This document shows positions 1 through 30,602 of a DNA stretch of 30,602 bases, in pieces. The stretch covers positions 1-30,602 of IMG/VR virus record IMGVR_UViG_3300035698_003324; one strand, 5' to 3'. The notes under the pieces are model-generated. The model made no database searches and had not been told where the DNA came from. It saw nothing but the letters and a program-made list of their open reading frames with translations. The DNA comes from a virus. Positions within the stretch are counted from its first letter, which is position 1; each line of letters starts with the position of its first letter. The position numbers and the translations under genes were made by a program.

Positions 1-248
1 CAGCAGGCGGAGATTCAAGAGGAAAGAGTCCAAGACAATATAAAAATACATTCGTTAGAACATCAAAAGCAGGAAACAAAATAATATTTCAAAAGCAAGG
101 CGATAAGATCGTGCCGCTTTTTGTATTAAAGGAACAAGTGGTTATACCTAAATCAAAATACATGTCAAAAGCTCTCGCTAGATCACAAAGCAGAGTGGTT
201 ACAAATATGATGAAAACAATTCAAAAGGAAGTGGTGAAACAACAATGA
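1..248 (+). CDS. Minor tail / tail-completion protein (5' partial)
   Basis: An open frame runs in from the left edge (codons from base 3) and ends at the TGA at 246-248, giving about 81 C-terminal residues. The segment VPLFVLKEQVVIPK resembles the conserved end of minor tail protein Z / HK97 gp10-like tail-completion proteins, which carry a 'PLFVL...V.IP' stretch. Such proteins act at the head-tail join and usually sit just before the tail terminator gene, as here. The start is outside the window. The stop overlaps the next ATG (ATGA), so translation is probably coupled. The family call rests on a short motif and gene order only. Confidence 0.6.
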   Translation, partial: AGGDSRGKSPRQYKNTFVRTSKAGNKIIFQKQGDKIVPLFVLKEQVVIPKSKYMSKALARSQSRVVTNMMKTIQKEVVKQQ

Positions 249-706
249 GCTCACACATCCAGATATTAAATCAAGTACAAGACACACTACAAGATGCGGC
301 AGGACTAAGCTATATCGATGACAACGATATAATCATCGGCGACAGAGATGTCCAGAAACACAGCTTGCCATGTTTAATCATTAACCACGAGCGTACTGAA
401 GAAAACGACGACGAGGATATGAATGGAAATGACGTCGAGATGACTTCGACGATATCAATAATCGGACACATTAAGAATGAAGATCCGACAGTATTAGTAA
501 CAGGCGACGGCTCGAATGAAAAAGGCATCATGAACTTATTGCAAGATACATTGATTGCATTGCATGCTGATCGCACACTAAACAACCTGGCGTTTGATGT
601 AAGAACTCCAGATCAAATAACCGAAAGCGAACAGGGAAATCCGATCGCAACCTTGATCATTGAGCTGGCAGTAAGGTACTGTCAGAATAGATTGACAAGG
701 GTTTAA
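245..706 (+). CDS. Tail terminator-like protein (gpU / DUF3168-type position)
   Basis: This 153-aa acidic protein starts at the ATG overlapping the upstream stop and sits directly before the major tail tube gene. That is the usual place of the tail terminator, which caps the tube and joins it to the head. The fold pattern fits: an N-terminal helix (residues 3-17), a short hydrophobic strand (LPCLIIN), an acidic loop, a strand SISIIGHI, and a C-terminal strand IATLIIELAVRY. Proteins of this class have little sequence conservation, so the assignment relies on size, secondary-structure pattern and position. No catalytic motif is seen. An AAGGAAG purine stretch upstream could serve as the ribosome binding site. 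Confidence 0.55.
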   Translation: MSSHIQILNQVQDTLQDAAGLSYIDDNDIIIGDRDVQKHSLPCLIINHERTEENDDEDMNGNDVEMTSTISIIGHIKNEDPTVLVTGDGSNEKGIMNLLQDTLIALHADRTLNNLAFDVRTPDQITESEQGNPIATLIIELAVRYCQNRLTRV

Positions 707-720
707 AAAAAGGAGAACAC

Positions 721-1680
721 ATGAGTAATAGATTCTTAACGAAATTCCAAGTCCTCCTGGCAAAGATTGAGTCAACATACAGTACAGATCCAACACCGAC
801 GGCAGTAGCGAATGCAAAAGAGATCAGCAACTTGATTGTTAATCTTAACGCTGAGCCAGAAGAAAGAGATCTGCATCGTAACACTTTGTCACAGGACGCA
901 CCGATTGCATCAAAGCGATTCGCAGAGATTCAATTCTCAATGGAGTTGAAAGGTTCGGGTACAGCAGGAGCCGCTCCAGCGATCGGAGATATGCTGAGAG
1001 CTTGCGGTATGCTTGAAGCGATCGACGTAGGATCAAGTGTTGTTTACACACCAGATTCAGTTGATCATAAATCGTTAACCTTTTATCGATATCTTATCCT
1101 CGACGATACCAGTGCAAAGCTTCAAAAGTTTGTCGGTTCACGTGGAAGCTTTAACATTGTTATGGCGGCAGGAAAGAAAGCGATGATCGAGTTTAACTTC
1201 AGAGGTGCAATCGAAGGTGCGGACACAGATCCATCGACACCAGCGCCGACATACGGAGAAACAACGCTTCCGCCAATCGTGCAGAATGCGAGCTTCTCAT
1301 GGAACTCGGTAACAGACCTCAGATGTCAATCGTTAAATCTTGACATTGCAAATGAGGTTATTGAGGACGAGGATGTCAATGCGTCTGAAGCTGGACTGAA
1401 TGGTTTTATTATTACAGGACGACGTCCAAATGGTCGATTCAATCCAGACGTTATTCAAGTATCAGCGAATGACTTCAAGACTGAATGGGAAGCTCAAACA
1501 GAGCGTGCCTTATCCATAGTAGTTGGATCCGCCGCAGGAAACATTTGTACTATCTCAGCACCAAAGTGTTCGATAGATAGTATCAGCGACGAGGATTTAA
1601 ACGGTAAAGCAAAATTAGCATTGCCATTCAGAATGAATCGAGATAGTGCCGACGACGAATTGGTATTAACTTTTACATAA
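721..1680 (+). CDS. Major tail tube protein
   Basis: This 319-aa protein starts at an ATG preceded by AAAAAAAGGAGAACAC, a strong ribosome binding site. It begins with a segment typical of siphovirus tube subunits (KIESTYSTDPTPT), followed by a beta-rich body: MELKGSGTAGAAPAIGDMLRACG near residues 78-100 and FNIVMAAGKKAMIEFNFRGA near residues 141-162. Both stretches are characteristic of phage tail tube proteins, which stack as hexamer rings to make the tail. At 319 aa it is longer than lambda gpV (246 aa). Its position between terminator and assembly chaperone genes agrees. It should be one of the most abundant virion proteins. Confidence 0.8.
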   Translation: MSNRFLTKFQVLLAKIESTYSTDPTPTAVANAKEISNLIVNLNAEPEERDLHRNTLSQDAPIASKRFAEIQFSMELKGSGTAGAAPAIGDMLRACGMLEAIDVGSSVVYTPDSVDHKSLTFYRYLILDDTSAKLQKFVGSRGSFNIVMAAGKKAMIEFNFRGAIEGADTDPSTPAPTYGETTLPPIVQNASFSWNSVTDLRCQSLNLDIANEVIEDEDVNASEAGLNGFIITGRRPNGRFNPDVIQVSANDFKTEWEAQTERALSIVVGSAAGNICTISAPKCSIDSISDEDLNGKAKLALPFRMNRDSADDELVLTFT

Positions 1681-1703
1681 ACCGATAAGCAAAGGAGGCA
1701 TCC

Positions 1704-2075
1704 GTGGTAAAAGCCATTGATGTAGAAGGTTTAAGACCTTATGTAGTAAGTGAAGAAGAAGATCTGGCGACGGATAAACAAACAAAGTTTATCCTTCGTC
1801 AGTTAACAAAGCGTGAAAAGTTTAAGTTCATGGGGTATGCATTAACATTAGATGATAATGCAGATGACTATGGAAAAATGTTTGAGAAATCAATCGATGT
1901 TGTTGTATGCGGCTTGTCACGAATTGAAAACTTGGAGGACAAGAACGGCAATAAAGTAACGATCACAGAAATAAATGAAAAAGTTATTGATTCGTTGCCT
2001 GACAGCGTCGTCACAGAACTAAGTGGCGAGATCCTAAGTCGGACAAGAGTATCAGGAACACAAGAAAAAAACTAA
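1704..2075 (+). CDS. Tail assembly chaperone, short form (gpG-like)
   Basis: This 123-aa protein starts at a GTG 5 nt after AGGAGG (1694-1699 region), the only well-placed start here. It lies between the tube and tape-measure genes, the position of lambda G/T. The family binds the tape measure and recruits tube subunits and is not in the virion. The decisive evidence is at its end: the last sense codons form a slippery heptamer immediately before the TAA, and the -1 frame stays open to 2374, giving a longer G-T fusion. The protein itself is acidic and helical, with a segment LRQLTKREKFKFMGYALTL near residues 34-52. Sequence alone would not identify it; the frameshift context does. Confidence 0.8.
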   Translation: MVKAIDVEGLRPYVVSEEEDLATDKQTKFILRQLTKREKFKFMGYALTLDDNADDYGKMFEKSIDVVVCGLSRIENLEDKNGNKVTITEINEKVIDSLPDSVVTELSGEILSRTRVSGTQEKN

Positions 2076-2114
2076 CAGCGGCAGTCTGGCTAACAATATC
2101 GGGTCAGGACTGCC
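2066..2114 (+). other. Programmed -1 ribosomal frameshift signal
   Basis: The heptamer A AAA AAC occupies 2066-2072, in register with the zero-frame codons AAA and AAC and directly before the TAA at 2073-2075. Seven nucleotides downstream begins a perfect 7-bp stem, GGCAGTC (2080-2086) with GACTGCC (2108-2114), enclosing a 21-nt loop. An alternative pairing CTGGC (2086-2090) with GCCAG (2112-2116) is also possible. Slippery X XXY YYZ sequence, 5-9 nt spacer and structure together match known -1 frameshift signals in tail chaperone genes. Observed directly; the efficiency is unknown. Confidence 0.88.
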
Positions 2115-2374
2115 AGCAATGTGAAGTTCAAAAAGGATGCGTGTATGATGATCAAGAATACGAGATCGAAGGACTCACACTCAAAGGGTGCCCAAGAAAG
2201 CAAATACCTACTGAGTGTTTTTTGCTTATTTCGATGTATTACGAAGTACAGCAATGGGGTCTAGGATACGCAAACTGGATGGACGCACCAGCGATATACT
2301 TAGATGTTATTGCTGTTATTAAACGAGCATTTATTGATATAGAGGGGCGAGGCGATGCCAAAAGCAGATCTTAA
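2072..2374 (+). CDS. Tail assembly chaperone, frameshift extension (gpT-like part of G-T fusion)
   Basis: Reading in the -1 frame from the slip site gives 100 codons with no stop to 2374, so the fusion protein would be about 223 aa. The extension is rich in cysteine near its start (DCQQCEVQKGC, then GCP and TEC), suggesting a metal-binding or structural Cys cluster, and then carries an aromatic helix (YYEVQQWGLGYANW). An internal GTG at 2141 exists but has no convincing ribosome binding site, so independent translation is less likely than frameshifting. In lambda the T domain recruits major tail protein to the tape measure. The extension overlaps the tape-measure start by 20 nt. Confidence 0.82.
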   Translation, partial: LTAAVWLTISGQDCQQCEVQKGCVYDDQEYEIEGLTLKGCPRKQIPTECFLLISMYYEVQQWGLGYANWMDAPAIYLDVIAVIKRAFIDIEGRGDAKSRS

Positions 2375-3989
2375 TATATGGTTAAAACTTAAAGACCAAG
2401 CTAGCTCTCAATTAAAGGGAACGCAAAAAAACTTTAATTCATTTTTTGTTAGCATGAAAAAGAACTCTTTAAAAATTGCAGGATCCCTAGCGGCAATAGC
2501 ATTTGCAATGAAAAAGGCGTTTGATTTTGCAGAAGTTAATGCCCAATTTAATGATCAATCAAGAGCGTTCAGAAATCTTTCTAAGGCGGCAGGCGTAGAC
2601 TCGGACAAAGTTATTAAGAGTTTAAAGGCAATGTCGAATGAAACGATATCGACTTCACAAGCGATTGCATCATCATCTCGTGCAATGGTTCTCGGACTCG
2701 CTCCTGATAAATTACCGAAGTTAATGGAGATCGCCAGAGCGTCAGCGAAGGCAATGGGGATATCAACGACAAGTGCATTTGAATCAATCGTCGTCGGTAT
2801 CGGTAGAGCACAGCCGTTGATCATTGACAACTTAGGTATTCAAGTAAAGCTCGGCGAGGCAAATAAAAACTATGCTAAACAAATTGGAAAGACTGTTGAT
2901 GAGTTAACATCTGAAGATCGAGTCCAAGCGATTATGAATGAAACGCTTAAAAAAGGACAAAAGATAATTGACGATGTAAACATGTCAGGGAAAACTCAAT
3001 TTGATGTCATAGAAGGATTGAAAGCTCAATGGGAGGACTTCGGAAAAAATCTAGGAATCTTTGTTAACCAGCTTTCATTTGTTGGCAGGGGTATTGAGAA
3101 ATTAACGGCAGGATTAAAATCATTAAACAGAGCAATGATTGCACCTGACGCCAAAAAGTTACAAGAAAAACTCGCAGAATTAAAAGACGAGATGCGAGAG
3201 ATTGTCAAGCCAGATGGTGTGATGGAAAAGACAAAACTCGGATTTCTTAATCTATTCGGGATTAAACAAACAGCACGGATCAGTCGTGTAACAGGAGAGA
3301 TTGAAAAAGTAACTGAACAGCTAGCAATGATGGGCGTCGAGCTAGACGAGCAAAGCCTTAAACCATTTATATCGCAAGAAGATATTGACCAACAGAAAAA
3401 ACTGCTCGAGGAATATCGTGCATCATTAAAGGGCGATGATGAGAATCCGAATGATGGTGTTGCAAAAAAGACGAAGGATGAATTCGAGATCATGAAAACG
3501 CTAGCACAGGAAACTGCTAAGAACATGCAAGTAAATTTCTCTGAGGGCTTTTTTAGAATCATGACAGGAGAATTCAAAACATTAAAAGAAGTAGGTAGAT
3601 CGTTCGGAGAATCAATGCTGAGAATGATCGCCGACGTAATAGCTCAAATGATTACTCTTTTAATATTGGAAGAGCTTGCAGGAATAGCGACAGGCGGTGT
3701 GAGTAAAATATTTACAAGTCCGGCAAAAGGAATATCCAAATCAGAACACGGAGATCCATACGTTACTCAGACAGGTCTGAGAATGGTTCATCGAGGAGAA
3801 GAGATCGTGCCAGCTGGTCAGGCAGGCTCACGGAATAGCGGATCACAAGAGATTCATTATCATATCAATGCCGTCGACGCTCCAAGCTTCCAACAACTAA
3901 TGATGAATAATAAAGAAACCGTGCACATGATTGTTTCAGAGAACCTAAGATTCAATGGAACATTAACCAAACAGATAAGGACTAACTAA
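2355..3989 (+). CDS. Tape measure protein (short)
   Basis: This 544-aa protein starts at an ATG preceded by GAGGGGCGAGGCG and overlaps the chaperone extension. It follows the G/T genes and precedes the tip genes. It is helical and Lys/Ala rich, with a hydrophobic stretch in the C-terminal third (about residues 428-455, LRMIADVIAQMITLLILEEL) that fits the membrane-active part of tape measures. A GDPYVTQTGLRMVHRGEEIVPAGQ stretch around residues 472-495 resembles the conserved C-terminal 'vhkGEivvp' motif seen in many phage tape-measure proteins. Using the usual proportion of about 0.15 nm per residue, a tail near 80 nm is expected, shorter than lambda (inference). Confidence 0.85.
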   Translation: MPKADLNIWLKLKDQASSQLKGTQKNFNSFFVSMKKNSLKIAGSLAAIAFAMKKAFDFAEVNAQFNDQSRAFRNLSKAAGVDSDKVIKSLKAMSNETISTSQAIASSSRAMVLGLAPDKLPKLMEIARASAKAMGISTTSAFESIVVGIGRAQPLIIDNLGIQVKLGEANKNYAKQIGKTVDELTSEDRVQAIMNETLKKGQKIIDDVNMSGKTQFDVIEGLKAQWEDFGKNLGIFVNQLSFVGRGIEKLTAGLKSLNRAMIAPDAKKLQEKLAELKDEMREIVKPDGVMEKTKLGFLNLFGIKQTARISRVTGEIEKVTEQLAMMGVELDEQSLKPFISQEDIDQQKKLLEEYRASLKGDDENPNDGVAKKTKDEFEIMKTLAQETAKNMQVNFSEGFFRIMTGEFKTLKEVGRSFGESMLRMIADVIAQMITLLILEELAGIATGGVSKIFTSPAKGISKSEHGDPYVTQTGLRMVHRGEEIVPAGQAGSRNSGSQEIHYHINAVDAPSFQQLMMNNKETVHMIVSENLRFNGTLTKQIRTN

Positions 3990-4330
3990 TGGCGACACTA
4001 TCACTTCAGCCGAATAATGCAATCGATGAAACGCCGATGTTCAAAACTGCCATAAGTAAATTTGAAGATGATCTCACTGAACAGCGTCGAGCAGTCAGAG
4101 CCGCAGTAAAAAGAAAATGGACTGTCCTATATACAAACAGAAATGACACTGACTGGGGAACATTTAAAGATTTCTTTATTGCAAGACAAGGTATGTTTGA
4201 ATCATTTACGTGGACAAATCCGAATGATAGCGTTTCATATACGGTACGCTTCGACGTGGACGAGCTTCCATTCAGACGTCAAAAATATAATCTTTGGAAC
4301 TGGGAAGTCGATCTGATTGAGGTTATCTAA
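3989..4330 (+). CDS. Minor tail protein, gpM-like / distal tail
   Basis: This 113-aa protein starts one base overlapping the tape-measure stop (TAATG). It has the signature of small tip proteins placed after the tape measure: an initial RRAVRAAVKRKWTVLY strand, F.DFFIARQGMFESFTWTNP, and an ending ...PFRRQKYNLWNWEVDLIEV. In lambda the equivalent gpM sits between H and L and forms part of the tip above gpL. The aromatic cluster FTWTNPND is typical of the family. There are no cysteines or catalytic residues of note. Order H-M-L-K-(I)J is preserved in this window, which supports the call. Confidence 0.7.
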   Translation: MATLSLQPNNAIDETPMFKTAISKFEDDLTEQRRAVRAAVKRKWTVLYTNRNDTDWGTFKDFFIARQGMFESFTWTNPNDSVSYTVRFDVDELPFRRQKYNLWNWEVDLIEVI

Positions 4331-4959
4331 TGAGTAAGTCGCCAGGTGCAGTATTTATAACAGAAAAGAATTCAAAAGAAAATGCTCCGATAGTTTTGTT
4401 TCAACTACACGATTACGACGGAGCTAACTCTCAGCTTTACTTTACAAACTACGATACAGCAATCGTTTTTCCTACCTCTGGCGGACAAACATACGTTCGT
4501 TTTCCTATTAAATTTGAAACCATTGAAGAGAATACTCAAGGGCAAGTCGATGCTATTCGTATACGAGTAGGAAACGCAAGTCGTTTAATCCAAAGTTACC
4601 TGGAAGAGTTTGATCTCCGAGGAAAGAAAGTAACGATCACGCTTGTGTGGGCTAACCAGCTCGCAGACGCTACAGCAAAGATCGAATACATTTATTACAT
4701 TGACAGCTACGCATCGAATGTAACAAACATCACATTCGTCTGCACAACTAAATATGATGTCGTCGATAGAAAGCTACCAGGCGGAACATATTTAAGACAG
4801 CATTGCAGATATAAATCGTTTAAAGATCCAGACACGTGCGGATATGTTGGTGGAGAAACCGAGTGCAATAGAACAAAAGCCAGATGCAAAGAGCTTTCAA
4901 ATTACTCACGCTTTGGAGGATTTCCAAGCATACCATTAAGGACGTTATATGTTGTCTAA
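4330..4959 (+). CDS. Minor tail protein gpL-like, probable Fe-S protein
   Basis: This 209-aa protein overlaps the previous stop by one base. The N-terminal two thirds is beta-rich (VRFPIKFETIEENTQGQVDAIRIRV). The C-terminal third carries four closely placed cysteines at residues 159, 170, 179 and 186 in the arrangement HCRYKSFKDPDTCGY...TECNRTKARC, followed by NYSRFGGFPSIP. This is the hallmark of lambda gpL, a tail-tip protein reported to bind a [4Fe-4S] cluster through its C-terminal cysteines. A further Cys138 lies outside the cluster. It should join gpM to the gpJ spike. Metal occupancy here is inferred from the motif. Confidence 0.8.
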   Translation: MSKSPGAVFITEKNSKENAPIVLFQLHDYDGANSQLYFTNYDTAIVFPTSGGQTYVRFPIKFETIEENTQGQVDAIRIRVGNASRLIQSYLEEFDLRGKKVTITLVWANQLADATAKIEYIYYIDSYASNVTNITFVCTTKYDVVDRKLPGGTYLRQHCRYKSFKDPDTCGYVGGETECNRTKARCKELSNYSRFGGFPSIPLRTLYVV

Positions 4960-5380
4960 AGAATTCGATCCAATACAAGCCGCACTACTTCCAATATTTA
5001 TGAAGATGCCATATCTCCACATGGGCAGAACTTTAAAAGGATCTGATTGCTGGGGCTTGGTCATCCTTTGGTACCGTATGAGATTATGTGCAGAGATCAT
5101 CGACGCTGAAGCAGACTACGAGGCAAGCTGGAAGTGGGAAGGCAGAAGCATATTCATCGAGAGAGCACACGAGGACTGGCAGAAAGTAGAAAAGCCAGGG
5201 CTTTATGATGTTGTGTTATTCGAAACAAACGGCTTAGTTAATCACGCAGGCATTTATTTAAACGATGGTAAATTCTTACACACTTCAAAAGCAGGAACAT
5301 GTATCAGTAAAATAGGAGCTCATAACTTTTCATTTATAATGAATTCTTGCTATCACTTAAAGGCTATCGATGCTAATTAA
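4949..5380 (+). CDS. Tail tip NlpC/P60-like peptidase (gpK-like)
   Basis: This 143-aa protein starts with an ATG inside the end of the gpL gene (11-nt overlap). It has the NlpC/P60 pattern: catalytic Cys34 in GSDCWGLVIL, then YDVVLFETNG and His99 in NHAGIYLNDGKFLHTS with a second His at 111. In lambda, gpK is needed for tail tip assembly and contains an NlpC/P60 fold that can cut peptidoglycan stem peptides. The N-terminal JAMM domain of full-length gpK is missing; the length fits a single NlpC domain. It could help local wall opening during DNA entry (inference). Confidence 0.8.
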   Translation: MLSKEFDPIQAALLPIFMKMPYLHMGRTLKGSDCWGLVILWYRMRLCAEIIDAEADYEASWKWEGRSIFIERAHEDWQKVEKPGLYDVVLFETNGLVNHAGIYLNDGKFLHTSKAGTCISKIGAHNFSFIMNSCYHLKAIDAN

Positions 5381-8300
5381 ATTTAAAAACATACCGAATA
5401 TTTTAACAGAAGAGGGGCGAGCAGAGCACAAACAAGTGTTTCTCGCTCGCCGCCAAACTCTTCGTGAAGCATTAAAAGCTTGTCCTTTTGAGTGGGAAGG
5501 TAGACGTTTACTTGTTGATGATAAATTTGTAAAAGATATTGACAGCGTTATTCTTGACAGAGATGAAGTGACGATCATCGTAACAACAAAGATCGAAGGG
5601 CAAGCAATCGCCGCAATAATTTTCTGGATTGTTGTAGAGCTTGCAAACTTTTGGTACATCTATGTCGCAATCGCATTGGTCGCATATTCAATATACAGCT
5701 ATCTAAACGCACCAACACTGCCATCATTTAACGCCGCATCATCAGACGGCATCGATGAGGGAAGTGCAACATACTCGTGGGATGGAGTAAGGACTACGCA
5801 AGACGTCGGGATCCCTGTAGCCATTGCCTACGGAACAAATAAGATGGGCGGAAACATACTCAATCAATTTGTTGATAACGACGGAGATCAAAGTTTTCTG
5901 AATCTTTTAATTGCTCTAGGCGAAGGCGAGATCGAATCGATTGACAATATAAAAATAAATGATAATCCATCAACAAACTTTGAAGGCATCACTATCGAAA
6001 CAAAAATGGGAACGTCAGCTCAAACATCAATCGCAAACTTTGAAGAGCTGAACAATGTTTATTCCGTAGGTGCTAATTTAACAAAAGACAATGCGTATAT
6101 TTACACAACAATCAACGACGACGTAGAAGCATTTAAAATAAATCTTACACTGTCGGGTGGTATATTCTCTCAGGATTCAGACACAGGATCCATCAACTCA
6201 TGGAGCGTTACATATAAAGTAGAGTACAAACTGACCAGCGAGCCAACAACATGGACTGACCTCGGATCATCGACGATCAGCGGAAAAAGCCGATCAGCAT
6301 TAAGAAGAACATTCACAAAGCGTGGACTGACTGCAGGAAAATATGATGTCAGAGTAACACGAACAAGTGCGGACAGCTCAATCGATCCAACACGGACTGG
6401 AGATCTTACATTTTCAAGTTTAAATGAAATCCAAACGGATGACTTAAACTATCCAAACGTAGCACTCCTGGCAATCAGAGCCCTCGCAACAGACCAGTTA
6501 AGTGGATCCACTCCAAACATAACATCAATAGTTAAGGGAAGAAAAGTCAGCGTGCCAGAAATTAAAAACGGCGGCACCACGATTGACTGGGATGATTACT
6601 ACTGGAACACAGCGAACAGTGAATACAGATTATTAACAGGCGACACAAGCCTCACATGGGATGGCGTAACATACATCAATCAATACTCAGCAAATCCAAT
6701 CTGGTGCATCAGAGATTTATTACTTAATACACGCTACGGATTAGGCGACGAAGTAACTTCCAGCAACATCACGCTGACAGATTACGTAACGATGTCACAG
6801 AAATGCGAAGAGAAAATCGACGACGGAGCTGGTGGATATGAAAAAAGATATCGCATGGATGTCGTAATCGATAGCCACAACAGAGCCCTTGATTTATTAA
6901 CACAGCTATCAGCAACCTTCGATGCGTTTATGTTTTACAGTGAAGGAATGGTGCGGTTTAAAATTGATCAAGACGAGGATCCTGTTCAGCTTTTTGGTAT
7001 GGGCAACATCATCAAAGACTCATTCACAATGAGCTGGAAAAGCAAGCGTGAATTATTTAATCAAATCGAAATACAATACAGTGATGCAACAAAAGATTAT
7101 CGACTTGAAACAATCAGCGTCATCGATGACGATGCCATAGCCGCAGGCGAACCATTAAGAAAAAAGAGCCTTCGTCTTTACACAACAAAAACAAGCTACG
7201 CAGTAAGAGCAGGACGACGAGCTTTAAAGATTGCCAGGAACGTCAAGAGATCATTCACATGGAAAGCCAGCATCGATGCGATCGCCGTAACGCCAGGCGA
7301 TGTTGTAAGCATTAGTCATGACGTGCCACAGCTAGGACTTAGCGGACGAGTAGGAACAGGCTCATCAACTACAAATATTAAATTTGATAAAGAGGTAACG
7401 ATACCGTCGGGAGCTTTGACTTTGATGATTCAGTTTGCAGATGATACAATAGAAGAGCAAACAATCACAACAGCCGCTGGTGCAGTCACAGAGGTTGACG
7501 TCGATACAGTATTCACACAAACGCCAGCCGCTTATGATAAGTGGATGGTTGTCGTAACAGCAACAGGCGACAAGAAAGTTAGAGTGCTCGGAATAAATTT
7601 AAAAGATAATTTGGAAGTTATAATGACAGGCATCGAAATGAATGCCAACGTCTACGACGACAGTGCTCCAGTCATACCAACAGATAACACCAGTTTGTTA
7701 ACAACAACTATCCCTGATGTATCAGACCTTGCAGTGACTGAAATGATTCGTCTTGCTGGCGACGGTACCCTTTTCAATACATTGGAGGTTTGGTGGGATA
7801 AGCCAGATCCTGCAGGATATATTTTAAATAACATAACAAATTTAAAAATCTTTTTAAGTGATAACGCAGGAGTCAGCTGGATCCAAGTCGGCGAAACATT
7901 CGGCAACAGCTTTGTCATTAACGAGAACATCGATACAGGAACATCATACAAAGTCGCAGTCGTTAGTTGTGCATCGAACGGTATGCAGAACGCAATCGAG
8001 AACAGTCCACAGGCAAGCTACACCGTGCTCGGAAAAGCAGATCCTCCAAACGATGTAACAAATTTTGATGTCGCTCAGCGAGGAGATGCTTTAAGGTTCA
8101 CATGGGATCCAGTACCAGATGGAGATCTCGCTCGATATGAAATCAGAAAAGGATCCACGGGGGTGACTGGAGATATCATCGCAGAGCTTGTTGACGTTAC
8201 AGATTTTTCGTATCCAGTTGGATCCATTGGCGAGGAAGTATATTTGATCAAGGCTTATGACACGACAGGCAATGAAAGTTTAGCGGCGACCAGCGACACG

Positions 8301-9032
8301 ATAACTGTAACGCCTCCGCCAGAGTTGAACTTCGTTCAGAACGTAGATCCATGGTCACAAAATAGAGAGTACAATTTATCTAACGTCGACAGAATCCAAG
8401 ACAATAGATATAACCAAGCATACACACGTGATGTTTTTGTTTTAACAACTACGTCAACATTTGATGATGAAGATGGAAACGCCTGGGATGGCTTAACTGT
8501 CGGAGGCGGAGCCACTGAAACGTCGGGAAGTATAGAGCAAACAGATGCAGTCGATCTCGAAACAATATTTGAATTTAATTTATTGACAGATATTGATTTC
8601 GATAACGTAGCAGGCGGATCGACTTCTGTGCAAGTAGCAATAAGCGAGGACAATGTCACATTCACATCGTTCGCTAATATAGATCCGACAGTTAACTACA
8701 GAGCACGCTACGTCAAATTCAAATACTTACTCACAGGCAACGGAACTGATCAGATCTATTTTTATGGCGGAACAATCTTCATCAACGCACCAACAGTCAA
8801 GGTTGATTATGGAAGAGATCTAGCAATAGCGGCAGGCGGAACGACAATCACATTCCGTGACGACTTCACAACAACACCAAGAATCACAGGGCTTTCAGTA
8901 AAGAATGGCATCCTCGGAATAATTGAAATAACAGCGATCAGTTCAACGAGTATGACTGTGAAAGTTTATGATCCAGTCGGAGAAGTTTACTGGGCAACCG
9001 CTGAGATCGACTGGGAGGTAAAAGGATCATGA
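5370..9032 (+). CDS. Tail tip attachment protein, gpI-gpJ-like fusion
   Basis: This 1220-aa protein is the host-specificity spike at the tail end. Residues 1-75 resemble a gpI-type ubiquitin-like domain, and residues 78-112 are strongly hydrophobic (AAIIFWIVVELANFWYIYVA), as in gpI proteins. The gpJ part follows from about residue 120, with GIPVAIAYGTNKMGGNILNQ and LLIALGEGEIESI typical of the J base. Residues about 770-885 and 890-980 look like fibronectin type III repeats (PPNDVTNFDVAQRGDALRFTW). The C-terminal 240 residues are beta-rich and probably carry receptor-binding specificity. The start ATG overlaps the gpK-like stop. In lambda I and J are separate, so the fusion is a variation. 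Confidence 0.85.
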   Translation: MLIKFKNIPNILTEEGRAEHKQVFLARRQTLREALKACPFEWEGRRLLVDDKFVKDIDSVILDRDEVTIIVTTKIEGQAIAAIIFWIVVELANFWYIYVAIALVAYSIYSYLNAPTLPSFNAASSDGIDEGSATYSWDGVRTTQDVGIPVAIAYGTNKMGGNILNQFVDNDGDQSFLNLLIALGEGEIESIDNIKINDNPSTNFEGITIETKMGTSAQTSIANFEELNNVYSVGANLTKDNAYIYTTINDDVEAFKINLTLSGGIFSQDSDTGSINSWSVTYKVEYKLTSEPTTWTDLGSSTISGKSRSALRRTFTKRGLTAGKYDVRVTRTSADSSIDPTRTGDLTFSSLNEIQTDDLNYPNVALLAIRALATDQLSGSTPNITSIVKGRKVSVPEIKNGGTTIDWDDYYWNTANSEYRLLTGDTSLTWDGVTYINQYSANPIWCIRDLLLNTRYGLGDEVTSSNITLTDYVTMSQKCEEKIDDGAGGYEKRYRMDVVIDSHNRALDLLTQLSATFDAFMFYSEGMVRFKIDQDEDPVQLFGMGNIIKDSFTMSWKSKRELFNQIEIQYSDATKDYRLETISVIDDDAIAAGEPLRKKSLRLYTTKTSYAVRAGRRALKIARNVKRSFTWKASIDAIAVTPGDVVSISHDVPQLGLSGRVGTGSSTTNIKFDKEVTIPSGALTLMIQFADDTIEEQTITTAAGAVTEVDVDTVFTQTPAAYDKWMVVVTATGDKKVRVLGINLKDNLEVIMTGIEMNANVYDDSAPVIPTDNTSLLTTTIPDVSDLAVTEMIRLAGDGTLFNTLEVWWDKPDPAGYILNNITNLKIFLSDNAGVSWIQVGETFGNSFVINENIDTGTSYKVAVVSCASNGMQNAIENSPQASYTVLGKADPPNDVTNFDVAQRGDALRFTWDPVPDGDLARYEIRKGSTGVTGDIIAELVDVTDFSYPVGSIGEEVYLIKAYDTTGNESLAATSDTITVTPPPELNFVQNVDPWSQNREYNLSNVDRIQDNRYNQAYTRDVFVLTTTSTFDDEDGNAWDGLTVGGGATETSGSIEQTDAVDLETIFEFNLLTDIDFDNVAGGSTSVQVAISEDNVTFTSFANIDPTVNYRARYVKFKYLLTGNGTDQIYFYGGTIFINAPTVKVDYGRDLAIAAGGTTITFRDDFTTTPRITGLSVKNGILGIIEITAISSTSMTVKVYDPVGEVYWATAEIDWEVKGS

Positions 9033-9361
9033 TAGGTTACTGCGTACAAATAGGAAAAATGGTAGAGATGAAAAATATCGAAACGATACAGCTTCCCGAT
9101 TTAACATTCGTACATAAGGGAACACACAAAGTGGGAAAGAATACGTACATCATCCATCGTGTCGTTAAAGAGCGTGATATTCTTGTCAGCGAACGTGGGC
9201 ATAAATATCCGAAAGAGGTATACGTTAGTAAAAACACACCGGGGCGAATCGCTAAGGATCACGTCGGTCAAGAGATAATCAAAGGAAGAAAGAGAATCAA
9301 AACAAAATCAAAGAATTTAAAAACAGTCGAGAAATTACGACAGGAGGAAAAGAAAAAATGA
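9029..9361 (+). CDS. Small basic protein of unknown function
   Basis: This 110-aa protein starts in an ATGA overlap with the tip protein stop and has AAAGGA just upstream. I do not recognise the family. It is strongly basic in its last 40 residues (KGRKRIKTKSKNLKTVEKLRQEEKKK region), with a central beta-like part (YIIHRVVKERDILVSERGHKY). There is no signal peptide, membrane segment or cysteine pair (one Cys at residue 5). It is translationally coupled on both sides, between the spike and the adhesin-like gene, so a structural or chaperone role in tail-fibre assembly is possible but unproven. Confidence 0.7.
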   Translation: MIGYCVQIGKMVEMKNIETIQLPDLTFVHKGTHKVGKNTYIIHRVVKERDILVSERGHKYPKEVYVSKNTPGRIAKDHVGQEIIKGRKRIKTKSKNLKTVEKLRQEEKKK

Positions 9362-11472
9362 AACGTATACTTCTAACACTTTTAACATTGGGAATCTTAG
9401 CAGGCACAGCGATGGCTGATGAGGTTCGATATTATGCAGATGAACAATTTCCACGAGATACAATCAGCGTCACAGATTTTCGAAGCCAGCTCAGAGGCGT
9501 TGAGCAAATGGATATCGGTGCGTTAAAACCATCAGCGAAGCTGGGCATCGATGATATGGAATGGCGTAGCGATTCGAGTGCACAAGCTCAATACTCAGGC
9601 ACAGGCGTAACGATCGGAAGTGACAGTGCGAATGAGCAAGAAGGAACGTACAGCTTAGACGTATTAACTGACGGCACAAGTAACAGAACCTTCGGTCGAT
9701 CATTAGTTTTAAATTTAAGTGCATTCACTTCGATGAAAGTATGGGAACGATCAGCAACGATCAGTGATACGTTTCAATTCTATGTGACTGACGGATCCGC
9801 AAATTCATCATACTGGGATATCACATCGAACGGCACAGCAGACACGTGGCAACAAGATACGCTGACGCTCGCAAGTCCAGACTCCAATAGTGGAACCATT
9901 GCAGATTTAAGTGACATCACATCATACGGATTCAGACAGCTAACAGCATCGAATCAATATTATTTTGATACGACAAAAGCCATTGTCGGGATGACTGTAG
10001 CGGTAAGAGGAACAAGCCTCGGAGAATATTACGAGAACGTCAGATTTTCTGGCGAGCCTTTAGCTGTCGACATGCAGGCGTCACCAACGATCACAGCACC
10101 AACAACAAATCCTCGCATCGATATTTTAACAGTCGAATCAGATGGGGATATTGTATGGGTTACAGGAACTGAAGCGTCAACTCCAAGTGCACCTTGGGTA
10201 AGCGTGCCAACAAACGTAATACCAATCGCTGAAGTTTACCAAAAAACAACGATGACAACAGTTCTCGATTACGAGGACAAAGACACCGACAGCAATCAAG
10301 GGTATATTTTAAAAGATGTCCGTCCGTTTATTTCTTTAAATTCTAGCATGGCAAAAGGTGCAGACGTAGCCAGCACAGGAACAATGACGCTAGGAAACGA
10401 CGGCAATTATTTCGACATTACAGGAACGACAACCATCACATCTATCACAGCACAGCCGGCAGGAACAATCGCATGGTTGCAGTTCGATGGTGCGACAACG
10501 GTAACAGATGGAAGTAATTTGAAGATAGGCGGAAGCTTTACAACAGCCGCAGAATCAACAATGAGCCTTGTCAGTGATGGCACGAATTGGTATGAACTCG
10601 GACGCAGTCCTCCGACAACAACATTCAATGCATTAAGTGACACTCCTTCCAACTATTCCTCACAAGCATTAAAAATTCCAAGAGTTAACTCAGGCGAAAC
10701 GGCACTCGAATATGTAGCATTTTCAATGACTGATATTTATGACACACCTTCATCCTTAACAGGAAATGCAGGAAAAGTCCTCGTGGTTAATTCAGCAGAA
10801 ACTGGCTTCGAGTTTACACAACTAAGTGGAACAGAAACATTTGTCGTCACAGACTCGCCAGCAATATGGCAAGCACCAGCCGGCATCACTAGCATATTTG
10901 TATCAGCATGTGCAGGAGGTGGTGGAGGTGGAGCCGCTGGAAATAACTCCGGGAGTGAAGTAGAACCAGGAAGTGGTGGAGCAGGCGGAGGTTGTGTCGA
11001 AAGCGTACCAGTTTCAGTGACTGCTGGAAATTCTTATGACATTACAATCGGAGCTGGAGGAGCCACACTTTCTGGTTGTTCAGTTAATAGCTGTCCAACA
11101 GGAACGCTTCCTCGAGGAAATGCTGGAGGCAATACATTATTCGAACACGACGGAGGCACTGAAACTTTATACGGAGGCACTGGCGGATACAGTGGAGATG
11201 GAAACGGAAGCACTGATTGTTGCAGTGTATACGGAGGAGGAACAGGCGGAAGCGGTACTCATGCGTCGACCGTAGATGGATCTGACGGAACAGACTGTCT
11301 ATCAGCAACAGGAGGAGCAGGAGGAGCATCAAATAACGCCGGAGCATCAGCCGCTGACACAGAAGGAAACATTTATGGTGGAGGTGGAGGAGGAGAATCT
11401 GACGACTCAACATGTACCGCCGCATCTGGAGGAGGAGCAGGAGCAGATGGATATGTCGAACTCAGATGGTAA
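9358..11472 (+). CDS. Exported glycine-rich adhesin / tail fibre-like protein
   Basis: This 704-aa protein begins at an ATG overlapping the previous stop (ATGA), with GGAGG upstream. Residues 1-20 form a Sec signal peptide: KR, a Leu-rich core, and cleavage after AMA (TAMA-DEV). Residues 21-500 are beta-rich, Ser/Thr/Asp rich and lack cysteine. From about residue 518 there is a glycine-rich domain (VSACAGGGGGG, then VTAGNSYDITIGAGGA and repeated GGTGG) ending in DGYVELRW, like Gly-rich receptor-binding tips of phage fibres. All eight cysteines lie in residues 518-686. Position after gpJ supports a fibre or adhesin. The signal peptide is unusual for a virion protein and may mean export to the periplasm or cell surface. 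Confidence 0.75.
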   Translation: MKRILLTLLTLGILAGTAMADEVRYYADEQFPRDTISVTDFRSQLRGVEQMDIGALKPSAKLGIDDMEWRSDSSAQAQYSGTGVTIGSDSANEQEGTYSLDVLTDGTSNRTFGRSLVLNLSAFTSMKVWERSATISDTFQFYVTDGSANSSYWDITSNGTADTWQQDTLTLASPDSNSGTIADLSDITSYGFRQLTASNQYYFDTTKAIVGMTVAVRGTSLGEYYENVRFSGEPLAVDMQASPTITAPTTNPRIDILTVESDGDIVWVTGTEASTPSAPWVSVPTNVIPIAEVYQKTTMTTVLDYEDKDTDSNQGYILKDVRPFISLNSSMAKGADVASTGTMTLGNDGNYFDITGTTTITSITAQPAGTIAWLQFDGATTVTDGSNLKIGGSFTTAAESTMSLVSDGTNWYELGRSPPTTTFNALSDTPSNYSSQALKIPRVNSGETALEYVAFSMTDIYDTPSSLTGNAGKVLVVNSAETGFEFTQLSGTETFVVTDSPAIWQAPAGITSIFVSACAGGGGGGAAGNNSGSEVEPGSGGAGGGCVESVPVSVTAGNSYDITIGAGGATLSGCSVNSCPTGTLPRGNAGGNTLFEHDGGTETLYGGTGGYSGDGNGSTDCCSVYGGGTGGSGTHASTVDGSDGTDCLSATGGAGGASNNAGASAADTEGNIYGGGGGGESDDSTCTAASGGGAGADGYVELRW

Positions 11473-11486
11473 AAAAAAGGAATTCC

Positions 11487-11942
11487 GTGAGCGATAAAGA
11501 TAAAGAAATTCAGCAATTCGGGGCGAAGGATATGAACAACATATTCTCTCGCCTCGGAACCTTAGAAAAAGATCAAGCCGCAATGAACGCCGAAGTGCAC
11601 AATATAGGTCGATCACTTGGATCATTAGTTGATGAGATTCGAGGCATGAAAGATAGGACTCGTCCACAGTGGGGAGCGATGGCGGCATGGGCAACTGTTT
11701 TAATAACAGTTATGATTTATCATAGTTCGTTGGTCAATGCACCACTGGTGAAGATGATGGAGATGCACAACGAATCGCATGGACATCCAGAGATGCTTGT
11801 AGCAACAGCCCGGGCGGATGAAAGAATCATTGCAACGATGAAACGCCTTGATTTAATAGAGCAAGAAAAAGTGAGCGACCTTGAAAAAATATCTCTTTAC
11901 AAAATACTTTCTTCAGTGTCTAAGGAAACAAATGGTCAGTAG
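11487..11942 (+). CDS. One-TM coiled-coil protein (possible lysis/holin-type)
   Basis: Translation from the GTG at 11487 (5 nt after AAGGA) gives 151 aa; longer in-frame starts run inside the adhesin gene and are less likely. Residues 1-58 are charged and helical (heptad-like IFSRLGTLEKDQAAMNAEV), residues 62-80 are one hydrophobic segment (WGAMAAWATVLITVMIYHS), and the rest is a charged helical tail. I do not recognise a named family. Its place just before a peptidoglycan-hydrolase-like gene suggests a role in lysis or in membrane-anchored assembly. A second protein of similar plan is encoded at 28034-28285. Confidence 0.65.
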   Translation: MSDKDKEIQQFGAKDMNNIFSRLGTLEKDQAAMNAEVHNIGRSLGSLVDEIRGMKDRTRPQWGAMAAWATVLITVMIYHSSLVNAPLVKMMEMHNESHGHPEMLVATARADERIIATMKRLDLIEQEKVSDLEKISLYKILSSVSKETNGQ

Positions 11943-12078
11943 ATTACCGGTTGATGCAGAAGAGGAAGCCTATCTCGATCTAACAAAGCAGATCGTAGGT
12001 GGGATGATCGGGCATATTAAAATTGATATCCAGGAGGCGAAAGATAATGAAACCAGAATTCAAAACGGAAATAAATAA
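11932..12078 (+). CDS. Small acidic helical protein (48 aa)
   Basis: The frame opens with ATG at 11932, preceded by AAGGAAAC at good distance and overlapping the upstream TAG by 11 nt. It ends at 12078, overlapping the next gene. The product is acidic and helical (VDAEEEAYLDLTKQIVGG), has no cysteine and no membrane segment. I do not recognise it. Coupled starts on both sides favour a real gene, but at 48 aa coding potential is hard to judge. If it is not translated, the region 11943-12046 would be a short gap holding only the next ribosome binding site. Confidence 0.5.
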   Translation: MVSRLPVDAEEEAYLDLTKQIVGGMIGHIKIDIQEAKDNETRIQNGNK

Positions 12079-12712
12079 GTTATCAGTTCAGCAATTCCAA
12101 AGCGGTGACATTGGTTTGAGCTCAAGCAATTCCTTTATATCAAAAGGGATCCGATTCTTTACATCATTACATACTGGCAAAGCAACCAGGAGCCATGCGT
12201 TTGCAATGATAGGAGAAAACCTTCTGGTCGAATCATTAAACAAGATCCGAATCAAACCGATCCAAAAGTATGACACTGAGAAACAAGCGGTCACAATTTA
12301 CAGGATCGAAATGAGCGACGAGGATCGTCAATCATTCCGTGAAGGTATGACTATGATGGAGAATGGACATTATGGCTGGGGCAAGATCGCATTGTTTGCA
12401 CTGGATGGATTAACAACCGGCATCAAAAAACTGTTCAAGATGAAAAAACCTTCGTTCTTTTTTACCCAAAAATTTGGCATAACTTCCATACCAGTTTGCT
12501 CACAGCTTGTTGTTTATGGACTGCATAAATTTACATCGTATAAAATTAAGCACAACAATGGTCAGCCGATCGATTGGCGAATAGCAACGCCAGACTATCT
12601 CGGAGATCTATTACAACAGGAAAATAATGGTGGCAAAGTCATCTACAGAAAAGATCTTGACGGTAGCGTGTTGGTGCGAGAAACAAAAACCAGCCAAGAT
12701 CAAGACTCTTAA
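12047..12712 (+). CDS. Permuted papain-like (YiiX/NlpC superfamily) hydrolase
   Basis: The start at 12047 follows CAGGAGG by 9 nt and gives 221 aa. The order of motifs matches permuted papain-fold enzymes: SGDIGLSSSNSF at residues 19-30, a His in TRSHAFAMIGENLLVES (His50, with Glu62), and later the candidate nucleophile Cys151 in SIPVCSQLVVYGLHK. Members hydrolyse amide or ester bonds in cell-wall peptides or lipids. There is no signal peptide. In phages such genes sit near the lysis cassette or virion hydrolases. It is a candidate endolysin or tail-associated amidase, but the substrate cannot be told from sequence. Confidence 0.7.
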   Translation: MKPEFKTEINKLSVQQFQSGDIGLSSSNSFISKGIRFFTSLHTGKATRSHAFAMIGENLLVESLNKIRIKPIQKYDTEKQAVTIYRIEMSDEDRQSFREGMTMMENGHYGWGKIALFALDGLTTGIKKLFKMKKPSFFFTQKFGITSIPVCSQLVVYGLHKFTSYKIKHNNGQPIDWRIATPDYLGDLLQQENNGGKVIYRKDLDGSVLVRETKTSQDQDS

Positions 12713-12848
12713 ACGTGGAATAAAATATACAGTTTGCTGTTACTGCGGTCACACTAAAGACAAACCCATGCCCTACGCACTCGGCGAAAGAGCAGGAATG
12801 AAATCAGTGTTCAGAAGTCTCGCCAAAAAATTCCCTCCAAAAAAGTAA
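12627..12848 (+). CDS. Small zinc-ribbon protein
   Basis: This 73-aa basic protein starts at ATG 12627 inside the end of the hydrolase gene (86-nt overlap, different frame). It holds CWC at residues 15-17 and CCYCGHT around residues 37-43, a plausible zinc-binding arrangement, followed by a basic C-terminus (SVFRSLAKKFPPKK). No family name is certain. The frame continues 136 nt past the upstream gene, and nothing else fills that stretch, which supports it. The true start might be further in, since no strong ribosome binding site precedes the ATG. It ends 13 nt before the promoter at 12862. Confidence 0.6.
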   Translation: MVAKSSTEKILTVACWCEKQKPAKIKTLKRGIKYTVCCYCGHTKDKPMPYALGERAGMKSVFRSLAKKFPPKK

Positions 12849-12861
12849 CTCAAAAAATTGC

Positions 12862-12890
12862 TTGACAATTCTGCGTCAATGATCCATACT
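12862..12890 (+). promoter_or_regulatory. Sigma70-type promoter with overlapping dyad operator
   Basis: A perfect -35 hexamer TTGACA (12862-12867) is followed after 17 nt by CATACT (12885-12890, four of six matches to TATAAT). The same place holds a dyad, TTGAC (12862-12866) and GTCAA (12875-12879) with 8 nt between, which would cover the -35 element. The next gene is a small HTH regulator, so autoregulation is likely (inference). This short gap (12849-12917) also carries the AAAGGAGG ribosome binding site at about 12902-12909. Confidence 0.75.
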
Positions 12891-12917
12891 TTCAAATAAC
12901 GAAAGGAGGACATAGAC

Positions 12918-13130
12918 ATGCAATTCCAACACCAAAAATTAAAAGAAACCAGAGAGAAGGCAGACCAGAGCGTCATCGGATCCGTTGTAGCATTAACGAA
13001 CGCTGGATGCGAGGTAAGCCCGAACACAGTACGAAGCTGGGAAGATGGAACGACCAGCCCAAACGCAGTACAGCTAGGAAAAATCGCAAAGATGTACAAA
13101 AAAACAGTCGGATCCTTCTATAAGAAGTGA
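12918..13130 (+). CDS. XRE/Cro-type HTH regulator
   Basis: This 70-aa protein is essentially one helix-turn-helix domain. The pattern VSPNTVRSWEDGTTSPNAVQLGKIAKMYKKTV (residues about 33-64) matches the XRE/Cro-C1 family: recognition helix, then 'W.dG...P....l..ia..y'. The start follows AAAGGAGG at proper distance. It lacks the C-terminal cleavage/oligomer domain of CI repressors, so it is more like Cro or a small early-gene regulator. The promoter and dyad at 12862-12890 directly upstream are the obvious candidate target. No divergent repressor gene is present in the window, so a lambda-type switch is not supported. Confidence 0.85.
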   Translation: MQFQHQKLKETREKADQSVIGSVVALTNAGCEVSPNTVRSWEDGTTSPNAVQLGKIAKMYKKTVGSFYKK

Positions 13131-13145
13131 CCAAGAAAGGAAGTC

Positions 13146-13532
13146 ATGAAAAAATTAACCGTGCTAATTTTAATCCTCGCAGTTTGCTCACCGGCATTCG
13201 CCGAAACAATCACAGAAAATCAAGCTGTCAAATGCATAGCAGGAGAAGCAGAAAACCAGGGGCTTAATGGAATGCGAGCTCATGCTTCAGCAATTAGAAA
13301 CCGAGGATCGTTACACGGTGTTTATGGATGCAACAGCAAACGGATGCCCAAAATAGAAGCCTGGGTGTTTGACCAAGCAAGACGTGCCTGGAACGATTCA
13401 GAGAATCACGACTATGTTGATGGGGCTGACCACTTCGGTGCAGTAGGACTGGACAGCAAATGGATCAAGCGGATGGATGAGAAAATGACGTTCGTTAAAC
13501 AAGTCAAAGATGTACGATTTTATAAACAATAA
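13146..13532 (+). CDS. Secreted SleB-like cell-wall hydrolase (endolysin candidate)
   Basis: This 128-aa protein starts after AAAGGAAGTC. Residues 1-19 are a signal peptide (MKKLTVLILILAVCSPAFA, cleavage before ETIT). The mature part has the SleB/CwlJ-type hydrolase signature: IAGEAENQG (candidate catalytic Glu34), then RAHASAIRNRG (residues 44-54), and later GADHFGAVGLDSKW. Such domains cleave glycan strands of peptidoglycan. Cys30 and Cys62 could form a disulfide after export. Export through Sec would place it in the periplasm without a holin channel, like signal-arrest or secreted endolysins (inference). Its place in the early-type block, far from the other hydrolase, is notable. Confidence 0.8.
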   Translation: MKKLTVLILILAVCSPAFAETITENQAVKCIAGEAENQGLNGMRAHASAIRNRGSLHGVYGCNSKRMPKIEAWVFDQARRAWNDSENHDYVDGADHFGAVGLDSKWIKRMDEKMTFVKQVKDVRFYKQ

Positions 13533-13547
13533 GGGAGGGCTGAAAAT

Positions 13548-14456
13548 ATGGAAAACGATATTGTGATCCAAAACGAAATTAAACCGTTAACAGTTACGCA
13601 GATCAAGGAACAAGTTAATCGGATCCAGCAAGTGATGAAAGATGTTATGAAGGAAGATACTCACTACGGAAAAATCCCGGGTTGCGGAGATAAGAAAACT
13701 CTTTTGAAGCCTGGATCTGAATTGATATTAACCACGTTTCAATTAACATACGTACATGAATATGAAGCCTTGTGCGATGACGATGAAGAGTATCGCCTTC
13801 GTGTAATCACTCACATCAAGACTCGCAACGGCATGCTTATTGGTGACGCCGCAGGTGAAGCCAGTTCAAGTGAGGACAAATACAAATGGCGTGCCTCAGT
13901 ATGTGATGATGAGTGGGAAGAGTTTGCGGCAGATCGTCGCAGAGAAAAATGGAAAAAAGGATGGAACGGAAATCCAGCATCCAAGGCAAAACAAGTCCGC
14001 ACAAACACCGCAGATGTAAGGAATACAGTGTTGAAGATGGCTGAGAAGCGATCGATTGTTGGTGCCACTTTGAAAGCAACAGCTTGCTCAGATTGTTTCA
14101 TTCAAGACCTGGAAGATATGTCACCAGAGATGCGTGATTCAATCGTTGGAGATGTTAAGCCAGGCGTTGACATGCCACAAGAGGCTCCGAAAAAAGCAAC
14201 GCCTCCGCCAGCAGTAAGGACGGAAGCAGATCCAAGCTCAAAACCAGCAACACCTCCTGCAGGAGGTAAACCACTAGGCACGATCACTGATGGTCAGATC
14301 AAATTGTTATACGCAAGACGAATTGCGGCAGGCGTTTCAGAAGAGCAATTTCAAACCATATTGACATGGAGTGGAATTGATTCAGTAACGCAATTAAACA
14401 AGGATCAGATCGATCCAATTTTAATCGAGATCGAAAAGGTTAAAGCTAACAAATGA
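13548..14456 (+). CDS. Conserved phage recombination-module protein (possible ssDNA binding/annealing)
   Basis: This 302-aa protein starts after GGGAGGGCTGAAAAT. Its N-terminal half has a motif common in a conserved phage family: VMKEDTHYGKIPGCGDKKTLLKPG (residues about 34-57), then VRNTVLKMAEKRSIVGATL (about 154-172). A Pro/Ala/Lys-rich linker (residues about 205-240) leads to a C-terminal helical domain (ITDGQIKLLYARRIAAGVSEEQF). Genes of this type usually sit with exonucleases and annealing proteins, and here it overlaps the PD-(D/E)XK nuclease gene (ATGA). I infer a DNA-recombination role; it is not a clear RecT, Erf or Beta by motif. Confidence 0.55.
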   Translation: MENDIVIQNEIKPLTVTQIKEQVNRIQQVMKDVMKEDTHYGKIPGCGDKKTLLKPGSELILTTFQLTYVHEYEALCDDDEEYRLRVITHIKTRNGMLIGDAAGEASSSEDKYKWRASVCDDEWEEFAADRRREKWKKGWNGNPASKAKQVRTNTADVRNTVLKMAEKRSIVGATLKATACSDCFIQDLEDMSPEMRDSIVGDVKPGVDMPQEAPKKATPPPAVRTEADPSSKPATPPAGGKPLGTITDGQIKLLYARRIAAGVSEEQFQTILTWSGIDSVTQLNKDQIDPILIEIEKVKANK

Positions 14457-15046
14457 AAGTCATAATGAATGAAGATCACGAATATCATGCTGGTAAAATC
14501 ATAGTGCCAGGCGTCACTCAGATATTGAGCGAAGCTGGACTGTCAGACTATCGACACATGGATCCACGTGAACGTGATTTCTACCTCAGTCGGGGCTCAT
14601 CAGTAGACCGGGCAACATTGCTAATCGATGAAGGCAGACTCATCAAACCGGCAGAAGGCACGGAAGCCTATGTCCGAGGATATGAGAAATTTGTAGCCGA
14701 AACAAAATTCCAAGCAATCGAAAATCAAACGATGGTTGCCAGTGAGCAATTCTGGTTCGCTGGAACGCTGGACAAAATTGGAAGGCTATTCAATAAATAT
14801 GCGAAAGCACTCATCGATGTAAAATGCGGAGGCATGATGGCTCATTATCACGTGCAGACAGCCGCATATCAAATCGCCTACGATGAACAAAATCCTCGCA
14901 GTCCAATCAAAGAGCGGTACGTCCTCAGTTTAATGCCGGACGATTACAGGCTCATACCGTGCAAAAATACAAAAGACAAACGAACATTTAAATCAGCGAT
15001 AGCCATCGCCGAATGGCGTCGCCTCAATGGAAGGGTAAAAAAATGA
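14453..15046 (+). CDS. PD-(D/E)XK nuclease (RecB/Cas4-like phage exonuclease)
   Basis: This 197-aa protein starts in the ATGA overlap with the previous gene. The catalytic core is visible: Glu98 in ASEQFWFAGTLDKIG with Asp107, then ALIDVKCGG with Asp122 and Lys124 (the D-X-K of the fold), and HVQTAAYQIAY with Gln135, a typical helper motif of RecB-like nucleases. The N-terminal IIVPGVTQILSEAGLSDYR is also frequent in phage exonucleases of this type. It would resect DNA ends for annealing with the neighbouring recombination protein. There are too few cysteines for the Fe-S cluster of true Cas4. Confidence 0.8.
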   Translation: MKVIMNEDHEYHAGKIIVPGVTQILSEAGLSDYRHMDPRERDFYLSRGSSVDRATLLIDEGRLIKPAEGTEAYVRGYEKFVAETKFQAIENQTMVASEQFWFAGTLDKIGRLFNKYAKALIDVKCGGMMAHYHVQTAAYQIAYDEQNPRSPIKERYVLSLMPDDYRLIPCKNTKDKRTFKSAIAIAEWRRLNGRVKK

Positions 15047-15717
15047 CAGATACAATCACAATCACTGAAGATGTTAAAGAGCTTGAGAAAGTAGCAATCG
15101 ACACGCTCGCAATTTATGCAAACCATGAGATCAAAAACAACACTGATTTTGCTGTAGCAGGCGAGTTGTTAACTAAGATCCACAACATGGAAAAAACAAT
15201 CGCAGTTGAGCGAATGAAAAAGACTCGTCCGCTTGATGCATTAAAGAAAGACTGGATGGAATTTTTTAGAAAACCAGAGCAACGCTGTGGTGATGTGAAG
15301 CGTATGATCCAGCGAAAGATGCATGCGTACCAATCTGAGATCGCTCGCTTGCAAAAAGTCGAAGAGGACAAGCAAAAGAAAATCAATGAAGCGGCGGCAA
15401 AGAAAAAAGAAGCTGAAGCGTCAAAGGTTAAGAGCCCGGAACTTGCTGAGCAGAAACGCCAGGAAGCTGAAGAGATCCGAGATCTCGCACCAACAGTAAG
15501 AACAGAAGCACCGAAGGCTGAAGGTATCCGCAAGACAACAACGTACAAAGCCGAGCTTGAGGACATCACAAAGGTGCCTGCAGAGATGAACGGCGTCCGC
15601 CTTTTGGTGCCGGACATGCAAACAATCGGTAAAATGGTTAGATCAACCAAAGGAAAGATCGTGATCCCTGGAATCAAAATCCGTATAGAGGAGTCAGTCG
15701 CTCCGACTGGTCGTTAA
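15043..15717 (+). CDS. Coiled-coil phage protein of the recombination module
   Basis: Using ATG 15043, which overlaps the previous stop (ATGA), gives 224 aa. Residues about 95-155 are a highly charged coiled coil (Lys/Glu/Ala rich, e.g. INEAAAKKKEAEASK). The C-terminal part, with RKTTTYKAELEDITKVP and later MQTIGKMVRSTKGKIVIPG, matches a widespread phage protein type found next to exonuclease or annealing genes, where the ending 'a....kG...iPGi.i..e.s' is conserved. The biochemical role is unknown; a mediator or scaffold for recombination is possible. Early residues 40-75 (ERMKKTRPLDALKKDWMEFF) are basic and helical. Confidence 0.65.
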   Translation: MTDTITITEDVKELEKVAIDTLAIYANHEIKNNTDFAVAGELLTKIHNMEKTIAVERMKKTRPLDALKKDWMEFFRKPEQRCGDVKRMIQRKMHAYQSEIARLQKVEEDKQKKINEAAAKKKEAEASKVKSPELAEQKRQEAEEIRDLAPTVRTEAPKAEGIRKTTTYKAELEDITKVPAEMNGVRLLVPDMQTIGKMVRSTKGKIVIPGIKIRIEESVAPTGR

Positions 15718-15719
15718 TC

Positions 15720-15944
15720 ATGGGAAAGAAATATCCTCGAATCATAAGAAATGAAAACTTTCAAAGCTCCAAAGGTATGAGGAAAACGTGCGTGGCTTGC
15801 GGAGAACGCACAGATCACGGCGTCACAATCGAATGGAACTACATGCGAGGCGATGACGACTGCTTAAAAATTTGCAAATCGCCATGCCAAACAGCATTAG
15901 AGGATCAACACATCTTGCACTTAATACCCGGTTATGATATGTAA
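15720..15944 (+). CDS. Small CxxC zinc-binding protein
   Basis: This 74-aa protein starts 2 nt after the previous stop. It contains TCVACGER at residues 23-30 and LKICKSPCQT at residues 49-58, giving four cysteines in a CxxC...CxxxC layout that could hold one zinc ion. The family is not recognised. The ribosome binding site is weak, so translation may depend on re-initiation from the upstream gene. A 204-codon open frame lies antisense to this stretch but is Ser/Pro low-complexity and looks like a shadow. Confidence 0.6.
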   Translation: MGKKYPRIIRNENFQSSKGMRKTCVACGERTDHGVTIEWNYMRGDDDCLKICKSPCQTALEDQHILHLIPGYDM

Positions 15945-15967
15945 TCGGTAACCCGAAAGGAAGTACC

Positions 15968-16258
15968 ATGTCAGAAGAAACGGCAACAGCAACAGAGGAA
16001 AGAGAAGATGGACAACTTGAAATCACAGGAATCGATACACCGCTAGGTGCGGCATTGAAACAATACTGTGATAAATGTGGATCCATTGAGAAGCAAGTCA
16101 AAGAGCGTGACGATTTACAAGTAGCAGTCATCGCTGAGATGGACACAGCAGGAGTCAACAAAGTAAAATTCGAAGGGCGAACACTATCGCTTGTGGATCC
16201 GAAGCCTGGAAGCCGACACATCCGCACGAGAATCACTCGACCAGAGGATTCTGAATAA
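15968..16258 (+). CDS. Hypothetical protein, acidic N-terminus
   Basis: This 96-aa protein starts after GAAAGGAAGTACC. Residues 1-20 are Glu/Thr rich, followed by a helical middle part with CDKCG at residues 34-38 and a helix IEKQVKERDDLQVAVIAEMDTAG, then a small beta hairpin (VKFEGRTLSLVDPKPGSR). I do not recognise it. The middle and C-terminal layout (long helix, then 'g..kv.f.g..l.......') recalls small phage proteins located between recombination and replication genes. Ends two bases before the next start. Confidence 0.6.
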   Translation: MSEETATATEEREDGQLEITGIDTPLGAALKQYCDKCGSIEKQVKERDDLQVAVIAEMDTAGVNKVKFEGRTLSLVDPKPGSRHIRTRITRPEDSE

Positions 16259-16259
16259 G

Positions 16260-16484
16260 ATGAATTACGAGGAAGCCGGAAGAAACTTAGATCAACAACG
16301 GCAACGCTTCGAGGACTCGGATTGGAGATCCGAGTCTCCCAAGCAACTCGCCGCCCAAAGAAAACTGGAGGAAAACCGTGCACAATCAAAAAAGACACTG
16401 TCACCATTGCGGACAATCGATCATGCAACACAAGCACAGCATGAGCAAATCAATGGCGGAGATGTTCCTGAAGTCAAACTTTAA
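16260..16484 (+). CDS. Small charged hypothetical protein
   Basis: The ATG at 16260 lies 1 nt after the previous stop and 11 nt after AGAGGA. The 74-aa product is hydrophilic (Arg, Gln, Glu, Ser) with the run RNLDQQRQRFEDSDWRSESP and no cysteine or hydrophobic core. It overlaps the next gene by 107 nt in another frame. A perfect 9-bp hairpin lies inside. Without it, 16260-16377 would be non-coding leader for the next gene, so this is a moderate call; the hairpin may be the functional part. Confidence 0.45.
   Translation: MNYEEAGRNLDQQRQRFEDSDWRSESPKQLAAQRKLEENRAQSKKTLSPLRTIDHATQAQHEQINGGDVPEVKL
16314..16336 (+). repeat. Perfect 9-bp hairpin with SD-like loop
   Basis: GACTCGGAT (16314-16322) pairs perfectly with ATCCGAGTC (16328-16336) around the loop TGGAG (16323-16327); one G-U pair extends the stem. 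There is no T-run after it, so it is not a standard terminator. The loop contains a purine-rich GGAG. It lies about 40 nt before the GTG of the next gene and may affect its translation or mRNA stability. Confidence 0.55.
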
Positions 16485-16791
16485 GGAACCATTCCATCTA
16501 CAGAAAACATCAAGCCTCACAAAGAATCAATACAACAATTTCCAGAAGCTAAGATATTGGGGAATTATTGAGAAGGAAGAAAGTAAGTCTGGCTGGTGGC
16601 GTATCACATCACAAGGTCGGCTCTTCGCGAACAACAAAATCAAAATACCTAAATCAGTTTGGACTTTTAACAACAAGGTCGTCAAAACAGTTGGTAGCAT
16701 ATTCATCGAAGAGTGCACAGGTCAATGGCGTAAGCGTGAAGATTATATCCAGGATATGAAACCAGCAATCAAAGAGCCAGGACTCTTCTAA
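16378..16791 (+). CDS. Hypothetical protein with N-terminal zinc motif and winged-helix-like body
   Basis: The start is the GTG at 16378, 6-7 nt after GGAGG, giving 137 aa. Residues 5-25 contain RHCHHCGQSIMQHKHS, a CxxC with several histidines that may bind zinc. The remaining sequence SLTKNQYNNFQKLRYWGIIEKEESKSGWWRITSQG resembles a small winged-helix/DUF-type phage protein in which a helix pair is followed by a beta hairpin ('W.iT..G..F'). A DNA-binding role before the replication initiator gene is possible. It ends 3 nt before that gene. Confidence 0.6.
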   Translation: MHNQKRHCHHCGQSIMQHKHSMSKSMAEMFLKSNFKEPFHLQKTSSLTKNQYNNFQKLRYWGIIEKEESKSGWWRITSQGRLFANNKIKIPKSVWTFNNKVVKTVGSIFIEECTGQWRKREDYIQDMKPAIKEPGLF

Positions 16792-16794
16792 ATT

Positions 16795-17334
16795 ATGGCA
16801 AGTCCGCAACCAGACAGATTCACAAGAGTCAGTGCAGAGTATCTCAAAGCACTTTGCAGAACCGACGTACCCGGCAATCCAGCATCAATGCTTTTTGTTG
16901 TAATACAAAAGACATGGGGATTTCGAAAGAAATGGGATTCAATAAGCAACGATCAAATGCAACAAGCAACCGGCATGACAACTCGCCAGATACAACGAGC
17001 CCGGCAATGGCTTAAATCTAAGAAGATGATCGAATCAAGAATTGGCAAAATGGGCATGAACGAGTATCGAATCCAAAAGAATTATGACCTGTGGATAACT
17101 CGTAGATCTGTGGATAAGTCACTCCAAGTGGGTACCGATAAAACGGTAGCCTCCTACCGAAAAAGTGGTAGCTACCCTACCGAAAAAGCGGTACATACAA
17201 TAGATACTAAACAACAGATAATAGATAGGGGTAAAAAGGAAACAAAAGCCTGTGGAAAACTTTTAAAAGATTTAACAAAAAACTTATCAACAACACCAAA
17301 AAAAGGAGAACGTCATGGGAGGTCAAGCAGATGA
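16795..17334 (+). CDS. Replication initiator, lambda O-like
   Basis: This 179-aa protein has the N-terminal winged-helix domain of phage replication protein O: FTRVSAEYLKALCR (residues 9-22), WGFRKKWDSISNDQM (42-56), TTRQIQRARQWLKSKKMIESR (63-84). The domain binds iterons at the phage origin. Its own gene carries the likely origin from codon 99 onward, exactly as lambda ori lies inside O, and the encoded residues there (TDKTVASYRKSGSYPTEKAV) are low-complexity because they are constrained by the iterons. The protein is shorter than lambda O (299 aa). No gpP-type helicase loader or helicase gene is seen in the window, so host DnaA/DnaB may be used directly. Confidence 0.82.
   Translation: MASPQPDRFTRVSAEYLKALCRTDVPGNPASMLFVVIQKTWGFRKKWDSISNDQMQQATGMTTRQIQRARQWLKSKKMIESRIGKMGMNEYRIQKNYDLWITRRSVDKSLQVGTDKTVASYRKSGSYPTEKAVHTIDTKQQIIDRGKKETKACGKLLKDLTKNLSTTPKKGERHGRSSR
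17090..17313 (+). other. Putative replication origin inside initiator gene
   Basis: Two perfect DnaA boxes in reverse orientation, TGTGGATAA at 17090-17098 and 17109-17117, precede three palindromic iterons (17133-17193). Downstream is an A/T-rich stretch (17194-17313) with single-mismatch DnaA boxes TGTGGAAAA (17251-17259) and TTATCAACA (17284-17292). This order (initiator sites, then an easily melted region, within an O-like gene) matches lambdoid origins, with added DnaA sites. Seen directly; function inferred. Confidence 0.8.
17133..17193 (+). repeat. Three 16-bp palindromic iterons (TACCG-N6-CGGTA)
   Basis: Copies lie at 17133-17148 (TACCGATAAAACGGTA), 17155-17170 (TACCGAAAAAGTGGTA, one mismatch in the right arm) and 17178-17193 (TACCGAAAAAGCGGTA). 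Starts are 22 and 23 bp apart, about two helical turns, so they face the same side of the DNA. Each has an A-rich centre. They are the presumed binding sites for the O-like initiator. Confidence 0.88.
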
Positions 17335-17449
17335 TATCGTTGATGGAGCATGCTGTCAAACTTGTGGAATGTACTTTGAAGAAGAGCAGGGATATCCATG
17401 TGATTGTAGGCATTGCAGTGGAAACCCAGAAGCTCCACAAATCATTTAA
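17315..17449 (+). CDS. Small zinc-binding phage protein (44 aa)
   Basis: The start ATG at 17315 has AAGGAG 6 nt upstream and overlaps the end of the initiator gene by 20 nt. The 44-aa product has ACCQTCGMYF (residues 13-22), then EEQGYPCDCRHCSGN (residues 25-39): six cysteines in CCxxC...CxCxxC form, typical of tiny phage zinc proteins with a 'C..CG..f.....GyP..C..C' layout. It fills a stretch that otherwise has no gene. Function unknown; it is probably early-expressed with the initiator. Confidence 0.75.
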   Translation: MGGQADDIVDGACCQTCGMYFEEEQGYPCDCRHCSGNPEAPQII

Positions 17450-17503
17450 TACCAATCAGTTAAGAGAAGATCAATTGTTTTAACACAAATGGAGGTAATG
17501 AAA

Positions 17504-18226
17504 ATGGATCAACAAGCCTGTAAGGTGAAGCCAGAAGAAAAATTATTAAATGGAAAAACGGTTGGCATCCTACTGCCAGGACAATCGCTAAGCCAGCTAA
17601 ATGACCACGTGCAACACTTTAAGGGCAAGCAGATAGTCTGGGCAGGGCTAAACAAGTTCAGAGCCTTAGAGGCACAAGTGCTGGAGAATATAGGCGAACG
17701 CATAGAGATCGGATGGATCAGTGCGATTGATCGAGTTGACAACCAGATGCACCACATCTGCAACCAGCTAAAAAGAGAGGACGTAATTGTCACGAACGTG
17801 GAAGGCTTCGACAAAATCATGATGCCGGGAAGCGAGGCACCGCCAAATCTTATCATTGATCAAATCGGCAATCAATTCTACTTAAGCGAGAAACACGGCA
17901 GGCATGGAACCAACAGTCTGAGTGCCCTGCTTTTTTGGATGTACCAATACCTACCAAAGCAAGTGCTGATTTTTGGATGCGATGGACATCCGCACAACGC
18001 AATGGCTGTTTACCAGAACCAGCTGGAAGTTTACCCGGAAGAAAACTACAACGAAAGAGCGGTCACAATCAGCCGTGACACAGAGCTCATGAATAAATGC
18101 TTTTGGAATAAGGCAGAAGAAATAGGCGTGCCGCACATACCAACATTTAATGTGAACAAAGCAAGCACGCTCGAATGCTTTCCAAGAATAACAGGGCAAG
18201 AAGCACTCAATTTAATAGGTCAATAA
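17504..18226 (+). CDS. DUF115 / MptE-like Rossmann-fold protein (sugar or pterin related)
   Basis: The ATG at 17504 is 7 nt after GGAGGT and gives 240 aa. GKTVGILLPGQSLSQL (residues about 18-33) resembles the nucleotide-binding 'v.i.gpGpSL' loop of DUF115/6-hydroxymethylpterin diphosphokinase MptE-like and bacterial sialyltransferase-like proteins. NSLSALLFWMYQYLPKQVLIFGCDGHPHN (about 137-165) matches the second conserved block ending in GCD. The ending FNVNKASTLECFPRI is the usual 'N.s..S.l.cfp.i' tail of this group. In phages and surface-glycan islands such proteins are linked with sugar transfer. The exact reaction is unknown. Confidence 0.6.
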   Translation: MDQQACKVKPEEKLLNGKTVGILLPGQSLSQLNDHVQHFKGKQIVWAGLNKFRALEAQVLENIGERIEIGWISAIDRVDNQMHHICNQLKREDVIVTNVEGFDKIMMPGSEAPPNLIIDQIGNQFYLSEKHGRHGTNSLSALLFWMYQYLPKQVLIFGCDGHPHNAMAVYQNQLEVYPEENYNERAVTISRDTELMNKCFWNKAEEIGVPHIPTFNVNKASTLECFPRITGQEALNLIGQ

Positions 18227-18269
18227 ATTGATTAAATAAGTTGACTCTTAAAGGTTAATCAATTATACT
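18226..18269 (+). promoter_or_regulatory. Strong sigma70 promoter within a 10-bp inverted repeat
   Basis: TTGACT (18241-18246) and TATACT (18264-18269) are spaced 17 nt, each one mismatch from consensus. A perfect inverted repeat AATTGATTAA (18226-18235) and TTAATCAATT (18255-18264) spans the -35 and touches the -10, separated by 19 nt. This looks like an operator for a dimeric repressor acting on this promoter. Transcription would begin near 18276. Confidence 0.8.
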
Positions 18270-18288
18270 TTAGGTACTTAAACAAACT

Positions 18289-18313
18289 GCCGCACGCCAC
18301 TACGGTGTGCGGC
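18289..18313 (+). other. GC-rich leader hairpin
   Basis: GCCGCACGCC (18289-18298) pairs with GGTGTGCGGC (18304-18313) around loop ACTAC: ten pairs including one G-U. It lies about 13 nt after the predicted transcription start and is followed by TCAACCAAAGG, with no T-run. It may shield the 5' end of the mRNA, or act as a factor-dependent pause or termination site. Confidence 0.65.
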
Positions 18314-18335
18314 TCAACCAAAGGAAGGAAGGCAA

Positions 18336-18650
18336 ATGCTACTGTCAGAACTACTGGAACGCCATGCAAGAGATGCAAAAGAAGTTTACCAAAGAGGATA
18401 TGACGAAGGCTTCAAAGCGTGTGAACGGATATCGCCAGGCATGATCAACATCCACAGCTTAACACTAGCAGACATTGGCAAGTGGGTAGTTTACACCAGG
18501 AGCGGAACAAACCACAAAGAGCTAGGACGAATTAAATCAATGACCAATGAAACAATCTTTGTTGTTTATAACTGCGGTCGGGAGTGGGAACGCTTCCAAG
18601 ACTTTACAGCCGCATCGACAAACCCAAGAGATCTTCAGTGGGTATTATGA
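18336..18650 (+). CDS. Small phage protein, first gene after promoter
   Basis: This 104-aa protein starts after AAAGGAAGGAAGGCAA. The N-terminus is helical (LLERHARDAKEVYQRGYDEGFK), then a beta-rich domain follows: DIGKWVVYTRSGTNHKELGRIKSMTNETIFVVYNCG and an ending LQWVL. The second part resembles small phage proteins with an SH3-like barrel ('G.wV.y......GrI.s.n...ifV.y') that are common near replication genes; function unknown. It is the first gene of the unit driven by the promoter at 18241-18269. Confidence 0.7.
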   Translation: MLLSELLERHARDAKEVYQRGYDEGFKACERISPGMINIHSLTLADIGKWVVYTRSGTNHKELGRIKSMTNETIFVVYNCGREWERFQDFTAASTNPRDLQWVL

Positions 18651-18979
18651 AATGCGATGACTGTAGATTTAAAGGCGGTTATGTTTTAGGTGCAGACGAA
18701 TGTGGATCTGGCAACTGGCTTGCTTATTGTACAGCAGGGCATTGGACAGGCGAGGAAGATCCAGAACCAACAGAGCCCAAAGATCCATGGGTTAACTGTA
18801 AAGATTATAAACGAGTAATGCTAACGGAAGATGAGTACGACGAGATCACATCAAAACAATTAGAGCTTGATGATGTATCCTGCTCATGCCACAGCAATCC
18901 GCCATGCTCAAAATGCACCGATTATCCGTGTGATGAAGAGCTTGAACTTGTAAAAGAATATGAGGAGGCTCATCCATGA
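18647..18979 (+). CDS. Cysteine-rich hypothetical protein
   Basis: ATG 18647 overlaps the previous stop (ATGA) and gives 110 aa; the longer frame opening at 18584 would lie inside the previous gene and has no ribosome binding site. There are about eleven cysteines: MKCDDCRFKGG, DECGSGNW, AYCTAGHW, NCKDY and later SCSCHSNPPCSKCTDYPC. The first part has the layout of small phage proteins with 'C..C......G.C.....w......a.C.......pe.....Ck.y'. Metal binding is likely. Acidic C-terminus. Function unknown. Confidence 0.68.
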   Translation: MKCDDCRFKGGYVLGADECGSGNWLAYCTAGHWTGEEDPEPTEPKDPWVNCKDYKRVMLTEDEYDEITSKQLELDDVSCSCHSNPPCSKCTDYPCDEELELVKEYEEAHP

Positions 18980-19197
18980 AGCCAGTTACTTATTTCAAAT
19001 ACAAAAAGAATGATGATACAGGAAAGTACGACAGAGTGCCTGCAGGAAGAGCAATGTTTCATCAGTTCGGTGTTAATTTTGAACAGATCGACGATGGTGT
19101 TGGGAACTACTCAACAGCAATCATTGAGCTTGAAGATGGAACAATCGAAAACATTGCGGTTGAAATGATTCAATTCTGCACGGAGGTAAAATGGTAA
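18976..19197 (+). CDS. Small hypothetical protein (73 aa)
   Basis: It starts in an ATGA overlap, with GAGGAGG 8-9 nt upstream, and ends inside the next gene. The 73-aa product is mostly beta: AMFHQFGVNFEQIDDGVGNYSTAIIELEDGTIENIAVEMIQF, which reads like a compact single domain. The form 'G......e.....g....tAiiE..dG.i..v....I.F' occurs in small phage proteins without known function. No cysteine pair, no membrane segment. Tight coupling to the RusA gene suggests co-expression. Confidence 0.65.
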   Translation: MKPVTYFKYKKNDDTGKYDRVPAGRAMFHQFGVNFEQIDDGVGNYSTAIIELEDGTIENIAVEMIQFCTEVKW

Positions 19198-19631
19198 CTA
19201 TATCATCGCCACTAGCCGTGACGCTACCACGCAAAACAAAAGCCGATCGTGTCGTGCAATTGAATCTGAATGTTTACAGAAACCTACACCATCAAACCAA
19301 CAACCAGATGAAAGCAATATACAATGAGTTTATGCTTGATCGCCTGGAGCCGCACCGATTCAATAACCCGATCAGCCTGGAGCTTAGACTCTTCAGAAGA
19401 TCCAACAGGAAGATCGATCGAGCAAATGTGTTATGCATCGTTGAGAAATTCTTTTGTGATGCAATGGTAGCGGCTGGTTGCATCGATGATGATTCAGATG
19501 AGTTTATCCTTACAACTAAATATCTTCCGACGCTGATGGATAAAGAGAATCCACGTGTTGAGGTTTACATTCATGAACCACAAGAAAATGAAGTTGGAAT
19601 AATAGCAGGAACAAGGATGACAACATGTTAA
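19191..19631 (+). CDS. rusA: RusA-type Holliday junction resolvase
   Basis: This 146-aa protein starts after CGGAGGTAAA, overlapping the previous gene. It has the RusA core: RKIDRANVLCIVEKFFCDAMVAAGCIDDDSDEFI (residues about 73-106), with the conserved acidic residues Asp76, Asp90 and Asp100/101, Asn79 and Lys86 matching the family's 'D.dN..K...D.l...G.i.DDs'. The family cuts four-way DNA junctions, which in phages prepares branched DNA for packaging. The early part PLAVTLPRKTKADRVVQLNLNVYRNLH is the usual beta strand and turn. Length is near the family norm (~120-140 aa). Confidence 0.8.
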   Translation: MVTISSPLAVTLPRKTKADRVVQLNLNVYRNLHHQTNNQMKAIYNEFMLDRLEPHRFNNPISLELRLFRRSNRKIDRANVLCIVEKFFCDAMVAAGCIDDDSDEFILTTKYLPTLMDKENPRVEVYIHEPQENEVGIIAGTRMTTC

Positions 19632-20251
19632 CAGTTAAAGATTCCGTTCGAATACATAGGAAGTTTAAGCGATACCTTGCAAAGAATATGAATCAGCCTG
19701 GCTTCGATATCTCACAGTTTGGCACTTCAAAACGCATTGTGACGAGAGCGTATCATCATGGAAAGAAAGAAGGTATGATCATCGATATCAACTTATCAAC
19801 ATGCGAAAACTTAATAACTGTCGTTCGATTCGGTGTAGGTTTAGGGCTCAGCGAAATGGACGAAGCGAATTGTATTGAGCGTTACTGGGGCATCGAACCG
19901 TGCAAAGATTCATTCGGCTATGTGAAAGATAATGTTGTCGCATGGGATGATAAACGCTTTGCCATCTTCAACGAGTCATGGGAAAACTCAATGAGCCTGG
20001 CACCAGATTGTGATTTCGCAATTTGCATCGAGGTTGTTGAGCACATGCATTCGGATCTGATTTCATTCTTAACACCACTGGCAAAGATCACAAAGAAAGC
20101 TTTATTCTTATCAACGCCAGATCGTACTGTCGATGTGGAAGGACGCTTCACAAAGAACGAAGTTTATTTCTCATTGATAAAGGCTGGCTTTAAAAGTGCG
20201 GTGTACATTGAGCATCAGATGCCGCACACGTTGTTTATAGCAACACCATAA
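19625..20251 (+). CDS. SAM-dependent methyltransferase-like protein
   Basis: This 208-aa protein overlaps the RusA gene by 7 nt. The strand-4 motif of class I methyltransferases is clear: CDFAICIEVVEHMHSDLISFL (residues about 129-149), followed by ALFLSTPDR, a usual strand-5 block. A glycine-containing FGVGLGL near residues 69-75 might replace motif I. Substrate is not evident: there is no DPPY-type DNA-adenine motif or PCQ cytosine motif. It could act on a sugar, nucleotide or protein. With four other sugar-enzyme-like genes in this phage, methylation of a glycan is one option (inference). Confidence 0.6.
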   Translation: MLTVKDSVRIHRKFKRYLAKNMNQPGFDISQFGTSKRIVTRAYHHGKKEGMIIDINLSTCENLITVVRFGVGLGLSEMDEANCIERYWGIEPCKDSFGYVKDNVVAWDDKRFAIFNESWENSMSLAPDCDFAICIEVVEHMHSDLISFLTPLAKITKKALFLSTPDRTVDVEGRFTKNEVYFSLIKAGFKSAVYIEHQMPHTLFIATP

Positions 20252-20263
20252 AAAGGAGGGATC

Positions 20264-20428
20264 ATGGGAATATGGATCTTAATACTAACAATGTCAACTG
20301 GCATCGCAACTGCAGAGTTTGATTCAAAGAAAGCCTGCATGAAAGCAAGCATGAAGATTAAAAAAAATGTTTGTTTCATTGGAGATGTTTGTCGGTTTAT
20401 ATGTGTAGAGAAAGTAGAGGCGAAATGA
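20264..20428 (+). CDS. Small exported Cys-containing protein (54 aa)
   Basis: The ATG at 20264 follows AGGAGGG by 4 nt and the frame ends with the TGA at 20426-20428. The product has a hydrophobic start (GIWILILTMSTGIATA) resembling a signal peptide or membrane anchor, then FDSKKACMKASMKIKKNVCFIGDVCRF with four cysteines. Such short 'signal peptide plus F.s...aC......' proteins are common in phage early or lysis regions; function is unknown. The stop overlaps the next ATG (ATGA), tying it to the lipoprotein gene. Confidence 0.7.
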   Translation: MGIWILILTMSTGIATAEFDSKKACMKASMKIKKNVCFIGDVCRFICVEKVEAK

Positions 20429-20697
20429 AATACTTATCTTTAATCGTTTTATTGATTGCATTAAATGGCTGTACTTATTACAGCCACACACGTGTCGCAG
20501 TCGCAGGAAAAAACGTGAAGGTTCCAATCAAGGGAATGACAATAGTAGGCGGCGAAGATCTCGTCACTTATTTAAACCGTGAAATGTGCGTTGGTTTGTG
20601 TTCAAAGAAAAAAGCAGATACAGATGCAGTCGAGTTTGATATCTTCGACGAGCCAAGCGGAGGAGGAAGTGGATCTGGAGGTGCTGGAGGCATTTAG
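20425..20697 (+). CDS. Small lipoprotein
   Basis: ATG 20425, in the overlap with the previous stop, gives 90 aa. The N-terminus is a lipoprotein signal: MKYLSLIVLLIALNGC with lipobox LNGC, so Cys16 would be acylated after cleavage. The following TYYSHTRVAVAG, then MCVGLCSKKK with a Cys pair, and a Gly/Ser-rich end (SGGGSGSGGAGG) form a short exported chain. Phage lipoproteins can act as outer spanins or as superinfection-exclusion factors; nothing here decides between these. An in-frame ATG at 20371 exists but lies in the previous gene and would spoil the signal. Confidence 0.7.
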   Translation: MKYLSLIVLLIALNGCTYYSHTRVAVAGKNVKVPIKGMTIVGGEDLVTYLNREMCVGLCSKKKADTDAVEFDIFDEPSGGGSGSGGAGGI

Positions 20698-20869
20698 AGA
20701 TTTACGCCAAAAACAACTGCAATATCAAATAAACACTTTTCTTCTTGACAACTACATAATTCTCATGACACCATAAACACATGGCTTCCAGAGATAAGTA
20801 AAAAATCGCAGTAAACAACACACCTCGGAGATATCCGAATCGTGTTGCAGACCTTCCAGTTTTAACCTT
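20698..20869 (+). other. Intergenic region with nested dyad (possible cos or operator)
   Basis: No gene is supported here. A nested dyad spans 20816-20847: CAACAC (20816-20821) pairs with GTGTTG (20842-20847), and inside it TCGGA (20825-20829) pairs with TCCGA (20834-20838) around GATA. A TTGACA at 20745-20750 has no good -10 at the usual spacing. Because a GpA-type terminase cluster follows, a cohesive-end site is possible here, as cos precedes the terminase genes in lambda. This is inference. Confidence 0.45.
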
Positions 20870-20903
20870 ACCCACTTCGTGCACGGCGGAGTGGGTATTT
20901 TTT
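20870..20903 (+). terminator. Rho-independent terminator
   Basis: ACCCACTTCGT (20870-20880) pairs with GGCGGAGTGGGT in reverse order (20886-20896; seven Watson-Crick pairs from ACCCACT/AGTGGGT, then four more including G-U pairs) around GCACG, followed by ATTTTTT (20897-20903). It would end the early/middle transcript before the packaging genes. Confidence 0.85.
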
Positions 20904-20917
20904 CAAGAGGAGAATTA

Positions 20918-21448
20918 GTGGACATCGCCGACGAGAACAAAATAGCAATACACTACGTCAATCCAAACAACCTTATTCCTGCATCATACAATCCACGTCA
21001 AGCAACACAAAAACAATACAATGATTTAAAAACATCAATCGAGAAGTTCGGATTCAAAGAACCGATTATCGTTAACTCTGCAGAAGAGCGAAAGAATATT
21101 ATCATAGGCGGACACTTCAGAAATCGAATAGCGATCGACATGGGCATGACAACCGTTCCTGTTATTTATATGAACATCTCAGACATTGAGCTTGAGAAAG
21201 AATTTAATCTACGACTGAATAAGAACACTGGCGTTTGGGATTTTAATCTATTGGCAAACATCGATGATGTAATGCTGAAGGATGTAGGATTCAATCAATA
21301 CGAATTCGATAAGATGTTTCAACTCACTGAAGATGGAAAGAAATCAGTACCAGAAACCAGCGGCATTGTTAGGAAGGTTGTTTGTTGTCCAAAATGTTCA
21401 CACGAGTTTGACCTGAAAGGATATACAACGGAGGATGCAGATGGGTAA
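20918..21448 (+). CDS. ParB-like nuclease-domain protein with zinc-ribbon tail
   Basis: The GTG at 20918 is 5 nt after GAGGAG and gives 176 aa; an upstream ATG at 20879 lies in the terminator stem and is unlikely. The N-terminal domain is ParB/Srx-like: YVNPNNLIPASYNPRQ (residues about 12-27), LKTSIEKFGFKEPIIVN, and IIIGGHFRNRIAIDMGMTTVPVIYMN (about 59-84), where 'GghR.r' is the diagnostic motif. The C-terminus has CCPKCSHEFD, a probable zinc half-site. Phage ParB-like proteins often lie directly before terminase genes and may nick or bind DNA; no partition partner ParA is present. Confidence 0.78.
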   Translation: MDIADENKIAIHYVNPNNLIPASYNPRQATQKQYNDLKTSIEKFGFKEPIIVNSAEERKNIIIGGHFRNRIAIDMGMTTVPVIYMNISDIELEKEFNLRLNKNTGVWDFNLLANIDDVMLKDVGFNQYEFDKMFQLTEDGKKSVPETSGIVRKVVCCPKCSHEFDLKGYTTEDADG

Positions 21449-22019
21449 CGTATCAGAAATCGAAAAGCTTAAACGGAGATCGAAGGTTAAATCTTTAATG
21501 GCTAAAGGGCACACGTCCGCCGTTAAGATCTCAACGCTTTTAGGACACGACTATTCAACGGTATGCCGTGACATGGTCATCATTCGAAAGAAGCTGATCG
21601 AACGCATCACTGATAAGAAAGACGATGAGATCCGAGAGATGACTGGTCAAGGATACATGTCAGATATTGAAGAGATCAACGAGTTAATTGATAAATGTAA
21701 AAGAGAAGAAACAACAGTGAGCGAGCTTGAATCAAGCGGATCAACACAAGAGGCGACAGTCGATGCAAAGAATGTGTACAAGCGTAAGGTTAAGAAAACT
21801 GGAGTGTCGTACAAAGCATTGATCGGATTACTTCGATCAAAATTACAAGCACGTCAACAACTCGCAGAGCTCTATGGTTTAGTAAAAAGAGGCAGTGATG
21901 TAAATGTCAATCTAGGCATTCATGCAGAGATTGGAATCTCAATGAAGGAAATCGAGGAAACTGATGACGCAGACATTATCGCAACAGCAGAAGCAATCCT
22001 TAACAAGCCTGATCAGTAA
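21441..22019 (+). CDS. Terminase small subunit (probable)
   Basis: ATG 21441 is 5 nt after GGAGG and gives 192 aa; the ATG at 21435 overlaps that ribosome binding site. Residues 8-45 form a helix-turn-helix (KVKSLMAKGHTSAVKISTLLGHDYSTVCRDMVIIRKKL). The rest is charged and helical, with LIGLLRSKLQARQQLAELYGLVK (about 131-153), a usual feature of oligomerising small terminases. It overlaps the large terminase start by 56 nt. The role would be recognising the packaging site and loading the motor. No catalytic motif is expected. Confidence 0.68.
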   Translation: MGNVSEIEKLKRRSKVKSLMAKGHTSAVKISTLLGHDYSTVCRDMVIIRKKLIERITDKKDDEIREMTGQGYMSDIEEINELIDKCKREETTVSELESSGSTQEATVDAKNVYKRKVKKTGVSYKALIGLLRSKLQARQQLAELYGLVKRGSDVNVNLGIHAEIGISMKEIEETDDADIIATAEAILNKPDQ

Positions 22020-23580
22020 GTTTGATCCGAGGTTAAGATATGGCATCTATCATCATCGCACAACACGTGGCGAAAAGATGGTGTGGCATAGTCGTCCGTA
22101 CATGCATGCTCTCTATACTGACAAGAGCAAAGAAATTGTCATCAGAAAATCAGTACAGTGCGGAGTTACCGAGTGGCTCATCATTGACACACTAACGAAT
22201 TGCGAAAACGGATTAGCAGTCTTTTATGTTTTACCAACATTTAATCTCCGAAATACTTTTGTTAAAAATCGCATTGATAAGTTGTTTAATCGGGTACCTT
22301 ATTATGCCGCACAATTAAAGTTCGCAGGCGAAGCTGACAGCATGTCAATCAAGCATTACTCACTAGGCACAATGAAGTTCGTAGGATCAAACACGCCAAA
22401 AGAATTCGTAGAGTTTCCTGCAGATGGAATTGTCATCGATGAGTACGATCAATGCGAACAAGAAAACCTTGCCCTGGCACCAGACAGAATCAAATCATCA
22501 AAACATAAGCTCATCAGATATGTAGGCAATCCAACGCTTGAAGATTTCGGAATCGATCAAGAATATAAATACAGCGATCAAAAACAATGGGTTGTTAAAT
22601 GCGACGGATGCGGAGAACACCAGGCACTTGATTTCTTCACAATGGTAATGCAAGAGGTGTCAGAAAACGAATTCGAGATCAGAGATAAAGAGTGGAAAAA
22701 AGGATGCGGAAGAGATGTCAAGATGTACTGCCCTGCTTGCGATGCAGAGTTTAATCGATTACATAAAGACGCACACTGGGAACGACAAAACACCGAGAGC
22801 GATGTAAGCGGATACTGGTTTAATCGAATGATGGAGCCGGACACAACCATCGAAGAGATGGTAAAGATTTATACACGAGCAAAGACAGATCAGACTAAGA
22901 TGCAAGCATTTTATAATAGTGATTTAGGTACGCCGTACAGCCCAAAGAGCGTCAGCTTATCTGGATCATTACTCGACAGATGCGTCAAGGATTATGTTAT
23001 GCAATCAACAGCTGAAAATTGTGTGATGGGTATTGACGTGGGATCAGTGCTCCATGTCAAAGTGAGTCGTCTGGACGGCGACCAACGGCTCACTCAATTT
23101 GTAGGAACAGTTCCAAACTTTGAATCGATTGACAAGTTAATGAAAGACTACAACGTCGTAGTATGCGTTATTGATGGACTACCAGAAACACACGAAGCAA
23201 AGAAACTACGCAAACGATTCAGAGGCAGAGTATATCTGTGCACGTATCACAAGAGTGAAGGTGGCGTGCAAGAAATGAAAGTCGATAAGGTTGAAGGCAA
23301 GGTGCAAGTCGACCGCACGCAATCATTGGATGAAAGTCACTCCGATATCTTACTTCAAAAAAACATCTTCCCGAAGAACGCCAGAGATATTGACAGACAG
23401 AAGCCTGGCAAATACGGCGAATTTTATAATCAAATGATTAAACCTAAACGTGTGCTCGATGAGAAGCGTGGTTGTTTTATCTGGACAGATATTAAGCCCG
23501 ATCATTACAGACACGCAGATAACTACGAGAAAATCGCACAACAAATCCTCGGAAAGGTGCCAAGAATATGGGCTTTATAA
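21964..23580 (+). CDS. terL: Terminase large subunit, GpA type
   Basis: This 538-aa protein starts at an ATG after GAGGAAA. ATPase features are visible: a deviant Walker A at residues 61-70 (RKSVQCGVTEW, as in lambda gpA, which also lacks the classical GKT) and Walker B GIVIDEYDQ at about residues 155-163. A zinc ribbon, Cys213/Cys216 with Cys256/Cys259 (CDGCG...CPAC), is typical of GpA-family terminases. Nuclease acidic residues include Asp358 in MGIDVGS and Asp404 in VIDGLPE. GpA terminases usually cut cohesive ends. It is somewhat shorter than lambda gpA (641 aa). Confidence 0.88.
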   Translation: MTQTLSQQQKQSLTSLISKFDPRLRYGIYHHRTTRGEKMVWHSRPYMHALYTDKSKEIVIRKSVQCGVTEWLIIDTLTNCENGLAVFYVLPTFNLRNTFVKNRIDKLFNRVPYYAAQLKFAGEADSMSIKHYSLGTMKFVGSNTPKEFVEFPADGIVIDEYDQCEQENLALAPDRIKSSKHKLIRYVGNPTLEDFGIDQEYKYSDQKQWVVKCDGCGEHQALDFFTMVMQEVSENEFEIRDKEWKKGCGRDVKMYCPACDAEFNRLHKDAHWERQNTESDVSGYWFNRMMEPDTTIEEMVKIYTRAKTDQTKMQAFYNSDLGTPYSPKSVSLSGSLLDRCVKDYVMQSTAENCVMGIDVGSVLHVKVSRLDGDQRLTQFVGTVPNFESIDKLMKDYNVVVCVIDGLPETHEAKKLRKRFRGRVYLCTYHKSEGGVQEMKVDKVEGKVQVDRTQSLDESHSDILLQKNIFPKNARDIDRQKPGKYGEFYNQMIKPKRVLDEKRGCFIWTDIKPDHYRHADNYEKIAQQILGKVPRIWAL

Positions 23581-25616
23581 AGCAAACAATGACAAAAGTT
23601 TATACAGGACTTGCTCGCTTTGCGAGTGATCGTCTTGAGAAAACAGCAACAACAGGATCGTGGGAAAAGCTTTTCTCGATCGGGCAAGAATGGAATGCAG
23701 GCAACAAGGTAACAAAACCATACGCTCAGATATCAAATGTTTATAAGCCGGTCAAAGCCATAGCGGATAATATCAATAACGCCGAGCTCAAATTTCGTCG
23801 GAAGAAAGATAAGGAAGATGCGGAGGATCCTCGGCTCCGTGCATTGTTTGATAAGCCCAATCCTTTTATGAGTGGCAACGACTTCCTCCAAGCATGTGGA
23901 GGATTTCTTGCATTATACGGCGAATGCTTTGTGATTAAAACAATGAGCGTCGGACAGATGACAGGCGGCAAAAATCTACCAGCTGAGCTGTGGACATTCA
24001 ATCCTAAGAAATTTGTTCCAGTGGTTGAGAATAAGCAACTCATAGGATGGAAATATAACAATACATTTTATGCAAACCAAGAGATCATCCACGTCAAAGA
24101 CTTCAATCCATATTTCGAGCTGAGAGGATTAGATCCAACACTACCGATCGAGAAGATCATCGAGATCGATTGGCAGTCATTGATCTACAATAAAACATTT
24201 TTTGACAACGATGCAACGCCAGGCTTGGCACTTAAAACAGATCAGCCATTAACAGATGAGCAGATCGATCGAATGAAAAAGCAATGGGCGAAAACACATA
24301 GCGGTGCAAGCAAGGCACACAAGACAGCCGTGCTTGATTCAGGGTTAAGCATTGAATCGTTAGGATCTAAGAATCACAAGGAAATGCAATTCATCGAACA
24401 AAAGAGATATGCACGTGAAGAGATGCTCGGCATCTGGCGTGTGCCAAAAGCTCTATTCAATATCACTGAAGATTTAAACTATGCGACATTTGTAGGACAG
24501 ATGAAGATCTTCTGGATTTATGGATTGATGCCAACGCTTCGCAAAATTTCCGAAGGATGGAACAAAGATCTTATCGATCCATACAATGATCAGATTGAAG
24601 CCTGGTACGATCACAGCAACGCACCGGCGTTCAAAGAGGATTACGATAAGAAGGTCGATGGAGCTGTCAAGATGGTGTCAACATTAAGAGTGTCGCCATC
24701 AGAAGCGATCGAGAAGTTCGAGCTTGACATTCCGCACAGACCAGAACGAGATATCATTCTCGTTCCTTTTAACATGGTGCCGATGGAAACAATACTCAAC
24801 ACAGAGCCGCCGAAGGAAGATGATCCAAAGAAGGATCCGCCGAAAGATGATAAGAAATCTCTTGAGCAAGAGATGACAGAGCGTCAGAAAGTTGTTGCGA
24901 ATGAATTCATTAAGCAACACATGTTCACTGAGATGCAGATGGAGAAAGCACTTCGTTCATTCTTTTACGGACAACGCAACCGCCTACTGAAGGCGATCGA
25001 TGACCACTACGGAGCGAAAGCATATGTCAAGTTTAACTTTGACATTGTTTTTAATTGGGATAATGAAGAGGATGGATATAAAAGCAAGATGAGTCCACAC
25101 CTCGACTCAGCCGCAAGACGCGGATCCATAATCGCACAGAAACTCATTGAGGAAGAATTCAGCCAGGAACATGTTGATCTATTGATTGCAAGGGTTGTCG
25201 AAGATCGAACAGCCAAATCAGTAACGGTTATTAAAACACAACGGAAAATGGTAAACGATGCAATCGCGGCAGGACTAGCAGACGGAGCAACAACAACAGA
25301 AATGCAACAGCTGATAAAAGAAAACATCAAACACTCATACAAAAATACGTTGGCACGAGCACGTGTGATTGTAAGAACAGAAACAACAGCCGCCATGAAC
25401 GCCTCAAGCAACGCATACTACAAAGAGGCAGGCGTAAGAAAGAAACAATGGATCACAGCCGGAGATGGCGTCGTGAGAGATTCACACGCAAACATGCACG
25501 GAGAGATCGTTAATATAGATGATCAATTTTCAAATGGAAGCTTCCATCCAGGCGAAGGAATAAGCCCGGAAGAAGTTATTAACTGTAGATGCACTGAAGT
25601 ACCGGTGCTCGAATAA
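23568..25616 (+). CDS. Portal protein fused to MuF-like head morphogenesis domain
   Basis: This 682-aa protein overlaps the terminase stop by 13 nt. Residues about 30-420 are an HK97-type portal: KPVKAIADNINNAEL, FDKPNPFMSGNDF, the KRYAREEMLGIWRVPKALF block (about 278-300), and LNYATFVGQMKIFW. A Lys/Asp/Pro linker (about 405-430) leads to a helical part and then a MuF/SPP1 gp7-type domain at about 590-682: ARARVIVRTETTAAMNAS, KKQWITAGDGVVRDSHANMHGE, and FHPGEGISPEEVINCRCTEVPV. Portal and MuF are usually separate neighbouring genes; here no stop or frameshift interrupts, so it is a natural fusion. Confidence 0.88.
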   Translation: MGFIKQTMTKVYTGLARFASDRLEKTATTGSWEKLFSIGQEWNAGNKVTKPYAQISNVYKPVKAIADNINNAELKFRRKKDKEDAEDPRLRALFDKPNPFMSGNDFLQACGGFLALYGECFVIKTMSVGQMTGGKNLPAELWTFNPKKFVPVVENKQLIGWKYNNTFYANQEIIHVKDFNPYFELRGLDPTLPIEKIIEIDWQSLIYNKTFFDNDATPGLALKTDQPLTDEQIDRMKKQWAKTHSGASKAHKTAVLDSGLSIESLGSKNHKEMQFIEQKRYAREEMLGIWRVPKALFNITEDLNYATFVGQMKIFWIYGLMPTLRKISEGWNKDLIDPYNDQIEAWYDHSNAPAFKEDYDKKVDGAVKMVSTLRVSPSEAIEKFELDIPHRPERDIILVPFNMVPMETILNTEPPKEDDPKKDPPKDDKKSLEQEMTERQKVVANEFIKQHMFTEMQMEKALRSFFYGQRNRLLKAIDDHYGAKAYVKFNFDIVFNWDNEEDGYKSKMSPHLDSAARRGSIIAQKLIEEEFSQEHVDLLIARVVEDRTAKSVTVIKTQRKMVNDAIAAGLADGATTTEMQQLIKENIKHSYKNTLARARVIVRTETTAAMNASSNAYYKEAGVRKKQWITAGDGVVRDSHANMHGEIVNIDDQFSNGSFHPGEGISPEEVINCRCTEVPVLE

Positions 25617-25628
25617 GGGAGGACATCA

Positions 25629-26633
25629 ATGGCAAGAAAAGTAGCAAAAACAGAAGATGGACGCGACGTATATTCCCATGATTGCCCGGATCAAGAGCTC
25701 CGGATATCAGGCAAAGGTTTAAACGATAAAGAAATTGAAATGGTCGCAACGTCAGAAGCACTTGATCGAGAAGGCGAGATCATAGCAATCGACGGATGGG
25801 ATGTTAAGAATTACAAAAAGAATCCTGTGATCCTTGAAGCACATAACTACCGCCTGCCAGCAATCGCAAGATCGTCAGGTATGAAAATCGCTGATGGTAA
25901 AATGGTTTTAAAGATTGAATTCCCTGAAGATGGTGTCTACGACAGATCAGACATCTACCGAAAGCTATACAAAAGCGGATTCATGAAAGCCGGATCAATT
26001 GGTTTCTTACCAATCAAGTGGGAGTTTGGAGATTCAAAAGAAACGGAATACTGGAGAAAATTCACAGAGCAGGAAATGCTAGAATATTCATTAGTAACAG
26101 TGCCAGCAAATCCAGAGGCATTGATCGAAGATAAAAAAGGATTCACACAGGCGATGAAGGAAGGTGTCATCACAGGAAAAGAGCTTGATGCTTTAGTTGT
26201 TGGAATTTATAAAGCGATCGATTTAGAAATGAAATCATCAGGCATATACGTTCCTGCAGACATCACGCCGTTATTTAAAAAGGATGGTGGCAAAGATGAT
26301 GCAACAACCGATGCACCACAAGGCGATGATGAGCCCAAAGAAACACCGGGCGATGCTGGAGCCGGAGGAGATCAAACAGCAGGAGATGATAAACCAACGG
26401 AAGATAAACCGACGGAAGAGTCGAAAAAAGATAAAATGAAAAATCTTGTTAAGGACGCACTGCGTGAACTTAACCAGGAAGCAATAGACAGGGGTGTACA
26501 GCCAGAAGCCGTACAGCACTACTCAAATCTTTTACTTGGCATCGAGCCCAAAGAGGCAGATTCGAATGCAGGAAAGTCCAAGATTACGAGTGCCGACATT
26601 AAGCAAGTGGTTACGGATAGCCTCAAGTCCTAA
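25629..26633 (+). CDS. HK97-type prohead protease with scaffold-like tail
   Basis: This 334-aa protein starts after AAGGGAGGACATCA. The serine protease core includes MVATSEALDREGEIIAIDGW (residues 39-57), His72 in LEAHNYR, Ser123 in AGSIGFLPIKW, and EYSLVTVPANPEA (152-164), the standard set for herpes/HK97 maturation proteases. After about residue 215 comes an acidic, repetitive stretch (DKPTEDKPTEESKKDK) and a helical end, suggestive of a scaffold-like extension. It would cut the capsid delta domain during head maturation. It directly precedes the capsid gene, as expected. Confidence 0.88.
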   Translation: MARKVAKTEDGRDVYSHDCPDQELRISGKGLNDKEIEMVATSEALDREGEIIAIDGWDVKNYKKNPVILEAHNYRLPAIARSSGMKIADGKMVLKIEFPEDGVYDRSDIYRKLYKSGFMKAGSIGFLPIKWEFGDSKETEYWRKFTEQEMLEYSLVTVPANPEALIEDKKGFTQAMKEGVITGKELDALVVGIYKAIDLEMKSSGIYVPADITPLFKKDGGKDDATTDAPQGDDEPKETPGDAGAGGDQTAGDDKPTEDKPTEESKKDKMKNLVKDALRELNQEAIDRGVQPEAVQHYSNLLLGIEPKEADSNAGKSKITSADIKQVVTDSLKS

Positions 26634-26667
26634 GACCAAATACTCTAAGAAAGGAGAAATTAAAATT

Positions 26668-27969
26668 ATGAATCCAGAAGAATTAAAAAAAGCAATCGCT
26701 GACGCAGTAAAGGGCGGAGTTGCAGAAGTTGAGCAACGCATAACTGATAAAGTTAGTAAAACCGTCAAAGAAACTGTGACAGAGAAGATGGAAGATGTAA
26801 ACGCACGCATCGAGAAAATCGAAGCATTGCCAGCAGGAGCAACACCAGGCTCAGATATTCCAGCAGTACATGGGGAAAAATCATACGAAGGTTACGATCT
26901 TCGTGAGCAGGGCGAGGTCTTGCGAGAGAAAGTTCATACTTTGGGTAAAAAGTACGGCGATCGTTATATGCCGGCTATGAAGTCAGAGGAAGGATTTTTG
27001 AAATGGCAAAAGTTCTGTATCGACTATAAACTGGCAACAGTGAATAGAGATCCAGCGGCTATCGGTCGATTGATGACGGCTCAAAAAGCAGACATGTCTG
27101 AAGGCACTAATAATGTCGGTGGTTATTTGGTTCCGCCAGATTACCAAGCTGAAATTATTAAGCTTGTACGAGAGGACAGCTTCGCATTACAGGAATGTAA
27201 TGTTGTAGCAATGTCAGTTGATCAGCGTGAATATCCATCTGAAGCATCGCTTGTAACAGTTGCATGGGGAGCAGAGGCTGGCACGATTAGTCCTAGTAAC
27301 TCGACTTATGGTCAAGTATTACTAACGGCTAAGAAGCTGTCAGGTTTAACAAACGGAATATCAAATGAGCTATTGAACGATTCAGCATTCGACCTTGTGT
27401 CAATGTTGTCCGAACAATTCGCTTATGCGGTAGGACAAGAGTTAGACAATCAGGTTCTTAATGGAACTGGAGATCCAACTTCTGGTGTTTTGACAGCCAA
27501 AGCAGGATTCAGTGTAGTAATGGGTACGGGATTAACAAACTTCTCGGGCGTTACAGCAGATCACTTCCGATCAATGATTCGCAAACTTTCTAAGAAAGAT
27601 GCGGTCAATGGTAAGTTTATTTACGGAAAAGATATGCAATTTTACATTGATACGCTTAAGGATAATCAGTCACGGTACATTTATCGTGAGCCTGGCGATC
27701 CAGCCGCACCTGGTGCATTATGGTCACGACCTGTTATCGAAAGTGCTAACGCACCAGCAGAGGCAGACAGTGGCGTAAGTACAGCAGGAGCAGTGTTCGG
27801 AGATTTCAAGAAAGTTTATCTTGGTCGACGAAAAGGTGTCATGACATTGGACGCAGATCCGTATACAAACTTTGCAAAAGATCAGGTAAGATTCCGAATG
27901 ACCACTCGTTGGGCAATCGAAGTCGCACGTGCATCAGCATTATGTCGTTTAGTGACAGCCGGTGCATAG
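26668..27969 (+). CDS. Major capsid protein, HK97 fold
   Basis: ATG 26668 follows AAAGGAGAAA and gives 433 aa; earlier in-frame starts lie inside the protease gene. Residues 1-55 are a coiled coil (KKAIADAVKGGVAEVEQRI..., delta/scaffold domain). The capsid core begins near 145: EGTNNVGGYLVPPDYQAEII (N-arm), SALVTV-like SLVTVAWGAEAG, SGLTNGISNELLND and QELDNQVLNGTGDPTSGVL (P domain), and an ending DQVRFRMTTRWAIEVARASALCRLV typical of the family. It is the main head protein. The hairpin directly after the stop may stabilise this abundant mRNA. Confidence 0.93.
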   Translation: MNPEELKKAIADAVKGGVAEVEQRITDKVSKTVKETVTEKMEDVNARIEKIEALPAGATPGSDIPAVHGEKSYEGYDLREQGEVLREKVHTLGKKYGDRYMPAMKSEEGFLKWQKFCIDYKLATVNRDPAAIGRLMTAQKADMSEGTNNVGGYLVPPDYQAEIIKLVREDSFALQECNVVAMSVDQREYPSEASLVTVAWGAEAGTISPSNSTYGQVLLTAKKLSGLTNGISNELLNDSAFDLVSMLSEQFAYAVGQELDNQVLNGTGDPTSGVLTAKAGFSVVMGTGLTNFSGVTADHFRSMIRKLSKKDAVNGKFIYGKDMQFYIDTLKDNQSRYIYREPGDPAAPGALWSRPVIESANAPAEADSGVSTAGAVFGDFKKVYLGRRKGVMTLDADPYTNFAKDQVRFRMTTRWAIEVARASALCRLVTAGA

Positions 27970-27987
27970 CACTTGCTGATTATATAA

Positions 27988-28015
27988 GGGCGGTAGGCTT
28001 CGCGGCTTACCGCCC
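27988..28015 (+). other. Strong hairpin after the capsid gene
   Basis: GGGCGGTA (27988-27995) pairs perfectly with TACCGCCC (28008-28015); four further pairs, two of them G-U, continue inward to a TCGC loop. It is followed by ATGTTAAAAGG, with no T-run. It may stabilise the 3' end of the capsid mRNA, or partly terminate by another mechanism, lowering expression of the genes after it. Confidence 0.75.
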
Positions 28016-28033
28016 ATGTTAAAAGGATTTAAA

Positions 28034-28285
28034 ATGAAGAACATGACAGCTAAAGATTACATCACAATGGCACTCGGTGGCATCGCTCTGGTAATTGCAC
28101 TCGGCGGTGTTTTTACATTACCAGCACGAGTCGACAAGATCGAGAAGAGCATGGGTCGATTAGAAGTGTTAGTGCGACAGGATGAACAAATCAAAAATTT
28201 AAGATCAGACCTCGATGAGCAGAAGCGTGACAACAGAGATATGCATGGCAGGATGTGGCGAAGGATAGGAGGCGTATCAGAATGA
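28034..28285 (+). CDS. Small one-TM coiled-coil protein
   Basis: ATG 28034 is preceded by AAAAGGATTTAAA and gives 83 aa; the ATG at 28016 is part of the post-capsid hairpin edge and lacks a ribosome binding site. Residues 11-28 are hydrophobic (MALGGIALVIALGGVFTL), then a heptad-like helix follows (ARVDKIEKSMGRLEVLVRQDEQIKNLRSDLDEQ) with a basic end. The plan (short N-terminus, one TM, coiled coil) resembles small phage membrane proteins, including some holin-like or spanin-like ones. Position after the capsid gene and before glycosyltransferases is unusual for a lysis protein. Confidence 0.68.
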   Translation: MKNMTAKDYITMALGGIALVIALGGVFTLPARVDKIEKSMGRLEVLVRQDEQIKNLRSDLDEQKRDNRDMHGRMWRRIGGVSE

Positions 28286-28944
28286 AAGTATCGTGTGCGA
28301 TTAACTCAAAGAACCCAAACTACGACTGGCTTATTCAGACGTTGCAATCAGCAACAGCATTTGATGAAGTCGTTTGTTATTTTGACGGTACGCAGATTGA
28401 GAACCAGCGAACGATCGAAGGGAAAACATTTCCGAATCTGACCATTGTAGGCGACGGCATCGAACGAGATATCAAAGACGGATTCAATACGGCAATATCA
28501 AATACATCAAACGAGTGGGTGTGCTCATTCTGTGATGACGATTATTTTTTAGTGCCGGAAGTAATGAATTTAATAGAACGCATCAAGACGGATAACTTTG
28601 GAGATGGAGCTGACATCATTCACTTTCCTGTACAGACAGGCGGAGGACGATGGGGATCAGTAAAGGAAAACATTGGCGTCGGAGATTTTGTCAACGCTAA
28701 CTGCATACCTCACGGATCTTTTTTCCGCAGAAATGTATGGGATAAACTCGGCGGATACACAATGAACGAATGCTCGGACTGGAATTTCTGGCTACGTGCG
28801 GCGAAGGCAGGCTTTAAATTTAAACCATACGACAAGCCGATTTATTTCTTTAGACAAGGAACTGGAGAGCGATCAGCATATAACAAACAGCTCAAACAAC
28901 ATGGGCTTGATTCCTTGAGGAGATTGGTACATGAAAATTCATAA
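28282..28944 (+). CDS. GT-A (family 2-like) glycosyltransferase
   Basis: ATG 28282 overlaps the previous stop (ATGA), with AGGAGG upstream, and gives 220 aa. Motifs of GT2-type enzymes: NPNYDWLIQTLQSATAFDEVVCYFDGT (residues 11-37) and the metal-binding acidic cluster CDDDYFLVPE (residues 84-93). Later PHGSFFRRNVWDKLGGY and ECSDWNFWLRAAKAGFKF (about 143-180) match the acceptor-side 'g....r....v.GYde....e.D.dfwlR....G' block. It would transfer a sugar from a nucleotide donor in the cytoplasm. There is no membrane segment. First of three glycosyltransferase genes directly after the head genes. Confidence 0.8.
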   Translation: MKVSCAINSKNPNYDWLIQTLQSATAFDEVVCYFDGTQIENQRTIEGKTFPNLTIVGDGIERDIKDGFNTAISNTSNEWVCSFCDDDYFLVPEVMNLIERIKTDNFGDGADIIHFPVQTGGGRWGSVKENIGVGDFVNANCIPHGSFFRRNVWDKLGGYTMNECSDWNFWLRAAKAGFKFKPYDKPIYFFRQGTGERSAYNKQLKQHGLDSLRRLVHENS

Positions 28945-29839
28945 AGACATCGTCGTAGTATCAGACAACTTTTATCCGGCATACACTGGCGGAGCAGAGA
29001 TGACAACGGAAGCGATCCTCGAAAACTACCCTGGCAAGATCAAGCGGATCAGAAGCAAGGATCTTAATTACTTACATCTCGCTATGAATAAAAAGAAACT
29101 TTGGATCTTCACAAATATCGAGTACATCAATATGGCATTACTGCCAACCATCGCACGAAACCTAACATACGCCGTGATTGAATACGATTATAAATTTTGC
29201 AGATTAAGAAGCCCGGAGAAACACATCTACCTAGAGAGATCTAAACCAACACCGATACCAGCAATCGTCCAGCTGATGGATAACTCTAAAGGTAATTTCT
29301 TTATGAGCCAGAAGCAAGTGCTTGATCATATTGATTACATAACGAGAGAATACAAAGCACCGGCATTCGTGATCGGTTCATGCTTTTCAAAAGATGATCT
29401 GAATTTCATTGAAGAGTTGTCGATGAAAAAGATAGTACGGCAGGATAAATGGTTGATCCAATATTCAAAGTCATGGATCAAAGGAACAAACAAATGTGTT
29501 GAGTCAGCGATCAAGCAAGGCGTTGACTATGAGTTTTTAGAAAATCTCAAACACCGTGACCTTCTCAAAAAGCTACGCCATTGCCAGGGGCTTATCTACA
29601 CACCAAACGGTGCAGATACATGTCCTCGACTGGTAATTGAAGCGAAACTTCTTGGTTGCGATTTAGAGTTAAACGATTACGTGCTTCATAAAGACGAGAA
29701 TTGGTTTAACAAGGATCCACAGGAAGTGCTTTCTTACTTGAGAATAAGACCGGCAGTTTTTTGGAATAGATTAACTCAATTACTTACGGAGGAAAACGAT
29801 GGCAAAATTCATCAACGAACGAACAAAGCAAGAGTTTGA
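28931..29839 (+). CDS. GT-B glycosyltransferase-like protein
   Basis: This 302-aa protein overlaps the GT-A gene by 14 nt and follows GAGGAG. IVVVSDNFYPAYTGGAEMTTEAIL (residues 7-30) is the classical N-terminal start of GT4-type enzymes ('...D.f.p..GGaE......'). The C-terminal domain includes LRHCQGLIYTPNGADTCPRLVIEAKLLGCDLELND (about 216-250), where 'y.p.g.d..prlviEA..lGc' matches the donor-binding E-x7-E type region in a reduced form. Middle part has no second clear motif. It is shorter than typical GT4 (~370 aa), so the two domains are compact. Confidence 0.7.
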   Translation: MKIHKDIVVVSDNFYPAYTGGAEMTTEAILENYPGKIKRIRSKDLNYLHLAMNKKKLWIFTNIEYINMALLPTIARNLTYAVIEYDYKFCRLRSPEKHIYLERSKPTPIPAIVQLMDNSKGNFFMSQKQVLDHIDYITREYKAPAFVIGSCFSKDDLNFIEELSMKKIVRQDKWLIQYSKSWIKGTNKCVESAIKQGVDYEFLENLKHRDLLKKLRHCQGLIYTPNGADTCPRLVIEAKLLGCDLELNDYVLHKDENWFNKDPQEVLSYLRIRPAVFWNRLTQLLTEENDGKIHQRTNKARV

Positions 29840-30050
29840 TTTCCCTGCAGGATGTAATCCAGCAGATCCGATATCAAATGAAAAATTGAAAGAAGTAAAG
29901 GGCGACACAAAAGCGGATGCGAAAGCAAAGAAAGACGCTGATGCAAAAGCTAAGAAAGAAGCGGACGACAAAGCGGCAAAAGATAAAGCTGACGCGGATG
30001 CGAAAGCCAAAGCTGATGCAGAGGCGAAAGCCAAAGAGGGAGATAAGTAA
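29799..30050 (+). CDS. Lys/Ala/Asp-repeat protein
   Basis: ATG 29799 follows GGAGGAAAAC and overlaps the previous gene by 41 nt. Residues 1-35 are a normal mixed segment (FINERTKQEFDFPAGCNPADP), and residues 36-83 are an imperfect repeat of KADAKAK/DAKAKKDAD units, strongly predicted to be a charged single helix or coil. Function unknown; similar tails occur in phage structural or linker proteins. It lies between two glycosyltransferase genes. Lys-rich helices could bind DNA or acidic surfaces (speculative). Confidence 0.65.
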   Translation: MAKFINERTKQEFDFPAGCNPADPISNEKLKEVKGDTKADAKAKKDADAKAKKEADDKAAKDKADADAKAKADAEAKAKEGDK

Positions 30051-30051
30051 A

Positions 30052-30602
30052 ATGAGCAAACCGAAGCTTCAATGGGTAACACAAGAAAGTGATTCCATAG
30101 GAAACGCCTTCGGATATGCTTCACATAATCGTGAAATGAAGCGGCACAGTGCTGAGTTTATCGACATCGATGACTCGGCACCTGTCGCCCTCATGATCGT
30201 GCCGGCAGATAAGTTCGTGCGGATACCAGGAAAGATCAATATTCTTTTCAGCATGTTTGAAACAACGGATCTGCCAACAACATACATGAAAGCTTTGAAA
30301 GATGCTGACGCAATAATCGTGCCTTGTAAATTCTGCAAGGACTTATTTAAACGATACACAACAACGCCGATCTACGTATGCCATGAAGGTGTGGACACGA
30401 ACATATATCAACACCACAAAAGGACATTAAGTAGAGATGACAAATTTAGATTTTTATGGGTTGGAGCCGCAAACCCACGCAAAGGATATCCGATTGTCCT
30501 GGAAGCAATCAAGCTATTTGAAAACGTGCCAAACGTAGAGATCTACATGAAAACAACAATGCCAAAGATAACGTGGATCGATACAATAAAAGCAACATGG
30601 CA
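30052..30602 (+). CDS. GT4-like glycosyltransferase (3' partial)
   Basis: ATG 30052 lies one base after the previous stop, with AGAGGGAGA upstream; 183 codons are open to the window end. FETTDLPTTYMKALKDADAIIVPCKFCKDLFKR (residues about 71-103) is the usual GT4 switch from N- to C-domain ('E....p..w...l...D.iivps.f....f'). VCHEGVDTNIY and FRFLWVGAANPRKGYPIVLEAI (about 110-158) are the donor-domain start, with the typical 'G.....KG......a'. The E-x7-E catalytic region would lie beyond the edge. It appears full-length GT4 in pattern. Third sugar-transfer gene in a row. Confidence 0.82.
   Translation, partial: MSKPKLQWVTQESDSIGNAFGYASHNREMKRHSAEFIDIDDSAPVALMIVPADKFVRIPGKINILFSMFETTDLPTTYMKALKDADAIIVPCKFCKDLFKRYTTTPIYVCHEGVDTNIYQHHKRTLSRDDKFRFLWVGAANPRKGYPIVLEAIKLFENVPNVEIYMKTTMPKITWIDTIKATW

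Follow-up and report, generated by a model that had tools for sequence, protein, structure and literature searches.

A probable phage replication origin inside an O-like initiator gene, with palindromic iterons beside consensus DnaA boxes

The locus and its genes

The window analysed here, that is, the whole 30,602-nucleotide (30.6 kb) stretch of IMG/VR virus record IMGVR_UViG_3300035698_003324, has no terminal direct repeat and runs from tail genes, through a replication and recombination block (approximately 13-20 kb), to ParB-like, terminase, portal and capsid genes. The right end of the contig interrupts the last glycosyltransferase-like ORF, and the genome is therefore incomplete, at least on that side. 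The region 3' of the major capsid gene (28255-30602) holds a glycosyltransferase PHROG match (28255-28944) and two more glycosyltransferase-like ORFs. No close relatives were found in IMG/VR with either the O-like or the terminase protein, and a terminase search within the class to which the closest O homologue, a Melioribacteraceae MAG, belongs returned distant matches only. The cumulative GC skew climbed steadily along the contig, where the genes run in one direction, and gave no origin signal. The features at the initiator gene and its upstream neighbour are as follows.

16378-16791, plus strand: upstream neighbour, 137 aa, wHTH-like, matching phrog_2693 (unknown function); a possible partner
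16795-17334, plus strand: O-like replication initiator gene, 179 aa, with a winged helix at about residues 10-100 and a predicted unstructured tail at residues 101-179
17090-17098, minus strand: perfect DnaA box TTATCCACA, an exact match to the consensus
17109-17117, minus strand: perfect DnaA box TTATCCACA, starting 19 bp after the box at 17090 and in another reading frame
17133-17148, no strand: iteron 1, TACCG-N6-CGGTA, TACCGATAAAACGGTA, a perfect palindrome
17155-17170, no strand: iteron 2, TACCG-N6-TGGTA, TACCGAAAAAGTGGTA, with one arm mismatch
17178-17193, no strand: iteron 3, TACCG-N6-CGGTA, TACCGAAAAAGCGGTA, a perfect palindrome
17195-17300, no strand: A/T-rich stretch of low stability, a likely DNA unwinding element from its stability and A+T content
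17251-17259, minus strand: near DnaA box TTTTCCACA, one mismatch
17284-17292, plus strand: near DnaA box TTATCAACA, one mismatch
17331-17359, minus strand: sigma-70-like promoter, TTGACA-17-TATCAT, 11/12 and the best consensus match in the window; assigned by consensus only

To the right of the initiator gene, the 245-aa protein encoded at 17489-18226 had no convincing Pfam, PHROG or NCBIfam match, and no Walker A motif was seen in it by eye, so that it is not an obvious helicase loader; it may perhaps be a DUF115-like sugar enzyme. Within 18241-18313, a rightward promoter-like site (TTGACT-17-TATACT), lying where stability is among the lowest on the contig, is followed by a hairpin, GCCGCACGCC...GTGTGCGGC, immediately 5' of the gene at 18336.

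The initiator protein, its iterons and the DnaA boxes

The product of 16795-17334 matched PF04492 (Phage_rep_O) with E 2.1e-15 and 57.4 bits (cut-off 28.7) and phrog_277, 'replication initiation O-like', with E 1.9e-16; a match to TIGR01610 (E 9.8e-9, 35.6 bits) lay under the curated cut-off of 45.5. An AlphaFold2 model (40 relatives) gave pLDDT values of at least 88 at residues 11-100 and of 53-64 beyond, that is, a confident winged helix with an unstructured tail, and its best structural matches among viral models were lambda O N-terminal-domain proteins. Searched by fold, the PDB yielded generic winged helices but no hit at E ≤ 0.001; searched by sequence, it gave nothing useful, and the RepA_N family gave no match at E ≤ 1. 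The initiator is assigned to PF04492 and not to the Rep_3/TrfA type. With 179 aa, it is short compared with the family median of 279; it is predicted to have no folded C-terminal domain, and the C-terminal domain with which members of the lambda O family contact P or the helicase was not found in it. Membership in PF04492 holds for the N-terminal domain and does not imply that the lambda mechanism applies in full.

A previous reading of the locus, made from the sequence only, had described three palindromic iterons, 22-23 bp apart on one face of the helix. Two of the three are indeed perfect, while the middle one is near-perfect, with a mismatch in one arm; the spacing was as described, the starts lying 22 and 23 bp apart, or about 2.1-2.2 helical turns. 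They are palindromes and not the non-palindromic direct repeats of RK2-type origins. The palindrome was expected 0 times (100 shuffles of the whole window), and when the peptide was recoded synonymously 5000 times, no version contained two; chance is thereby ruled out for the palindromes, as it is for the box clustering described below. The 22/23 bp spacing does not keep the reading frame and, because the copies of both box and iteron lie in different frames, the repetition points to selection on the DNA rather than on the peptide. The suggestion that the DNA repeats shape the encoded peptide, which is predicted to be unstructured there, is supported in the same way.

The boxes at 17090 and 17109 are the only perfect DnaA boxes within the window; they come directly after the segment for the winged helix, and it is the tail of the protein that the origin-like DNA encodes. 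The two perfect and two near boxes of the sequence-only reading were all recovered by our scan, and they cluster beyond what shuffling produces: 0 of 300 whole-window shuffles had two perfect boxes within 30 bp, and 0 of 300 had four boxes (≤1 mismatch) within 205 bp. Two or more perfect boxes anywhere in the gene arose in 14 of 5000 synonymous recodings (about 0.003). The looser pattern TTWTNCACA is unenriched window-wide (3 found, 3.55 expected), and the signal is one of clustering and exact match, not of looser-pattern abundance. We regard the boxes as likely to be functional.

The A/T-rich flank that had also been described was found as a low-stability stretch directly to the right of the iterons, in which 17195-17275 ranks third for low stability among the 80-bp regions of the window and the A+T content reaches 78% (50-bp windows starting at 17231-17261). 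The promoter-like site at 17331-17359 would fire to the left, across the origin; it is possible that it acts as a convergent promoter, or that it is unrelated. Its identification with lambda pO was ruled out by position, as lambda pO is found left of ori, at the 5' end of the O gene.

Comparison with O-like loci and with other phage initiators

For comparison we used 165 O-like loci, drawn from bacterial genomes as well as from phages and viral contigs. Nearly all of these relatives have tandem palindromes approximately 20-24 bp apart right after the winged helix (around residue 99-113), and the palindromes are lineage-specific (TTAGC-N7-GCTAA, GTCTC-N7-GAGAC, GTCAC-N7-GTGAC, TTACC-N7-GGTAA and others), as expected for initiator-specific sites. 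In-gene iterons, as recognized from these sequences, are an ordinary, well-conserved feature of the O family. The proposal of a lambda-style origin within the O-like gene is well supported by the family membership, the fold and an iteron position shared by nearly all relatives, and the segment at 17.09-17.30 kb is very probably the replication origin of the phage.

The DnaA boxes are a different matter. Scanned from 100 bp before the start of the match to 300 bp after the gene, none of the 165 relatives has a perfect box (95% upper bound 1.8%), and none has more than two boxes at one mismatch, compared with four in the window, so that the boxes cannot be put down to family membership as such. 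The closest O homologues are without boxes and thus give no support for conservation of the trait in the lineage; two relatives of similar length, L014 (186 aa) and L097 (187 aa), are without them too.

IMG/VR was then scanned for tandem perfect DnaA boxes, keeping ORFs that contained them on the sense strand; at least seven other phage initiator genes (L205, L213, L244, L292, L310, L396 and L398) share the layout, and the identity of their boxes is ascertained by this search. In these hybrids the order is winged helix, tandem co-oriented boxes on the coding strand and, where iterons are visible, iterons. L213, the only one of the seven belonging to the O family (Phage_rep_O, PF04492), has three boxes followed by GGTAACT-N4-AGTTACC repeats; the others are mostly of the HTH_36 type and match PHROG replication-initiation families. 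Palindromic repeats and A/T-rich sequence follow the boxes in most hybrids, the repeats of L205, L244 and L310 having been seen by eye and left unflagged by the palindrome scan, and the box spacing is mostly 12 bp, against 19 in the window. Because the layout recurs in other initiators, the combination of boxes and iterons appears to be a real, recurrent design rather than an accident of this window. Searching for the box-box-TACCG arrangement of the window itself gave no other match, and perfect boxes were absent from eight more named-phage loci with hybrid-related initiators. Tandem perfect boxes are common in IMG/VR contigs, many of them outside recognizable initiator genes. Read in frame, the tandem boxes of most other hybrids encode VDNSVDKS-like peptides, a simple marker by which such origins could be sought in metagenomes.

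Three of the hybrids, L292, L396 and L398, are mutually homologous initiators of the HTH_36 type. They keep two or three tandem DnaA boxes (at 9250-9500, at 1560-1700 and, on the minus strand, at approximately 2400-2580, respectively), and their iteron palindromes differ (GAAAC-N7-GTTTC versus GCAAC-N7-GTTGC). This suggests, from the sequences, that iteron specificity can switch beside constant DnaA boxes, whose identity was ascertained by the search; codon identity inside the boxes was dropped as evidence because the loci had been selected by box sequence.

A search for tandem TACCG-N6-CGGTA found seven contigs. Four of these encode wHTH replication initiators of the HTH_36 type, not Phage_rep_O (L002, L005, L006 and L007, forming two pairs of relatives), with similarly spaced in-gene palindromes and no DnaA boxes; the tandem palindrome also occurs in unrelated genes, namely a KilA-N gene (L003) and a coding repeat (L008). 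The palindrome sequence itself is therefore not diagnostic, and the similarity of the four initiators to the window may come from recognition of a common half-site or may have arisen convergently.

A helicase-loading protein of their own, carried or partnered, is usual for lambda-type phages, and in the annotated relatives examined a helicase or loader comes after O. No helicase, loader, lambda-P, DnaC, DnaB or primase gene was recognized within the window, although, because the contig is incomplete, a helicase gene could be missing from it. Of the 152 O-like loci that extend 1.5 kb or more downstream, a simple search found a helicase, loader or P-like ORF in 107 (70%), compared with 0 of 7 other hybrids (Fisher p=1e-4, or p=0.012 when the closest subgroup is the reference), figures that are inflated by related sequences and that come from flanks not all of equal length and from a few detection queries, taken from enterobacteria, Halomonas and Pseudomonas.

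A model of the origin and its relation to known systems

The order of DnaA boxes, iterons and A/T-rich stretch is that of RK2-type origins, and the hybrid of phage-initiator and host-DnaA control envisaged by the sequence-only reading, with a role for DnaA that we infer, agrees with the finding that the layout recurs in other phage initiators and with the lack of helicase-recruiting parts. Our preferred reading, to which we give a probability of roughly 0.6, is a lambda-style origin that works like RK2 oriV, with the O-like protein on the iterons and host DnaA delivering DnaB. Each of the three palindromic iterons, all on the same helical face, would be bound by dimers of the O-like winged-helix protein, bending the DNA and straining the A/T-rich stretch to the right. 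Host DnaA would bind at the left pair of boxes, and less strongly at the pair within the A/T-rich stretch, helping to melt that stretch and recruiting host DnaB through the host's own loading route. In such a division of labour, O would provide specificity and opening, and DnaA the delivery of the helicase. It is because O is without a folded C-terminal helicase-recruiting domain, and because no P, DnaC or DnaB was recognized, that we look to host DnaA for the supply of DnaB, and we lean slightly towards a role for DnaA in helicase recruitment rather than in regulation.

The main rival to this reading, considerably less probable in our view, is that the boxes are regulatory: O and host factors would fire the origin, and DnaA would tune origin transcription or link replication to the level of DnaA-ATP, much as it acts at lambda pR and near pO. 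DnaA is known to stimulate transcription from lambda pR (PMC7466680) and to footprint two DnaA-box-like sites downstream of pO (PMC3985674), and the strong antisense promoter-like site at 17359-17331 also speaks for this reading. The boxes, however, adjoin iterons, as in iteron plasmids, and not a promoter, and a short O with no helicase or loader leaves the recruitment of DnaB unexplained. Alternatively, the protein may be a truncated lambda-type O for which the tail, the upstream 137-aa protein or an off-contig gene recruits DnaB, the boxes being a minor accessory. The incomplete contig, the neighbour of unknown function at 16378-16791 and the existence of similarly short, box-less proteins in L014 and L097 all speak for such an arrangement; we consider it improbable, as replication genes are usually adjacent, with a helicase or loader after O in the annotated relatives examined, and the tail is predicted to be unstructured. 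Least probable of all, and by our estimate very unlikely, is a plain O-type origin in which both DnaA boxes match by chance or are mere relics. The lack of perfect boxes in all 165 relatives and the unenriched looser pattern would agree with it, but neither the shuffles (0/300 with two perfect boxes within 30 bp) nor the recodings (14/5000 reaching two) readily produce such boxes by chance, and the same order and orientation recur in other phage initiators.

The window might belong to a scattered, unnamed class of loader-less winged-helix initiators with tandem DnaA boxes beside in-gene iterons, at which the loading of host DnaB would depend on host DnaA; we put this forward tentatively, at somewhat less than even odds. 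Equally tentatively, the window would be an O-family example within that class, the layout would have arisen several times and replication would be tied to the host initiation switch. The layout would then hint at a way for phages to do without a loader, with DnaA in its place, and phage replication would become sensitive to host DnaA.

In lambda, iteron-bound O opens an A/T-rich region and P delivers DnaB (PMC5043065). The window resembles the lambda O/ori-lambda system in its O-family winged helix, its in-gene tandem palindromic iterons and the A/T-rich region directly to the right (PMC5043065), and differs from it in having perfect DnaA boxes beside the iterons, a shorter protein (179 aa against about 280-300) that lacks a folded C-terminal domain, and no adjoining P, DnaC or DnaB gene. 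The RepA_N plasmids, pSK41 among them, likewise have a wHTH initiator with its binding sites centrally inside the rep gene, and the peptide encoded by those sites is a dispensable linker in pSK41-type rep (PMC5703833); these plasmids have, unlike the window, a different domain family and a primase-binding C-terminal domain, and no DnaA boxes have been detected in the staphylococcal plasmids (PMC5703833). At RK2 oriV, DnaBC is recruited to the DnaA boxes by DnaA and travels on from there to the unwinding element (PMC4980987). The window shares with RK2 oriV/TrfA, and with the P1, F and pSC101 iteron plasmids, the order of DnaA boxes, iterons and unwinding element and, probably, the use of host DnaA together with a replicon initiator (PMC4980987, PMC5043065); unlike the RK2 type, it has an O-type rather than a Rep_3 initiator, an origin inside the initiator gene, and palindromic iterons in place of direct repeats bound by monomers. 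In the open-access literature we found no description of a phage O-type origin with adjoining consensus DnaA boxes. It is highly probable that this is an origin of a known kind in which the in-gene DnaA boxes are what is new, and O-type iterons combined with consensus DnaA boxes in partner-less initiators would bridge phage and iteron-plasmid replication.
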